Shown piece after piece: positions 1 through 64,000 of a DNA stretch of 64,000 bases. Below the pieces are notes generated by a model. The model did not search any database. It was not told the DNA's origin and worked only from the letters and a program-made list of their open reading frames with translations. How positions within the stretch are numbered: the stretch's first letter is position 1; each line of letters starts with the position of its first letter. Source of the stretch: Hydrogenophaga sp. SL48 (GTDB taxonomy: Bacteria > Pseudomonadota > Gammaproteobacteria > Burkholderiales > Burkholderiaceae_C); the NCBI RefSeq assembly GCF_021729865.1, contig NZ_CP063400.1, positions 434,001 to 498,000 on the forward strand, given 5' to 3'. The position numbers and the translations under genes are program-made.

Positions 1-305
1 CCCCGCAGGCCCAGACCCAGCATGGCTTCGATGGCGAGCATCGGGTCGTATTCGTAGCCGGCCACAGCGCGCAGCATCATGGGGCGGCCGGAGATGCCGT
101 AGCGGGCGATCTTGTAGCTCATCAGGCTCAGGCCCAGTTCGCCGTAGACCTTGTCCGTCAGGCCCTGGGATGCCACGCCCTTGTCGACATAGGTTTCGCC
201 TTTGGCCATGCCCGAGGCGGCCTTCTTCTGCACGGTCTGGGCCGACGCGGCGCAGCTCATCGTTGCGATCACGCCGAGCGCGATCAGCTTCATCATGGAT
301 TGCAT
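1..305 (-). CDS. Partial exported protein of unknown function
   Basis: The 3' end lies beyond the left edge, so only about 101 N-terminal residues are visible. The start ATG (303-305) follows a GGGAG ribosome site at good spacing. The first ~22 residues form a Sec signal peptide: two Met and a Lys, a hydrophobic core, then a Cys-Ala-Ala-Ser-Ala-Gln region that could be cut by signal peptidase I. The mature part is polar, with KGETYVDKG near residue 40 and a Tyr/Met-rich stretch near residue 75. I do not recognise the family. A periplasmic location is the only inference I make. It is separated from the upstream aminotransferase gene by a terminator. Confidence 0.7.
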   Translation of the reverse strand, partial: MQSMMKLIALGVIATMSCAASAQTVQKKAASGMAKGETYVDKGVASQGLTDKVYGELGLSLMSYKIARYGISGRPMMLRAVAGYEYDPMLAIEAMLGLGLR

Positions 306-370
306 GGAAAACTCCCTGAAAAAAGAAAAGTGGAATGCTTTCTCCCGCTTCGACGTGCGGTGCACAAGAA

Positions 371-398
371 AAAAGGAGCCCATCTCTGGGCTCCTTTT
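371..398 (-). terminator. Intrinsic terminator after the aminotransferase gene
   Basis: Stem GGAGCCC/GGGCTCC with a 6-nt loop (375-394), flanked by A-runs and T-runs. Read on the minus strand, the stem is followed by a run of seven T. It lies 20 bp after the aminotransferase stop codon. Confidence 0.85.
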
Positions 399-418
399 CC
401 TGGAGGAAAGCGGGCGAA

Positions 419-1555
419 TTATATCTTTGGGCTTACATCCTGAAGCGCGCGCTCCAGGTGCAGAAGGGTGCCCGGCACGTCGTGCCATTTGTCCAGACCG
501 AAAAGGCCGACGCGGAAGCTTCGGAAGTCGGCCGGTTCGTCACATTGCAGCGGCACGCCAGCGGCCGTCTGCAAGCCTGCAGCGAGGAATTTCTTGCTGT
601 TCTGGATGTCGGGATCGGTGGTGTAGCTGACCACCACGCCCGGCGCCTGGAAGCCCGGTGCCGAGACGCTGGGGAAGCCGTGTTGCTCCAGCAGGCCCCG
701 CACGGCGCGGCCGAGCGCGATCTGCTCGTCGCGCACTTTGGCAAAGCCGTAGGCCTCGGTTTCCTGCATGGTGTCGCGCAGTCGCACCAGGGCGTCGGTC
801 GGCAGGGTGGTGTGGTACGCGTGGCCACCACCTTCATAGGTTTCCATGATCTGCAACCACTTCTTCAGGTCCATGGCGAAGGTGGTGCTCTGGGTGGCGT
901 CAATCGCCTGACGGGCGCGTTCGCTCAGCATCACCATGGCGCAGCAGGGCGAGCTGCTCCAGCCCTTTTGCGGCGCCGAGATCAGGATGTCCACGCCGGT
1001 TGCCTTCATGTCCACCCACATCGCCCCGGAGGCGATGCAGTCCAGCACCATCAGGCCACCCACGGCGTGCACCGCGTCGGCCACAGCGCTCAGGTAGTCG
1101 TCGGGCAGGATCATGCCGGCGGCGGTTTCCACGTGCGGCGCGAACACCAGCGCCGGCTTTTCTGCCGCGATGGCGGCTTTCACTTCCTCGATGGGCGTGG
1201 GTGCCCAGGCGGCCTGCGAACCTTCAGCGATGCGGCGGGCCTTCATCACGGTGTGGCTGGCGGGGATGGCCCCCATGTCGAAGATCTGCGTCCAGCGGTA
1301 GCTGAACCAGCCGTTGCGGATCACCATGACGTGTTGGCCGTGGGCGAACTGGCGCGCCACCGACTCCATGCCGAAGGTGCCACTGCCCGGCACCAGCACG
1401 GCCGAGTGCGCGCCGTAGACGCGCTTGAGCATGGCCGAGATGTCGGTCATCACGCCCTGGAAGCGCTTGGACATGTGGTTGAGCGCGCGGTCGGTGTAGA
1501 CCACCGAAAACTCCAGCAGGCCATCGGGGTCGATCTGGGGCAGCAATCCGGGCAT
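419..1555 (-). CDS. Class V aminotransferase (alanine-glyoxylate / serine-pyruvate type)
   Basis: 378 residues, the usual length for the family. It is a PLP enzyme that moves an amino group between small amino acids and glyoxylate or pyruvate in the cytosol. The PLP lysine is K197 in SAPQKGWSS. The Asp that holds the pyridine nitrogen is D172 in LDCIASG, and VPGSGTFGMES near residue 55 is the phosphate-binding turn. The exact donor and acceptor cannot be read from sequence; alanine-glyoxylate and serine-pyruvate activity are the common assignments for such proteins in Burkholderiales. The start ATG has an AGGAGAC ribosome site. It stands alone, between a terminator and the Na/Pi cotransporter gene. 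Confidence 0.85.
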   Translation of the reverse strand: MPGLLPQIDPDGLLEFSVVYTDRALNHMSKRFQGVMTDISAMLKRVYGAHSAVLVPGSGTFGMESVARQFAHGQHVMVIRNGWFSYRWTQIFDMGAIPASHTVMKARRIAEGSQAAWAPTPIEEVKAAIAAEKPALVFAPHVETAAGMILPDDYLSAVADAVHAVGGLMVLDCIASGAMWVDMKATGVDILISAPQKGWSSSPCCAMVMLSERARQAIDATQSTTFAMDLKKWLQIMETYEGGGHAYHTTLPTDALVRLRDTMQETEAYGFAKVRDEQIALGRAVRGLLEQHGFPSVSAPGFQAPGVVVSYTTDPDIQNSKKFLAAGLQTAAGVPLQCDEPADFRSFRVGLFGLDKWHDVPGTLLHLERALQDVSPKI

Positions 1556-1608
1556 CGTTTGTCTCCTGTGGGGATATCGAAAAATCAGGTTAGCACAGCC
1601 CCCCGGGG

Positions 1609-3282
1609 TCAGTGGCGGCCGGGCGGTGTCTCCAGGCCTTGCAGTCGGCTCTCCCTCAGGCGGCTGGGTGCGAGCACGCCGGCCGAGTCGAGGATGGGGT
1701 AGGCGATCGAGCAGATGTGCGAGTTGATGCGCTTGAGGTCGCTGATCAGGTCGATGTGCAACGAGCTGCTTTCCATGCTCTGCCTCGACTGCTCGGACAG
1801 GCGTTCCAGGTGGCTGCTGGCGTATTCACGCTCCATTTCCCGAAAGCGCACCTTCTCTTCCAGCAGGCGCTGCGCGTCGCGCACGTTGCCGTCGAGGAAG
1901 ACGCTCATGCCCAGGCGCAGGTTGTCGAGCAGGCGCGCGTGCATGGCGCAGATCTCGGTCATGCCGGCTTCCGAGAACTCGCGGCCCTTGCGGATCTTCT
2001 TGTCCTCGATGTCCAGCAGCACGCGCTCGACCGTGTCGCCGATCTGCTCCATGTTGATGGTGAAGCTGATGATGTCGGTCCAGCGCCGGCCCTCCATCTC
2101 GTTGAGCTGCTGTCGCGAAATCTTGGTCAGGTAGTACTTGATGGCCGAATACAGGCCGTCCACCGTGTCGTCCATCTTGCGCAGGTCCTGCGCGAGCTGC
2201 AGGTCGTTGGTCTTGATGACCGTCATGACGCCGCGCAGCATGGTCTCGACCACATCGGCCTGGTGCAGCGCCTCGCGGGCCGCACACGAGATCGCCAGCG
2301 ACGGTGTGGCGAGGGCGGACGGGTCGAGGTGGTTGGGACGGTTGAGCGCTGCGCCGGCCCCTTGCAGCGGCAGCAGCTTCTCGACCCACCCGGCGACCGG
2401 GCGCGTGAGGCCGATGAAAAACAGTCCCACCATGAGGTTGAAGCTCAGGTGGAACAGCACGGTCAGGGCTGCCGGGTCGGGCACGTGGGGCTGCACGAAC
2501 TGAAGCCAGAACGGAATCAGCCAAGGCGCGATGGCCACGCCCATCAGCTTGAACAGCAGGTTGCCCAGCGGCACCTGGCGCGTGGCCCGGTTGGTGCGCG
2601 CGGTGGTGATCATGGCGAGCAGGCCGCTGCCCAGGTTGGCTCCCAGCACCAGGCCCAGCGCCACGTCCACCCCCACCACCTGCAGCGCCAGCGTGGCGGT
2701 GAGCAGCACGACGGCGAGGCTGGAGTAGGCCAGCACCGCGAGCGTGGCGCCCACCAGGATTTCCAGCATGCGGTCGCTGGTGAGCGAGGCCAGCATCAGC
2801 TGCACCGCCGGGTTGCGCGTGAGCACGGCGGTGGACTGGCTCACCAGCTGCAGCGCCAGCAGCATCAGACCCAGGCCGATCAGCACGCGCCCCACGTCGC
2901 CCGTCTGGGACCCCTGGCGCAGGATGAAGAGCGTGACGCCGATGAAAATGCACAGGGGCGAGAGCCAGGAGAGGTCGAAGGAGAACACCACGGCCATCAC
3001 GCTGGTGCCGATGTCGGCGCCCAGCATCACGGCCAGCGCGGCGGGCAGGGCGATCAGGCCACGGCCCACAAAAGATGCGGTGATGAGCGCGGTGGCGGTG
3101 CTCGACTGCACCAGCGCCGTGACGCCCAGACCCGACAGCGCGGCGGTGAAGCGGTTGCCCATGCTCGCGGCGAGCACCTGGCGCAGCTTGCTGCCAAAGA
3201 CCCGCAGGATGCCCGTGCGCACCAGGTGGGTTCCCCAGACCAGCAGCGCGATCGCCGCCAGCAGATTGAGCAGGTGTGTCAT
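1609..3282 (-). CDS. Na/Pi cotransporter family protein with C-terminal PhoU-like domain
   Basis: 557 residues. Residues ~1-310 form a membrane domain of two inverted repeats (NptA / SLC34-like), which imports phosphate with sodium. The first repeat has the hallmark VQSSTATALI at about residue 57. The second repeat carries AYSSLAVVLL, where the usual Gln of QSS is Tyr. Residues ~340-545 are a helical PhoU-like domain, normally linked to regulation of phosphate flux. The start ATG was chosen because the hydrophobic segment begins there (MTHLLNLLAAIALLVWG). No pho box or phosphate genes are nearby. Whether phosphate is really the substrate is unproven, given the altered second motif. Confidence 0.85.
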   Translation of the reverse strand: MTHLLNLLAAIALLVWGTHLVRTGILRVFGSKLRQVLAASMGNRFTAALSGLGVTALVQSSTATALITASFVGRGLIALPAALAVMLGADIGTSVMAVVFSFDLSWLSPLCIFIGVTLFILRQGSQTGDVGRVLIGLGLMLLALQLVSQSTAVLTRNPAVQLMLASLTSDRMLEILVGATLAVLAYSSLAVVLLTATLALQVVGVDVALGLVLGANLGSGLLAMITTARTNRATRQVPLGNLLFKLMGVAIAPWLIPFWLQFVQPHVPDPAALTVLFHLSFNLMVGLFFIGLTRPVAGWVEKLLPLQGAGAALNRPNHLDPSALATPSLAISCAAREALHQADVVETMLRGVMTVIKTNDLQLAQDLRKMDDTVDGLYSAIKYYLTKISRQQLNEMEGRRWTDIISFTINMEQIGDTVERVLLDIEDKKIRKGREFSEAGMTEICAMHARLLDNLRLGMSVFLDGNVRDAQRLLEEKVRFREMEREYASSHLERLSEQSRQSMESSSLHIDLISDLKRINSHICSIAYPILDSAGVLAPSRLRESRLQGLETPPGRH

Positions 3283-3380
3283 GTCTGGGGAAAACTATAC
3301 GCCGCTGCGACGCGGAGAGCACCTGGCCCCTCCCCGGTGCGGGGGCAACGACTCGCGCAGCGTTGGCGTGTGGGGGCAAC

Positions 3381-3457
3381 GATCCGGCGCCGGGCCGCCC
3401 CAAGCCGGATCAGCCCCCGTGGGGGGCAGCGACCCGCGAAGCGGCGGAGCGTGGGGG
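3381..3457 (-). repeat. GC-rich palindromic element, copy 1 (after lspA)
   Basis: Three palindromic parts in a row: a GATCCGGC/GCCGGATC hairpin, a GCCCCC/GGGGGC hairpin, and a CGC-rich end finishing in GGGGG. Read on the minus strand it begins CCCCC immediately after the lspA stop (TGA-CCCCC). Further GC-rich repeats (GTGGGGGCAAC twice) fill 3320-3380. Architecture matches the copies near 12950, 17366, 30951, 39039, 41771 and 56501. The 19-mer at 3387-3405 recurs exactly at 29857-29875. Confidence 0.7.
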
Positions 3458-3961
3458 TCAACTTCTTTTCACGCGCAGGATCTCGTCCAGGATCAGAGCG
3501 ATCGCGCCGATGGTGATGCCCGTGTCGGCCACATTGAACGCCGGGAAGTGGCCGCCCGGGAACAGGCCGGACAGGAAGGACCAGTGGAAGTCGAGCATGT
3601 CCACCACGTAGCCGTGCAGCACGCGGTCCACCACGTTGCCGATGGCACCGCCCAGGATGCAGGCGAGCGCGAAGGCAAACAGCTTCTGACCAGGGTGGGA
3701 ACGCAGCATCCAGACGATGAACACCGCCGCCGCGACACCGATGCCGGTGAAAAACCAGCGCTGCCAGCCACCCGCCGAGGCGAGGAAGGAGAAGGCGGCG
3801 CCGGTGTTGTGCACCCGGACCACGTTGAAGAAGCTGGTGACATAGGTGCTGTCGCCGAGCCGGTAGTTGCCGAGGATCAGCGTCTTGGTGAACTGGTCCA
3901 GCAGCAGGATGGCGGCGGCCAGGCCGAGCCAGGGCCAGAGGGAGCCTTTGGTCTTCGCCAT
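3458..3961 (-). CDS. lspA: Lipoprotein signal peptidase II
   Basis: 167 residues, the normal length. This inner-membrane aspartic protease cuts the signal peptide of diacylglyceryl prolipoproteins at the lipobox. Four transmembrane segments are visible. The catalytic aspartates are D112 in GNVVDR and D146 in FNVAD, and the conserved NTGAAFS loop is at residues 52-58. The start ATG overlaps the ileS stop by one base, the usual arrangement of the ribF-ileS-lspA operon, so translation is probably coupled. Its TGA stop is followed directly by the CCCCC edge of a palindromic element. Confidence 0.96.
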
Positions 3962-6870
3962 CAGGCCACCTTGCGGGTTTCACCCGCGCCCGTGCCCGCC
4001 GCTTCGGCCAGGTTGCTCACGCAACGGCCGCACAGCGTGGGGTGCTCGGCGTGTTGCCCGATGTCGTCGGCGTAGTGCCAGCAGCGATCGCACTTGGCGG
4101 CGGTGCTGGGCGTCACGCTCACGGCCAGTTCGGCGCCGTCCACCACGGCCACGGCCGAGGTGATGGTGACGAACTTCAGGTCGGCGCCCAGCGAGCGCAG
4201 CAGCGCCGCGTCGTCGGCACCGGCGGTGATGACGAGCGTGGCCTGCAGCGAGGCGCCCACCTGGCCGGCGGTGCGCAGATCTTCGATGGCCTTGTTGGCC
4301 GCGTCACGGATGGCGCGGATGCGGCCCCACTTGGCGAGCAGCGCCTCGTTGGCCGACGGCAGGGGAGAGAAGGTTTCGAAGAAGATCGAGCCCTGGTTCT
4401 TGTCGCCCGAGAAATGCGTCCAGGCCTCTTCGGCCGTGAAACTCAGGAACGGCGCCATCCAGCGCAGCATGGCGTTCGTGATCTGGTGCAGCGCGGTCTG
4501 TGCCGAGCGGCGTGCCAGGCTTTTCGGCGCGGTCGTGTACAGCCGGTCCTTCAGCACGTCCAGGTAGAACGCGCCCAGGTCTTCCGAGCAATACACCTGC
4601 AGCTTGCTCACCACCGGATGGAATTCGTAGACGTCGAAGTGCGCCAGGATCTGGGCCTGCAGCTCGCTGGCGCGGGCCAGCGCGTAGCGGTCGATCTCCA
4701 GCATCTGCTCCAGCGGCACAGCGTCGGTGGCCGGGTCGAAGTCCGACACGTTGGCCATCAGGAATCGCAGCGTGTTGCGGATGCGGCGGTAGGCGTCGAC
4801 CACGCGGGCGAGGATCTTGTCGTCACCGGCGATGTCACCCGAATAGTCGGAGGAGGCGACCCACAGGCGGATGATCTCGGCGCCCAACTTCTTGTTGACC
4901 TCTTGCGGGTCCAGGCCATTGCCCAGCGACTTGCTCATCTTGCGGCCCTGGCTGTCGATGGTGAAGCCGTGGGTGAGCAGGCCGCGATAGGGCGCGCGGC
5001 CGTAGATGGCGCACGCCAACAACAGCGAGCTGTGGAACCAGCCGCGGTGCTGGTCGTGGCCTTCGAGGTAGAGGTTGGCCTCGGGCCCTTCTGCGTGCGC
5101 GGCGCCGTTGGGGTAGGCGTGGGCGTGGCTGCCGCGCAGCACGTGCCAGAAAGTGGAGCCCGAGTCGAACCAGACTTCGAGGATGTCGGTGCTCTTGGTG
5201 TAGTGCGGCGCATCGGCTGCGCCCAGGATCTCCTCGGCCGTGACGCGGCTCCAGGCCTCGATGCCGCCTTTTTCAATGATGTCGGCCGCCTGATCCAGGA
5301 TCTCCATCGTGCGAGGGTGCAGCTCGCCCGAATCCTTGTGCAGGAAAAAGGGGATGGGCACGCCCCACGAGCGCTGGCGCGAAATGCACCAGTCGGGCCG
5401 GTTGGCGATCATGTCGCGAAGGCGGGCCTGGCCGTTTTCGGGGTAGAAGCTGGTGTGGGCGATGGCGTCGAGCGCGAGCTGGCGCAGGGTCTTGGGCGCC
5501 TTGTCTTTCGTGAACACCCCTTCGCCCTCATCCATGCGCACGAACCACTGCGCGGCGGCGCGGTAGATCACCGGCGTCTTGTGGCGCCAGCAGTGCGGGT
5601 AGCTGTGGGTGATTTTCACCGTGGCCATCAGGCGCCCGGCGTTCTTCAGCGCGTCCAGGATGACCGGCACGGCCTTCCAGATGTGCAGGCCGCCGAACAA
5701 CGGGAAGTCGGGCGCGTAGGCGCCGTTGCCTTGCACCGGGTTCAGGATGTCGTCGTAGGCCAGGCCGTTGGCGACACAGGAGTTGAAGTCGTCCACGCCG
5801 TAGGCCGGCGCCGAGTGCACGATGCCGGTGCCGTCGCTGTCGCTCACGTAGTCGGCGATGTAGACCGGGGACAGGCGCTGGTAGCCTGCGTCCACGTCGT
5901 ACAGCGGGTGGCGGAAGTTGAGGCTACCGAGCTGGTCACCCTTCATGGTGGCGAGCACGTTGCCCTGCAGGCCGAATCGCTCCAGGCATTTCTCCACCAG
6001 CGTTTCGGCCAGCACCAGGCAGCCCATGGGGGTGTCGACCAGGGCGTAGGTCAGCTCGGGGTGTGCGTTGAGCGCCTGGTTGGCGGGAATGGTCCAGGCG
6101 GTGGTGGTCCAGATCACGGCGAAGGCGGTTTTGCCCGCGGGCAGACCGGTCAACCCGAAAGCGGCGGCCAGCTTGACCGCGTCGTCCGTTTCAAAGGCCA
6201 CGTCCAGCGTGTCGCTCTGCTTGTCGGCGTATTCGATCTCGAACTCGGCCAGCGAGCTGCCGCAGTCGAAACACCAGTACACGGGTTTCAGTCCGCGGTA
6301 GACAAAACCGCGCTCGATCACGCGTTTGAAGGCGCGGATTTCGCCCGCTTCGTTGCCCGGGTTCATCGTGAGGTAAGGGCGTTCCCAGTCACCGAGCACG
6401 CCCAGGCGCTTGAAGTCTTCGCGTTGCTGATCGATCTGCCCGGTGGCGAAGGCGCGGCTCTTGGCCTGCATGTCGTCGCGGCTGAGGTTGCGGCCGTGCT
6501 TCTTCTCGATCGCGTTTTCGATCGGCAGGCCGTGGCAGTCCCAGCCGGGGATGTACTGGGCATCGAAACCAGCGAGCTGTTTCGATTTCACGATCATGTC
6601 TTTCAGCACCTTGTTTACCGCATGACCCATGTGGATCTGGCCGTTGGCGTAGGGCGGGCCGTCGTGCAGCACAAACAGTGGGGCACCCTGGCGGGCGTCA
6701 CGCAGGCGCTTGTAGAGGCCGCTGCCGTTCCAGTCGTTGACCCAGGCTGGCTCGCGCTTGGGCAGGTCGCCGCGCATGGGGAACGGCGTGTCGGGCATGT
6801 TCAGCGTGGCGCGGTAGGCGCTGGCTTCGGGCTTGGCCTCGTTCTTCGGGGCGGCGGGTTTTTCAGACAT
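3961..6870 (-). CDS. ileS: Isoleucyl-tRNA synthetase
   Basis: 969 residues, slightly longer than the ~940 of enterobacterial IleS because of an N-terminal tail of ~20 residues. This class Ia synthetase charges tRNA-Ile and edits mischarged Val-tRNA. The HIGH motif is HMGH at 80-83, KMSKS is near residue 643, and the CP1 editing domain lies between them. A C-terminal zinc finger is present (CDRCWHY followed by CGRC). It is the middle gene of ribF-ileS-lspA. The 132-bp gap to ribF is very GC-rich, with CCGAGCC/GGCTCGG pairing, and could hold a separate promoter, though none is clear. Confidence 0.97.
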
Positions 6871-7002
6871 GGTGGTCGGCTTTCGAATTCGGGATCGGCA
6901 AAGGCGGGCTCGGTGGTGCGGCGTGGCGCACGGGGGTGGGGCGGGTCGCCCCGAGCCTGTCAGAGGGCGCGCGGCCCGGGGCTCGGCGCCCCGGCAGCGG
7001 CG

Positions 7003-8073
7003 TTAAATTCGGTCGCGGGTGGTCTGGCGGTGCGTCTGGGCGTGCAGCGACGCAAAAAACGCACGAGCGTCGTCGCAGTCCTTGGCGATGCCCCGGGTGA
7101 GGGCGTCCAGACCGTCGTACTTCAGTTCGTCGTGCAGTTTGTGCAGCAGTTCCACGCGGATGATTTTACCGTAGGCCTCCCCGCCGGGCAGGCGGGTGGC
7201 CAGCTCGGCGGGCCAGTCCAGGCAATGGGTTTCCAGCAACACGCGCCCGCCGTTCACATCGTCCGGGTCCAGCGAGGGGCGCACACCGAGGTTGGCCACG
7301 CCGTGCAATGGGTCGTCCCCCAGGCCATGCACACGCACGGCAAAGATGCCGCTGGCGGCCGGCTTCCAGTGCGAAAAGCGCAGGTTCAGCGTGCGGAAAC
7401 CGTCGCCGGCTCCCGGGCGGCTCTCCGCCAGCTGGCGCCCGAGCTTGCGCCCGTGCACCACGTGGCCGCTGATGCTGAACGGGCGCCCGAGCAGAGCGGC
7501 CACGCGCTCCATGTCGCCGGCGGCCAGCGCCTCGCGCACGGCCGAACTGGACACCCGGGTGCCATGCACCTCGTAGCTCTGCATGCGCGCCACGTCAAAG
7601 CCGAGCGATGAACCGGCGGCGTCGAGCATGGCGTAGTCGCCCGCCCGCTGGGACCCAAAACGGAAGTCGTCGCCCACCAGGACGTATTTGACCCCCAGCG
7701 CCTTGACAAGGATGTCCTGGATGAACGCTTGCGGTTGCTGCGAGGCCAGGCGCGCGTTGAAGGGCAGCACCACGCACTGGTCCACGCCGCAGCGTCGCAG
7801 CTCTTCCAGCTTGTCGCGCAGCGTGGCGATGCGCGCCGGTGCCAGGTCGGGCTTGTGGTGCACGGCGGCGAAATAGTCGCGCGGGTGCGGCTCGAAGGTC
7901 ATGACGCAGCTGGGCACGCCGCGGTGTTTGGCCTCGTTGATCAGCAAGGCCAGCATGGCCTGGTGGCCGCGGTGCACGCCGTCGAAGTTGCCGATGGTGA
8001 GGGCACAGCCTGGCGCGTCTTCGCCCGCAGCGGGCTGGTGCAGGCGGTTCCAGAGGCCTCGAATGATTTTCAT
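7003..8073 (-). CDS. ribF: Bifunctional riboflavin kinase / FAD synthetase
   Basis: 356 residues. It phosphorylates riboflavin to FMN and adenylylates FMN to FAD. The N-terminal adenylyltransferase half carries TIGNFDGVHRGHQ (HxGH at residues 34-37). The C-terminal flavokinase half (~residues 195-340) includes the conserved LGVRPSLD-type stretch. I place the start at MKIIRGLW (ATG 8071-8073); the open frame extends 33 codons further upstream but that part resembles no RibF. It is the first gene of the ribF-ileS-lspA operon and is divergent from the HNH gene. A strong GC hairpin lies at 8128-8154 in the shared upstream region. Confidence 0.95.
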   Translation of the reverse strand: MKIIRGLWNRLHQPAAGEDAPGCALTIGNFDGVHRGHQAMLALLINEAKHRGVPSCVMTFEPHPRDYFAAVHHKPDLAPARIATLRDKLEELRRCGVDQCVVLPFNARLASQQPQAFIQDILVKALGVKYVLVGDDFRFGSQRAGDYAMLDAAGSSLGFDVARMQSYEVHGTRVSSSAVREALAAGDMERVAALLGRPFSISGHVVHGRKLGRQLAESRPGAGDGFRTLNLRFSHWKPAASGIFAVRVHGLGDDPLHGVANLGVRPSLDPDDVNGGRVLLETHCLDWPAELATRLPGGEAYGKIIRVELLHKLHDELKYDGLDALTRGIAKDCDDARAFFASLHAQTHRQTTRDRI

Positions 8074-8212
8074 GCGGTAATTCGGCGCGGTCGTCGAAGC
8101 GTCATCAAAGAACGCTATATTGTCACAGCGCCGCCGGTCGCAGCCGGCGGGCGCACCAGCCGCAGGTGACAAGGCGGCTGGCCTCTTCAGTTTGATTTGA
8201 AGGAGCCAGGTT

Positions 8213-8770
8213 TTGAAGGTCTTGAAGCTGTCTGCCCAGGGGTTGCCACAATCGTGGATCAGCCTGGAAGAAGCGGTGCTGCATTACGCCGCGGATGAGG
8301 TGCGCTGGGAAATGGGTGCCGAGGTGGCGGTGTTCCATGGCGGGCACAACGCGATCACCGGGCGCCAGTCCATCATCACCGTCAATTCCATCATCGGCAC
8401 CGAGGGCGTGCCGCGCATCAATCCGTTCGACTTGCGGCCCTCGCTCACCAACAGCAAGCTGTTTGCCCGCGATCGCTGCCTGTGCGGCTACTGCGGCGAA
8501 CATTTCCACGAAGACGATCTCACCCGCGAGCACATCGTGCCGCTGGGCCAGCGCGGAATGGACATCTGGATGAATGTGGTGACGGCCTGCAAGTCGTGCA
8601 ACCACCGCAAGGGCAACCGCACGCCCGAGCAGGCGCACATGCCGCTGATTTACGCGCCTTACGTGCCCAGCCTCTGGGAAGACTTCATCCTGCGCAATCG
8701 CCGCATCCTGGCGGACCAGATGGAGTTTCTGATGTCCCACCTTCCCAAGAACTCGCGTTTGCACGCCTGA
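8213..8770 (+). CDS. HNH endonuclease family protein
   Basis: 185 residues. The C-terminal half holds a classic HNH fold: a CGYC zinc pair near residue 98, REHIVPLGQRG as the catalytic core (EHI/VP), and CKSCNHRKGN as the second zinc pair. The start is TTG at 8213, chosen because AAGGAG sits seven bases upstream; no ATG fits. Free-standing HNH proteins of this type are common in Burkholderiales, but their target is unknown. No toxin, immunity or phage genes are adjacent. It lies immediately upstream of the inverted structured elements at 8797-9046; any link between the two is conjecture. Confidence 0.85.
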   Translation: MKVLKLSAQGLPQSWISLEEAVLHYAADEVRWEMGAEVAVFHGGHNAITGRQSIITVNSIIGTEGVPRINPFDLRPSLTNSKLFARDRCLCGYCGEHFHEDDLTREHIVPLGQRGMDIWMNVVTACKSCNHRKGNRTPEQAHMPLIYAPYVPSLWEDFILRNRRILADQMEFLMSHLPKNSRLHA

Positions 8771-8796
8771 CGGTTTCTGGCCTGCTTGGTTTGCGT

Positions 8797-8900
8797 TGGC
8801 CTGAGGGCACTGGGCGGCCGACTCCGCTCATGTCCCCCGACGGCCTGCGGCCGTCTCCTCCTTTACTTCGCTGCGTCAGCCACCCAGTGCCCTCAGGCCA
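8797..8900 (+). repeat. Structured palindromic element, unit 1
   Basis: 104 nt with perfect outer arms (8797-8814 with 8883-8900). Inside are two conserved tracts, CTCCGCTCATGTCCCCCG and CTCCTCCTTTACTTCGCTGC, separated by a small hairpin GACGGCC-TGC-GGCCGTC. The same tracts, with different but still complementary stems, occur inverted in unit 2. The whole 348-bp gap 8771-9118 contains only these two units, their spacer and one terminator. Confidence 0.85.
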
Positions 8901-8944
8901 CGAACATTTGGGCGGGCCTGCGGTGGTGTGCCTGCTTTTCGCCA

Positions 8945-9046
8945 GATCGGTGAGGCGGTGTGCCCTGAGCAGCGAAGTAAAGGAGGAGGGCTGGCGCAGC
9001 CAGCCCGGGGGACATGAGCGGAGCAGGGCACACCGCCTTACCGATC
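8945..9046 (-). repeat. Structured palindromic element, unit 2 (inverted)
   Basis: 102 nt in the opposite orientation to unit 1. Outer arms of 23 nt (8945-8967 and 9024-9046) pair with one mismatch and are unrelated in sequence to the arms of unit 1. On the minus strand the core reads CTCCGCTCATGTCCCCCG, hairpin GGCTGGC-TGC-GCCAGCC, then CTCCTCCTTTACTTCGCTGC. Both core tracts are identical to unit 1; both stems have changed on both sides. Confidence 0.85.
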
Positions 9047-9065
9047 CCGCAGAAGCCGATGAGCG

Positions 9066-9089
9066 AAAAAAAGCCCCGCAAAGCGGGGC
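9066..9089 (-). terminator. Intrinsic terminator of the acyl-CoA dehydrogenase operon
   Basis: Stem GCCCCGC/GCGGGGC (9073-9089) with a 3-nt loop. On the minus strand it is followed by seven T (9066-9072). It lies 30 bp after the stop of the dehydrogenase small subunit gene. Confidence 0.9.
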
Positions 9090-9118
9090 ACCACAAGCGG
9101 AGTCGAAAAGAAGAAGAC

Positions 9119-10234
9119 TCAGGCAAACACCCCCGCCGTGTCCTCCATCCGGGCCGACACCTCACCCAGGTGGTGCAGCGTGTCGCCAAAAGTCATCTCC
9201 AGCTGGGTGAGCTTCTTGAAGTAGTGGCTGCCGATGTACTCGTCGGTCACGCCGATGCCACCGTGCAGCTGCACCGACTGCTGGCCCACGAAGCGCATCG
9301 AGCTACCCAGCTGCACCTTGGCCCGTGCCATCGCGCGGCGGCGCTCGGTGGCCGGGGCGTTGAGCTTCAGGCAGGCGTAGAAGCTCATGGAGCGCGCCAG
9401 CTCCAGCTGCATTTTCATGTCGGCCACGCGGTGACGCAGGGCCTGGAACGTCGCGATCGCCACGCCAAACTGTTTGCGCGTGTTCATGTACTCCACGGTC
9501 AGCGCCACCGTTTTGTCCATCACGCCCACCGCTTCGGCACAGACCGAGGCGATGCCGATGTCCACCGCGTGTTCCAGCGCGGCCAGGCCGTCGGTGGTGA
9601 TCAGGCTGGCCGGGGCGTTCTGCAGCGTGAGCTCGGCGGCGCGGCCGCCATCCTGGGTGCCATAGCCCTGCGTGCTCACGCCGCTGGCGCTGCGCTCCAC
9701 GAGGAACAATGCGATCTTGCCGTTGGCCACGGCGGGCACGAGGAAGGCGTCGGCCAGGTCACCGGCGGGCACCACGCTCTTGGCGCCGCTCACCGTCCAG
9801 CCACTGCCGTCCGGGGTGGCGGTGGTCTTGCAGGCATCCAGCCGGTAGCGCGAACCGCGTTCTTGCTGCGCGAGCACCACCAGCGCCTCGCCCGAGGCGA
9901 TCTTCGGCAACCAGGCGGCCTTGACCTCAGCGCCCGCATAACCCCCGATCACACCACCTGCGATCAGCGTCTGCGCCAGCGGCTCCAGCACGATGCCGCG
10001 GCCCAGTTCCTCCATCACCACCATGCCCTCGACCGGGCCCATGCCCAGGCCGCCATCGGCTTCGCTGATGTAGAGGCCCGCCAGGCCGAGTTCGGCCAGT
10101 TCGTTGTAGGCCGCGCGTTCAAAGCCTCCGGCTTTCACGATGCCACGGCGGCGCTCGAAGTCGTAGCCCTTGTCGACCCACTTGCGCACCGCGTCGCGAA
10201 GCTGTTCCTGATCGTCGGAAAAATCAAAGTCCAT
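9119..10234 (-). CDS. Acyl-CoA dehydrogenase, PimD-like (small) subunit
   Basis: 371 residues; an FAD flavoprotein of the acyl-CoA dehydrogenase family. The N-terminal helical domain runs to ~115, the beta domain to ~225, and the C-terminal helical domain carries RKQFGVAIATFQALRH and QLHGGIGVTDE. It resembles the small subunit of pimeloyl-CoA dehydrogenase-like enzymes. The partner gene lies 11 bp upstream, so the two probably form a heteromer that oxidises a dicarboxylic or other unusual acyl-CoA. The substrate is an inference from family resemblance only. Confidence 0.85.
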   Translation of the reverse strand: MDFDFSDDQEQLRDAVRKWVDKGYDFERRRGIVKAGGFERAAYNELAELGLAGLYISEADGGLGMGPVEGMVVMEELGRGIVLEPLAQTLIAGGVIGGYAGAEVKAAWLPKIASGEALVVLAQQERGSRYRLDACKTTATPDGSGWTVSGAKSVVPAGDLADAFLVPAVANGKIALFLVERSASGVSTQGYGTQDGGRAAELTLQNAPASLITTDGLAALEHAVDIGIASVCAEAVGVMDKTVALTVEYMNTRKQFGVAIATFQALRHRVADMKMQLELARSMSFYACLKLNAPATERRRAMARAKVQLGSSMRFVGQQSVQLHGGIGVTDEYIGSHYFKKLTQLEMTFGDTLHHLGEVSARMEDTAGVFA

Positions 10235-10245
10235 GTGAATGCTCC

Positions 10246-11427
10246 TTAACCGAGGACCGTCTGGGCGACGATGTTGCGCTGCACTTCGTTCGAACCACCG
10301 TAGATGGTGGTCTTGCGCATGTTGAAGTAGGTGGAGGCCAGCGGCGCGTTGGCCACCTCGCCACCGGGGAAGTTGCCCTGCCAGCCGGCTTCCATGGCCT
10401 CTTCGATGAAGGGCGTGGAAAACGGGCCGGCGGCCAGCATCATCAGCTCGGCGTAACGCTGCTGGATTTCGCTGCCCTTGATCTTGAGCAGGCCCGCGAT
10501 GTCGAGCGAGTTCTTGCCCGATTTTTCGGCGCTGAGCACGCGCAGCACCAGCATCTCCAGCGCCACCACGTCCACCTCCAGCAGCGCGATCTGGTCGCGG
10601 AAGCGCGTGTCGTCCCAGACCCCTTCGGTCTTGGCGATGCGCTTGAGGCGCTCCAGTTCGCGCTTGGCGCGGTTCACGTCGGCGATGTTGGTGCGCTCGT
10701 GGCTGAGCAGGTGCTTGGCGTAGGTCCAGCCCTTGTTCTCTTCACCGATCAGGTTCTCGGCCGGCACCTTGACGTTGTCGAAGAAGACCTCGTTGACTTC
10801 GCATTCGCCGTCGAGCAGTTTGATCGGCCGCACGCTCACACCGGGCGACGTCATGTCGATCAGCAGGAAGCTGATGCCGGTTTGCGGTTTGCCCTCGGTG
10901 CTGGTGCGCACCAGGCAGAAGATCCACTCACCGTACTGGCCCAGCGTGGTCCAGGTTTTCTGACCGTTGACGAGGTAGTGGTCGCCCTGGCGTTCGGCTC
11001 GGGTCTTGACCGAGGCCAGGTCCGAGCCCGAGCCGGGTTCGCTGTAGCCCTGGCTCCACCAGACCTCGCCGCTGGCGATGCCGGGCAGGAAGCGTTCCTG
11101 TTGTTCCTTGTTGCCGAAGGCCATGATGACCGGCGCCACCATCACCGGGCCGAAGGGTACGATGCGCGGCGCCCCGGCGAGGGCGCATTCCTCTTCGAAC
11201 AGGTGCTTTTGCACGGCGGTCCAGCCCGGGCCGCCAAACTGTTGGGGCCAGCCGTAGCCCAGCCAGCCTTTTTTGCCGAGGATCTTGGCCCAGCGCTGCA
11301 GGTCCTCGCGCGTCAGTCGCAGGGCGTTGTGAACCTTGTGGGCGATCTCGGCAGGCAGGTGGGCCTTGACCCAGCCGCGCACCTCTTCGCGAAACGCCTG
11401 CTCTTCCGGCGTGAATGCCAAATCCAT
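10246..11427 (-). CDS. Acyl-CoA dehydrogenase, PimC-like (large) subunit
   Basis: 393 residues. Start ATG at 11425-11427 after AGGAGACAC; a longer open frame upstream does not resemble the family. SQGYSEPGSGSDLA (near 130) and NGQKTWTT (near 155) are the FAD and substrate-binding stretches. TIYGGSNEVQRNI close to the C terminus is the conserved tail of the family. With the downstream PimD-like gene it forms a two-gene operon ended by the terminator at 9066-9089. A palindrome typical of TetR-family operators is 62 bp upstream of the start, but no TetR gene is in the window. Confidence 0.88.
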   Translation of the reverse strand: MDLAFTPEEQAFREEVRGWVKAHLPAEIAHKVHNALRLTREDLQRWAKILGKKGWLGYGWPQQFGGPGWTAVQKHLFEEECALAGAPRIVPFGPVMVAPVIMAFGNKEQQERFLPGIASGEVWWSQGYSEPGSGSDLASVKTRAERQGDHYLVNGQKTWTTLGQYGEWIFCLVRTSTEGKPQTGISFLLIDMTSPGVSVRPIKLLDGECEVNEVFFDNVKVPAENLIGEENKGWTYAKHLLSHERTNIADVNRAKRELERLKRIAKTEGVWDDTRFRDQIALLEVDVVALEMLVLRVLSAEKSGKNSLDIAGLLKIKGSEIQQRYAELMMLAAGPFSTPFIEEAMEAGWQGNFPGGEVANAPLASTYFNMRKTTIYGGSNEVQRNIVAQTVLG

Positions 11428-11488
11428 GTGTGTCTCCTGGTGGGTGACCCCGGTCCGCAGCGGATTTGGGGCAACGCCAAGCAGTTTC

Positions 11489-11502
11489 GCACGATCGTTC
11501 GT
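11489..11502. promoter_or_regulatory. Putative TetR-type operator upstream of the acyl-CoA dehydrogenases
   Basis: CGCACGATCGTTCG is an inverted repeat centred on GATC, matching its complement at 12 of 14 positions. Many TetR-family regulators of acyl-CoA metabolism bind ACG-N-TCGT-like palindromes. The regulator itself is not seen, so this is a pattern call. Confidence 0.4.
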
Positions 11503-11603
11503 TTTTGTGCTGTCCTCGCTGTGACAAACCGTCGCCAATGCAGCGATGTGGCGACCTGGCGGCCGGGCTGGGCTTTCCGCGCGCGGCTGTGGCTCGGCCG
11601 GCG

Positions 11604-12271
11604 TCAGCCGCCGAGTTGCTGCTGCAGGCTTTGTAGCTGGGTGCGCAGCTGTTCCACCGTCTCTTCCAGCGCCGCCACCCGGCGGGTGAGGGCGATCACG
11701 TCTTCCTCGGCCGCGCCGCTGGCCAACGGAGCGGCGGCGGGCGTCGACAGGTCCACCGGGCCGCACAGCAGGTGTGCCCAGCGCTGCTCGCGCGCGCCCG
11801 GCGCCCGGGGCAATTTCACGACCAGCGCGCCGCCCTTTCCGTCGACCGGTCCTGCAGCTCCTCAAGGAACGCATCGACCGAGGCGATGTCCAGAAACTTG
11901 TACCAGCGCTCGGTGTTGATGCGCAGTTCGCCCGCCGTTTGTGGTCCACGCAGCATCAGCAAGCCCAGCAGCACGGCCGACTGCTCCGGCACACCGACCG
12001 CGCGCTGGAAGTTGTGCTCATAGCGCGTGACGCGCGAGCCACTCGACTCGATCACCAGGCTGCACGCCCGCAGTCCGTCGATGGCTTCGCTGATCTCGGC
12101 CTCCGAGAGGCTCATGGCCGGTTCGCGCGCGCTTTTCTGGTTGCAGCCGTTCTGCAGGCTGTTGAGCGTGAGCGGGTAGCTGTCGGGCACGGTGCGCGCC
12201 TTTTCCATCAGTGTGCCGAGCACGCGGGCCTCGGCGGGCGAGAGGGGGCGGGTGTGAAAGTCGTGGTTCAT
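11604..12271 (-). pseudogene. yceH: YceH family protein (DUF480), interrupted by a frameshift
   Basis: Two reading frames together make one YceH protein. The first (12271-11816, 151 residues) covers the winged-helix DUF480 core with [15 protein letters not shown] and [16 protein letters not shown], then runs into a stop after RAARWS. The adjacent frame carries the expected continuation, [16 protein letters not shown], and ends at 11604 with a Leu/Gln-rich coiled tail. Restoring one base near 11844-11849 gives 222 residues, close to the 215 of E. coli YceH. It is either a real 1-nt deletion or a sequencing error. The function of YceH is not well known. Confidence 0.85.
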
Positions 12272-12321
12272 GGGGCTGGGGTCATTACACTTGGCGGCCC
12301 CACCAGGCAGTGCATCGGGCC

Positions 12322-12909
12322 GTGAACAAAAACATCGTCATTCTCATCTCTGGCAGCGGCTCCAACATGGCCGCCATCGTGAAAGCCTCGCGCAAAGGCC
12401 ATTGGCCGCAGCGTCTGGGTGCCCAGGTGGTCGCCGTGATCAGCAACAAGGCCGACGCGGCCGGGCTGGTGTTCGCACGGGACCACCAGATCGCCACCGC
12501 TGTTTTAAACCACAAGGCCTTTGGATCGCGCGAGGCGTTCGATGCCGCGCTCATGGTGGAGATCGACCGCCACGAGCCTGCCCTGGTCGTGCTCGCTGGC
12601 TTCATGCGCATCCTCACCCCCGGGTTCGTGCAGCACTACGAAGACCGGCTGATCAACATCCACCCCAGCCTGCTGCCCGCCTTCACCGGCCTGAACACCC
12701 ACCAGCGCGCGATCGACATGGGCTGCAAGTTTGCCGGAGCCACGGTGCACCGCGTGACCGCCGAGCTCGACCATGGCGACATCCTCGACCAGGCGGTGGT
12801 GCCGGTTCTGCTGGGCGACACGGCACAGGCGCTGGCCGAGCGGGTGCTGACGCAAGAGCACGTCATCTACCCAAGAGCGGTTGAGAGCCTGTTGACACAG
12901 ATGACCTGA
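12322..12909 (+). CDS. purN: Phosphoribosylglycinamide formyltransferase
   Basis: 195 residues. It transfers the formyl group of 10-formyl-THF to GAR, the third step of purine synthesis. GSGSNM at residues 11-16 is the phosphate-binding loop. The catalytic residues are N112 and H114 in [11 protein letters not shown] and D150 in AELDHGD. The start is GTG at 12322 ([10 protein letters not shown]), which matches PurN N termini; upstream codons do not. The ribosome site is weak. It is divergent from yceH, only 50 bp apart, and converges on prfC across a palindromic repeat. Confidence 0.95.
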
Positions 12910-12949
12910 AGGAGTCAGACCCGCTCATCAATGAAGGGTGGTCTGCCGA

Positions 12950-13034
12950 GAACGCGGCGGAACCGGCTGCGCCGGGCCGCTCGCGTTGCCCCCTTGGGGG
13001 GGTGATGCGCCGCAGGCGCGGCGCGGGGGTGGAC
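12950..13034 (-). repeat. GC-rich palindromic element, copy 2 (after prfC)
   Basis: On the plus strand: AACGCGGCGGAACCGGCTG, a GCCGGGCCG arm, GCCCCCTTGGGGGGG, a CGCC/GGCG palindrome, and GGGGG at 13025-13029. On the minus strand its CCCCC edge lies 13 nt after the prfC stop. It lies in the 3'-3' junction with purN. Confidence 0.8.
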
Positions 13035-13042
13035 CCATCTTT

Positions 13043-14662
13043 TTACATCGTCTTGTGGAACACCAGCCCCGCGTGCTCGCGCATCGCGTGGAACTTGATC
13101 TTGGGCCAGTTGGCCTCCACCGCACGCAGCGTGGCCTGGTGGTCCACCAGCAGCGTGGGCGCGTCCACCGCGTCCAGCGCCACCCGGTGGCTGTTGGCAT
13201 CAATGAACTTTTTGAGCTCCACCTCGCCACCGTCTTCCGGCGCACAGGTCACCCAGCGCGCGACCTGGTAGGGGCTGTTCATGATGCGGGCCTTGACCCC
13301 ATATTCGTGTTCCAGCCGGTGCGCCACCACCTCGAACTGCAGCTGACCCACGGCGCCCAGCAGCAGCACCGAGCCCGCCACCGGGCGGAACACCTGGATC
13401 GCGCCTTCTTCGCCGAGCTGGGTCAGGCCGGCTCGCAACTGCTTGCTGCGCAGCGGATCGGCCACTTCCACGCTGCGGATGATTTCCGGGGCGAAGAAGG
13501 GCAGGCCGGTGAACTGCAGGTTCTCACCCTCGGTCAGCGTGTCGCCGAGCTGCAGCACGCCGTGGTTCGGGATGCCGATGATGTCGCCGGCAAACGCCTC
13601 GTCCAGCAGCTCGCGGCGCTGGGACAGGAAGCTCACCACGGTGTTGGGCCGCAGGTCCTTGCCAGATCGCACCACCTTGAGCTTCATGCCGCGCTCGAAA
13701 TGGCCACTGGCCAGGCGCACGAAAGCGATGCGGTCGCGGTGCGCCGGGTCCATGTTGGCCTGGATCTTGAAGACCACGCCGGTGAACTTGGGCTCCTCGG
13801 GCTTCACCACCCGCTGGATCGCCGGACGCTCGCCGGGCGGTGGCGCCAGGTCCACCAGCGCGTCCAGCACCTCGCGCACGCCGAAGTTGTTGACCGCAGA
13901 GCCGAACAGCATCGGCGTCTGCTTGCCATCCAGGAACTGCGCCTCGTCGAAGGCGGGGGATGCCCCCGCCACCAGTTCCAGCTCATCGCGCGCCTGCTCG
14001 AATTCGGCACCGAATCGCTTCACGCTCTCGGGGTTGTCCAGCCCGACCAGCACGTCTTCATCACCTCCGCGGCGGTCTTCGCCGGCGGCAAACACGCGCA
14101 TCTGGTCGGTGCGGCGGTCGTACACGCCGCGGAACGTCTTGCCCATGCCGACCGGCCAGGTGAAGGGCACGACCGTCATGCCCAGCTCACGCTCGATCTC
14201 GTCCATCAGGTCCAGCGGGGCCTGCACCTCGCGGTCCATCTTGTTGACGAAGGTCAGGATGGGTGTGTTGCGCGCACGGCAGACCTGCAGCAGGCGCCGG
14301 GTCTGCGGCTCCACGCCATTGCCGGCGTCGATCACCATCAGCGCCGCGTCCACGGCGGTCAGCACGCGGTAGGTGTCTTCGCTGAAGTCCTGGTGGCCCG
14401 GGGTGTCTAGCAGGTTGATCACGCAGTCGCGGTACTCCATCTGCATCACGGACGACGCCACGGAAATGCCACGCTGCTTTTCGATTTCCATCCAGTCGGA
14501 CGTGGCGTGGCGCGCAGCCTTGCGGGCTTTCACCGAGCCGGCGATGTTGATGGCGCCAGAGAACAGCAGCAGCTTCTCGGTCAGGGTCGTTTTACCCGCG
14601 TCGGGGTGGGAGATGATGGCGAAGGTGCGGCGACGCTTCACCTGGGTCGAAATTTCGGACAT
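13043..14662 (-). CDS. prfC: Peptide chain release factor 3
   Basis: 539 residues. This GTPase removes RF1/RF2 from the ribosome after termination and takes part in quality control. The G1 loop is HPDAGKTTLTEK near residue 20, G3 is DTPGHQDFSEDTY near residue 87, and G4 is NKMD. Domains 2 and 3 follow (elongation-factor barrel and RF3-specific C-terminal domain). Length and motifs are typical. It is divergent from the methyltransferase gene with only 34 bp between starts, so the promoters overlap. Confidence 0.96.
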   Translation of the reverse strand: MSEISTQVKRRRTFAIISHPDAGKTTLTEKLLLFSGAINIAGSVKARKAARHATSDWMEIEKQRGISVASSVMQMEYRDCVINLLDTPGHQDFSEDTYRVLTAVDAALMVIDAGNGVEPQTRRLLQVCRARNTPILTFVNKMDREVQAPLDLMDEIERELGMTVVPFTWPVGMGKTFRGVYDRRTDQMRVFAAGEDRRGGDEDVLVGLDNPESVKRFGAEFEQARDELELVAGASPAFDEAQFLDGKQTPMLFGSAVNNFGVREVLDALVDLAPPPGERPAIQRVVKPEEPKFTGVVFKIQANMDPAHRDRIAFVRLASGHFERGMKLKVVRSGKDLRPNTVVSFLSQRRELLDEAFAGDIIGIPNHGVLQLGDTLTEGENLQFTGLPFFAPEIIRSVEVADPLRSKQLRAGLTQLGEEGAIQVFRPVAGSVLLLGAVGQLQFEVVAHRLEHEYGVKARIMNSPYQVARWVTCAPEDGGEVELKKFIDANSHRVALDAVDAPTLLVDHQATLRAVEANWPKIKFHAMREHAGLVFHKTM

Positions 14663-14696
14663 AGCCCATGATTATCGCGGGTGGGACAATAGGGAG

Positions 14697-15965
14697 ATGC
14701 ACCCCAAAGCCCTTCTGGACGAATGTTCCACCCTGATCGAACAGGTTTTCAAATTTGACCACCCCACCGATGCCGTGGTCGCACGCCATTTCCGTGAGAA
14801 CAAGTCGCTGGGCCCGCGTGAGCGGGCCACGCTGTCCGACACCGTCTACGCGATCTTGCGCGAACGCCTCAAGTTCGAGTGGCTGGCCCGCTCCGGCAGC
14901 GGCTCCAAATGGCGTCGCCTGGCCATTCTGGGTTTTCCCGGTGACCGCGACTTCCTGAAGAGCGCGCTCACCGAGGCGGAAAAGACCTGGTGGGACCACT
15001 GCCTGACGGTGACCGACGACCAGCTCATGGCACAGCATCGGCACAACCTGCCCGAGTGGTTGGCGCTCGCGCTGCGCGATCAGGTGGGCGACGAGTTCGA
15101 GGCCCTGGTGGCCAGCCTGAACCAGCCCGCGCCGCTGGACCTGCGTGTCAACGTGCTGAAAAAGAAGCGCGAAGCGGTGCTGGGCGATTTGCGCGAGGCG
15201 GGTTTGAAATGTGAGCCCACGCCGTATTCCCCCCTGGGGATTCGCCTGCAGGGCAAACCTTCATTGGCCAAGCTGCCCGCGTTTGTGAATGGCGAGGTGG
15301 AAGTCCAGGACGAAGGCTCCCAGCTGCTGGCGCTGCTGCTCGACGCCAAGCGCGGCGAGATGGTGGTGGATTTCTGTGCTGGGGCCGGCGGCAAGACGCT
15401 GGCCATTGGCGCGGCCATGCGCAACAGCGGTCGACTCTATGCGTTTGACACCTCCGGCCACCGCCTCGATGCGCTCAAACCGCGTCTCGCGCGCAGCGGT
15501 TTGTCGAACGTGCACCCCGTGGCGATAGCCCACGAGCGGGACGACCGCATCAAACGCCTCGCGGGCAAGATCGACCGTGTGCTGGTGGATGCACCGTGCT
15601 CGGGCCTGGGGACCTTGCGCCGAAGCCCTGACCTGAAATGGCGGCAGAACCCCGATACCGTGGCCGCTCAGGCACAGCTGCAAACGGCGATTCTGGCCAG
15701 TGCGGCACGCCTGCTCAAGCCGGGTGGACGCCTGGTTTATGCGACCTGCAGCCTGTTGCCAGCCGAAAATGAGGCGGTGGCGGAGGCCTTTTCACGGGTC
15801 CATACCGACTTCGACATGCTGTCGGTCAGCGAACTGCTGGACGCCGCCCATGTGCCGGAGCCGGCGTCGCTCTGCGCAAAAAACCATGGAAAAACACTGC
15901 GCTTGTGGCCGCATCGGCACGCCACAGATGGGTTTTTCGCCGCTGCTTGGCAGAAAAAGACGTGA
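14697..15965 (+). CDS. RsmB-type RNA m5C methyltransferase
   Basis: 422 residues. ATG at 14697 follows AGGGAG; the same frame is open for 108 codons upstream but that lies inside prfC. The SAM-binding site is VDFCAGAGGKTLAIG near residue 225. The two cysteines of the NOL1/NOP2/Sun family are in DAPCSGLGTLRR (near 300) and ATCSLLPAEN (near 350). The N-terminal ~130 residues are a helical region like the NusB-like domain of RsmB. It probably methylates a cytosine of 16S rRNA. It is shorter and more diverged at the N terminus than E. coli RsmB, so the exact target base is uncertain. Confidence 0.88.
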   Translation: MHPKALLDECSTLIEQVFKFDHPTDAVVARHFRENKSLGPRERATLSDTVYAILRERLKFEWLARSGSGSKWRRLAILGFPGDRDFLKSALTEAEKTWWDHCLTVTDDQLMAQHRHNLPEWLALALRDQVGDEFEALVASLNQPAPLDLRVNVLKKKREAVLGDLREAGLKCEPTPYSPLGIRLQGKPSLAKLPAFVNGEVEVQDEGSQLLALLLDAKRGEMVVDFCAGAGGKTLAIGAAMRNSGRLYAFDTSGHRLDALKPRLARSGLSNVHPVAIAHERDDRIKRLAGKIDRVLVDAPCSGLGTLRRSPDLKWRQNPDTVAAQAQLQTAILASAARLLKPGGRLVYATCSLLPAENEAVAEAFSRVHTDFDMLSVSELLDAAHVPEPASLCAKNHGKTLRLWPHRHATDGFFAAAWQKKT

Positions 15966-16021
15966 TATAGAGTAGTTTTTCCTGCTTTTTCCGTTTTTTG
16001 GCGGACATCTGCGCTGGTCAT

Positions 16022-16050
16022 TTGGTGATTTGCACCCCCAGCCTTAAAAT
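16022..16050 (+). promoter_or_regulatory. Sigma-70 promoter of the desaturase gene
   Basis: TTGGTG, a 17-nt spacer, then TAAAAT (16045-16050). The start site would be near 16057, giving a 74-nt leader before the desaturase ATG. Confidence 0.5.
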
Positions 16051-16130
16051 CACGGGTTAGCCCGCCACAGGCGCCCGTGAGCGCGGCTTTTGTTTGTACA
16101 GACACCCTCGGGCGCTCTTTTAGGAAATCA

Positions 16131-17357
16131 ATGTCTTCTTCCGATTCCGGGACCCTGTCCCTCGCATGGGACGGGCTGGTCGATGTGCTGGCCAATGGCC
16201 TGACCCATGCCACCGGTTGGCAAATGCTGCTTATCGCGCTGGTGCTCACCCACATCACCATCGCCAGCGTGACCATTTACCTGCACCGCCATCAGGCGCA
16301 TCGCTCGATGGATCTGCATCCGATTGCCTCGCATTTCTTCCGCTTCTGGCTCTGGATGACCACCGGCCAGGTGACCAAGGAGTGGGCGGCCATTCACCGC
16401 AAACACCACGCCAAATGTGAGCGCGAAGGTGACCCGCACAGCCCTCACGTGTTTGGCATCAAGACCGTGTTCTGGACCGGTGCCGAGCTGTACCGTGCCG
16501 AATCCAAGAACCCTGAGACGATGGCCCGATACGGCCACGGCACCCCCGACGACTGGATCGAGCGCAACCTGTACACGCGTTATTCCGCCTTGGGCGTCAG
16601 CCTGATGCTGGTCGTTGACGTGTTGCTCTTTGGCATGGCGGGTCTCGCTGTCTGGGCGCTGCAGATGGCCTGGATTCCGATCACGGCTGCCGGCATCATC
16701 AATGGCATTGGCCACTGGTGGGGTTACCGCAATTTCGAAGCCACCGACGCCAGCACCAACATTTCGCCCTGGGGCATCATCATTGGTGGCGAAGAACTGC
16801 ACAACAACCACCACACCTACCCGACCTCGGCCAAGTTGTCCGTCAAGCCCTATGAGTTCGACATCGGCTGGATGTACATCACCATCCTGAAGACCCTGGG
16901 CCTGGCATCGGTCAAGAAGGTGCCGCCCAAGATGGCTTTCGGTGATGTCAAGCCGGTGGCCGACGAGAAGACCCTTGAAGCCATTATCGCCAACCGCTAC
17001 GAAGTCATGGCCAGATACGCACGCGAAATGCGCGCTGCCTGCCAGCGTGAAGTGGAAGGCCTGAAGGCCAAGAGTGCGGATGCGGCTGCCCTGCATGCCG
17101 CCCGCCGCTGGCTCCATCGTGATGACGACAAGGTGCCTGCCGAGGTGAAGCCGCAGCTGGCCTTGGCGCGAGCCGAGCATCCGGTGCTCGACAAGATGGT
17201 CACCATGCGCGAAGAGCTGCGCGCTCTGTGGTCCAGCACGAACGCCTCGCGCGATCAGCTTGCGGTCGATCTGCAGGCCTGGTGCCGTCGTGCAGAAGAA
17301 AGTGGCATTGCCGCGCTGCGCGATTTTTCGATTCGCCTGCGTTCCGCCCACGCTTGA
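16131..17357 (+). CDS. Fatty acid desaturase (delta-9 acyl-CoA/acyl-lipid type)
   Basis: 408 residues; an integral membrane di-iron enzyme that puts a double bond in saturated acyl chains. The three histidine boxes are HRHQAHR (near 51), HRKHHAKC (near 88) and HNNHHTYP (near 223). Two hydrophobic hairpins lie between them. The last ~120 residues are a charged, Ala/Arg-rich tail absent from minimal desaturases. I chose ATG 16131 (MSSSDSG) after AGGAA rather than the in-frame codon 54 nt upstream. It probably has a role in membrane fluidity; electron donor genes are not nearby. Confidence 0.92.
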   Translation: MSSSDSGTLSLAWDGLVDVLANGLTHATGWQMLLIALVLTHITIASVTIYLHRHQAHRSMDLHPIASHFFRFWLWMTTGQVTKEWAAIHRKHHAKCEREGDPHSPHVFGIKTVFWTGAELYRAESKNPETMARYGHGTPDDWIERNLYTRYSALGVSLMLVVDVLLFGMAGLAVWALQMAWIPITAAGIINGIGHWWGYRNFEATDASTNISPWGIIIGGEELHNNHHTYPTSAKLSVKPYEFDIGWMYITILKTLGLASVKKVPPKMAFGDVKPVADEKTLEAIIANRYEVMARYAREMRAACQREVEGLKAKSADAAALHAARRWLHRDDDKVPAEVKPQLALARAEHPVLDKMVTMREELRALWSSTNASRDQLAVDLQAWCRRAEESGIAALRDFSIRLRSAHA

Positions 17358-17365
17358 GCTTGTGA

Positions 17366-17451
17366 CCCACCCCCGCGCCGCACCTGCGGCGCGTCACCCC
17401 CTCATGGGGGCAACACCAGTGGCCCGGCGGAGCCGGTTCCACGGTGTTCTG
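17366..17451 (+). repeat. GC-rich palindromic element, copy 3 (after the desaturase gene)
   Basis: Begins CCCCCGCGCCGC (17370) 12 nt after the desaturase stop, then CACCCCCTCATGGGGGCAAC, then AACACCAGTGGCCCGGCGG and CCGGTTCCACGGTGTT. Reverse complement of copies 2, 6 and 7. The junction is 3'-3' with rpmG. Confidence 0.8.
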
Positions 17452-17507
17452 GGTTTGAGGCACTTCGCGCCGGACAAGCTTGAGATTGTTTCTCGAGCAA
17501 CAAAAAA

Positions 17508-17531
17508 GCCGCTGAAAACAGCGGCTTTTTT
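17508..17531. terminator. Bidirectional terminator between the desaturase gene and rpmG
   Basis: GCCGCTG-AAAA-CAGCGGC with six A before and six T after, so it can work on both strands. It ends 20 bp before the rpmG stop codon. Confidence 0.9.
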
Positions 17532-17551
17532 GTTGGGTGAAACCGGCTGAA

Positions 17552-17722
17552 TTACTTCAGCTTGATTTCCTTGTAGTCCACGTGCTTGCGAGCTTTGGGA
17601 TCAAATTTCTTGATCAGCATCTTCTCGGGCGTGGTCTTCTTGTTTTTGGTCGTGGTGTAGAAATGGCCGGTACCCGCAGTGGATTCCAGCTTGATTTTTT
17701 CGCGTCCGCCTTTGGTTGCCAT
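17552..17722 (-). CDS. rpmG: 50S ribosomal protein L33
   Basis: 56 residues, normal length. The protein starts [15 protein letters not shown] and contains [13 protein letters not shown] and [12 protein letters not shown], matching the zinc-free (Cys-less) proteobacterial L33. It lies 12 bp after rpmB, the usual rpmB-rpmG pair. The longer open frame covering it on the same strand (17601-18044) is not coding. Confidence 0.95.
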
Positions 17723-17734
17723 GGTGTGTGCTCC

Positions 17735-17968
17735 TTAAGCCTGGCCGCGTGCACGCAGGTCTGCGAGCACGGCATCGATGCCGTTTTTGTCGATCAGGCG
17801 CAGGGCAGCACCCGACACGCGCAGACGAACCCAGCGGTTCTCGCTTTCGACCCAGAAACGGCGGTATTGCAGGTTCGGCAGGAACCGGCGCTTGGTTTTG
17901 TTGTTGGCGTGGGAAACATTGTTCCCGACCATGGGCTTCTTGCCCGTTACATCGCAGACGCGTGCCAT
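17735..17968 (-). CDS. rpmB: 50S ribosomal protein L28
   Basis: 77 residues. It begins [21 protein letters not shown] and contains [17 protein letters not shown], diagnostic for L28. It is the first gene of rpmB-rpmG. A leader of about 140 nt separates its ATG from a good promoter at 18117-18146, long for such a small operon. Confidence 0.96.
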
Positions 17969-18116
17969 GAGGACACTCCGATACTTCTTTACAGCTGGTG
18001 GCGCGGGATGCGCGAAACGGTGTTCCCGTCGCGCCTCTGGCCACTCAGCCTCACCTCGCCAGGAAAGGGTGGCGGTAACCCATGATTTGTGCGAGGAAAT
18101 CGCAGCAAAGCCTGTG

Positions 18117-18146
18117 ATTATAGCGTTCCCGGTGACGGTCTTCGAA
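18117..18146 (-). promoter_or_regulatory. Promoter of rpmB-rpmG
   Basis: Minus strand: TTCGAA (18141-18146), an 18-nt spacer, then a perfect TATAAT (18117-18122). It lies just after the trxB stop, so rpmB-rpmG need not depend on trxB transcription. Confidence 0.6.
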
Positions 18147-18178
18147 CCGTCAGTCGGCGCGCATGCCCGTCAGCGCTG

Positions 18179-22450
<4,272 letters not shown>

Positions 22451-22493
22451 CGCCAGCATGCAACCTTGTCCGCGTTGGCGGATCACAGTTCAC

Positions 22494-23132
22494 ATGATCA
22501 AACCACTTCTGCTCGCCACCGCCCTGCTGGCCGCCTCGACGGGTGCTTTCGCCGATGGTCTCAAGGACCTGGAGAATTTCCTTCGAGACGTGGACAGCGC
22601 CCAGTCCGGTTTCACCCAGGTGGTGACGTCGCCCAAGCGCGCGGGTGAAACCGTGGCGCGCAGCAAAACGTCCAGCGGGCGCTTTGAATTCCTGCGGCCC
22701 AACCGTTTTCGCTTCGAGTACACCAAACCCTTCGAGCAGACCATCGTGGCCGACGGGCAGACGCTCTGGCTGTACGACGTCGATCTGAACCAGGTCACGG
22801 CCCGCAAGCAGCAGGAGGTGCTGGGCAGCACGCCGGCGGCGCTGATCGCTGCGGGCACCGACATCAAGGCGTTGACCGAGGTGTTTGATCTCAAGGCCGC
22901 GCCCGCCCAGGACGGTCTGGAGTGGCTGGAGGCGAAACCCAAAGCGAAGGACGGTCAGCTGCAGACGGTGCGTGTGGGCTTTCGCCAGGGACAGCTTGCC
23001 GCGCTGGACATCGCCGACAGCCTGGGACAACGCTCGGTGCTGACCTTCACGCAATGGCAGGGCAATGCGCCTTTGAAAGCGGAGCGCTTCCGCTTTCAGC
23101 CGCCGGCCGGCGCCGACGTGATCCGGCCCTGA
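22494..23132 (+). CDS. lolA: Outer-membrane lipoprotein carrier protein LolA
   Basis: 212 residues with a 20-residue signal peptide (MIKPLLLATALLAASTGAFA). The periplasmic LolA carries lipoproteins from LolCDE to LolB. SAQSGFTQVV, GRFEFLRPNRFRFEYTKPFEQ-type strands and TLWLYDVDLNQVT are the typical beta-sheet stretches. I start at ATG 22494 because the signal peptide begins there; an upstream start would bury it. The ftsK-lolA-rarA order is common in beta- and gammaproteobacteria. Confidence 0.93.
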   Translation: MIKPLLLATALLAASTGAFADGLKDLENFLRDVDSAQSGFTQVVTSPKRAGETVARSKTSSGRFEFLRPNRFRFEYTKPFEQTIVADGQTLWLYDVDLNQVTARKQQEVLGSTPAALIAAGTDIKALTEVFDLKAAPAQDGLEWLEAKPKAKDGQLQTVRVGFRQGQLAALDIADSLGQRSVLTFTQWQGNAPLKAERFRFQPPAGADVIRP

Positions 23133-23143
23133 CCCGTCAGCGC

Positions 23144-24436
23144 GTGAGTCCACCCGTTTCACACCAACCCCTCGCCGAGCGGCTGCGTCCACGCACCCTG
23201 GGTGACGTGATCGGTCAGCAGCACCTGCTCGGCGAGGGCATGGCGTTGCGGCTGGCGTTTGAGTCGGGCCAGCCACACAGCTGCATCCTCTGGGGGCCGC
23301 CGGGCGTGGGCAAGACCACCATCGCGCGGCTGATGGCCGACGCCTTTGAGGCGCAGTTCATCACCATCAGCGCTGTGCTGGGTGGCGTGAAAGACATCCG
23401 CGAAGCGGTGGAGCAGGCCGAGTCCGCGCGCGACGGCCTGCAACAGGAGCGCACCATCGTTTTCGTGGACGAGGTGCACCGATTCAACAAGAGCCAGCAG
23501 GACGCGTTTTTGCCGCACGTGGAGAGCGGCCTGTTCACCTTCATCGGCGCGACCACCGAAAACCCCTCGTTCGAGGTCAACTCCGCCTTGCTCTCGCGTG
23601 CGGCGGTCTACGTGCTGCAGCCGCTGGGCGAGGATGATCTGCGCCAGCTCATCGCCCGCGCTCAGGGCATTGGCGCCGTGCCGGCCGTCGAGACCGCCGC
23701 CGCCGACCGCCTGATCTCGTACGCGGACGGCGATGCACGCCGCTTGTTGAATACCCTGGAAACGCTGGCGGTGGCGGCCACGCGCGAGAAGCTCGCGGAA
23801 GTGACCGACACCTGGTTGATGCGCGTGCTGGGCGAGCGCATGCGCCGCTACGACAAAGGCGGTGACCAGTTCTACGACACCATCAGCGCCCTGCACAAAA
23901 GCGTGCGTGGCAGCGATCCGGACGCGGCGCTGTACTGGTTCGTTCGCATGCTCGACGGCGGCGCCGATCCGCGCTACATGGCACGCCGCTTTATCCGCAT
24001 GGCGACGGAAGACATCGGGCTGGCCGATCCGCGTGCGCTGCGCCTGGCGCTGGACGCGGCCGAGGTGTACGAGCGCCTGGGCTCGCCTGAAGGCGAACTG
24101 GCGCTGGCCGAGTGTGTGGTCTACCTGGCGGTGGCGCCGAAGTCCAATGCGGTCTACAAGGCCTTCAATGAAGCCAAGGCCTTCGTCAAAAAGGACGGCA
24201 CGCGCCCCGTGCCCATGCACCTGCGCAATGCACCAACAAAGCTCATGAAAGAGCTGGATCATGGAAAAGGCTACCGGTATGCCCACGATGAGGCGGGTGG
24301 CTTCGCGGCGGGTGAAAACTACCTGCCCGAAGGCATGGTGGCGCCCGGCTTTTACCGCCCGGTGGAGCGCGGACTGGAGATTCGCATTGCAGATAAGCTG
24401 CGCGAGCTCAAAAATCTGAACAATCAAAAAAACTAA
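23144..24436 (+). CDS. rarA: Replication-associated recombination protein A (MgsA/RarA AAA+ ATPase)
   Basis: 430 residues. This clamp-loader-like ATPase acts at stalled forks. Walker A GPPGVGKTTIARL begins near residue 52, Walker B is FVDEVHRFNKSQQD, and sensor 1 is GATTENPSFEVN. The C-terminal tetramerisation domain contains LYWFVRMLDGGADPRYMARR and APKSNAVYKAFN. The start is GTG 23144 (MSPPVSHQPLAERLRP), 11 bp after the lolA stop; the frame is open further upstream only as a shadow of lolA. A weak hairpin without a T-run follows at 24448-24467. Confidence 0.95.
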   Translation: MSPPVSHQPLAERLRPRTLGDVIGQQHLLGEGMALRLAFESGQPHSCILWGPPGVGKTTIARLMADAFEAQFITISAVLGGVKDIREAVEQAESARDGLQQERTIVFVDEVHRFNKSQQDAFLPHVESGLFTFIGATTENPSFEVNSALLSRAAVYVLQPLGEDDLRQLIARAQGIGAVPAVETAAADRLISYADGDARRLLNTLETLAVAATREKLAEVTDTWLMRVLGERMRRYDKGGDQFYDTISALHKSVRGSDPDAALYWFVRMLDGGADPRYMARRFIRMATEDIGLADPRALRLALDAAEVYERLGSPEGELALAECVVYLAVAPKSNAVYKAFNEAKAFVKKDGTRPVPMHLRNAPTKLMKELDHGKGYRYAHDEAGGFAAGENYLPEGMVAPGFYRPVERGLEIRIADKLRELKNLNNQKN

Positions 24437-24541
24437 TGAAATCCCAAAGCCGCTGATGCAAGCGGCTGTTACGCCTCGATTTCAGGGTAAACCCGCGCCG
24501 AATAAGGGCTTACACGCATCAAGCCTCGGAAACCGCGTGGC

Positions 24542-24602
24542 TACAATCCGCCCACCAACCCGCAGTCTGTCCTGTTTTTAGGTCGAGCCTGGCGGGTTTT
24601 TT
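24542..24602 (+). promoter_or_regulatory. liv operon promoter -10 and promoter-proximal terminator-like hairpin
   Basis: TACAAT (24542-24547) has only a poor -35. Ten bases on, AACCCGC (24557-24563) pairs with GCGGGTT (24592-24598) and a run of six T follows. A smaller CCTG/AGG hairpin lies inside. This is terminator-like and lies in the leader of livH, so it may act as an attenuator or protect the 5' end. Confidence 0.45.
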
Positions 24603-24667
24603 GCTAAGTCAAAGCAGGTAGACCGGGCAACCCGCCCGGGGCTGACAAAAAACACGGAGAAGTTTCT

Positions 24668-25597
24668 ATGGACGTTTTGCTGCAACAGATCATCAACGGT
24701 CTGGTCCTGGGCAGTATGTATGCGCTGGTGGCGCTGGGGTACACGATGGTGTACGGCATCATCGGCCTGATCAACTTTGCGCACGGTGACGTGCTCATGG
24801 TCGGCGCCCTCACCAGTTGGACGCTGATCGGCTGGATGTCCAATGCCTGGGCGTGGATGCCGGGCTGGATGATCCTGCTGGTGGCCACGCTGATCGCCAT
24901 GGTGGTCTGCGGGGCGCTGAACTACACGATCGAAAAACTGGCCTACCGGCCGTTGCGCAATTCACCGCGGCTCGCACCGCTGATCACGGCCATCGGCATG
25001 TCGCTGCTGTTGCAGACCTTTGCCATGATCATCTGGGCGCCCAACCCCAAGTCGTACCCGGCCATGCTGTCGAGCGAGCCGATCGCGCTGGGGGGCGCGG
25101 TGATTTCGTTGACGCAGATCACCATTCTGGCCGTCACGGCCATCACCCTGGCCTTCCTGATGTGGCTGGTGAACAAGACCAACCTGGGACGCGCCATGCG
25201 CGCCACCGCCGAAAACCCACGTGTGGCCGCCCTCATGGGCATCAAGCCCGACATGGTGATTTCCGCCACGTTCATCATCGGCGCGATGCTGGCCGCCATC
25301 GCCGGCGTGATGTGGGCGTCGAACTATGGCACCGTGCAACACGCCATGGGCTTCATGCCAGGGCTGAAAGCCTTTGTGGCCGCCGTGATGGGCGGCATCG
25401 GCAACCTGGCCGGTGCGGTGGTGGGCGGCATTGCGCTCGGTCTGATTGAGTCGCTGGGCGCGGGGTACCTTGGCCAGCTGACTGGTGGCGTGCTGGGCAG
25501 CCAGTACACCGACATCTTTGCTTTCATCGTGCTCGCCTTGGTGCTGACGCTGCGGCCCTCCGGGTTGCTGGGTGAGCGCGTGGCAGACCGAGCCTGA
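24668..25597 (+). CDS. livH: Branched-chain amino acid ABC transporter permease LivH
   Basis: 309 residues with eight or so membrane segments. It is one of the two channel subunits of a HAAT-family importer for Leu/Ile/Val or related substrates. It starts MDVLLQQIINGLVLGSMYAL, the canonical LivH opening, and holds YGIIGLINFAHGD near residue 32. First gene of livHMGF. No periplasmic binding protein gene is present in this cluster, so substrate specificity cannot be judged. Confidence 0.93.
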   Translation: MDVLLQQIINGLVLGSMYALVALGYTMVYGIIGLINFAHGDVLMVGALTSWTLIGWMSNAWAWMPGWMILLVATLIAMVVCGALNYTIEKLAYRPLRNSPRLAPLITAIGMSLLLQTFAMIIWAPNPKSYPAMLSSEPIALGGAVISLTQITILAVTAITLAFLMWLVNKTNLGRAMRATAENPRVAALMGIKPDMVISATFIIGAMLAAIAGVMWASNYGTVQHAMGFMPGLKAFVAAVMGGIGNLAGAVVGGIALGLIESLGAGYLGQLTGGVLGSQYTDIFAFIVLALVLTLRPSGLLGERVADRA

Positions 25598-25613
25598 CCG
25601 GGAGGACTGAATC

Positions 25614-26711
25614 ATGATGAACTCCAAATCGGGCAAGCTGATTGCCTTTGGCCTCACCGCCATCGCCTTGATGGTGCTTCCGCTGTTGCTCCAGGCCACG
25701 GGCAGCAACTCCTGGGTCCGCATCGTTGACATCGCACTGCTCTATGTGCTGCTGGCGCTGGGGCTGAACATCGTGGTGGGGTACGCGGGTCTGCTGGACC
25801 TGGGTTACATCGCGTTCTTCGCGGTCGGTGCCTACCTGTACGGTCTGCTGGCTTCACCCCACCTTGCCGACACCTTCCCGGCGATCAAGGCCATCTTCCC
25901 CAACGGTCTGCACCTGAACATCTGGCTCGTCATGCTGCTGGCGGCGGCGGTGGCCGGCGTGGTGGGCATGCTGCTGGGTGCACCCACGCTGAAGTTGCGT
26001 GGCGACTACCTCGCCATCATCACCTTGGGCTTCGGTGAAATCATCCGCATCTTCCTGCTCAACATGGATCGCCCGGTGAACATCACCAACGGTCCCAAAG
26101 GCCTCAGCCAGATCGACGCACTGACCGTTTTCGGTATCAACATGGGACAACGGCAGACCATCAGCCTCGGCGACTGGTCGTACACCTTCCAGCCCGTGAC
26201 GATGTACTACTACCTGTTCCTGTTCTTCGTGGTGATGTCGATCGTGCTGTCGTACCGCCTGCAGGACTCGCGCATTGGTCGCGCCTGGATGGCGATCCGC
26301 GAGGACGAGATCGCGGCCAAGGCCATGGGTCTGAACACCCGCAACCTCAAGCTGCTGGCCTTCGGCATGGGCGCCACCTTTGGCGGCATGTCCGGCGTGC
26401 TGTTCGCTTCGTTCCAGCGCTTTGTGTCCCCCGAATCGTTCTCTCTGATGGAGTCGGTGATGGTGGTGGCCATGGTGGTGGTGGGCGGTATCGGTCACAT
26501 TCCTGGCGTGATCCTGGGCGCGTTGTTGCTGGCCGGATTGCCGGAAGTGCTGCGGCATGTGGCCGGCCCGTTGACCGAATGGACCGGCGGTCGCCTGGGC
26601 CCGGAAATCCTGCGCCAGTTGCTGATCGCGCTGGCGATGGTGGTGGTGATGTTGCTGCGCCCCAAGGGCCTGTGGCCATCGCCTGAGCATGGCAAGTCTT
26701 TGAGCAAGTGA
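25614..26711 (+). CDS. livM: Branched-chain amino acid ABC transporter permease LivM
   Basis: 365 residues and about nine membrane segments. It is the second permease of the importer. LNIVVGYAGLLDLGYIAFFAVGAY (as separate pieces near residues 52-75) and GDYLAIITLGFGEIIRI are typical. It begins 16 bp after livH with a GGAGG site, and ends 11 bp before livG. Confidence 0.93.
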   Translation: MMNSKSGKLIAFGLTAIALMVLPLLLQATGSNSWVRIVDIALLYVLLALGLNIVVGYAGLLDLGYIAFFAVGAYLYGLLASPHLADTFPAIKAIFPNGLHLNIWLVMLLAAAVAGVVGMLLGAPTLKLRGDYLAIITLGFGEIIRIFLLNMDRPVNITNGPKGLSQIDALTVFGINMGQRQTISLGDWSYTFQPVTMYYYLFLFFVVMSIVLSYRLQDSRIGRAWMAIREDEIAAKAMGLNTRNLKLLAFGMGATFGGMSGVLFASFQRFVSPESFSLMESVMVVAMVVVGGIGHIPGVILGALLLAGLPEVLRHVAGPLTEWTGGRLGPEILRQLLIALAMVVVMLLRPKGLWPSPEHGKSLSK

Positions 26712-26722
26712 GCGGTACTGAT

Positions 26723-27493
26723 ATGAGCGAAACCATTCTCAAGGTTGCCAACGTGTCCAAGCGCTTCGGCGGCCTGCAGGCCCTGAGCGACGTGGGCATC
26801 GAAATCAAACGTGGGCAGGTCTATGGACTGATCGGCCCCAACGGTGCGGGAAAGACCACGTTTTTCAACGTGCTGACGGGTCTGTACACGCCCGACAGCG
26901 GTTCGTTTGAGCTGGCCGGCAAGCCCTACACCCCGAGCGCGGTGCACGAGGTGGCCAAGGCCGGCATTGCTCGCACCTTCCAGAACATCCGGCTCTTTGC
27001 CGAGATGACGGCGCTGGAGAACGTGATGGTGGGTCGCCATGTGCGCAGCCACTCGGGTCTGATCGGCGCGGTGCTCCGCACGCCAGGGTTCAAGAAGGAA
27101 GAGGCCGCCATCACGGCGCGTGCGCGTGAGCTGCTGGAGTACGTGGGCATCGCCAAGTTCGCCGACTACAAGTCGCGCACGCTGAGCTATGGCGATCAGC
27201 GCCGCCTGGAGATCGCGCGTGCGCTGGCCACCGACCCGCAGCTGATCGCACTCGACGAACCCGCCGCCGGCATGAACGCGACCGAGAAGGTGCTGCTGCG
27301 CGAGCTGATCGATCGCATCCGCAACGACAACCGGACCATCCTGCTGATCGAGCACGACGTGAAGCTGGTGATGGGCCTGTGTGACCGCGTGACCGTGCTC
27401 GACTACGGCAAGCAGCTGTCGTCCGGCACGCCGGCCGAGGTGCAGAACGATCCGAAGGTGATCGAGGCCTACCTCGGAACCGGTGGTGCTTGA
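26723..27493 (+). CDS. livG: Branched-chain amino acid ABC transporter ATPase LivG
   Basis: 256 residues. Walker A is GPNGAGKTTFFN near residue 37, the signature is LSYGDQRR near 157, and Walker B is LIALDEPAAGMN. I chose ATG 26723 (MSETILKV); an in-frame GTG at 26708 overlaps the livM stop and is less likely. Confidence 0.93.
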   Translation: MSETILKVANVSKRFGGLQALSDVGIEIKRGQVYGLIGPNGAGKTTFFNVLTGLYTPDSGSFELAGKPYTPSAVHEVAKAGIARTFQNIRLFAEMTALENVMVGRHVRSHSGLIGAVLRTPGFKKEEAAITARARELLEYVGIAKFADYKSRTLSYGDQRRLEIARALATDPQLIALDEPAAGMNATEKVLLRELIDRIRNDNRTILLIEHDVKLVMGLCDRVTVLDYGKQLSSGTPAEVQNDPKVIEAYLGTGGA

Positions 27494-27505
27494 GGAAAGA
27501 ACAAC

Positions 27506-28222
27506 ATGGCAAACACACTACTCAAAGTCAGCGGCCTGAAGGTCGCGTACGGTGGCATCAAGGCCGTCAAGGGCGTCGATCTGGAAGTGCGCGAGGGCGA
27601 GCTGATCTCCCTCATCGGCTCCAACGGTGCCGGCAAGACCACCACCATGAAGGCGATCACCGGATCGCTGGGTTTCGAAGGTGGTGACATCGAATACCTG
27701 GGCCAGAGCATCAAGGGGCGCGGCGCCTGGGATCTGGTCCGGCTGGGCCTGGCGATGGTGCCGGAAGGCCGCGGTGTGTTCACCCGCATGACCATCACCG
27801 AGAACCTGCAGATGGGGGCCTACATCCGCAGCGACAAGGCGGGCATTGCGAACGACATCGAGCGCATGTTCGGCATCTTCCCTCGCTTGAAGGAGCGCAA
27901 GGACCAGCTGGCCGGCACCATGTCGGGGGGGGAGCAGCAGATGCTGGCGATGGCGCGCGCGCTGATGAGCCAGCCCAAGGTGCTGCTGCTCGATGAGCCC
28001 TCCATGGGCCTCTCGCCCATCATGGTGGACAAGATTTTCGAGGTGGTGCGTGACGTGTCGGGGCAGGGCGTGACGATTCTGCTGGTCGAGCAGAACGCCC
28101 AGCGGGCCCTGCAGATCGCCGACCGCGGCTATGTGATGGACTCGGGTGAGATCACCATGACGGGCAGCGGCAAGGACCTGCTGGTGGACCCGAAAGTGCG
28201 CGAGGCCTACCTCGGGCACTGA
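27506..28222 (+). CDS. livF: Branched-chain amino acid ABC transporter ATPase LivF
   Basis: 238 residues. Walker A is [12 protein letters not shown] near residue 38, the signature is MSGGEQQML near 139, and Walker B is [12 protein letters not shown]. Last gene of livHMGF, 12 bp after livG. A perfect terminator follows at 28245-28278. Confidence 0.93.
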
Positions 28223-28244
28223 GCGTTCTCGAAAAACTACAATG

Positions 28245-28278
28245 ACGGGTTGCGCCTTTTTGGGCGCAACCCGTTTTT
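28245..28278 (+). terminator. Terminator between livF and lysS
   Basis: Perfect 12-bp stem ACGGGTTGCGCC/GGCGCAACCCGT, 6-nt loop, then TTTT. A TACAAT -10 (28238-28243) lies immediately before it, so it also falls in the likely leader of lysS. Confidence 0.85.
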
Positions 28279-28292
28279 ATTTGCCCCATACC

Positions 28293-29840
28293 ATGACCAT
28301 CGAAAACGCCCCCGCCACTCCCGCCACCGACCACAACCAGCTGATTGCGGAGCGGCGCGAGAAACTCAAGGCCTTGCGCGAGGTGCAGCAGCGCGGCGAA
28401 GGGGTGGCATTTCCGAACGACTTCAAGCCGGCGGACAAGGCCGAGGCGCTGTTCGCCACGCACGGTGACGCCACCAAGGAAGCGCTGGAAGCCACGCCGG
28501 TGCGCGCCAGCGTGTCGGGCCGCATGATGCTCAAGCGTGTGATGGGCAAGGCCAGCTTCGCCACCTTGCAGGACGCCTCGTTCGGCCCCAGCGGTGGTCG
28601 CATCCAGATCTACCTGAACACCGACAGCGTGGGTGCACCGATGCTGGAGACCTTCAAGCACTGGGATCTGGGTGACATCGTGGCGGCCGAAGGCGTTCTG
28701 ATGCGCACCCGCACCGGCGAACTCACCATCCACGCCGACAAGATCCGGCTGATCACCAAAAGCCTGCGCCCGCTGCCCGACAAATTCCACGGCATCCACG
28801 ACCAGGAAATCAAGTACCGCCAGCGTTATGTCGATCTGATGACCGACGAGAGCGCCCGCAAGCGTTTCGTCACCCGCAGCCACGCGCTCTCCAGCATCCG
28901 CGACTTCATGGTGAGCCACGGTTTCCTGGAGGTGGAAACGCCGATGCTGCACCCCATCCCCGGTGGCGCCAACGCCAAGCCCTTCAAGACGCACCACAAC
29001 GCGCTGGACCAGGAAATGTTCCTGCGCATCGCGCCCGAGCTGTACCTGAAGCGCCTGCTGGTCGGTGGTTTCGAGCGCGTGTTCGAGATCAACCGCAACT
29101 TCCGCAACGAAGGCATCTCGGTGCGCCACAACCCCGAGTTCACCATGATGGAGTTCTACGCGGCGTACTGGAATTACCACGACCTGATGGACTTCAACGA
29201 GCAGCTGATCCGCCACGTGGTGAAGCAGGTGCACGGCGACACGCCGCTCACCTACAACGGCAAGCCGGTGGACGTGTACGCGCCCTTCGAGCGCCTGACC
29301 ATCCGCGAAGCGATCCTGAAATACACCGAGGCCGGTGAGGGTGTGGACAGCGCTGAGTGGCTGATCCCCGCGCTCAAAAAGCTGGGCATGTCGGAAGCCA
29401 AGCACCAGCTGAGCTCGCGCAGCCTGGCCAGCCTGCAGGTGCTGTATTTCGAAGAAACGGTGGAAGAGAAGCTCTGGAACCCGACCTTCATCATGGAGCA
29501 CCCGACGGAAATTTCACCGCTGGCGCGCGCCAACGACGACCGCCCCGAGGTGACCGAGCGCTTCGAGCTCTACATCACCGGCCGCGAGTTCGGCAACGCC
29601 TTCTCCGAACTGAACGACGCCGAAGACCAGGCCGCGCGCTTTCACGCGCAGGTGTCGGCCAAAGACGGCGGTGACGAAGAGGCGATGTACTACGACGCCG
29701 ACTTCATCCGCGCGCTGGAGTACGGCATGCCCCCGGCCGGTGGCTGCGGCATCGGCATCGACCGCCTGATGATGCTGCTGACCGACTCGCCCAGCATCCG
29801 CGACGTGATCCTGTTCCCCGCGCTGCGCCGCGAGGCCTGA
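28293..29840 (+). CDS. lysS: Lysyl-tRNA synthetase (class II)
   Basis: 515 residues. An N-terminal OB fold (~70-175) binds the anticodon; the class II core follows with motif 2 [20 protein letters not shown] and motif 3 [12 protein letters not shown] start at ATG 28293 ([12 protein letters not shown]); an ATG 51 nt upstream lies inside the terminator hairpin and adds residues unlike any LysS. The gene starts only 15 bp after the liv terminator. Confidence 0.95.
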
Positions 29841-29856
29841 TCCTCCAATGAGCGCT

Positions 29857-29912
29857 GCGCCGGGCCGCCCCAAGCAAGCTCGCACCGCAGCCCGCAGGGC
29901 GAAGGTCTCTCG
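29857..29912 (+). repeat. Short GC-rich repeat in the lysS-phosphoesterase gap
   Basis: Contains GCGCCGGGCCGCCCCAAGC, identical to 3387-3405, followed by AAGCTCGCACCGCAGCCCGC. It fills most of the gap between lysS and the phosphoesterase gene. Confidence 0.5.
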
Positions 29913-30941
29913 GTGACCCGCCTGCACCGGCTCGACCGCTGGGCATGGCGGCTGTTCGTCCTGGGGCTGGTGGCCTCGCTGGCCATCACCGCCTGGGACC
30001 ACGGTGGGCGCTGGCACACGCCACGCCTGGAGCTGCGCAACTTCGTGATGCTCTGGCTCTACTGGGCGCCTCGGCTGGCGGGCATGCCGCTGCTGGTGGG
30101 CCTGTTGACGCAGTTTGTGCTGGACACCCGCTGGCGGCGCTGGCGTTTGGTGGTGTACGCCGCGCTGGTGCTGGTGGGACTCTGGTCTTCGATGGTGGAA
30201 CCGCAGTGGATCCAGGTGCGGCACACCACCATCCGCGGCATCCCGTCGTCTGCGCAACCCCTGCGACTCGCGGTGGTGGCCGACATCCACTGGGGCCTGT
30301 TCTTCCGTGACCACCAGCTGGACGCGCTGGTGAACCAGCTCAATGGCATGGACGTGGACGCGGTGCTCGTGGCCGGTGACTGGACCCACGAGCCCTCACT
30401 GAACCTGCGCGACGGGCTGGCCCCGCTGGCGCGCATCCGCCACCCGGTCTGGGGCGTGCTCGGCAACCACGACGTGCAGGCCCCCGGCCCCGATCTCACG
30501 CTGCCGCTGCGCGAAGCGCTCCAGGCCCACGGCGTGCGCCTGATCGAAGGCCAGGTCGTGCCCTGGAAGGGCTGGGAGCTGGTCGGCCTGGACGACCAAT
30601 GGGGCGGGCGTCCTCAGGAGCAGATCCGCAGCCTCTGGCCTGCGGGTGCGTCCGTGGCCTCACCGCGGCTGGTGGTCGTGCACCAGCCGGACACCGTGGC
30701 CTTGCTGCCGGTGGACGCCGCCTTCCTTTCCGTGGCCGGCCACACCCACGGCGGCCAGATCTGGATACCCGGCCTCACGCCCTGGTACCTCCGTCACACC
30801 AACTCACAGCAATCCTGGTGGAACGGGCTGTACGACACACCGGCGGGGCGGCTGCTCGTGACGCCGGGGGTGGGCACGATCGGTCTGCCGGCGAGGCTGG
30901 CCGTGCGGCCGACCATCGATCGTGTGGATCTCTTGCGCTGA
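29913..30941 (+). CDS. Membrane-anchored metallophosphoesterase (YkuE-like)
   Basis: 342 residues. Three hydrophobic segments (~13-28, 45-70, 78-95) anchor it to the inner membrane. The catalytic domain has D124 and H126 in ADIHWG, GDW (155-157), GNHD (184-187) and GHTHGG near 276, the full two-metal site. Proteins of this type cleave phosphoesters, some acting on lipid A or UDP-sugar lipids, but the substrate here is unknown. The start is GTG 29913 (MTRLHRLDRW). It stands alone, convergent with the 7TMR-DISM gene across a palindromic repeat. Confidence 0.87.
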   Translation: MTRLHRLDRWAWRLFVLGLVASLAITAWDHGGRWHTPRLELRNFVMLWLYWAPRLAGMPLLVGLLTQFVLDTRWRRWRLVVYAALVLVGLWSSMVEPQWIQVRHTTIRGIPSSAQPLRLAVVADIHWGLFFRDHQLDALVNQLNGMDVDAVLVAGDWTHEPSLNLRDGLAPLARIRHPVWGVLGNHDVQAPGPDLTLPLREALQAHGVRLIEGQVVPWKGWELVGLDDQWGGRPQEQIRSLWPAGASVASPRLVVVHQPDTVALLPVDAAFLSVAGHTHGGQIWIPGLTPWYLRHTNSQQSWWNGLYDTPAGRLLVTPGVGTIGLPARLAVRPTIDRVDLLR

Positions 30942-30950
30942 ATTGAAATA

Positions 30951-31033
30951 CCCCCGCCGCGCTTCGCGCGACCCCCTCAAAGGGGGCGGCGCTGGCCGTC
31001 CGGCAGAGCCGGCCCGGCGGTGCCCTGGGCCGC
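30951..31033 (+). repeat. GC-rich palindromic element, copy 4 (after the phosphoesterase gene)
   Basis: Starts CCCCCGCCGCGC nine bases after the phosphoesterase stop, continues GACCCCCTCAAAGGGGGCGG and GGCCGTCCGGC/GCCGGCCCGGCGG. Nearly identical in layout and sequence to the copy at 39039-39126. Confidence 0.8.
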
Positions 31034-31088
31034 ACCGTTTCAAGCGCAAGGGTCGCTCGCCGGGGCCATGGATGTCTGACGCTCGAGT

Positions 31089-32867
31089 CTAGACATTGAG
31101 TGTCTCGATGTTCTTGCGCTTGTCGTGTTGCAGGTCGCGCAGCGCATCCCTGAGCCAGGCCATGTGCACCTGGGTATCGAGCTGCAGCTCGTGCCCGTCG
31201 TCGGGCAGCAGGGCGAGCACCACCTTGAACCGCAGCGAGGAACCGGTGGGCAGCTGATCGGACGGACGCAGCCCGCCGGCGACGATGGCGGTCGCGGCCG
31301 CCACGGCGTGGGCGGTGCGGACCGGGCCTTCCATGAGCAGGGCGAACAGGTTGTCGTCCACCCGCGCGGCGGTGTCCACGTCGCGCGCCACCGAGCGCAG
31401 CAGCGAGCCCGTGAGCACCAGCGCGCGATCGGCCACTTCCCGGCCGTGTTCGGCGTTGAACCACCCGTGGTTGTCCAGGGCGATCAGCAGCACCGCGTTC
31501 CTGTGCCGGTAGCGCTGCGCCCGCACGAGGCTGTCGTGCAGCCGCAAGGTGAAGTTGTGGCGGTTGGTCAGTCCGGTCAACGGCTCGGTGACCACCAGTG
31601 CCTTGGCGCGGGCTTGCGCCTCGTGTTGCAGGGATGAGCGCTGCAGCAGCCCGTAGATCAGCAGCGGCGCTTCGATCGCCGCCGCGATCACGGTGGCGTA
31701 CTGCGTCAGGAAGCCCGAAGAAATGAGGCCGAAGTTGCGCAGCACCGGCAGCGACCCAGCGAGCAGCACCGGCAGGATGCCCAGCGCGATCCAGCGCACC
31801 CAGCGGTCGCCCGTGCGCCAAGCGGCCCAGAGCATGGCGTAGACCACGATCAGGGTCAGGGTGCCGGCGGCCGTGAGGCTGTTGAAGCTGAGCTGTGTGG
31901 GGGCGATCACGTCCCAGGCGGTGACGATCAGGAACACGGCGGCCAGCGTGAGCGAGAGGCGGTCGAGCGAGCGGCCGATGCGGCGCGGCTGCACCACGTG
32001 GCGGACGAAGAGCAGGGCGGCCACGGCGGCCAGCGGCAGCAGCACGAACTCGGCCACGCTGTTCCAGCCCGCCGAATGGGGCCACAGGAACTGCCCGCCC
32101 ACCCCCATCGACGCCGCCAGCGACAGACCCAGCAGCGAGATGTAGATCGCGTAGGCCGCGAAGCTGGTGTCGCGAAACACCAGGGCGTTGGCCACCGCCA
32201 CCAGCACCAGCAGCAGGGCCATGCCGAAGTAGGCCCCCAGCAGGAACTGCTGCAGGATGCGCAGCTCGCGCAACTGGCTGTGGCTGTGGATCACGAGTTC
32301 GCCCGAAAACGGCACCCGCACGTGTTCGATGCGCACCCAGTAGGTCACCGGCGCGTCGGTGCGCGTGTCCAGGCCGAACACCGGGTAGCGGTCCGGGGAG
32401 GACCATTCGCTCACCGGCACATGGTCCCCCGCGCGCTGTTCGTGCCAGCTGCCATCCGCCAGGCGGTGGTAGAGGTTCACACGGTCGGTGCCCGAGCGCA
32501 TCAGCTCCAGTTCCCAGTGCGAGCGGCTGTCGCGCACCCAGGCATCAAAGCGGACCCACAGCACGCCGCGCTCGCCCAGGCGCACCCGGTGTGTGGCGCT
32601 GCGCAGGGCGAACGGCACGTCCGCCTGCTGCGCCTCCAGCTCCTGCACCGTCATCGTTCCGGTCGTGTCCACCCAGAACACGCTGTGCTGCGCCAGCGGC
32701 ACACTGACCATCCGGCCATCCAGCTCGATCGGCTGAAGCGGTGTGCCCGATGCCGGTGGCGCGGCCTGGACGAGTGAGCACCAGACCATGGCCAACGCCC
32801 ACAGGCCCAGCCGGCGCCAGCAGCGGGCGGTTGGGGTGCATCGGTGGAGTGCTTGTGTGTGGGTCAT
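31089..32867 (-). CDS. 7TMR-DISM receptor with degenerate GGDEF domain
   Basis: 592 residues. A signal peptide (LGLWALAMVWCSLVQA) is followed by a periplasmic 7TMR-DISM extracellular domain (~50-190), seven membrane segments (~200-400) and a C-terminal GGDEF-like domain (~425-570). The normal GGDEF/GGEEF signature is replaced by VDDNLF near residue 505, so it should not make c-di-GMP. It may bind nucleotide or partner with another protein. The start MTHTQALH (32867) was chosen just ahead of the signal peptide. Convergent with the phosphoesterase gene. Confidence 0.82.
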   Translation of the reverse strand: MTHTQALHRCTPTARCWRRLGLWALAMVWCSLVQAAPPASGTPLQPIELDGRMVSVPLAQHSVFWVDTTGTMTVQELEAQQADVPFALRSATHRVRLGERGVLWVRFDAWVRDSRSHWELELMRSGTDRVNLYHRLADGSWHEQRAGDHVPVSEWSSPDRYPVFGLDTRTDAPVTYWVRIEHVRVPFSGELVIHSHSQLRELRILQQFLLGAYFGMALLLVLVAVANALVFRDTSFAAYAIYISLLGLSLAASMGVGGQFLWPHSAGWNSVAEFVLLPLAAVAALLFVRHVVQPRRIGRSLDRLSLTLAAVFLIVTAWDVIAPTQLSFNSLTAAGTLTLIVVYAMLWAAWRTGDRWVRWIALGILPVLLAGSLPVLRNFGLISSGFLTQYATVIAAAIEAPLLIYGLLQRSSLQHEAQARAKALVVTEPLTGLTNRHNFTLRLHDSLVRAQRYRHRNAVLLIALDNHGWFNAEHGREVADRALVLTGSLLRSVARDVDTAARVDDNLFALLMEGPVRTAHAVAAATAIVAGGLRPSDQLPTGSSLRFKVVLALLPDDGHELQLDTQVHMAWLRDALRDLQHDKRKNIETLNV

Positions 32868-32972
32868 GACCCACCGATTGTGTCTCCCCGGCACAGGTGG
32901 CCGGCTGACACGGCCGGTAGGCCCGGTCGGGTGGGCCGCTTCATCGGTCCTTGCCCTGAATCGCACGCAAAG

Positions 32973-33007
32973 AAAAAAACCCCGGTCGGCGGGAGCCGGT
33001 CCGGGGT
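32973..33007 (-). terminator. Intrinsic terminator of rpoH
   Basis: Outer stem ACCCCGG/CCGGGGT (32979-33007) with a smaller CGGC/GCCG stem inside. On the minus strand seven T follow. It lies 23 bp after the rpoH stop. Confidence 0.85.
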
Positions 33008-33029
33008 CGTGCGTGGGCCGTGCGCGCGG

Positions 33030-33989
33030 TCAGGCGAATGCGGTGAGCGCCTTGCGCATCTTTTTCATGGCCGCCACCTCGATCTGGCGCACCCGCTCGG
33101 CGCTCACGCCGTACTCGGCCGCCAGCTCGTGCAGCGTCATGCCGCCCGAGCCGTCGTCGTTCACCTTGAGCCAACGCTCGGTCACGATGCGGCGCGAGCG
33201 CTCGTCGAGCTCGCCCATGGCGCGGGCCACGCCTTCGGTGGCGAGCGCGTCGCGTTCGGCCGATTCGAGCACGGCGGTCGGTTCGTGGGTCGCGTCGGCC
33301 AGGTAGGCGATGGGGCCGAAGCTGTCTTCGCCGTCGTCGCCCGGGCTCGGGTCCAGCACCACATCGCCGCCCGAGAGCCGGGTTTCCATCTCGCGCACCT
33401 CTTCGGGCTTGACCTTCAGGTCGCGCGCGACCAGATTGACCTCACCGTCGGAAAACGCTTCGCGGTGGGTGTCGCCGTCCAGCGCCTCGGAGCGAAACCC
33501 CTGCTTCATTGAGCGCAGGTTGAAGAACAGCTTGCGCTGGGCCTTGGTGGTTGCGACCTTGACCATGCGCCAGTTTTTCAGGATGTACTCGTGGATCTCG
33601 GCCTTGATCCAGTGCATGGCGTAGCTCACCAGGCGCACGCCCTGATCGGGGTCGAAGCGCTTCACGGCCTTCATCAGGCCGACGTTGCCTTCCTGGATCA
33701 GGTCGCCGTGAGGCAGGCCATAGCCCAGGTACTGGCGGGCGATGGATACCACCAGGCGCAAGTGCGACATCACCAGCTGACCAGCGGCGTCGAGGTCGTT
33801 GTGGTCGCGCAGGCGGCGCGCGGCGCTCTGCTCTTCCTCGAACGTCAGCAGCGGCATGCGGTTGACGGCGGAAATGTAGGCGTCGAGGTTGCCCAGCGCG
33901 GGCAGCGTCAGCGAACGGCTCGCCCACGGGCTGGCCGTGGCCAGGGTGGCGGACGGCAGCGCAACGGGTGTTATCAGGGATGTGGACAT
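33030..33989 (-). CDS. rpoH: Heat-shock sigma factor RpoH (sigma-32)
   Basis: 319 residues. It directs RNA polymerase to heat-shock promoters. Region 2 contains GYGLPHGDLIQEGNVGLMKA and the RpoH box QRKLFFNLRSMKQGF, which is specific to sigma-32. Region 4 ends with YGVSAERVRQIEVAAMKKMR. ATG 33989 follows GGAGGG. A perfect CIRCE element 38 bp upstream overlaps the likely promoter, so HrcA should repress rpoH. That couples the two heat-shock systems. A terminator follows. Confidence 0.96.
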   Translation of the reverse strand: MSTSLITPVALPSATLATASPWASRSLTLPALGNLDAYISAVNRMPLLTFEEEQSAARRLRDHNDLDAAGQLVMSHLRLVVSIARQYLGYGLPHGDLIQEGNVGLMKAVKRFDPDQGVRLVSYAMHWIKAEIHEYILKNWRMVKVATTKAQRKLFFNLRSMKQGFRSEALDGDTHREAFSDGEVNLVARDLKVKPEEVREMETRLSGGDVVLDPSPGDDGEDSFGPIAYLADATHEPTAVLESAERDALATEGVARAMGELDERSRRIVTERWLKVNDDGSGGMTLHELAAEYGVSAERVRQIEVAAMKKMRKALTAFA

Positions 33990-34026
33990 GTAGAAGGACC
34001 CTCCTCTGGTTGGTCTTGCACAAATA

Positions 34027-34053
34027 TTAGCACTCTCTGTGAGTGAGTGCTAA
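34027..34053. promoter_or_regulatory. CIRCE element (HrcA operator) upstream of rpoH
   Basis: TTAGCACTC, nine bases, GAGTGCTAA: an exact match to the CIRCE consensus. The minus-strand -10 candidate TAATAT overlaps its rpoH-proximal arm. A further 9-bp hairpin (34063-34090) lies upstream, in the selD-rpoH gap. Confidence 0.93.
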
Positions 34054-34254
34054 AGCAAAGGTTCCATCCCCGTGATGTCCTGGGGATGGACAACCTCTCC
34101 GTTTTTCGTTGCTGTTCATAAACACAGTGTCTTGCGGGTCTCACCGGGCGTCGGGGGCATCACCATGGATCCAGGCACACCCGATCGACCGTGGATCTGC
34201 AAGGCGTTGATCTGAAAAGAGATTTTTCAGGGCTCCAAGCCTGGAACTCCCGAG

Positions 34255-36540
34255 TCACGGGGTCAGCACCACCGGCTCCAGCGCGTCCGACGCACCGCAG
34301 ATGCGGCCGATGGCTGCGGTCTGCGGGTAGCCCGCGGCCTTGAGGGCGCGGATGCAGTCGGCCGCCCGGTCGGCCGGCACGCTCGCCAGCAGGCCGCCGG
34401 CCGTCTGCGGGTCGAACAGCAGCGGGTAGCGCGGGTCTTTCACGAAGTCTTCGGCGTTGCGCAGCGCGCGGCGCAGGCGCACATTGGCCGGCTGCAGCGA
34501 ACTGACGATGCCCGCCTCGACGCATTCCACCGCGCCGTCGAGCAAGGGCAGGGCGCTCAGCTGCAGCTCGGCGTCCACGCCCGAGGGGCGCGTCATTTCC
34601 ACCAGGTGCCCGAGCAGGCCGAAGCCGGTCAGGTCGGTGCAGGCGGTGGCGCCGTGCTGGCGCAGGATGCGGGCGCCGGCCTGGTTGGACACGACCATCG
34701 ATTTCAGCGCGGCGTCGATCCAGCGGCCTTTGGCCGCGTGCCGCGCGTGGGCCGCGAACAGCGTGCCGGTGCCGATGGGTTTGCTGAGCAGCAGCACGTC
34801 GCCGGGCAACATGCCGCCCTTGCGCATGACGCCGTCCATCTGCTCGTCGATCAGGCCGTTGATGGCGAAGCCCAGCGCCAGCTCGCGCCCCTCGCCGGTG
34901 TGGCCCCCGACCAGGGCACACCCCGCGGCGTTGAGCACCTCGACCGCGCCGGTCATCATCTGCAGCAGCAGGTCTTCCACTTTGGCTTCCAGGCCCGGTG
35001 GCACGGTGGCGATGGCCGTGGCGGACTGCGGCTCGGCGCCCATGGCGAAGATGTCGCCCAGCGCGTGGTTGGCCGCGACCTGGCCGAACAGGTAAGGGTC
35101 GTCGATGAAGCTGCGGAAGAAGTCCACCGTGTGCACCATGGCCTTGCCCGGCGGCACGCGCACCACGGCGGCGTCGTCGGGGGCGTGCAGCCCGATCAGC
35201 ACGTCGTCGCGCTCGACCGGCTGCAGGCTACCGAGCGCGCGGGTCAGGATGCTGGCGCCCACCTTGGCGCCGCATCCGCCGCAGCGCATGGCGATGGCCG
35301 AGATGGCCTGGCGCGATTCTTCGGCGCTGAGCACCAGGCTGCTGGTGGGCGCAGCCGCTGCCGGGCTGGCATCGGCCATGACCGGTAGCTCGGTGAACTT
35401 GCGCATGAAGCGGCGGTCGATCCAGTCCTTCCAGGTCCAGACCCAGTTTCCGGCAAAGCCGATGGCGCCGCGCGAGGCCACGGCGCAGCGGTCGCCGGTG
35501 GAGATCAGCGCCAGCCAGCGTTGCTGCGGGTTGTAGGCCACCAGGGGCTGGCCGCGCAGGCTCAGGCGCAGGTTTTTCGCCAGCGGCGGGCCCATGCGCA
35601 CCGCGAACACACCGGCCTTCTCCAGCGGGCGGGCCGTGAACGAGGCCACGTCACCCGCGGCAAAGATCTTCGGGTCGTCCAGCGTCTGCAGTTGTTGATT
35701 GACCTGGATGAACCCATGTTCATCGAGCGCCAGGCCGGTGCCTTGCAGCCAGACCGGGCCACCGGCCTGCGTGACCCACAGGGTCTCGTCGGCGTCGAAG
35801 GTGCGGCCGTCCTGCGTGTGCAGGCAACCGGGTGAGACCTGGTTCACCTCGGCGCGGGTGTGCACGGCCACGTGGCGTTCTTTGAGCACGCGGGCAAAGC
35901 GCGCGCGCACCCCGGGGTTGTGTGTCGGCAGGAGGGTATCGCCCGCCGTGAGCAGGACGAAGCGCAGCAGATCGGGGCTTTTGCCCAGGGTGTGCAGTTC
36001 CTGGCGCAGCCGGTACTGCACCGACAGCACCAGCTCCACACCGCCCGCGCCGCCGCCCACCACGGCGATCGTGAATCGGCTGTGCAGCGCGCGCACGCGG
36101 TCCAGCAGCTGCAGCCAGCGCTGGTTGAAATGGGCGATGGGCTTGACCGGCACGGTGTGCGCCCGCGCGCCGTCCACCTGGCGCACATTGGGCGTGGAGC
36201 CGGTGTTGATGGACAGCAGGTCGTAGGGCACCGAAGGCCGGTCGCGCAGCAGCACGCGCTGGTTGGCCCGGTCCAGGCCGGTCACTTCGCCGTGGATGAA
36301 GCGCGCCCCGGCGAACGCCGCCAGGCGGCCCAGGTCGATGTGCACGTCGTCAAAGCTGTAGTGGCCCGAGATGTAGCCGGGCAACATGCCGGAGTAGGGC
36401 GTGTCGATGTCGGTGCAGATGAGCGTGATGCGCAGGCCGGGCTCGGGCTGCATGGCGAGCATGCGCAAGACGACCACGTGGCTGTGGCCGCCGCCGACGA
36501 GCACCAGGTCGCGCAGGATGGGTTGTTCGGACGCTTGCAT
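34255..36540 (-). CDS. selD: Fusion of NAD(P)/FAD oxidoreductase and selenide water dikinase
   Basis: 761 residues. Residues ~1-375 are an NDH-2-like pyridine-nucleotide oxidoreductase with VGGGHSHVVVLRML at the N terminus and VVGGGAGGVELVLS near 150. Residues ~405-761 are SelD, which makes selenophosphate from selenide and ATP. Its active residue lies in MRCGGCGAK (near 422) and is Cys, not selenocysteine. Fusions of this kind are known in proteobacteria and cyanobacteria; the redox half may supply reduced selenium. selA, selB, tRNA-Sec and selU are not in the window. Divergent from the SOS cassette. Confidence 0.92.
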   Translation of the reverse strand: MQASEQPILRDLVLVGGGHSHVVVLRMLAMQPEPGLRITLICTDIDTPYSGMLPGYISGHYSFDDVHIDLGRLAAFAGARFIHGEVTGLDRANQRVLLRDRPSVPYDLLSINTGSTPNVRQVDGARAHTVPVKPIAHFNQRWLQLLDRVRALHSRFTIAVVGGGAGGVELVLSVQYRLRQELHTLGKSPDLLRFVLLTAGDTLLPTHNPGVRARFARVLKERHVAVHTRAEVNQVSPGCLHTQDGRTFDADETLWVTQAGGPVWLQGTGLALDEHGFIQVNQQLQTLDDPKIFAAGDVASFTARPLEKAGVFAVRMGPPLAKNLRLSLRGQPLVAYNPQQRWLALISTGDRCAVASRGAIGFAGNWVWTWKDWIDRRFMRKFTELPVMADASPAAAAPTSSLVLSAEESRQAISAIAMRCGGCGAKVGASILTRALGSLQPVERDDVLIGLHAPDDAAVVRVPPGKAMVHTVDFFRSFIDDPYLFGQVAANHALGDIFAMGAEPQSATAIATVPPGLEAKVEDLLLQMMTGAVEVLNAAGCALVGGHTGEGRELALGFAINGLIDEQMDGVMRKGGMLPGDVLLLSKPIGTGTLFAAHARHAAKGRWIDAALKSMVVSNQAGARILRQHGATACTDLTGFGLLGHLVEMTRPSGVDAELQLSALPLLDGAVECVEAGIVSSLQPANVRLRRALRNAEDFVKDPRYPLLFDPQTAGGLLASVPADRAADCIRALKAAGYPQTAAIGRICGASDALEPVVLTP

Positions 36541-36639
36541 GGTCAGAGTCTAGAGGGTGGGGCGATGGGCTGTGTGCCCGGGAGCTTGGGGACGGGCCAG
36601 GGTGAGCCATCGGTCGTTTTTCCGCACAGCGGGAATCGA

Positions 36640-36668
36640 TTGCCACGATGGCTGTATTTATGTACAGT
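36640..36668 (+). promoter_or_regulatory. Promoter of the SOS mutagenesis cassette
   Basis: TTGCCA (36640-36645), a 17-nt spacer, TACAGT (36663-36668). The LexA box occupies the spacer and -10. The start site would be near 36675, which is the A of the small ORF's ATG. Confidence 0.5.
36652..36667. promoter_or_regulatory. LexA (SOS) box
   Basis: CTGTATTTATGTACAG fits CTG-N10-CAG with CTGT and ACAG ends and an AT-rich centre. It controls imuA-imuB-dnaE2, as is usual for these cassettes, though it lies 265 bp before imuA. Confidence 0.85.
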
Positions 36669-36674
36669 GTTCGA

Positions 36675-36779
36675 ATGCAAGCACCCCATCTGTCCATGAC
36701 CGTCCGGTTCCGTCAGCACTATCACCCGCGCCGATTCCAGATCCCTTCGATCCTGAGCCAGTTCTGGCGCTGGGTGTGA
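36675..36779 (+). CDS. Possible 34-residue leader ORF in the SOS cassette
   Basis: ATG eight bases after the LexA box. The peptide is basic and aromatic: MQAPHLSMTVRFRQHYHPRR then a hydrophobic tail ending FWRWV. The predicted transcript would start on or next to its ATG, so it would be leaderless. I do not recognise it. It could be a leader peptide, a small SOS effector or chance. Confidence 0.3.
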   Translation: MQAPHLSMTVRFRQHYHPRRFQIPSILSQFWRWV

Positions 36780-36814
36780 GCCCGGTATCGAGTGGCGGGA
36801 AGTTCGGGGCGCTG

Positions 36815-36839
36815 CGAGGGAGCCGCACAGGCTCCCTCG
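36815..36839 (+). repeat. Perfect hairpin in the imuA leader
   Basis: CGAGGGAGCC-GCACA-GGCTCCCTCG, a 10-bp stem with a 5-nt loop and no T-run. A GGCC-TTTG-GGCC hairpin follows near 36857. The 390-bp gap 36541-36931 thus holds the LexA box, the small ORF and these hairpins. Confidence 0.6.
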
Positions 36840-36931
36840 AGAACCGGGGGGTGAACGGCCTTTGGGCCGGAGCTCCTCTGCCCTGGAATCCGTTGAATGT
36901 TTCAGCCCCTCCCTGTCATGAACCGACGCCC

Positions 36932-37789
36932 ATGAACACCTTGCTGTCCGGCGCCACCGATGACCTGTCGGGTGCGCTGGCGTGTCCTTCTCCCCGCCCG
37001 GCCTGCGCGCCGCGTGGGTTGCCGCCCGCCGTGGCGGCCGCGCTGTGGCGCGCCGACCAGCTGGGCAGCCCGGTGGCGGCCACCTGGTCCAGCGGCTTCG
37101 AGGCGCTGGACGCGGTTTTGCCCGGTGGCGGCTGGCCGGGTCACAGCGTCACCGAACTGTTGAGCGCCCAGAGTGGCACGCTGGAATGGCGGCTGCTCGG
37201 GCCGCTGCTGCGCCAGGTGTGCGCCGCCGGGCGCAGCGTGGTGCTGGTCGGGCCACCCCGGCCGCCGCACCCGCCGGGCCTGCGGCTGGACGGCATCGCC
37301 GAGCAGCAACTGGTCTGGGTGATGGCCGAAACGCCGGCCGAGCGTCTGTGGGCCACCGAACAGCTGGTCAAAGCCAACGCCTGTGGTGCGCTCATCGCCT
37401 GGCTGCCGCAGGTGCGCGCCGAGCAGGTGCGCCGCCTGCAGGTGCTGGCCGCAGGCTGTGCCGGCCCGGTGTTCTTGTGCCGGCCCGCCACGGCGGCCCG
37501 CGAATCGTCGGCCGCGCCGCTGCGCCTGCTGGCCCGCGTGGGGGCCGACTGGGAACTGCTGGTCGACGTGTTCAAGCGCAAAGGCCCGCCGCTGGAAACC
37601 ACGCTGCACCTGCCCTCGGTGCCCGGTGGCCTGCAGGCCATCCTGACGCCGCGGCTGCAGAAGCCCAGCACCCTGGTGCCGCGTGACCCGGCGCCGCAGA
37701 CCGCCCCGCTCCCTCTTCCCAGTGAGGCCGGCCATGCTCTGGTCAGCACTCCGGCTGCCGGCACCCGACGACACCGCCTCGCCCACTGA
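36932..37789 (+). CDS. imuA: Translesion synthesis accessory protein ImuA
   Basis: 285 residues, a RecA/SulA-like fold lacking an intact Walker A. FEALDAVLPGGGWPGHSVTELL (in parts, near 55-75) resembles the start of the RecA core. ImuA helps the ImuB-DnaE2 mutasome copy damaged DNA. I placed the start at MNTLLSGAT; the frame is open far upstream but that includes the LexA region. Its 3' end overlaps imuB by 56 bp in another frame. LexA-controlled. Confidence 0.88.
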   Translation: MNTLLSGATDDLSGALACPSPRPACAPRGLPPAVAAALWRADQLGSPVAATWSSGFEALDAVLPGGGWPGHSVTELLSAQSGTLEWRLLGPLLRQVCAAGRSVVLVGPPRPPHPPGLRLDGIAEQQLVWVMAETPAERLWATEQLVKANACGALIAWLPQVRAEQVRRLQVLAAGCAGPVFLCRPATAARESSAAPLRLLARVGADWELLVDVFKRKGPPLETTLHLPSVPGGLQAILTPRLQKPSTLVPRDPAPQTAPLPLPSEAGHALVSTPAAGTRRHRLAH

Positions 37790-39038
37790 CGCGGCGCTGC
37801 AGGCGCTGGCGATCTGGGCACTTCAATTCACGCCCCGGGTTGCTGTCGCTGACGAAGCCGTGGTCATGGAGCTGGCCGCGAGCGTGCGCCTGTTTGGCGG
37901 CTGGCACGCGCTGCGGGAGCGTGTGGTCTCGGACGCTGCCGAGCTGGGGGTGAGCCAGGTCGCCTGGGCGCCCAACAGCCTGGCCGCGCTGGCGCTGGCG
38001 CGCGCGGGTGTGGAAAACGGCTTTTGCCAACCGCTGAACGGCTTGCTCGATGCCCTGCCCATGGACACGCTCAGCGCCGTGTGCCCGCACCGGCTCACGC
38101 TCGCGCACATCGGCTGCCGAACGCTGGGCGATGTGCGGCGCCTGCCGCGCGGTGGCGTCGGCCGGCGCTTTGACAAGCAGCTGCTCGCCGCGCTCGACCA
38201 GGCCTATGGCCGCGCGCCCGAAGTGCACCGCTGGATCGCGCTGCCCGAGCGCTTCGCGCAGCGGCTGGAACTGATGTTCCGCGTGGACGACGCGACGGCC
38301 CTGCTGTTCGGCGCGCGCCGCCTGCTGCTGGCGCTGTGTGGCTGGCTCGCCGCGCGCCACAGCGGCACCACCGCCTTCACGTTGCACTGGGCGCACGACG
38401 CCATGCGCGCGAAATCGGCGGGCGATGGTGGTTGCCTCACCGTGCGCACGGCCGAGCCCACGCGCCACCTGGAGCACCTCTGCCGCCTGCTCGGCGAGCA
38501 CCTGGCCCGGGTGGAACTGCTGGCCCCGGTGGGCGATCTGCAACTGGTGGCCGACGAGGTGATGCCGCTGGAAGAAAAGAGCGCCTCCTGGCTGCCCGAC
38601 GACAACGCGGGCGGCGAGACGCTGCCCCTGGTGCTGGAGCGCATCGCCGCCCGCCTGGGCCCGCAGCGCGTGGTGCGCCCGGTGCTGTGCGAAGACCACC
38701 GGCCCGAGTGGATGTGCCGCTGGCAACCGGCGCCCGAACCCCTGCCCCGAAAGCCCGCCACGGTCAGCGAGCTGCCACAGCCCGGCTTCATCCTGAGCGC
38801 ACCGCTCAAGTTGCTGGTGCGCGCCAACCGGCCGTATTATCAGGGCGAACTGCAATTGCTCGCCGGCCCGCAGCGGGTGGAAGGCGGCTGGTGGGACCGG
38901 GATGAAGCCGCCGGGCAGATCCGCAACGTGGTGCGCGACTACTGGGTCGCTCAGTCGGCGCACGCGGGCGTGTTGTGGGTGTTCCAGACGCGGCTGGACG
39001 AGTCGCCTGCGTGGTTCTTGCATGGAATATTTGCCTGA
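37734..39038 (+). CDS. imuB: Y-family polymerase-like protein ImuB
   Basis: 434 residues. ImuB keeps the Y-family fold but lacks the catalytic acidic triad; it recruits DnaE2 to the beta clamp. LPMDTLSAVCPHRLTLAHIG-like residues (~105-125) are the helix-hairpin-helix region, and FILSAPLKLLVRANRPYYQG is the conserved C-terminal stretch. Start ATG 37734 (MLWSALRLPA). Its TGA is followed directly by CCCCC of a palindromic element. Confidence 0.9.
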   Translation: MLWSALRLPAPDDTASPTDAALQALAIWALQFTPRVAVADEAVVMELAASVRLFGGWHALRERVVSDAAELGVSQVAWAPNSLAALALARAGVENGFCQPLNGLLDALPMDTLSAVCPHRLTLAHIGCRTLGDVRRLPRGGVGRRFDKQLLAALDQAYGRAPEVHRWIALPERFAQRLELMFRVDDATALLFGARRLLLALCGWLAARHSGTTAFTLHWAHDAMRAKSAGDGGCLTVRTAEPTRHLEHLCRLLGEHLARVELLAPVGDLQLVADEVMPLEEKSASWLPDDNAGGETLPLVLERIAARLGPQRVVRPVLCEDHRPEWMCRWQPAPEPLPRKPATVSELPQPGFILSAPLKLLVRANRPYYQGELQLLAGPQRVEGGWWDRDEAAGQIRNVVRDYWVAQSAHAGVLWVFQTRLDESPAWFLHGIFA

Positions 39039-39126
39039 CCCCCACCGCGCTGCGCGCGACCCCCTTCCAGGGGGCGGCACTGGCCGTCCGGCAAAGCCGG
39101 CCCGGCGGTGCCCTGGGTCGCTCCCC
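39039..39126 (+). repeat. GC-rich palindromic element, copy 5 (after imuB)
   Basis: Begins CCCCCACCGCGC directly after the imuB TGA, then GACCCCCTTCCAGGGGGCGG and GGCCGTCCGGC/GCCGGCCCGGCGG. Closest relative in the window is the copy at 30951-31033. Confidence 0.85.
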
Positions 39127-39144
39127 CTCTGCCCGGAGCACGTG

Positions 39145-39189
39145 CCTGACCCCTTCCCCCTCTGGGGGAAGGCAGGGATGGGGGCTGGC
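39145..39189 (+). repeat. Second palindromic family, copy 1 (imuB-dnaE2 gap)
   Basis: CCTGACCCCTTCCCCC, CTCTGGGGGAAGGCAGG, then GATGGGGGCTGGCC. Same length and layout as 41619-41663 inside dnaE2. Confidence 0.7.
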
Positions 39190-39206
39190 CTGCGAGGGAG
39201 CTACCC

Positions 39207-42200
39207 ATGACACCACAACTCCCGGGCATCCCCCACTACGCCGAGCTGCGCTGCCTCTCCAACTTCAGCTTCCTGCGCGGCGCCAGCAAGCCCGAAGAGC
39301 TGGTGGAGCGCGCCCAGGCGCTGGGTTACACCGCCCTCGCCCTCACCGACGAGTGTTCACTCGCCGGCATCGTGCGCGCCCACGTGGCCGCCAAAGAGCA
39401 AGGCCTGAAGCTGCTCGTGGGCAGCCAGTTCCAGGTGCAGAGTGATGCGCCGTTCACCCTGATCGTGCTCGCCATCAACCTCAACGGCTACGGCAACCTC
39501 TGCGAGTTCATCACCCGGCTGCGCCGCACGGCATCCAAGGGCACGTATCGCCTCACGCTGAAACCCATCAGCGCCGAGGCGCTGACCGACTGCCTGGTGA
39601 TCGCCGTGCCGCAGCGCGGCAGCACGCAGGCGCAGATGGACACGGTGGCGCGCTGGCTGCTCCAGCATTTCATGGGCCGCTGCTGGCTGGGCGTGGAACA
39701 GCTGCGCCTGATGGACGACGAGATGCGCCTGCACCGGTTGCGCCAGAGCAGCGAGCTCACCGCCGTGCCGCTGGTGGCCGTGGGCGACGTGCACATGCAC
39801 CTGCGCTCGCGCAAGGCCTTGCAGGACGTGCTCACCGCCACGCGCATCGGCAAACCCTTGACCGAATGCGGCCACGCGCTCGCGCCCAACGCCGAGCAGC
39901 GCCTGCGCTCGCGCCTGGCGCTGGCGCAGCGTTACCCCGAAGCCCTGCTGGCCGAGACGCTGAAGGTCGCCGGGCGTTGCAGCTTTTCGCTTGACGAGCT
40001 GGCGTACCAGTACCCGAGCGAGGTGGTGCCGCCGGGCGAGACGCCGGCGAGTTACCTGCGCCGCCTGGCCTACGAAGGCATGGGCCGGCGCTGGCCCGCG
40101 GGGGCGCCCGCCTCGGTGCAGCAGCAGGTGGAGCACGAGCTGACGCTGATCAGCGAATTGCAGTACGAGCACTACTTCCTCACCGTGTACGACATCGTCG
40201 CCTTCGCGCGCTCGCAGCACATCCTCTGCCAGGGCCGCGGCTCGGCGGCCAACAGCGCGGTGTGTTACTGCCTGGGCATCACCGAGGTGGACCCGGCGCG
40301 CACGGCGGTGCTGTTCGAGCGCTTCATCTCGAAAGAGCGCAACGAGCCGCCCGACATCGACGTGGACTTTGAACACGAGCGGCGCGAAGAAGTCATCCAG
40401 TACCTCTACGCGAAATACGGCCGCGAGCGCGCCGCGCTCACCGCCACCGTCATCAGCTACCGCCCACGCAGCGCCCTGCGCGACGTGGGCAAGGCCCTGG
40501 GCTTCGACGAGGCCGCGCTCGACGCGCTGGGCAGCGGCCACCGCTGGTGGAGCGAGGACGGTTTTGCACCCGAGCGCATCCTGGAGGTCGGGCTCGACCC
40601 GGACAGCCTGAAGGTGCGCCAGCTCGTGGCGCTCACCGGCCAGCTCATGGGTTTTCCGCGCCACCTCTCGCAGCACACCGGTGGTTTCGTGCTGACCCAG
40701 ATGCCGCTGTCGCGCATGGTGCCGATCGAAAACGCCGCCATGGCCGACCGCACCGTGATCGAGTGGGACAAGGACGACCTCGACGCCATGGGCCTGCTGA
40801 AAGTCGACGTGCTCGCGCTCGGCATGCTCACCGCGATCCGCAAGTCGCTTCATTTCATCGGCCAGCGCAAGGGCTTCGACTTCCAGATGCAGGACATCCC
40901 GGCCGAAGACGCCAGCACCTACGACATGATCTGCGCCGCCGACACCGTGGGCGTGTTCCAGATCGAGAGCCGCGCGCAGATGAGCATGCTGCCGCGCCTG
41001 CGGCCGCGCGAGTTCTACGACCTGGTGATCGAGGTCGCGCTGGTGCGCCCTGGTCCGATCCAGGGCGGCGCGGTGCACCCCTACCTGAACCGCCGCCAAG
41101 GCAAGGAACCCATCGATTACCCCAAGGGCCTGGAGGCCGCACTCAAGCGCACGCTCGGCGTGCCCGTGTTCCAGGAACAGTGCATGCAGATCGCCATCAT
41201 CGCGGCCGGCTTCACGCCCGGCGAGGCCGACGGCCTGCGCCGCGCCATGGCCGCGTGGAAGCGCAAGGGCGGCCTCGGAAAATACCAGGACCGCTTGCTG
41301 AATGGCATGGCCGAACGCGGCTACGAACTGGACTTCGCGCAGCGTGTGGTCGAGCAGGTGAAAGGTTTTTCCAGCTACGGCTTCCCCGAAAGCCACGCCG
41401 CCAGCTTCGCGCTGCTGGTCTATGCCAGCTGCTGGATCAAGCGCCACCACCCGGCCGAGTTCCTGGCCGCCATGCTCAACAGCCAGCCGCTGGGCTTCTA
41501 TTCGCCGAGCCAGCTGGTGCAGGACGCTGTGCGCCACGGCGTCGAAGTGCGCGCGGTGGACGTCATGGAGAGCGACTGGGACTGCACGCTGGAAGAAGTG
41601 GCCTCCGCGAGCGAAGTGCCTGACCCTCTCTCCCCTTGGGAGAGGGCTGGAGTGAGGGCGGCCCCCGAGCCCACCCTGCCCGCCGTGCGCCTGGGCCTGC
41701 GTCTGGTCAGCGGCCTGTCACGCGACGAAGCGCAACGCATCGTCGCAGCGAGAGGGGGAGCCACCCCAGCACACACCGAGGAACCGGCTTTGCCGGGCCG
41801 TTGGTGTGGCCCCCCTGGGGGGGAGACGCGAAGCGGCGCAGGGGGGGGCTTTCTTGACTCAGAAGACCTCGCCCGCCGCGCTGGGTTGGACCAGCAAGCC
41901 ATGCAACAACTCGCCGCCGCCGACGCGCTGCAGTCCCTGAGCGGCCACCGCCGCCAGCAGGTCTGGGACGCCGCCGCCCTCAAAGCCCCGCCCGCGTTGC
42001 TCAAGGAAGCCCCGATCGAAGAAGACACCCTCGACCTGCCAGAAGCCCCCGAAGGCGAAGCCATCGTCTGGGACTATGCGTCACTCGGCCTCACCCTGCG
42101 CCGCCACCCGCTGGCCCTGCTGCGCGAGCGCCTGCAGGCGCGCCGCTTCATGACCGCCGAAGCCTTGAAAGACGCGCCCGACGGCCGCCTCGTGCGCGCC

Positions 42201-42467
42201 TGCGGCATCGTCACCGGGCGCCAGCAGCCCGGCACCTCCAAAGGCGTGGTGTTCGTGACGCTGGAAGACGAAACCGGCGTCGTGCAGGTCATCGTCTGGA
42301 AAGCCCTGCGCGAGCGTCAGCGCAGCGCCCTCACCCGCTCACGCCTGATGGCGGTGCACGGCGTGTGGCAACGCGAAGGCGAAGTCTGCAACCTCATCGC
42401 CGGCCACCTGGAAGACCTCACGCCGCTGCTGGGCCGGCTGGCGACGGAGAGCCGGGATTTTCATTGA
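39207..42467 (+). CDS. dnaE2: Error-prone DNA polymerase DnaE2 (ImuC)
   Basis: 1086 residues, longer than the usual ~1020-1050. A PHP domain (~1-75 and on) is followed by the C-family polymerase core with PDIDVDFEHERRE near 382 and QHTGGFVL near 490, the HhH region, and an OB fold at the C terminus (GIVTGRQQPGTSKG, near 997). It copies damaged DNA with low fidelity together with ImuA and ImuB. Between LEEVASASEV and SEDLARRAG two palindromic repeats are read in frame: residues ~805-819 (41619-41663) and ~856-881 (41771-41849). They add a Pro/Gly/Arg-rich segment before the HhH/beta-binding part. Whether the protein still works is open. Confidence 0.93.
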   Translation: MTPQLPGIPHYAELRCLSNFSFLRGASKPEELVERAQALGYTALALTDECSLAGIVRAHVAAKEQGLKLLVGSQFQVQSDAPFTLIVLAINLNGYGNLCEFITRLRRTASKGTYRLTLKPISAEALTDCLVIAVPQRGSTQAQMDTVARWLLQHFMGRCWLGVEQLRLMDDEMRLHRLRQSSELTAVPLVAVGDVHMHLRSRKALQDVLTATRIGKPLTECGHALAPNAEQRLRSRLALAQRYPEALLAETLKVAGRCSFSLDELAYQYPSEVVPPGETPASYLRRLAYEGMGRRWPAGAPASVQQQVEHELTLISELQYEHYFLTVYDIVAFARSQHILCQGRGSAANSAVCYCLGITEVDPARTAVLFERFISKERNEPPDIDVDFEHERREEVIQYLYAKYGRERAALTATVISYRPRSALRDVGKALGFDEAALDALGSGHRWWSEDGFAPERILEVGLDPDSLKVRQLVALTGQLMGFPRHLSQHTGGFVLTQMPLSRMVPIENAAMADRTVIEWDKDDLDAMGLLKVDVLALGMLTAIRKSLHFIGQRKGFDFQMQDIPAEDASTYDMICAADTVGVFQIESRAQMSMLPRLRPREFYDLVIEVALVRPGPIQGGAVHPYLNRRQGKEPIDYPKGLEAALKRTLGVPVFQEQCMQIAIIAAGFTPGEADGLRRAMAAWKRKGGLGKYQDRLLNGMAERGYELDFAQRVVEQVKGFSSYGFPESHAASFALLVYASCWIKRHHPAEFLAAMLNSQPLGFYSPSQLVQDAVRHGVEVRAVDVMESDWDCTLEEVASASEVPDPLSPWERAGVRAAPEPTLPAVRLGLRLVSGLSRDEAQRIVAARGGATPAHTEEPALPGRWCGPPGGETRSGAGGGFLDSEDLARRAGLDQQAMQQLAAADALQSLSGHRRQQVWDAAALKAPPALLKEAPIEEDTLDLPEAPEGEAIVWDYASLGLTLRRHPLALLRERLQARRFMTAEALKDAPDGRLVRACGIVTGRQQPGTSKGVVFVTLEDETGVVQVIVWKALRERQRSALTRSRLMAVHGVWQREGEVCNLIAGHLEDLTPLLGRLATESRDFH
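41619..41663 (+). repeat. Second palindromic family, copy 2, inside dnaE2
   Basis: CCTGACCCTCTCTCCCC, TTGGGAGAGGGCTGG, AGTGAGGGCGGCC. Read in frame as PDPLSPWERAGVRAA. Its upstream relative is at 39145-39189. Confidence 0.8.
41771..41849 (-). repeat. GC-rich palindromic element, copy 6, inside dnaE2 (inverted)
   Basis: Plus strand: ACACACCGAGGAACCGGCTT, a TGCCGGGCCG arm, GGTGTGGCCCCCCTGGGGGG, GACGCGAAGCGGCGC, then a G-run. Very close to 12950-13034 and 56501-56575. Opposite orientation to dnaE2 compared with copies at gene ends. Read as TPAHTEEPALPGRWCGPP and a Gly/Arg tail. Confidence 0.85.
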
Positions 42468-42520
42468 ACCCCTGGTCGGGGCTCCGTACCATCTCAACAC
42501 CCTCACCGCAGGACCCCATC

Positions 42521-42802
42521 ATGTGCCGCAACATCAAGACCCTGTTCAACTTCGAGCCTCCGGCCAGCGAGCTGGAGATCCGCGACGCCTCGCTGCAGTT
42601 CGTGCGCAAGCTCAGCGGGTTCAACGTGCCGTCGAAGGCGAACGAGGCAGCCTTCGACCGCGCGGTGGCCGAGGTGGCGGAGTCGGCCCGGCGGCTGATC
42701 CAGTCGCTGGTGACCAACGCCGAGCCGAAGAACCGGGAGGTGGAGGCGATGAAGGCGCGCGAACGGTCGGCGCAACGTTTTGCGGGCGGGCCGCGCGGCT
42801 GA
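42521..42802 (+). CDS. DUF2277 family protein
   Basis: 93 residues. MCRNIKTLFNFEPPASELEI is the hallmark opening of DUF2277, and FNVPSKANEAAFDRAV is the conserved middle. It is helical and basic at the C terminus. The role is unknown. ATG 42521 fits the family start exactly. It lies 53 bp after dnaE2 and could be read with it. Confidence 0.9.
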   Translation: MCRNIKTLFNFEPPASELEIRDASLQFVRKLSGFNVPSKANEAAFDRAVAEVAESARRLIQSLVTNAEPKNREVEAMKARERSAQRFAGGPRG

Positions 42803-42816
42803 ACGGACCGCGCGCG

Positions 42817-43284
42817 TCAGCCGCCCAGCAGTCGCTCGGTGATGAAGCGCCAATGCGCCTCGCTCACCGGCGTGATGGATAGCCGGCTGCCGCGCTGCAG
42901 CACCACCATCTCGGCCAGCTCGGGCGTGGTGCGCAGTTCGGGCAGGCCGATCAGGCGGGTCTTCTTCAGCGCCTGCACGTCGAGCAGCAGCCAGCGCGGC
43001 TGATCGGCTGGCGACTTCGGGTCGAAGTAGGGCGAGGCCGGGTCGAACTGCGTCGGGTCGGGACGGGTGCCCGAGGCGACCCGCGCCAGGCCCACGATGC
43101 CCGGCTCGGCGCAGCTGGAGTGGTAGAAGAGCACGCCGTCGCCGATCTGCATGCCGTCGCGCATGAAGTTGCGGGCCTGGTAGTTGCGCACGCCGGTCCA
43201 GGGCACGGTGGCGCCGGGCGCGGCCAGCGCGTCGTCGATCGAGCACTCCTCGGGCTCGGACTTCATCAGCCAGTACTGCGCCAT
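42817..43284 (-). CDS. EVE domain-containing protein
   Basis: 155 residues, a single EVE (PUA-like) domain. YWLMKSEPEECSIDD at the start, WTGVRNYQARNFMR near residue 29 and GDGVLFYHSS near 48 are diagnostic. EVE domains bind modified bases in DNA or RNA; the ligand of this stand-alone subfamily is unknown. It lies 4 bp after the cupin gene on the same strand and is probably co-transcribed with it. No methyltransferase or restriction gene is nearby. Confidence 0.9.
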   Translation of the reverse strand: MAQYWLMKSEPEECSIDDALAAPGATVPWTGVRNYQARNFMRDGMQIGDGVLFYHSSCAEPGIVGLARVASGTRPDPTQFDPASPYFDPKSPADQPRWLLLDVQALKKTRLIGLPELRTTPELAEMVVLQRGSRLSITPVSEAHWRFITERLLGG

Positions 43285-43288
43285 GGTG

Positions 43289-43804
43289 TCAGACCCCGCC
43301 GTTCGGGTGCGTCGGGTCCACCCACAGCACCTGCTCGGGTTTCTCCACCGGTTCGATGTCCAGGTTCACGGCCACGGCCTGGCCGTCGCTGCGGCACAGC
43401 ACGCACTCCAGCACCTCGGTCGCGCTGGCGTTGATCTCCTGGTGCGGCACATACGGCGGCACGTAGATGAAGTCGCCCGGGCCGGCCTCGGCGGTGAACT
43501 CCAGGTGCTCGCCCCAGCGCATGCGCGCGCGGCCTTTCACCACGTAGATCACGCTCTCCAGCGGGCCGTGGTGGTGGGCGCCGGTCTTGGCGTCGGGGTG
43601 GATGGTCACGGTGCCGGCCCAGAGCTTTTGCGCGCCGACGCGCGCGAAGTTGATCGCGGCCTTGCGGTCCATGCCCGGCGTGCTCGGCACGTTGCCGTCG
43701 AGCTGGTTGCCGGGCACCACGCGCACGCCGTCGTGTTTCCAGGGGATGGTGTCGCTGGGGTGATGATCGTGATCGCCGTGGGGGTGCGGGTGATCATGGG
43801 GCAT
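43289..43804 (-). CDS. Cupin-domain protein with His-rich N terminus
   Basis: 171 residues. The first 16 residues, MPHDHPHPHGDHDHHP, hold seven His and could bind metal. The cupin barrel follows: GAHHHGPLESVIYVVKG near 80 and GDFIYVPPYVPHQE near 115 give the usual metal-binding His and Glu. Enzyme, storage or sensor roles are all possible. I chose ATG 43804 because it follows GGAGAC and precedes the His-rich stretch. First gene of a cupin-EVE pair. Confidence 0.8.
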   Translation of the reverse strand: MPHDHPHPHGDHDHHPSDTIPWKHDGVRVVPGNQLDGNVPSTPGMDRKAAINFARVGAQKLWAGTVTIHPDAKTGAHHHGPLESVIYVVKGRARMRWGEHLEFTAEAGPGDFIYVPPYVPHQEINASATEVLECVLCRSDGQAVAVNLDIEPVEKPEQVLWVDPTHPNGGV

Positions 43805-43984
43805 GGCGTCTCCTTCGATGGAGCGGCCAGTGTGCCAGCTTGCCATGGCGCCTGTCTCCGGGTGGCGTGTTTCCCGGGTGCTTCTGGGTGACGGCCCCGC
43901 CGCCACGGGGGCGGGCGTTTCCGGGTAGCCTACGACCCAATCCCTGCCCGCTCCCCGTCGGGCCCGAACCCGGTTTCTACACCC

Positions 43985-45184
43985 ATGACGTCTTCTCCCC
44001 CCAAGGCCGCGCCCCACGGCCTGCTGATCGCCAACCTGCTGTCGCAACTGGCCTTCGGCCTGCTGGCCATGACCATCTGCCTGCCGTCCATGCAGGAATG
44101 GGGTGCGATCTTCGGCTCCAGCCAGGCGGCGGTGCAGCTCACTTTCAGCGGTTTTGTGGTGACGTATGGGTCATTGCAGCTGCTTTACGGTCCGTTCTCG
44201 GACCGCATCGGGCGCAAGAAGATCCTGATGTTCGGTCTGGCGGTGTCCTTCGTGGGCTCGGTGCTGGCGGCGCTCGCGCCCAGCCTGCCGCTGCTGGTCG
44301 CGGCGCGGGTGCTGCAGGGTGCGGGCGCGGCGGCGGGCATGGTGGTGGGGCGCGCGATGGTGCAGGACCTGTTTGACGGCCCGGAGCGCACGCGGGTGAT
44401 GGCCTATGTGGGCATGGCGATGGGCCTGTGCCCGCCGCTGGCGACCATCATCGGCGGGCAGCTGCACGTGCGCCTGGGCTGGCAGGCCAATTTCGTGCTG
44501 ATGGCCGGTCTGGCCGCCGTGCTCTTTGTCGCCGCCTGGCGTGGCCTGCCCGACCACCGCAAGGCCACCACGGTGCAGCCGCACTGGCTGCGCGCCATGC
44601 TCTCGTCCTACGCGCGGCTGGCGCGCGAGCCCTCGTTCCTGCTGCACGTGCTGCTGCTGGCGATGACCACGGCCACCTTCTACGCTTTCCTGGGCGGTGC
44701 GCCCATCGTGCTCGGCAGCTACGGCGTGAAGCCCGACGGCATCGGCTTCTACATCATGGCCATTCCGGGTGCGTACATCGTGGGCAACTACCTGACCTCG
44801 CGCTTCGCCCGTCTCACAGGCGAGCGCCGGATCATGCGTTTCGGCCAGGTGCTGACCGTGGGTGGGATCGCGCTGATGCTGTTGCTCGCGCTCGCCGGGC
44901 TGAACACGCCGCTGGCGTTTGCCCTGCCGCTGGTGTTGCTGGGCATCGGCCACGGTCTGCTGGTGCCGCCCGCGCTGGCTGGCACGGTGGGCCTGCTGCC
45001 GGCGCTCGCAGGCTCGGCTGCCGCAGTGGCGGGGCTGTCGCAGCAGCTGATGGGCGCGGTGGGCGGGTTTGCCGTCGGGCTCTTCCATCATGAGGGCGCG
45101 GTCAACCTGGGCTGGCTGATGCTGGGGCTGACCCTGTGTGGTACAGGGGCGCAATGGCTGCTGCACAGGCGGAAGTCACCATGA
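43985..45184 (+). CDS. MFS drug-resistance transporter, Bcr/CflA type
   Basis: 399 residues and 12 membrane segments. Motif A GPFSDRIGRKKILMFG is near residue 65, and motif C-like GAGAAAGMVVGRAMVQD near 112 marks an exporter of the DHA1 family. It would use proton flux to expel drugs or small metabolites. Its stop overlaps the start of the next gene (ATGA), so the two are coupled. Confidence 0.87.
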   Translation: MTSSPPKAAPHGLLIANLLSQLAFGLLAMTICLPSMQEWGAIFGSSQAAVQLTFSGFVVTYGSLQLLYGPFSDRIGRKKILMFGLAVSFVGSVLAALAPSLPLLVAARVLQGAGAAAGMVVGRAMVQDLFDGPERTRVMAYVGMAMGLCPPLATIIGGQLHVRLGWQANFVLMAGLAAVLFVAAWRGLPDHRKATTVQPHWLRAMLSSYARLAREPSFLLHVLLLAMTTATFYAFLGGAPIVLGSYGVKPDGIGFYIMAIPGAYIVGNYLTSRFARLTGERRIMRFGQVLTVGGIALMLLLALAGLNTPLAFALPLVLLGIGHGLLVPPALAGTVGLLPALAGSAAAVAGLSQQLMGAVGGFAVGLFHHEGAVNLGWLMLGLTLCGTGAQWLLHRRKSP

Positions 45185-45966
45185 GTCGCTGGCGCGGTGT
45201 GGTCTGGCGCTGTCTGGCCGCCGCGGTGCTGGCCGCCGGCCTGAGCGGGTGCGGCCTGCTGCTGCGCGCGCCCCAGGTGCCGATGGACGCGCTGACCCTG
45301 CCACTGTCGCCCACCGCTCGCAGCCAGACGCTGATCGTGCTCATGCCCGGCGCGCAGGAGGTGCCGCAGGACATCGTGCGCGAGGGCTTCGTGGCGCAGG
45401 TGCGCGCGCGCGGCATCGACGCCGACGTGGTGGTGGCCGATGCGCACCTGGGCTATTTCCACAACGGCAGCTTCGAGCAGCGGCTGCACGACGATGTGGT
45501 CCGTCCGGCCCGCGCGCAGGGCTACCGATCGATCTGGATGGCGGGCATCTCGCTCGGCGGCTTCGGCGCCCTGCGCTACGCCCGCGCACACCCCGAGGAG
45601 GTGGCGGGCGTCATTGCGCTGGCGCCGTATGTCGCTCCCCGGCTGGTGTTGCAGGACGTGTGGCACGCGGGCGGCCTGCTGCGCTGGCAACCCGTGGGGC
45701 CGATCCGGCCGGCCGACCACGAGCTGCTGCTCTGGCTCAAGGGCTACGCCGACCCGGCGCAGGCGCCGCCGCCGCTGTACATGGGCTACGGCGAAACCGA
45801 CCGCCTGCAGCCCTTCATGCCGCCGCTGATGGCCGGCATCCTGCCGCCCGAGCGCCTGCTGGCGGCGCCCGGCGGTCACGACTGGGCGCCCTGGAAGGCC
45901 ATGTGGGCCGATGTGCTGGATCGGGTGCCGCTGCCGCGCGTGCAGCCGTCGGCGGCGGCGCGTTGA
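45181..45966 (+). CDS. Lipoprotein alpha/beta hydrolase
   Basis: 261 residues. The signal peptide ends in a lipobox LSGC with C24 as the lipidated residue. The nucleophile elbow is GISLGG with S124, and GGHDWAPW near 239 supplies the His. It is therefore a membrane-tethered serine hydrolase; its substrate is unknown. The ATG overlaps the transporter stop, and a third gene follows 40 bp on. Confidence 0.82.
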   Translation: MSRWRGVVWRCLAAAVLAAGLSGCGLLLRAPQVPMDALTLPLSPTARSQTLIVLMPGAQEVPQDIVREGFVAQVRARGIDADVVVADAHLGYFHNGSFEQRLHDDVVRPARAQGYRSIWMAGISLGGFGALRYARAHPEEVAGVIALAPYVAPRLVLQDVWHAGGLLRWQPVGPIRPADHELLLWLKGYADPAQAPPPLYMGYGETDRLQPFMPPLMAGILPPERLLAAPGGHDWAPWKAMWADVLDRVPLPRVQPSAAAR

Positions 45967-46006
45967 GCGCTGGCATTGCTTCACCTTTTTGGAAAGGCGG
46001 TTCCCC

Positions 46007-46759
46007 ATGTTCCAGAGCCTGCTTCCCTTCCTGGTGTTCGTCGTCTTCATCGTGGTGGTGGGCGTGGCCCTGTCCCGCTGGACGCAACGCCAGAACCAGC
46101 AACGGATTGACGCCTTGCGCGCGGGCGCGGCCGCGCGTGGCTGGTCGTGCGAGACGTCGAAGGACGGCGTGTTTGACCTGACCCGCTGGCAGGGGCAGAC
46201 CGACGGCGTGCGCTGGACGGCCGAACACCGCCGCCTGCGCCACAAGCGCAAAGGGCAGACGCGGACCCACAACGTTCGGTGGTGGGCCGACGCCTTCGGC
46301 GGGCCCACCTCGCCGCTGCTGCTGATGGGCGTGCCCCAGGGGCAGGAGACACCGGCGCTGAAGCTGGCGCAAGGTGAGGGGCTGCTGGCCACCATGGCGC
46401 AGAAGGTGGCCGGCTTCGCGCTGGACCAGTCGCTGGACACTTACTTCGGCGTCGAGGCGGGCCAGCAGGTGGAAGCGCGTGCGTTGCGCATGGTCGATGG
46501 TGCTGCGTTGCCGGGTTTCATCGCCCTGGCCGTGGACGCGAACTCGGGGGCTTTCTGGCTGAACCAGCCGGGCCATCGGGCCGCGATCGACGCGCAGGTG
46601 CGGAATGCGTCGAGCGCCCTGTCCGACGAGGTGGACCGCCCCTGGGTGCTGTTGCTGGGCCCCCGGGTGGGGCTGGCGCGCATGGCGCCGGTGAGTTCGA
46701 TCGCCGACCTGGAGCGCCTGGTGCGCGCGGGCGTCGCGCTGGTGCAAGCGGCCGGGTGA
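46007..46759 (+). CDS. Membrane-anchored protein of unknown function
   Basis: 250 residues. One N-terminal membrane segment (~residues 3-25), then a soluble domain with no family I recognise. It contains a WTAEHRRLRHKRKGQTRT-like basic stretch near 70, and a hydrophobic WVLLLGPRVGLA near 215. Start ATG 46007 follows GGAAAGGCGG. Its position suggests it belongs to the operon of the transporter and lipoprotein hydrolase. Confidence 0.75.
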   Translation: MFQSLLPFLVFVVFIVVVGVALSRWTQRQNQQRIDALRAGAAARGWSCETSKDGVFDLTRWQGQTDGVRWTAEHRRLRHKRKGQTRTHNVRWWADAFGGPTSPLLLMGVPQGQETPALKLAQGEGLLATMAQKVAGFALDQSLDTYFGVEAGQQVEARALRMVDGAALPGFIALAVDANSGAFWLNQPGHRAAIDAQVRNASSALSDEVDRPWVLLLGPRVGLARMAPVSSIADLERLVRAGVALVQAAG

Positions 46760-46807
46760 CCTGATCGGGGAAAATCACGCCTTCGTTCCCCGTTTCCGAG
46801 GTCTGCC

Positions 46808-47365
46808 TTGCCATTGCCCACCCCCCAGCCCCGCACCCCCATGCACACGCGCCGCGTCGAGTACCGCGGTTTCCATCGAGAAGACGGCCTGTGGGACATC
46901 GAGGGCGAACTGCACGACACCAAGCCCCACGCGTTCGAGATCGAGGGTGAAGGCACGTGGGCGCCGAATGAGGCCATCCACCACATGCTGATCCGCGTCA
47001 CGCTGGACGATGCCATGGTGATCCGCGACGTCGCGGTCGCCATGGACGCGCACCCGCACGACCCTTGCCCGCAGGCCATGGTGCCGATGCAGCGCCTGAT
47101 CGGCGAGACGGTGGGGCGCGGCTGGCGCCTGACCATCGAACGTCACCTGGGGGGCATTCAGGGCTGCACCCACCTGCGCGAGCTGCTGTTCAACCTCGCC
47201 ACCGCCGCGTTCCAGACCCGTTCGGCCTCCTTTGCCCCAACGGCCGACGGCCAGCCGCCGATGCACCTGGGCCAGTGCCTGGCCTGGGACTTCAACGGCC
47301 CGGTGGTGGAGAAGGTCTACCCGATGTTTTTCCGCTGGCAGCGGCCGGCGAAGACCGCCGCCTGA
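46808..47365 (+). CDS. DUF2889 family protein
   Basis: 185 residues. HTRRVEYRGFHREDGLWDIE near the start and QGCTHLRELL near 120 are typical of DUF2889, a protein of unknown role. I used TTG 46808 with GAGG just upstream, since family members begin with a Pro-rich stretch before HTRR; an ATG at 46841 is the alternative. It converges on the serine hydrolase gene 12 bp away. Confidence 0.85.
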   Translation: MPLPTPQPRTPMHTRRVEYRGFHREDGLWDIEGELHDTKPHAFEIEGEGTWAPNEAIHHMLIRVTLDDAMVIRDVAVAMDAHPHDPCPQAMVPMQRLIGETVGRGWRLTIERHLGGIQGCTHLRELLFNLATAAFQTRSASFAPTADGQPPMHLGQCLAWDFNGPVVEKVYPMFFRWQRPAKTAA

Positions 47366-47377
47366 GCGGCGCCGGGC

Positions 47378-48577
47378 TCAGTCCACGAGCGTCGCACAGG
47401 CCAGCGTGCGGAACAGCTGCCGGTAGTGGTCGCGCTGGTTGGGCGCCTGCACCATGAGGATGCCGAAAAAGCCTTCGGCAGGGTCGACAAAAAACGTGGT
47501 GCCGGCGATGCCGCCCCAGTGGCAGGTGCCGACCGAGCCCGGTATGGTCGCCAGCCCGGTCGCGGTGCGCACCGCAAAACCCAGACCGAAACCGTGTCCG
47601 GGCGGCAGCAGCGGGTCGTCGCTCGGGATGCCGCCCAAGTGGTCGGCGGTCATGAACGTCACCGTGTGCGGGCCCAGCAGCCTTGTGCCGTCGAGTTCAC
47701 CGCCGTTGAGCAGGCACTGCAGGAAGCGCGCGTAGTCGGCGGCGGTGGACATCAGCCCGCCGCCACCGCTTTCCATCGCGGGCGGCTGGCGTGGGTCGAG
47801 CACGCGCAGCGGAATGCCGCCATCGGGGTCGTGGGCGAAGGGTTCGGCGATGCGCCGGTGGTCGGCTTGGGGCACCACGAACGCCGTGTCGTGCATGCCC
47901 AATGGCCCGAGAATCGCTTCGCGCAGGTGCTGCCCCAGCGGCCGGCCGCTGAGCACTTCCAGCAAACGGCCCAGCACGTCGGTGGCGCGGCTGTAGGCCC
48001 AGCGCGTGCCGGGCTGCAGGAACAGGGGCATGGCCGCGAGCGTGTGGCTGAATTCGGCGTTGGAGCGTTCGCGGGACCCGATCTCGGCCTGCGCGTAGAG
48101 CCGCTGCACATGCGCCGTGCCGAGAAATTCGTAGGTCAGCCCGGCGGTGTGGCGCAACAGGTCCTGCACCGTGGCCGGTCGCGTCACCGGCTCCAGCCGC
48201 ACGCCGTCGCCGGTGTCCACCGCGACCTGCTGGCCCTTGAACTCGGGCAGGTGCTTTTCAACAGGGTCGCTGAGCAACAGGCGCCCCTGTTCGACCAGCA
48301 TCATCACCGCGACCGACACGATGGGTTTGGTCATGGAGTAGATGCGGAACACCGCGTCACGCGGCATCGGCTCGCCGCTGGCCGGGTCGCGCTGGCCGAG
48401 GCTCTCGAACAGCGCCACGCGACCGCGCCTGGCGAGCAGCACCACCGCCCCGGGCAGGCGACCGCGATCCACTTCGGCCTGCAGCACCTGCATCAGGCGC
48501 CGTGTCCGCTCCGGGCACAGGCCAAGATCGGCCGGTGCGGCCGAGGGCAGGGGGGAGCAGGGGAGGCGGTCGTTCAT
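47378..48577 (-). CDS. Serine hydrolase of the class C beta-lactamase / esterase B family
   Basis: 399 residues. The SxxK motif is S81-M-T-K84, and YSRA near 206 supplies the Tyr of the second motif, as in esterase EstB. A C-terminal GGIAGTTFF-like stretch near 375 takes the place of the KTG motif. There is no signal peptide, so it is probably a cytosolic esterase or peptidase, not a beta-lactamase. It is divergent from the NUDIX gene, with 92 bp between starts. Confidence 0.87.
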   Translation of the reverse strand: MNDRLPCSPLPSAAPADLGLCPERTRRLMQVLQAEVDRGRLPGAVVLLARRGRVALFESLGQRDPASGEPMPRDAVFRIYSMTKPIVSVAVMMLVEQGRLLLSDPVEKHLPEFKGQQVAVDTGDGVRLEPVTRPATVQDLLRHTAGLTYEFLGTAHVQRLYAQAEIGSRERSNAEFSHTLAAMPLFLQPGTRWAYSRATDVLGRLLEVLSGRPLGQHLREAILGPLGMHDTAFVVPQADHRRIAEPFAHDPDGGIPLRVLDPRQPPAMESGGGGLMSTAADYARFLQCLLNGGELDGTRLLGPHTVTFMTADHLGGIPSDDPLLPPGHGFGLGFAVRTATGLATIPGSVGTCHWGGIAGTTFFVDPAEGFFGILMVQAPNQRDHYRQLFRTLACATLVD

Positions 48578-48669
48578 GGGGTGTCGGCGAGGGCGGGGGA
48601 TCGGGGCATCTTAGTCATGAAGGTGACCGGTGGCCTGACGCGTCGGCGTCGTGCCGGCACAATCGCCGC

Positions 48670-49449
48670 ATGGCCATTTCCCTCAATTCCGACCTTGTGC
48701 TGACCCCGCCCGTCGATGCGGCGACCGTGATGGTGGTGCGCGACGGTGCGCAGGGGCTGGAGGTTCTGCTGGTGCGCCGGCACGGCAATTCCGGCGTGCT
48801 CGGCGGCGTGCACGTGTTCCCCGGCGGCAAGCTCGACGCGACCGATTGCGCCGCGCTGCCCGACTGGCTCGACCGCGCGCCCGAGGCCTATGGCGAGGCG
48901 CTCGGCGAACCCGGTCTGGCCCCCGTCGTGGCGGTGGGCCTGCATGTCGCGGCGCTGCGTGAGACGCGCGAAGAATGCGGTCTGCGCCTCGCTCCGGCCC
49001 AGCTGGTGCCCTGGTCGCGCTGGGTGACACCGCGCCAGCCCTCGGTCACCAACAAGCGGTTCGATACCCGCTTCTTCGTGGCGCCCGCGCCGGCGGGTCA
49101 GGAGGCCGTTCACGATGACCACGAAGCCACCGAAGCGGTGTGGACATCGCCGCGTGCCGGGCTGGAGCGCTACTGGGCGGGGGAGATCGATCTCGCGCCA
49201 CCGCAGATCATGAGCCTGGTCCAGCTGGTGCGGCTGACCGACGTCGGGCACGTGATGTCGGTCGCGCGCGGCCGTGCGCCGGTGTTGATCGAGCCCGAGC
49301 CTTTTGACCTGGATGGCGAGCGGGTGATCTGTTACCCCGGGGATCCGTCCCATCCGGTGCGGGAGGCCGTCTGGCAGGGCCCCACCCGGTTGAGCTACCG
49401 CAACCGGCGCTTCGAAGCCGAGGGCGGCTTGGCGGCGCTGCTGGGCTGA
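48670..49449 (+). CDS. NUDIX hydrolase (NUDT7/NUDT19-like)
   Basis: 259 residues. FPGGKLD near residue 56 and LRETREECGL near 101 form a NUDIX box with a long insert, as in the CoA/acyl-CoA diphosphatases NUDT7 and NUDT19. It may cleave CoA esters or other nucleoside diphosphates; the substrate is an inference. Start ATG 48670 (MAISLNSDL). A hairpin follows, then the tRNA gene on the other strand. Confidence 0.85.
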   Translation: MAISLNSDLVLTPPVDAATVMVVRDGAQGLEVLLVRRHGNSGVLGGVHVFPGGKLDATDCAALPDWLDRAPEAYGEALGEPGLAPVVAVGLHVAALRETREECGLRLAPAQLVPWSRWVTPRQPSVTNKRFDTRFFVAPAPAGQEAVHDDHEATEAVWTSPRAGLERYWAGEIDLAPPQIMSLVQLVRLTDVGHVMSVARGRAPVLIEPEPFDLDGERVICYPGDPSHPVREAVWQGPTRLSYRNRRFEAEGGLAALLG

Positions 49450-49466
49450 GCCGTCGCCAGAAACGA

Positions 49467-49491
49467 CAACGCCCACGGGAGGTGGGCGTTG
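49467..49491. terminator. Hairpin between the NUDIX gene and tRNA-Ser
   Basis: CAACGCCCAC/GTGGGCGTTG, 10 bp, loop of five. T-runs are short on both strands. Its placement between two converging genes suggests a terminator. Confidence 0.55.
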
Positions 49492-49506
49492 AAGAAGGAA
49501 TCACCT

Positions 49507-49598
49507 TGGCGGAGAAAGAGGGATTCGAACCCTCGGTACTGTATAAACAGTACGCCGGATTTCGAATCCGGTGCATTCGACCACTCTGCCATCTCTCC
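49507..49598 (-). tRNA. tRNA-Ser (CGA)
   Basis: 92 nt including an encoded CCA. The acceptor stem GGAGAGA pairs with TTTCTCC. The anticodon loop TTCGAAA gives CGA (49562-49564), which reads UCG. There is a long variable arm (GTACTG/CAGTAC) and a T-arm with GGTTCGAATC. Class II shape and anticodon agree on serine. Confidence 0.97.
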
Positions 49599-49613
49599 GC
49601 GTCGAAGCCCTCG

Positions 49614-49643
49614 ATTCTAGCAGCAGCTTCAGGGGTTTTTCCA
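49614..49643 (-). promoter_or_regulatory. Promoter of tRNA-Ser
   Basis: Minus strand: TGGAAA (49638-49643), an 18-nt spacer, TAGAAT (49614-49619). The start would fall about nine bases before the tRNA. Confidence 0.5.
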
Positions 49644-49696
49644 CGTTCAAAGCGCAGGATGCGCTGCAACAATTCAAGCCCCCATTTCGCCCACCC

Positions 49697-51109
49697 ATGC
49701 TCGTCGATACCCAGCCCGCCACCTACCAGCACGTGCCCGCCACCGTGGAAGTGCGCGACCAATGGGTGAATTCGCAACTCATTGGCGTGTTGATGGACGA
49801 CGTGTTGTCTTCGTTGGCAGCGGCGGTCTTGGCGGTGCCCGTGCTGGTGGTGTTGATGTATTTCGGGCGTGTGCCTGCCATGGCACTGGCGGGCTGGGTG
49901 GGTCTGATGGCCACCATCCTGGTGTTGCGCTACCGGATGCTGGGCATCTACCGCCTGCGCTACGACAGCAGCGAAGGCCCTCACCGCCTGGCCTTCGTGA
50001 GCCGTTACCAATGGACCTGGGTGGCGGTCGCTGTGCTCTGGGGTTCCGTGGTGGCACTGAGCTACGGGCGATCGGACATGGGGACCCAGTTTGTCTGCGG
50101 GGTGGTGGTGCTGGGGCAGGGCCTGCTGGCGCTGGTGGCGGTCAGTGCCTACCAGCCGGTGTTCCGGCGCTACGTCCACAGCCTCGTGCTGTCGGTGGTG
50201 TTCGGGGTGCTGTTCAACACCTTCATCCATGGTTATACGAACGAAACCCTTCGCATGGCGGGCGCGGCGCTGGTCCTTTTGATGGTGTTCTGGTGGTTGC
50301 TGATGATGGCGGGCAAACGTCTGCATCAGGTGTACCGCGCCGGTTTCGAGTTGCAGTTCTCCAACGAGGAGCTGATCGACTCGCTGACCCAGCAGACCCG
50401 TGCTTCACTGCGCGCGGTCGCCACCAAGAACCGTTTTCTGGCGTCGGCAGCGCACGATCTGCGCCAACCGGTGCACGCGCTGAGCCTGTATGCCGACTGG
50501 CTGGCCACCGAACCGGAGATGGCGCGCGACATCTCGCCGCGCATCCTGCAGTCCACCCGGGCGATCAACGAGCTGTTTGACTCGCTGTTCGACCTGACGC
50601 GCATCGATGCAGGCAACTACAAGGTGCGCCTGCAACATGTGGATGTGGAGCAGCTGTTCGCCGACCTGGCGCTGCAGTTTGAGCCGGTGGCGTCGGGCAA
50701 ATCGCTCAAGCTCAGGACGCACACCCGGCCGACCACCATCTGGGCCGATCCGGTGGTGATGCGGCGGATTCTGGGCAACCTGCTGTCCAACGCGCTGCGC
50801 CACACGACCCACGGGGGGGTGCTGCTCGGGCTGCGTCACCGCGACGACATGATGGTGTTTGAGGTCTGGGACACCGGCGTGGGCATCGCGCGCGAACACC
50901 AGCAGGCGATCTTCCAGGAGTTTTTCCGGGTGTCACAGCACCAGGGTACCGAAGACAGCCTGGGCCTGGGACTGACCATTGTGTCCAAGCTGACCACGAT
51001 GATGGGCTACCAGCTCGCGCTGTCGTCCGTGGCCAACCGGGGCAGTGTGTTTCGGGTGATGTTGCCGGCGTACACCCAGAAACACCTGGTGCCGGACGTG
51101 GCCACCTGA
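49697..51109 (+). CDS. Sensor histidine kinase
   Basis: 470 residues. About six membrane segments (~30-205) with short loops and no large sensory domain. Phosphoacceptor H253 is in SAAHDLRQPVHAL. The ATP-binding domain has the N box NLLSNALRHT, the G1 box DTGVGI and the G2 box GLGLTIV. It is probably paired with the NarL-type regulator that converges on it 51 bp away. The open frame extends upstream across the tRNA; ATG 49697 (MLVDTQPAT) is the sensible start. The stimulus is unknown. Confidence 0.88.
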   Translation: MLVDTQPATYQHVPATVEVRDQWVNSQLIGVLMDDVLSSLAAAVLAVPVLVVLMYFGRVPAMALAGWVGLMATILVLRYRMLGIYRLRYDSSEGPHRLAFVSRYQWTWVAVAVLWGSVVALSYGRSDMGTQFVCGVVVLGQGLLALVAVSAYQPVFRRYVHSLVLSVVFGVLFNTFIHGYTNETLRMAGAALVLLMVFWWLLMMAGKRLHQVYRAGFELQFSNEELIDSLTQQTRASLRAVATKNRFLASAAHDLRQPVHALSLYADWLATEPEMARDISPRILQSTRAINELFDSLFDLTRIDAGNYKVRLQHVDVEQLFADLALQFEPVASGKSLKLRTHTRPTTIWADPVVMRRILGNLLSNALRHTTHGGVLLGLRHRDDMMVFEVWDTGVGIAREHQQAIFQEFFRVSQHQGTEDSLGLGLTIVSKLTTMMGYQLALSSVANRGSVFRVMLPAYTQKHLVPDVAT

Positions 51110-51160
51110 GCTGTGCACCGCTGCGAAGGCGGCCGCCTGGCCTCCTGCGCTGTCAGCGAA

Positions 51161-51754
51161 TCAGAGGTCGAGCAGGCCTGCGGTGCGGGCGAGGTGGCTG
51201 GCCTGTGAGCGGCTCTTCACATTGAGCCGGCGGAACAGACGCCAAAGGTGCACCTTGACCGTGTGCTCGCTGATCTGCAACTCTTCGGCGATGTCGCGGT
51301 TGGACAGGCCCCGGTCGAGCATCACCAGCAGCTGCTTCTGGCGTTTGGACAGTTTTTCCGGAATGGTCGGCGCATTTTCGTCTTCGGGCTCGTCGGCCAG
51401 GAACTCACGCAACACCTTGCCGATCTGTGCGGCACCGGCCGATTTTTCGACGTAGGCGTCGGCGCCGGCTTCACGGGCCAGGTCTTCATAGTCGGATGCG
51501 GGAGAGGCCGACAGCACGATCAGGGAGGTGTCGGGCAGCATTTGTCGCACTTCGCGCACGCCCGATACCCCGTGGGTGTCGGGCAGTTTCAGGTCGAGGC
51601 ACACCAGTTCGGGCTCACCGTGTTCGGCGATGGCACGGCTGACGGTCGCCAGCCGCTCCAGTTCGATCACCTGGGTGGAGGTGCGAAGGCGGCGCAGCAG
51701 CATGACGACTGCCTCGCGCATCAGCGGATGGTCGTCAATGACAAATATACTCAT
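51161..51754 (-). CDS. NarL/LuxR-type response regulator
   Basis: 197 residues. The receiver domain has acidic D7-D8, phosphoacceptor D54 in CLDLKLPD, and the switch Ser in VLSASP. The LuxR helix-turn-helix (~133-197) reads LSNRDIAEELQISEHTVKVH. Partner of the neighbouring kinase by position, with tail-to-tail genes. Its own promoter region (51755-51970) holds two overlapping palindromes. Confidence 0.9.
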   Translation of the reverse strand: MSIFVIDDHPLMREAVVMLLRRLRTSTQVIELERLATVSRAIAEHGEPELVCLDLKLPDTHGVSGVREVRQMLPDTSLIVLSASPASDYEDLAREAGADAYVEKSAGAAQIGKVLREFLADEPEDENAPTIPEKLSKRQKQLLVMLDRGLSNRDIAEELQISEHTVKVHLWRLFRRLNVKSRSQASHLARTAGLLDL

Positions 51755-51912
51755 GGCGGGTGCTGTAAAAGTAGGTGTTCCGGGTTACTAGCATATCGAC
51801 AACAGGGGGGTTTGGCGATAGCAATTTGCACCGGAATGCAGACCTTGTTTTTAGTTTTGGCGTTCCGGGGCTCTCACCGGGGGAACTCAGGGCTTGTGCG
51901 GCGATTGTCGCA

Positions 51913-51936
51913 CCTGGGGTGCACCAGGGTACCCTG
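51913..51936. promoter_or_regulatory. Overlapping palindromes upstream of the response regulator
   Basis: CCTGG-N6-CCAGG (51913-51928) overlaps a perfect CAGGGTACCCTG (51925-51936). They lie between the trpS stop and the response-regulator start. They could be an operator or part of trpS termination. Confidence 0.3.
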
Positions 51937-51970
51937 TCAATTGTCTCTGGAACGCCATTCTGGCGGCAAA

Positions 51971-53263
51971 TCAGGCGGCACCCTCGGAAAAATGCCGCAG
52001 TGCAACGTCCAGATCGGCGCGATCCCCTTGGTGGCTGAGGCGGTCCTGCAGGCTGGCCAAGGCGGCCGGGCCCTGCTGCTGGAGCAATGTGATGGCTTGT
52101 GCCGCATCGCGCGGAGAGGCAAACCCAGTGCTCTGCAGCAACAACGTGCCCTGGGCGTCGACCAGCTTGAAATAGAACTGCCCGTCTGTCTCCCGGTACT
52201 GCTTGAACCCGGGGGCTGCGGCCTTGGCCGCTTTGGCAGCTGGACCAGCCACCACGCTGTCCAGAGGGCGCAGGCCCACGGCGTGGCGCAACCGGCCGGT
52301 GAACGGTGTGGCCACCTCACGGGCCTTCTCGGCGCCGGCTTTCAGTGTCTTTTCGATCTCTGCCGGGTTCTGGATCAACCGGTCGTAGACCTCGCGCAGT
52401 GGCGTGATTTCACGGTCCAGGCGTTCGAACAACATCTGCTTGGCGTCACCCCATGCGATGCCGTCGGCATAGGCCTGGGCCAGTGCACGGGTTTCTTCGG
52501 CGCTGGCGAAGGCCTGGTACAGCTGGAACAGCGCCGAGCCCTCGGTGTCCTTGGGTTCACCGGGTGCACGCGAGTCGGTGAGGATGCCCATGATCAGCTT
52601 CTTCAACTGTTCCCGCGGGACAAACAGCGGGATGGTGTTGTTGTAGCTCTTGCTCATCTTGCGTCCATCGAGGCCCGGCAGCGTGGCCACATGTTCCTCA
52701 ATCACCGCCTCCGGCAAGGTGAATTGCTCGCCATACAGGTGGTTGAAGCTGGAGGCGATGTCGCGCGCCATCTCGATGTGCTGGATCTGGTCGCGGCCGA
52801 CCGGCACCTGGTGGGCATTGAACATCAGGATGTCGGCCGCCATCAGCACCGGGTACATGAACAGGCCCGCGGTCACGCCCGCATCGGGCTCTTCACCTGC
52901 CGCGTGGTTTTTGTCGACCGAGGCCTTGTAGGCATGGGCGCGGTTGAGCAGGCCCTTGCCCGTGACACAGGTCAGAAACCAGGTCAGCTCTGGAATTTCG
53001 GGGATGTCGGACTGGCGGTAGAAGGTGACCTTCTCCGGGTCCAGGCCACAGGCCAGCCAAGTGGCGGCAATCTCCAGTGTGGAGCGCTGCACGCGCGCCG
53101 GCTCGCTGCCCTTGATCAGGGCGTGGTAGTCGGCCAGGAAATAGAAACTCTGCACACCCGGTTGCAGGCTCATGCGCACGGAGGGACGGACCGAACCCAC
53201 GTAGTTGCCGAGGTGGGGGGTGCCGGAGGTGGTGATGCCGGTGAGGACGCGTTGGTTTTTCAT
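51971..53263 (-). CDS. trpS: Tryptophanyl-tRNA synthetase with C-terminal extension
   Basis: 430 residues against ~330 for E. coli TrpS. The HIGH motif is HLGN (17-20) and KMSKS is near 201. The class Ic core ends near 335. An Ala-rich linker follows and then a ~75-residue extension with FKQYRETDGQFYFKLVDAQG, which looks like a DUF1508/YegP repeat. It has a normal start ATG and stop. Longer TrpS proteins seem usual in Burkholderiales. It is read ahead of the response regulator and 7 bp after the protease gene on the same strand. Confidence 0.93.
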   Translation of the reverse strand: MKNQRVLTGITTSGTPHLGNYVGSVRPSVRMSLQPGVQSFYFLADYHALIKGSEPARVQRSTLEIAATWLACGLDPEKVTFYRQSDIPEIPELTWFLTCVTGKGLLNRAHAYKASVDKNHAAGEEPDAGVTAGLFMYPVLMAADILMFNAHQVPVGRDQIQHIEMARDIASSFNHLYGEQFTLPEAVIEEHVATLPGLDGRKMSKSYNNTIPLFVPREQLKKLIMGILTDSRAPGEPKDTEGSALFQLYQAFASAEETRALAQAYADGIAWGDAKQMLFERLDREITPLREVYDRLIQNPAEIEKTLKAGAEKAREVATPFTGRLRHAVGLRPLDSVVAGPAAKAAKAAAPGFKQYRETDGQFYFKLVDAQGTLLLQSTGFASPRDAAQAITLLQQQGPAALASLQDRLSHQGDRADLDVALRHFSEGAA

Positions 53264-53270
53264 GGGGGGC

Positions 53271-53939
53271 TCAGAACAGCAGGGCGCGCAGCGGGGTCAA
53301 CAGCAACTCGATCGCGCTTTGGGTGACGCCCATCAGGGGGTACATCCAGAGGCTGCCGACCACGCCGGTGATGACCAGTGCCATGACGATGAAGAAGCCG
53401 TAGGGCTCGACGCGCGACACCAGCATGGCCTGCTTCCAGGGCAGCAGGCCCACGAGGATGCGGCCACCGTCGAGTGGTGGCAGCGGAAACAGGTTGAAGG
53501 CGAACATCACCAGGTTCACCACCACCCCGGCGCGGGCCATGCCCACAAAGAAGGGTTCCTCCAGGCCGATGGCAGCCCAGACATAGAGAAGCAGGGTCCA
53601 CAGGATCGCCTGAAACAGGTTGGCACCCGGCCCGGCCAGTGCAACCCAGATCATGTCGCGCTTGGGGTTGCGCAGGCGGCCGAAATTGACCGGTACCGGT
53701 TTGGCGTAGCCAAACAGGAATGCGCCCGAGGTGGCGAAGTACAGCAGCAGCGGCATCGCGATCGTGCCGAGCGGGTCGATGTGCTTGATCGGGTTGAGCG
53801 AAATACGGCCCAACTGTTGGGCGGTGTTGTCACCAAAATGCAGTGCTGCGTAGCCATGGGCCGCTTCGTGCAGGGTGATGGCAAAGAGCACGGGCAGCGC
53901 GTAGAGCGCAACGGTTTGTACGATGTCGGCGAAGTCCAT
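53271..53939 (-). CDS. Site-2 protease family (M50) membrane metalloprotease
   Basis: 222 residues, six or so membrane segments. The zinc site is HEAAH (24-28) with the distal LDGGR Asp at D157 in PLPPLDGGR. Small stand-alone M50 proteins of this kind (no PDZ domain) cut within the membrane; targets are unknown. It lies between the Sua5-like gene and trpS, 7 bp from trpS, in one minus-strand block. Confidence 0.9.
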   Translation of the reverse strand: MDFADIVQTVALYALPVLFAITLHEAAHGYAALHFGDNTAQQLGRISLNPIKHIDPLGTIAMPLLLYFATSGAFLFGYAKPVPVNFGRLRNPKRDMIWVALAGPGANLFQAILWTLLLYVWAAIGLEEPFFVGMARAGVVVNLVMFAFNLFPLPPLDGGRILVGLLPWKQAMLVSRVEPYGFFIVMALVITGVVGSLWMYPLMGVTQSAIELLLTPLRALLF

Positions 53940-53991
53940 CGCCGTATTGTCCCAGACTGCCCGCTCCCGGGCAGGCCGTGCCTGTCGGGCC

Positions 53992-54627
53992 TCAAAGACC
54001 CAGCGGCTCCAGCGCGCCCCGCCCCTGGCGCACGACCACGGGTTCCCCGCCGGTGCCCATGGGGGTGAGGTCGATCACGGTCGTGGCCTCGAGGGCGCAG
54101 GCGCCGGCATCGATCACGCCGGCCAGGTCGTGTTCGAACCGGTCGCGGATCTCGCCGGCTTCGTTGAGCGGGTCGCTCTCGCCCGGCGCGATGAGGGTGG
54201 TGGCGAGCAGCGGCGCGTTGTGCAGCTCCAGCAGCGCGAGCAGGGTGGTGTGGTTCGGCACGCGCAGGCCGATGGTCTTGCGCGAGGGGTGGCTCACCCG
54301 GCGCGGCACTTCCTTGCTGGCTTCGAGGATGAAGGTGTAAGGCCCGGGGGTGGCCAGCTTCAGCAGCCGGTACTGGCGGTTGTCCACCTTGGCGTAACTG
54401 GCGAGTTCGCTCAGGTCGCGGCAGAGCAGGGTGAGGTGGTGTTTGTCGTCGACCTGGCGCATGCGGCGCAGGCGGTCGGCGGCGGCCTTGTCGTCGAGGT
54501 GGCACACCAGCGCGTAGCTGGAGTCGGTGGGCACCGCGAGCACGCCGCCGCGCTCCAGCAACTGCACCGCCTGCTTGAGCAGGCGCGGTTGCGGGTTGTC
54601 GGGATGGACTTCGAAATACTGCGACAT
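53992..54627 (-). CDS. Sua5/YciO/YrdC family protein (YciO-type)
   Basis: 211 residues. A single YrdC-like domain: RGGVLAVPTDSSYALVCHL near 27, KHHLTLLCRDLSEL near 62, and PSRKTIGLRVPNH near 113. It lacks the extra C-terminal domain of long Sua5. True members make threonylcarbamoyl-AMP for tRNA t6A; YciO-like ones may not. The sequence is closer to YciO. ATG 54627. A 52-bp gap separates it from the protease gene. Confidence 0.87.
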   Translation of the reverse strand: MSQYFEVHPDNPQPRLLKQAVQLLERGGVLAVPTDSSYALVCHLDDKAAADRLRRMRQVDDKHHLTLLCRDLSELASYAKVDNRQYRLLKLATPGPYTFILEASKEVPRRVSHPSRKTIGLRVPNHTTLLALLELHNAPLLATTLIAPGESDPLNEAGEIRDRFEHDLAGVIDAGACALEATTVIDLTPMGTGGEPVVVRQGRGALEPLGL

Positions 54628-54658
54628 GGCCGTATTGTGCGCGCGACCCGCCCCAAGC

Positions 54659-55561
54659 TCAGCCCTTGGGCAGCGGCAGCAGGCGCTGGTTTTCCCTCGT
54701 GGTGAGCCGGCTCGCCGACAGGCCGCACACCACGATCAGGGCGACACCGGTCAGCTCCAGCCCACCCGGGACGTGGTTGAAGACCAGCCAGCCGCAGAGC
54801 ATCGCGAAGGCGATCTGGGCGTAGAGGTAGGGGGTGAGCGTGGACGCGGGAGCGCGCGCAAAGGCCAGGATCAGCAGGAAGTGGCCCACCGTGCCCATCA
54901 GTCCGACCAGGCTGAGCAGCGCCAGGGTCTTCACGTCGGGCACGGTCTGCCAGACCAGGGGCAGTGCCGCGGTGCTCACCAGGGCGCCCACCCAGCCGGT
55001 GTAGAAGTGCAGGGTCATCGGGTCTTCGGTGCGGGCCATCTGGCTGGTGAGGATCTGGAACCAGGCGTAGGTGAACACCATCAGCAGGGGCAGCAGGCTG
55101 GCCCAGCCGATCGTGGCGCTGCCCGGTTGCACCACCAGCAAGGCCCCCAGAAAACCACCGCAGACCAGGGTCCAGCGCAGCGCCGACACCTTTTCCTTCA
55201 GGAACAGGGCGGCGAACAGGGTGACGACCAGCGGTGTGGTCATCACGAACGCCGTGAACTCGCCGACCGGCATGAACTGCACGCTGAAGAACGACAGCAC
55301 ACTCACCGTCAGCAGGAGCAGGCCGCGCAGCAGCTGGAAACGGGGGTGGCGGGTCCGGAGCAGGTCTCGACCGCGCAAGGGCAGCATGACGGCGGTCACC
55401 GCCACCGCCTGGAACACGTAGCGGAACCACACCGCCACCAGGATGGAGACGAACGCCCCCACGTACTTGACGGCCGTGTCCAGCACCGCAAAGCAGGCCA
55501 TCGCGGTGACCAGAAACGTGATGCCCAGCGTGATGCGGGCACCCTGGCCGGTGGGCCGCAT
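54659..55561 (-). CDS. DMT-family (EamA) transporter
   Basis: 300 residues, ten membrane segments in two EamA repeats (~8-140 and ~150-285). TAMACFAVLDTAVKYVG near the N terminus and GWASLLPLLMVFTYAWFQI mid-protein are typical. It probably exports metabolites or drugs. I used ATG 55561 (MRPTGQGARI), five bases after the PHP gene's stop; a GTG at 55597 would overlap that gene by 31 bp. Confidence 0.85.
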   Translation of the reverse strand: MRPTGQGARITLGITFLVTAMACFAVLDTAVKYVGAFVSILVAVWFRYVFQAVAVTAVMLPLRGRDLLRTRHPRFQLLRGLLLLTVSVLSFFSVQFMPVGEFTAFVMTTPLVVTLFAALFLKEKVSALRWTLVCGGFLGALLVVQPGSATIGWASLLPLLMVFTYAWFQILTSQMARTEDPMTLHFYTGWVGALVSTAALPLVWQTVPDVKTLALLSLVGLMGTVGHFLLILAFARAPASTLTPYLYAQIAFAMLCGWLVFNHVPGGLELTGVALIVVCGLSASRLTTRENQRLLPLPKG

Positions 55562-55566
55562 GTTCG

Positions 55567-56421
55567 TCAATGGGTGCGGGCTTCGAGCAGTTCCCACACG
55601 GGCCTGACGCCGCCGGGCAGGCTGGGCAGCAGCCCCAGGTCGGTGTGGCTCTCGTCCGGGCTGTGAAAGTCGCTGCCGCGGGAGGCCAGCAGGTCGAACT
55701 CGCGGCAGAACTCCGCGTACTTCACGTAGTCGGCCTGGCCGTGCGCACCGGTGACCACCTCGACGCCCTGGCCCCCGTGCGCCTTGAACTCGGTGAACAG
55801 TGCGAACTCTTCGTTGGCGGTGAACTTGTAGCGCCCCGGGTGGGCGACGACGGCGACACCGCCCGCGCCCGTGATCCAGCCCACGGCATCGCCCAGGTTG
55901 GCCCAGCGGTGGGGCACAAAACCGGGTTTGCCTTCGGCCAGGTACTTGCGGAACACCGCGTTGGTGTCGGTGCAGAAGCCGGCTTCGACGATGTAACGCG
56001 CGAAATGCGAACGCGAGATCAGCTCCGGGTTGCCGACGTACTTCATGGCACCCTCGTAGGCGCCGGGAATACCGACCTTGGCCAGGTCGGCGCCCATGTC
56101 GCGTGCCCGCTCCTCGCGCCCGCCGCGCGTCTGTTTCAGGCCCGCAACCAGCGCCGGATCGGTGTGGTCAAAGCCCAGGCCGATGATGTGCACCGTGACG
56201 TTGGCAAAGGTGACCGACACCTCCACCCCGGTCAGGTAGGGCAGGCCAGCCTGCCGTGCGGCGGCCATGGCGCGATCCAGGCCACCGATTTCGTCGTGGT
56301 CGGTGAGCGCCCACAGCTCGACACCATTGGCCTTGGCGCGTTGCGCCAGGGCCTCGGGGGTGAGGGTGCCGTCGGAGACGACGGAGTGGCAGTGGAGATC
56401 GGCGTTGAGGAGGTGGGTCAC
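55567..56421 (-). CDS. PHP-domain phosphatase (RNase AM / nucleoside 3',5'-bisphosphate phosphatase type)
   Basis: 284 residues. Metal ligands include H10 and H12 in DLHCHS, D17, and HPGRYKF near 205; SDFHSPDES near 250 gives the last His. YciV/TrpH-type proteins remove phosphates from pAp or trim 5' ends of RNA. Either is possible here. It is translated ahead of the exporter gene, 5 bp apart. Confidence 0.88.
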   Translation of the reverse strand: MTHLLNADLHCHSVVSDGTLTPEALAQRAKANGVELWALTDHDEIGGLDRAMAAARQAGLPYLTGVEVSVTFANVTVHIIGLGFDHTDPALVAGLKQTRGGREERARDMGADLAKVGIPGAYEGAMKYVGNPELISRSHFARYIVEAGFCTDTNAVFRKYLAEGKPGFVPHRWANLGDAVGWITGAGGVAVVAHPGRYKFTANEEFALFTEFKAHGGQGVEVVTGAHGQADYVKYAEFCREFDLLASRGSDFHSPDESHTDLGLLPSLPGGVRPVWELLEARTH

Positions 56422-56500
56422 GAAAGCATTCTAGGTTTGCACAGTGGCCTGTGCTGAACAGCCGAACAAACCCTGCGACAAAAGAAGTGCCTCCCACCCA

Positions 56501-56575
56501 GAACACCGCGGAACGGGCTCCGCCCGGCCGCAGGTGTTGCCCCCTGGGGGGTGACGCCGCAGGCGGCGCGGGGGG
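56501..56575 (-). repeat. GC-rich palindromic element, copy 7 (after ppc)
   Basis: Plus strand: GAACACCGCGGAACGGGCTC, a CGCCCGGCCG arm, GGTGTTGCCCCCTGGGGGG, a GCCGC/GCGGC palindrome, GGGGG. On the minus strand the CCCCC edge directly follows the ppc TGA (56578-56576). Confidence 0.85.
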
Positions 56576-59419
56576 TCAGCCTGTATTGCGCAGCCCCGCC
56601 GCAATCCCGTTGATCGAGATGTGGATGCCGCGACGCACCTTTTCGTCACGATCGGCCTGGTTCTCACCGGCGCGGTAACGCCGCACCAGCTCAACCTGCA
56701 GGTGGTGCAGCGGGTCGATGTAGGGGAAGCGGTGGCGCATCGAGCGTTGCAGCGACGCGTTGTTCACGAGCCGCTTTTTTTCACCCGTGATCAGCGACAG
56801 GGCGTCGGCCGTGCGGTGCCATTCGGCCTCGATGGCGGTGAAGACCTTGGTGCGCAGCTTTTTGTCTTCGACCAGTTCGGCATACCGCGTGGCCAGGGCG
56901 AGGTCGCTCTTGGCCATCACCATGTCCATGTTGGAGAGCAGGGTGCTGAAGAACGGCCACTGGTTGACCATCTTCTGCAGCAAGACCTTCTGTTTGGCCA
57001 CGCCTTTGGGGCCGTCCTTGTGCAGGAAGGTGTGCACCGCCGAGCCGAAGCCGTACCAGCCCGGCAGCGTGAGGCGGCACTGGCCCCAGCTGAAGCCCCA
57101 GGGGATGGCGCGCAGGTCTTCGATCTTCTGGGTGGCCTTGCGGGAGGCCGGACGCGAACCGATGTTGAGTTCGGCGATTTCGCGGATCGGGGTGGAGGCG
57201 AAAAAATACTCGGCAAAGCGCGGGGTGTCGTACACCAGTGCGCGGTAGGCCGCCATGCTGGCCGCCGACAGCTCGGCCGCGGCTTCCATGAAGGCCTTGG
57301 GCGCTTCGCGCGTGGGCTGCAGCAAGGTGGCTTCGAGCGTGGCGGCGACCAGTGTTTCCAGGTTGCGGCGACCGATCTCGGGGTTGGCGTACTTGGAACC
57401 GATCACCTCACCCTGCTCGGTCAGGCGGATCTGGCCGCGCACCGTGCCGGGGGGTTGCGCCAGGATGGCCTGGTAGCTCGGGCCACCGCCGCGGCCCACG
57501 GTGCCGCCACGGCCATGGAACATCCTGAGCTGGATGGTTTTGTCCTGGTCTTTGTTGAGCGAATCGAACAGCTCCACCAGCGCGATCTCGGCGCGGTACA
57601 GCTCCCAGTTGCTGGTGAAGATGCCGCCGTCCTTGTTGCTGTCGGAGTAGCCGAGCATGATGTCCTGCTCGCTGTAGCCATCGGCCGCGCCCCGGTGCAC
57701 CATGGCCCGCACGCCGGGCAGGGCGTAGTAGTCGCGCATGATGGGCGCGGCGTTGCGCAGGTCTTCGATGGTTTCAAACAGCGGCACCACGATCAGATCG
57801 CATTCCGCCGCCTCGCCCAGCAAGCCGCGCATCAGGCCGGTTTCCTTCTGCAGCAGCAACACCTCCAGCAGGTCGCTCACGGTCTCCGTGTGGCTGATGA
57901 TCGCGTGGCGGATGGCCTGTGCTCCCAGGCGCTGGCGACCAGCCCGCGCCGCCTCGAAGATGGCGAGCTCGCCCAGCGTGTGGTCGGAATAGGCCGCGCC
58001 CGGCACGCGCAGCGGCCGCGCGTCGTTGAGCTGGCGCAGCAGCAGCGCGCGTTTGTCTTCTTCGCTGAGTGCGGAATAGTGGTTTTCAATGCGCGCGGTG
58101 GCGAGCAGCTCGGCCACGACCTCTTCGTGTTTGTCCGAGCTTTGGCGCATGTCCACGGTCGCGAGGTGAAAGCCGAACACCTCGACGGTGCGGATCAGCG
58201 GCTGCAGCCGGGCGCGCGCCAGCGCCGCACCGTGATGCTCCATCAGCGAGGTTTCAATGGTGCGCAGATCGGCCAGCAATTCGTCGGCGCTGGTGTAAGG
58301 GTCTTGCGGGGCCACCGCGTGACGCGCGGCATCGCCACCGGTGAGGGCCTTCAGCGTGGCGGCGAGGCGGGCGTACATGCCGGTGAGCGCGCGGCGGTAG
58401 GGCTCGTCCTGACGGTGGGCATTGGTGTCGGGTGAGCGCTCTGCCAGGGCCTGCATGGCCGGGCTGACCGACGCGAGCATGGCCGAGACCGACAGTTCGG
58501 CACCCAGGTGGTGCAGCTGGGTGAGGTGGTGGCGCAGCACCATGTCGGCCTGGCTGTGCAATGCCAGTTCCAGCGTCTGCGCGGTCACGTTGGGGTTGCC
58601 ATCGCGGTCGCCACCGATCCACTGGCCCATGCGCAGGAAGGTGGCCACTCCGCGGTCGCCCAGACCGTCCTCCAGGTCACGGTAGATGCGTGGAATCTCC
58701 GACAGGAAGGTGGCCTGGTAGTAGCTGAGCGCGTTCTCGATCTCGTCGGCCACCGTGAGCTTGGTGAAGCGCAGCAAGCGGGTTTGCCAGAGCTGGGTCA
58801 CGCGCGCGCGCAGCTGTCCCTCGTTGTCTTCCAGGTCCCGCGGCAACAGGCCTTCGCGCTCGGCAAGCAGGTGGGCGATGGCGCGTTCTCCATCGAGAAT
58901 GCTCTTGCGTTGCACTTCGGTCGGGTGCGCGGTGAGTACCGGCGAGATGTGGCTGTGGGCCAGGGTGTCGAGCACCTTGGCGGGCGACACGCCGGCTTTT
59001 TTCAGGCGCTGCAACGTCATTGCCAGGCTACCTTCCTGCACGTCACCGGCCCGGTCGTGCACGGCGCGACGGCGGATGTGGTGGCGGTCTTCAGCCAAGT
59101 TGGCCAGGTGGCTGAAGTAGGTGAAAGCGCGGATCACGCTCACCGTCTGTTCACCGCTCAGGCCTTTGAGAAGCTTCTTGAGCGCCTTGTCGGCCGAAGC
59201 GTCGTCGTGGCGCCGGAAGGCCACCGAGAGCTGGCGGATCTGCTCGATCAATTCAAAAGCGGCCTGGCCTTCCTGCTCACGAATCACGTCGCCCAGAATG
59301 CGACCCAGGAGCCGGATGTCGTTGACCAGCGGCTGGTCTTTGTGGGAGCCCGCTTTCGCGGTGGCCGGGAGCGGGCGGGAAACGGCGGTTGCGGGGCTTC
59401 GGGCGGGAGGTCGGCTCAT
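56576..59419 (-). CDS. ppc: Phosphoenolpyruvate carboxylase
   Basis: 947 residues from the chosen ATG. It adds bicarbonate to PEP to give oxaloacetate and refills the TCA cycle. The catalytic His is in [12 protein letters not shown] near 140, and [16 protein letters not shown] near 640 is the PEP-binding loop. The C terminus ends GLRNTG, as in active enzymes. The start is uncertain: MSRPPARSP (59419) fits best, but ATG 59461 and TTG 59494 are open. It is divergent from hemC, 125 bp apart. Confidence 0.95.
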
Positions 59420-59544
59420 GGTGGACACTGCGGAGTTGCTGAAATTTTGGGCAATGGTCATGCTAGCATTCAAAGCCGCCTTTTCCGTTACCAAGCGGGT
59501 ACGAAAATGAACCGTGCCGCTTGATCTTTTTTTGATTCCCTACC

Positions 59545-60507
59545 GTGCCCATTTCAAATTCTTCCAGCGGCCTGTCCATCACCATCGCAACCCGCGAAAG
59601 CCGTCTCGCGCTGTGGCAGGCCGAACACGTGAAAGCCCTCTTGCAAGCTTTGGGCCATCGCGTCGAATTGCTGGGGATGACCACGCAGGGCGACCAGATC
59701 CTGGACCGCAGCCTGTCCAAGGTGGGTGGCAAGGGCCTGTTCGTGAAAGAGCTGGAGGTGGCGCTGGAAGAAGGCCGTGCCGACATCGCCGTGCACTCGC
59801 TCAAGGACGTGCCCATGGACCTTCCCGAGGGCTTTGCGCTGGCTTGCGTGATGGAGCGCGAGGACCCTAGGGATGCCTGGGTGTCGCCGGTGTGTGCGTC
59901 GCTGGCCGAGTTGCCGCCGGGCGCGGTGGTCGGCACCTCCAGCCTGCGCCGCCTGGTGCTGTTGCGCGAAGCGTTGGACGCCCTCGGTCGCCAGGACGTG
60001 CGCATCGAACCCCTGCGCGGCAACCTCGACACGCGTTTGCGCAAGCTCGATGAAGGTCAGTACCAGGCCATCGTGCTGGCGGCAGCCGGGCTCAAGCGCC
60101 TGGGGCTGTCACAACGGATCCGCACCATCTTTGAGCCGTCTCAATCCTTGCCCGCCGCCGGACAGGGCGCGCTGGGCATCGAGGTGCGAGCGGGCCGCAC
60201 CGATCTGGTGGACGCGCTGGCGCCGCTGGTGCACATGCCGACCTGGCTGCGCGTGGCTGCCGAGCGCACCGTCTCGCGAGCCATGGGGGGCAGTTGCTCC
60301 ATGCCCCTGGCGGCTTTTGCCCAGTGGGACGACCACGATCCGCAGAGTCTGCGTCTGGACGCGGCCTGGGGCGATCCAGAGGGGCACAGCCCCATCGTGC
60401 GTGTGGGGCAGCAGACGACGGTGGGCACCCTGGCGCAGGCCGAAGCCCTGGGGCAGCGCGTGGCGCAGGCCTTGCGTGCGGCGGGTGTCCAGCCGCCGGG
60501 AGCCTGA
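59545..60507 (+). CDS. hemC: Hydroxymethylbilane synthase
   Basis: 320 residues. It joins four porphobilinogen units for haem. The dipyrromethane cofactor is bound by C251 in [19 protein letters not shown] near 20 and [11 protein letters not shown] near 65 are conserved. The start is GTG 59545. It heads the hemC-hemD-hemX-hemY operon. Confidence 0.95.
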
Positions 60508-60517
60508 GGTCTTGAGT

Positions 60518-61378
60518 GTGCCGTCCCGCCCGCGACCGGCCCCTGAACGCTGGTCCCGCTTGTTCGTCACGCGGCCCACAGCCGAAGCCGAAGCCTGGGT
60601 GGACGCCCTGCTGGCGCGGGGATGGCCAGTGCAGGCCTTGCCACTGATCGACATCGTCGAACCCCGGGACCGACAGACCCTCGAAGCGCTGCATCAGGCG
60701 CGTGCTCACTGGCTCGACTGGACCGCATTGATGTTCGTCAGCCCGGCGGCGGTGCACCACTTTTTTGCCCAGGCCGTACCGGTGTCGGCCACGCCCGAGC
60801 CGGGCGCCCGATTCTGGGCGCCGGGGCCCGGCACCGCCCGTGTGCTGGCCGAGGCGCTGCAGCAACATGGCGTGAGCCCTGCCTGCATTGACGCCCCGCC
60901 GGCCGATGCCGCGCAGTTTGATTCCGAACACCTCTGGCCCGTGGTGGCCTCACAGGTGCGTTCTGGTTCCCGCGTGCTTGTGGTGCGTGGTGCGTCGGTC
61001 GCGGCGCCCCTGGACGCGATAAACGGGGCCGCCGGCAGCGGGCGGGACTGGTTGATCCAGCGCTGCCTGGCCCAGGGTGCCACGGTCGACGCCTGTGTCG
61101 CCTACGAGCGCCATGCCCCCCGCTGGACCCCCAAGCTGCGCGCCGAGGCCGAAGCGGGCACCGCGGCTGGCGCACTCTGGCTTTTCAGCAGTTCGGAGGC
61201 TTTGGCCCATCTGAGCGAGGGGTTGCCCCAGGCAGACTGGTCCCGCGCGACCGCGCTCTGCACCCACGAGCGCATTGCGGCTTCGGCCCGTGCAGCGGGT
61301 TTTGCCCATGTCATCGGCAGTCGCCCCGCGCTGTCGGATGTGCTGGGCACCCTAGAATCGGCTTGGAGTCATTCATGA
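60518..61378 (+). CDS. hemD: Uroporphyrinogen-III synthase
   Basis: 286 residues. It closes hydroxymethylbilane with inversion of ring D. Sequence is weakly kept across the family, as is usual for HemD: FVTRPTAEAEAW near 17 and LMFVSPAAVHHFF near 70 are the visible matches. I chose GTG 60518, eight bases after TGAGGT; TTG 60512 is too close to that site. Its stop overlaps the hemX start (ATGA). Confidence 0.88.
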   Translation: MPSRPRPAPERWSRLFVTRPTAEAEAWVDALLARGWPVQALPLIDIVEPRDRQTLEALHQARAHWLDWTALMFVSPAAVHHFFAQAVPVSATPEPGARFWAPGPGTARVLAEALQQHGVSPACIDAPPADAAQFDSEHLWPVVASQVRSGSRVLVVRGASVAAPLDAINGAAGSGRDWLIQRCLAQGATVDACVAYERHAPRWTPKLRAEAEAGTAAGALWLFSSSEALAHLSEGLPQADWSRATALCTHERIAASARAAGFAHVIGSRPALSDVLGTLESAWSHS

Positions 61379-62547
61379 GCACCGACACCCCCGAAATCCC
61401 ATCCACCCCGCCTGTGACAACACCCGACCCGATCGTGGCGCCGGTGGTGGTGGCACCTGCACGCCGGGCCGGTCCATGGTTGACGGCCTTTGCGATGGTC
61501 TTGTCGGTGCTGGCGCTGATGATGGCCGGTCTGTCGTGGCAGAAACTGGGCGATACCCAGAAAGAACTCGCGCGCCGCAGCCAGGACACTGACACGCAGG
61601 CCACCGAGACCCGGGCTCTGGCAACGCAGGCAGAGGCCCAGGTGCAGGAACTGCAGGCGCGCCTGGCGGTGGCCGAGGTGAAGTTGTCCGAGGTGAGTCT
61701 GCAGCGCAGCCAGCTTGAAGAGTTGATGCTGGCGCTCTCGCGTTCCCGCGATGACAACCTGGTGCAGGACATCGAGTCTGCGCTCCGTCTGGGGCAGCAG
61801 CAAACGCAGCTCACGGGCAGCGTGCAGCCTTTGCTGGCCGCTTTGCAGGCCGCCGACGCCCGCATCGCGCGAGCCGCCCAGCCGCGTTTGAATCCCGTGC
61901 AGCGTGCGATTGCGCGCGATGTGCAGCGCATCCGGGGCACGGCGGTGGCCGATGTGCCTTCGCTGGTGCAGCGCCTTGACGAGCTGGCACGCCGGGTGGA
62001 CCAGTGGCCGGTTCCCAACGACATGGGGCCGCGTGGCGTGGCGCGCAAGGTCATGGCGCCGCGCCAGGACACCCCAGCGCCCGCAGGCAGCCGCCCGCCG
62101 AAGCCGGTGGTCCATGCGCCAGCTCCCATCGAGCCGGTGGAGCCGTTGCTGACGGGCTGGGACCGTGTGGCGCAGCGATGGACCTTGTTCTGGCGTCAGG
62201 TGTGGGAAGACGTCACCCGCAGTGGTCGCGAGCTGGTGAGGGTGAGTCGCATCGACCGGCCTGAAGCCGCGTTGCTGGCGCCCGAGCAGGCGTTCTTCCT
62301 GAGGGAAAACATCAAGTTGCGCTTGCTCAACGCGCGGCTCGGCCTGCTGGCCCGGCAGATGGACTCGGTGCAGGATGACCTCAAAGGCATTGACGCGGCG
62401 CTCTCGCGTTACTTCGACACCACCGCGCCCGAGGTCACCGCTGCGCAGGCGGCGGTGGCGCAGTTGCGTGCCGAACTGGTGGTGGTCGCGCTGCCTCAGC
62501 CCGAAGAGAGCCTGGCCGCGCTCGCGGTGGCGGCCGGGGGGCGCTGA
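61375..62547 (+). CDS. hemX: HemX-like protein (uroporphyrinogen-III methyltransferase family name)
   Basis: 390 residues. A Pro/Thr-rich N terminus, one membrane segment (~35-58), then a coiled coil (~63-120) rich in Gln, Glu and Ala, and a soluble C-terminal part. It has none of the methyltransferase motifs despite the database name; it is the HemX membrane protein of unknown role. It is coupled to hemD (4-bp overlap) and hemY (1-bp overlap). Confidence 0.88.
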   Translation: MSTDTPEIPSTPPVTTPDPIVAPVVVAPARRAGPWLTAFAMVLSVLALMMAGLSWQKLGDTQKELARRSQDTDTQATETRALATQAEAQVQELQARLAVAEVKLSEVSLQRSQLEELMLALSRSRDDNLVQDIESALRLGQQQTQLTGSVQPLLAALQAADARIARAAQPRLNPVQRAIARDVQRIRGTAVADVPSLVQRLDELARRVDQWPVPNDMGPRGVARKVMAPRQDTPAPAGSRPPKPVVHAPAPIEPVEPLLTGWDRVAQRWTLFWRQVWEDVTRSGRELVRVSRIDRPEAALLAPEQAFFLRENIKLRLLNARLGLLARQMDSVQDDLKGIDAALSRYFDTTAPEVTAAQAAVAQLRAELVVVALPQPEESLAALAVAAGGR

Positions 62548-63860
62548 TGAACCAGCAACACCGTCAGGCCGGCGCCATGCGCAGCGTGTTCTGGTTGCTC
62601 GGGCTGGCTGCGCTGGCGGTCGCACTGGCCTTGCTCGTGGGACACAACCAGGCCATGGTCACATTGTTCTGGCCACCGTACCGGTTCGACGTGTCGTTCA
62701 ACTTCGTGTTGTTTTGCCTGATCGGTGGCTTTGTGTTGCTGTACCTGGCCATGCGGGCCATCGCCTTGCTCAGGGAGTTGCCTTTGCAGGCCCAGCGCTG
62801 GCGCAACCAGCAGCTGGAGCGTGCTGCTGTGGGCTCCGTGATGGACGCGCTGGCGCAGTTGCTGGCCGGCCGTTTTGTGCGGGCCCGGGCCGCCGGCCTG
62901 GCTGCGCTGGAGCAGCTCAACGCCCAGCCCTCGGCCCAGTGGCCGCGTCGCCAGCAGCTGCAGTTGCTGGCCCACCTGTTGGTGGCCGAGGCGGCCCAGT
63001 CGCTGCAAAACCGCAGCGCGCGCGACGAGCACCTGCAGGCCGCACTCCATCCCAAGCTGGCAAAAGTCTCGCCGGAAGCGCGTGAAGGCGCCTTGTTGCG
63101 TGCTGTGCGCTGGGCGGTGGAGGACCGCGACGTGCAGGCCGCCCGCAGTCACCTGGCCGAACTGCCGCAAGGTGCAGGACGGCGCATCCAGGCGCTGCGC
63201 CTCAAACTGCGCGTGGCCCGGCTTGGCGGTGACACCAGCGAAGCACTGGAAACGGCGCGCCTGCTGGCCAAACACCGGGCGTTCTCCCCGGACGCCTCAC
63301 GGAGCATCGTGCGCGGGCTGGCGCTGGACGCGCTGCGCGAGGCGCACGACCTGTCCCAGCTGAAGGCCGTGTGGGAGCGCCTGGACGCCACAGAGCGGGC
63401 CATGCCCGAGCTGGCGCTCGCAGCCGCCGAGCGCGCCAACCGCATCGCCGCGACCGACGCCCGCGAGGCGTCCTCACAACAGGCGGTGGGGATGTCCGGT
63501 GCCTGGCTGGCACCCGTGTGGCAAGGCTTTTCCACGCTGGACGCCACTCAGCAGCGTCAACTGGTCCAGGCACTTGAGCCTGGTCTGCCCCAGCTGGATG
63601 CTGCGTGGCTCGCGCGCCTGGAGCAGAGTCAACGCCAGTGGCCAAACAACGCCTACCTTCAGTACCTGACCGGCCAGGCCTGTGTGCAGCGCCAGCTTTG
63701 GGGCAAGGCTGCTCAGCTGCTCGGTCAAGCCAGCCACAGCCTGAGAGAGCCAGCACTGTTGCGGCGCACTTGGTGTTCCCTGGCGACGCTGGCTGAAGAA
63801 CGGGGCGACGAAGCATCGGCGCAGGCGGCCTGGAAAAAGGCGGCGCTGCTGGCGGACTGA
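62547..63860 (+). CDS. hemY: HemY-like TPR protein
   Basis: 437 residues. Two membrane segments near the N terminus (~12-30 and ~48-68) and a helical TPR-like remainder. MRSVFWLLGLAALAVALALL and FNFVLFCLIGGFVLLYLAMR are the membrane stretches. It is the HemY-N family protein, not protoporphyrinogen oxidase. Last gene of the haem operon before a strong terminator. Confidence 0.9.
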   Translation: MNQQHRQAGAMRSVFWLLGLAALAVALALLVGHNQAMVTLFWPPYRFDVSFNFVLFCLIGGFVLLYLAMRAIALLRELPLQAQRWRNQQLERAAVGSVMDALAQLLAGRFVRARAAGLAALEQLNAQPSAQWPRRQQLQLLAHLLVAEAAQSLQNRSARDEHLQAALHPKLAKVSPEAREGALLRAVRWAVEDRDVQAARSHLAELPQGAGRRIQALRLKLRVARLGGDTSEALETARLLAKHRAFSPDASRSIVRGLALDALREAHDLSQLKAVWERLDATERAMPELALAAAERANRIAATDAREASSQQAVGMSGAWLAPVWQGFSTLDATQQRQLVQALEPGLPQLDAAWLARLEQSQRQWPNNAYLQYLTGQACVQRQLWGKAAQLLGQASHSLREPALLRRTWCSLATLAEERGDEASAQAAWKKAALLAD

Positions 63861-63923
63861 TGCATCTCTGGTCTGTGGCCGGGCAGGTGTTCCAGGACCT
63901 GTTGAGACCCCCAAAGTAAAAAA

Positions 63924-63948
63924 GCCGACCCCAAGGTCGGCTTTTTTT
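63924..63948. terminator. Terminator after hemY
   Basis: GCCGACC-CCAA-GGTCGGC followed by seven T; A-run on the other side, so it can stop transcription from both directions. Confidence 0.9.
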
Positions 63949-63963
63949 GCTCTGCGACCTCGT

Positions 63964-64000
63964 TCAGCCGCAGGCCTCCGGCATCACCGGCCTTCGAAGG
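63964..64000 (-). CDS. Possible 3' end of a converging gene
   Basis: Only 11 codons and a TGA are visible before the right edge (…LRRPVMPEACG). Placing a gene end just after a bidirectional terminator is plausible, but the call cannot be tested here. Confidence 0.25.
   Translation of the reverse strand, partial: LRRPVMPEACG

Follow-up and report, generated by a model that had tools for sequence, protein, structure and literature searches.

The element and its surroundings

The window analysed here, a 64-kb stretch of a Hydrogenophaga genome, contains one element of about 250 bp, composed of two inverted units of about 104 nt that are separated by a 44-bp spacer and flanked by convergent genes. 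We refer to the purine-rich strand of each unit as the R strand and to the opposite strand as Y. Along the R strand, the order within a unit is 5' arm, GCAGCGAAGTAAAGGAGGAG, inner hairpin, CGGGGGACATGAGCGGAG and 3' arm. The features of the locus are as follows.

8213-8770, plus strand: HNH-domain gene, with its 3' end facing the element
8798-8899, R strand on minus: left unit (covariance model R1, 99.6 bits); in the plus-strand reading, 5' arm 8797-8821, tract A 8822-8839, inner hairpin 8840-8854, tract B 8855-8874, 3' arm 8875-8900
8900-8943, no strand: spacer, 44 bp separating both units
8944-9047, R strand on plus: right unit (covariance model R1, 114.8 bits; itself among the 16 units used to build the model); plus-strand parts are 5' arm 8945-8967, tract B' 8969-8988, inner hairpin 8989-9005, tract A' 9006-9023, 3' arm 9024-9046
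9073-9089, minus strand: terminator-like hairpin with T run, belonging to the acyl-CoA dehydrogenase gene and outside the element
9119-10234, minus strand: acyl-CoA dehydrogenase gene, with its 3' end facing the element

The terminator-like site (one found vs 0.6 expected in shuffles) lies between the acyl-CoA dehydrogenase gene and the element. A promoter scan returned no promoter-like sites in 8700-9200, spacer included. The pattern of tract, hairpin and tract occurs twice in the window and in 0 of 100 shuffles. Folded as RNA, the R strands of the left and right units had z values of -9.05 and -9.69, which none of 200 shuffles equalled; folded as DNA, they had z values of -7.95 and -7.93. 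The opposite strands also folded well as RNA (z of -8.16 and -8.89), yet more weakly than the R strands (-66.5 vs -76.6 and -63.6 vs -70.8 kcal/mol).

Re-examination of the window sequence bore out the coordinates, tracts, arms and inner hairpins described in the initial annotation. The arms, given there as 18-23 nt, do pair and are about 23-26 nt long, and what look like two mismatches in the left arm turn out to be G-U/G-T pairs once the R strand is read. The two shared exact tracts are present as well, but not as plain unpaired loops, because they partly pair with each other.

A dispersed family of inverted pairs

In the whole window, only a tRNA scored above its Rfam 15 gathering score, and a search of 8700-9130 at E up to 5 returned six weak matches, the best with 23.4 bits against a gathering score of 84. 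The earlier statement that no described family has these tracts holds in Rfam 15 and in the open-licence papers searched, on which basis the family is apparently undescribed so far.

One tract, with up to two mismatches, had 20 matches in the same genome, compared with 0 for a reversed control. The strict pattern was present in 14 of 60 relatives, namely in 14 of 36 genomes of the genus (this one included), whereas none of the 24 genomes from other families had it. We built a covariance model from 16 equal-length units aligned without structure; it recovered at least 28 units in the Hydrogenophaga genome when the best 150 of 6119 candidates were scored. These units are scattered over the chromosome and comprise 10 close pairs, all in minus-plus order with spacers of 41-55 bp, and eight others, including two in minus-plus order that lie 755 bp from each other. 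That copies occur in relatives and can be captured by a covariance model, as envisaged in the initial annotation, was confirmed in the wider family, where at least 73 of 150 sampled genomes carried units (best 26 candidates per genome scored, with stricter filters than in the Hydrogenophaga genome). A class-wide sample at a stricter limit yielded units in 5 of 370 genomes, two of them from the same genus and one marginal. Over named genomes, the exact core pattern gave at least 120 stretches; among the matches listed are Hydrogenophaga, Rhodoferax, Rubrivivax, Variovorax, Ramlibacter, Curvibacter, Janthinobacterium, Rhodocyclaceae, Stenotrophomonas, Lysobacter, Luteimonas and Pseudoxanthomonas, so that records of Rhodocyclaceae and Xanthomonadaceae are also represented. 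Close neighbours in the fetched loci (n = 78) were 72 minus-plus, three plus-minus, two minus-minus and one plus-plus, and spacer lengths clustered at 40-46 bp. Phage records gave no blastn match, plasmid records gave weak partial matches in three Variovorax replicons and one Burkholderia plasmid, and 3 of 12 candidate viral contigs found by the pattern carry a unit by the covariance model.

A public record titled Bacillus subtilis SK7B5 (L112, L130, L144, L177, L193) carries several units; since the family is otherwise proteobacterial, this record is probably mislabelled or contaminated. In a Luteimonas locus (L142), pairs at 545-821 and 4215-4490 stand in mirror order with the same inner hairpins and about 3.4 kb of ordinary genes between them, as though one pair were the other copied in reverse orientation.

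Selection on structure

Covariation was examined in A1, the 16-unit alignment made by MAFFT with no structure used, and in A2 and A3, which were fitted to the covariance model. In A1, 94.1% of cells were paired, compared with 70.8% in shuffles and at most 40.6% when slid by 1-3 columns, and both-sided change occurred in 31 of 37 pairs vs 20.0 in shuffles (0 of 500 that high). In A2 (150 units, 8 of 158 matches being left unaligned), 95.2% of cells were paired vs 57.1% shuffled, with a covariation score of 0.834 vs 0.189; double change was seen in all 37 of 37 pairs, a count that is uninformative alone, as 5 of 500 shuffles reach 37. Because A2 had been fitted to structure, we ran a core-only test on units found with no structure in the search. 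Their arms scored at least 12 in 274 of 285 cases, and arms swapped between units did so in 5 of 283. Swapped arms therefore almost never pair, and together with the absence of the pattern from shuffles of the window this excludes a chance origin. Copies whose arms do not pair, against which the initial annotation had weighed its structural claim, exist in small number (arm score <9 in 9 of the 285 core matches).

It could be argued that the covariation is an artefact of structure-fitted alignment or of related copies, given that A2 and A3 were fitted to the model, that kinship of copies inflates the cell counts, and that the double changes of A2 are matched by some shuffles. However, the excess of double-change pairs in A1 arose in a structure-free alignment, and the units of the core-only test were likewise found without structure. 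These results already refute the artefact, to which we assign a negligible chance. Selection for structure, as opposed to a plain repeat, had been proposed in the initial annotation and is strongly supported by A1, A2, the core-only test and the strand bias described below, and we regard it as practically certain that the structure is real and strand-specific. The stems had also been said to differ completely while remaining complementary; they do pair, but their difference is not unlimited, as subfamilies have stems in common at unrelated loci and orthologous copies keep recognisable stems.

Within the tracts, columns 29-76, 30-75 and 33-72 pair around a tandem G-A/A-G step, and the latter two covary. 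Columns 41/66 show partly concerted changes (A/G in 254 units, G/A in 12, C/G in 2, A/A in 7 and G/G in 1), and the G/A class could have originated in a few lineages. The core contains four near-invariant GG steps with single-base linkers. Deviations from the exact core occur in 85 of 276 units, and its conservation is partly built in, because the core was the search key.

The folded strand and its loops

A stem that is selected on one strand tolerates decay of G-C to G-T and resists A-C. With symmetric scoring, 58 Hydrogenophaga units had 94 changes to G-T on the R strand vs 8 of the other kind, and 276 units (9 of 285 core matches with arm score <9 being left out) had 469 G-T vs 32 A-C. At codirectional loci, the G-T:A-C ratio was 71:2 where R is the mRNA strand (47 units) and 65:2 where R is the complement of the mRNA strand (43 units). 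The bias is thus alike in R-sense and R-antisense units, indicating that the folded strand is a property of the element and independent of flanking transcription. Arm-internal non-Watson-Crick pairs in 205 units (25 of 230 rows dropped) were G-T 334, A-G 44, G-G 37, A-C 18, T-T 6, C-C 5, C-T 3 and A-A 2, with G-T accounting for 334 of 4100 inner arm pairs. This ranking is near the stability order of DNA mismatches and leans to single-stranded DNA, while being compatible with RNA as well.

The inner hairpins were also asymmetric. Strict triloops, of the form C(GNA)G-like, were GNA in 122 of 148 cases and the complement TNC in 0 of 148, and with G-T and one mismatch allowed GNA was found in 177 of 214 and C-G closure in 207 of 214; these loop counts are non-independent, because related copies share loops. 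Across 0.94 Mb of these loci, 72 background C(NNN)G hairpins comprised 7 GNA and 2 TNC. The strict tetraloops (n = 19) included six GNNA, of which two were GNRA, and one UUCG. The stabilisation provided by GNA loops is weaker in RNA than in DNA. According to PMC4686876, DNA minihairpins with GNA or GNNA loops are extraordinarily stable. Loop type and indifference to flanking transcription favour single-stranded DNA over RNA.

A site for double-stranded DNA binding or a cruciform, in which palindromy itself is selected, would be consistent with the clustering of spacer lengths, and the palindromic arms could conceivably extrude. Such a site gives no reason for the 15-fold strand asymmetry of mismatches or for the restriction of GNA to the R strand, however, and we consider it quite improbable.

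Gene neighborhoods and orthologous sites

Gene calls came from a simple codon-usage caller trained on the window, and some neighbour genes are therefore expected to be wrong. In 33 of 40 Hydrogenophaga groups both neighbours were called, giving 14 convergent, 18 codirectional and 1 divergent setting, with orthologues uncollapsed and 8 of the 40 groups that overlap a predicted ORF kept in. In the wider set, from which 8 of 113 groups overlapping a predicted ORF were left out, pairs were convergent in 15, codirectional in 31 and divergent in 2 cases, and a neighbour went uncalled for 12 further pairs; among single units flanked by two called genes, 12 were convergent, 13 codirectional and 1 divergent. 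The codirectional single units, numbering only 13, showed no orientation preference (6 R-sense, 7 R-antisense).

Two other sites were occupied across genera. The site between carboxyltransferase and biotin carboxylase genes carries pairs in Hydrogenophaga (L006, L012, L021, L108; in L011 a pair lies beside the carboxyltransferase, with only that side of the site covered), in Rhodoferax (L148) and in Comamonadaceae to Burkholderiales MAGs (L165, L169, L186, L208). Single units lie beside these genes in Curvibacter (L100) and Rivibacter (L140). The same short left-unit subtype was found in 9 of 10 pair loci of this site, with stems that differ by compensated changes. The aldehyde dehydrogenase site carries pairs in seven Hydrogenophaga loci and in three other genera (L070, L072, L077), and a LigB dioxygenase gene is the other neighbour where called (uncalled in L024 and L077). 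Here too, changes in the stems are compensated.

For the window's own site, 30 loci were retrieved from 55 genomes carrying the HNH gene: a pair was present in seven (this one included), one held a collapsed remnant, the element was absent beside the same neighbour in 10, and 12 were unjudged. The remnant, at the HNH/acyl-CoA dehydrogenase site of L236, seems to be a single hairpin that joins the outer half of one unit to that of the other, as though a deletion between the inverted tracts had removed the interior. The HNH gene tree was poorly resolved, and the presence label needs five changes on it (shuffled mean 7.2; 12 of 500 as low). Occupancy of this site is patchy, and a single origin is neither demonstrated nor excluded by the tree. 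Pairs shared across genera, together with variable occupancy of the HNH site, show that some sites are old and maintained while occupancy still varies, and such persistence at orthologous positions suggests that the host makes use of the element.

Pairing between outer flanks was weak (5.63 vs 5.26 permuted; 1 of 200 permutations as high), and a spacer hairpin was not found to be a general part of the element (mean z of -0.7 and -0.5, with z below -2 in 11 and 10 of 68, by mononucleotide shuffles). The 30-nt flank 3' of the R unit is poor in T (8-18%) and rich in A and C, with AAAA in 27 of 216; these A/C-rich flanks may come in part from terminators of the facing genes. No linked gene family was found among 840 predicted neighbour proteins, whose 25 largest clusters, judged by eye, represent orthologous loci and ordinary enzymes.

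Relationship to known repeats and mobility

The likeness to REP, BIME and REPIN sequences lies in dispersed intergenic palindromes, in inverted pairs with a short spacer and in one hairpin orientation per strand; their inverted-pair layout was found in 10 of 10 close pairs of the Hydrogenophaga genome and in 72 of 78 fetched close neighbours. The present units are, however, two-tier structures of about 104 nt, compared with the 20-40 bp given for REPs in PMC3733652. They differ further in that their stems vary while the internal purine core stays fixed. For REPs moved by RAYT (TnpA-REP), a Y1 (HUH) transposase is present in the genome, often beside the copies. PMC2817692 describes such REPs as having a GT(A/G)G head at the hairpin's 5' foot. 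In contrast, the units described here have neither a regular GT(A/G)G head, which occurs within 8 nt of the 5' end of the R unit in 26 of 214 units and at the 3' end in 4, nor an association with Y1: the domain was found in 57 of 73 genomes with units vs 56 of 77 without. The single Y1 gene of the Hydrogenophaga genome lies about 50 kb from the nearest unit, and none of 11 fetched Y1 loci, of about 3 kb each, contained units. The link to a Y1-family transposase suggested in the initial annotation thus did not hold.

It is conceivable that the element is a REPIN-like miniature mobile element, moved in trans by a putative single-strand transposase or recombinase, and that the copies seen today mostly reflect movement in the past. 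This would fit the scattering of copies, their inverted pairing and the strand-specific hairpins, as well as the stems common to subfamilies at unrelated loci and the differing occupancy of the HNH site within the genus. The Y1 counts speak against this, as do the flanks, which show no target site duplication beyond permuted flanks (a shared word of at least 4 between the 12-nt outer flanks in 14 of 71 pairs vs a permuted mean of 18.3), and compensated change at orthologous sites indicates constraint after insertion. We consider this explanation unlikely. With regard to the earlier idea of a REP-like element moved as single-stranded DNA, the layout is REPIN-like and the Y1 link was not found; movement is only suggested, by differences in occupancy from one species to another. 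We rejected autonomous copies that would carry a gene within the pair, as no transposase-like gene was seen by eye between wide-spaced units (L063, L120, L162, L189) or between the mirror pairs of L142.

Betaproteobacterial repeat elements (BRE) resemble the present family as intergenic repeats of similar unit length that were first noticed through predicted RNA structure. Hot et al. 2011 (PMC3110155) describe tandem units of 75-91 bp with no or few bases between them, and 0 of 13 tabulated loci between divergent genes. On that published description BREs are direct tandems, whereas the present units form inverted pairs about 45 bp apart. A second GC-rich repeat, with core CCCCCTCGGGGGGCAGCGA, has 74 matches (up to two mismatches) in the Hydrogenophaga genome, partly in direct tandem every 81-87 bp; copies include 3414-3432 of the window (two mismatches), G000:C1:2642484-2642668 and 3788813-3789005, and L220 and L239. 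This repeat fits the BRE description better than the paired element does, and may be a BRE. In integron attC sites, one strand is read as a folded hairpin whose stem sequence is free and whose fixed features are read. The combination of a single folded strand, free stem sequence and fixed features is shared by the present element; unlike attC, no linked recombinase was noticed among the neighbour clusters, and the units are scattered rather than arranged in cassette arrays.

RNA or single-stranded DNA

The most serious alternative is that the R strand works as RNA. Transcription from either side would yield a transcript whose 3' part contains an R hairpin, and this hairpin could protect the mRNA end, attenuate downstream genes or stop antisense transcription, as a two-way, non-intrinsic transcript-boundary element like intercistronic BIMEs. 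Covariation with G-U-like tolerance is typical of RNA, the units lie after stop codons and rarely between divergent genes, and the element is kept inside apparent operons. However, R-antisense units are constrained like R-sense units, a terminator-like site separates the left R strand from the window gene able to transcribe it, the surrounding 8700-9200 region has no promoter-like site, and the common RNA tetraloops GNRA and UUCG are rare among the strict tetraloops. On balance, action as RNA is possible, although we find it doubtful.

Three transcript-level variants were rejected. A spacer promoter driving two divergent R RNAs was set aside since the window copy has no promoter-like site. A sense-strand mRNA element was a first impression from single units in the Hydrogenophaga genome, and the wider codirectional singles are divided almost evenly between sense and antisense. 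An intrinsic terminator lacks the T run after the stem: 1 of 216 units has TTTT in the 20 nt that follow the R unit, and T makes up 8-13% of the first 15 positions downstream.

Proposed mechanism and implications

At the sequence level, the two-tier stem, its strand, the inverted pairing and the long maintenance at two orthologous sites are established. We propose, as the best explanation and with a rough probability of 0.45, that the element is a dispersed bipartite REPIN/BIME-like inverted pair that works as folded single-stranded DNA of the R strand. If this explanation is taken jointly with the mobile one, we lean somewhat towards action as single-stranded DNA. Because two strand-specific hairpins are inverted, each DNA strand has one foldable R hairpin at its 3' half. 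The lagging-strand template of a passing replication fork would thus expose one R hairpin in either fork direction, since each strand of the pair carries one. The exposed R strand would fold into an outer helix, a tandem G-A step, a purine-rich core with four GG steps, and a GNA-capped inner hairpin. A putative protein may bind the folded hairpin, reading core and shape rather than stem sequence, and its candidate roles are past movement of the element, fork protection or restart, or the marking of gene ends. As a guess, the GG-N-GG...GG-N-GG core might form a two-tier G-quadruplex around the inner hairpin.

This single-stranded DNA explanation draws on the covariation, the core-only test, the strand asymmetry, the GNA loops, the minus-plus layout and the orthologous maintenance. 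Other observations weigh against it: the G-T frequency also fits RNA, and the scarcity of sites between divergent promoters (1 of 33 and 2 of 48 called) is equally compatible with a role at the level of transcripts. Loops other than GNA occur, presence at the window's site is patchy, and the codirectional single units, few as they are, show no orientation preference.

With hundreds of units whose stems covary, the family represents a large natural experiment: wobble asymmetry identifies the folded strand and allows it to be distinguished from the direction of flanking transcription. It also provides a caution, as covariation together with G-U tolerance, commonly read as proof of RNA, occurs here on a strand untranscribed by neighbour genes. 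The family is present in common environmental genera and in Stenotrophomonas records, without a match in Rfam 15, and makes it testable whether bacteria keep chromosomal elements that are selected for folded single-stranded DNA. A more far-reaching version, which we put forward tentatively and hold to be rather unlikely, is that the pairs are a host-maintained chromosomal signal, with hairpins read only as single-stranded DNA, every fork exposing one, and possibly a G-quadruplex core. If true, such a signal would represent a new class of DNA element tied to replication or recombination, in which shape rather than sequence is under selection.
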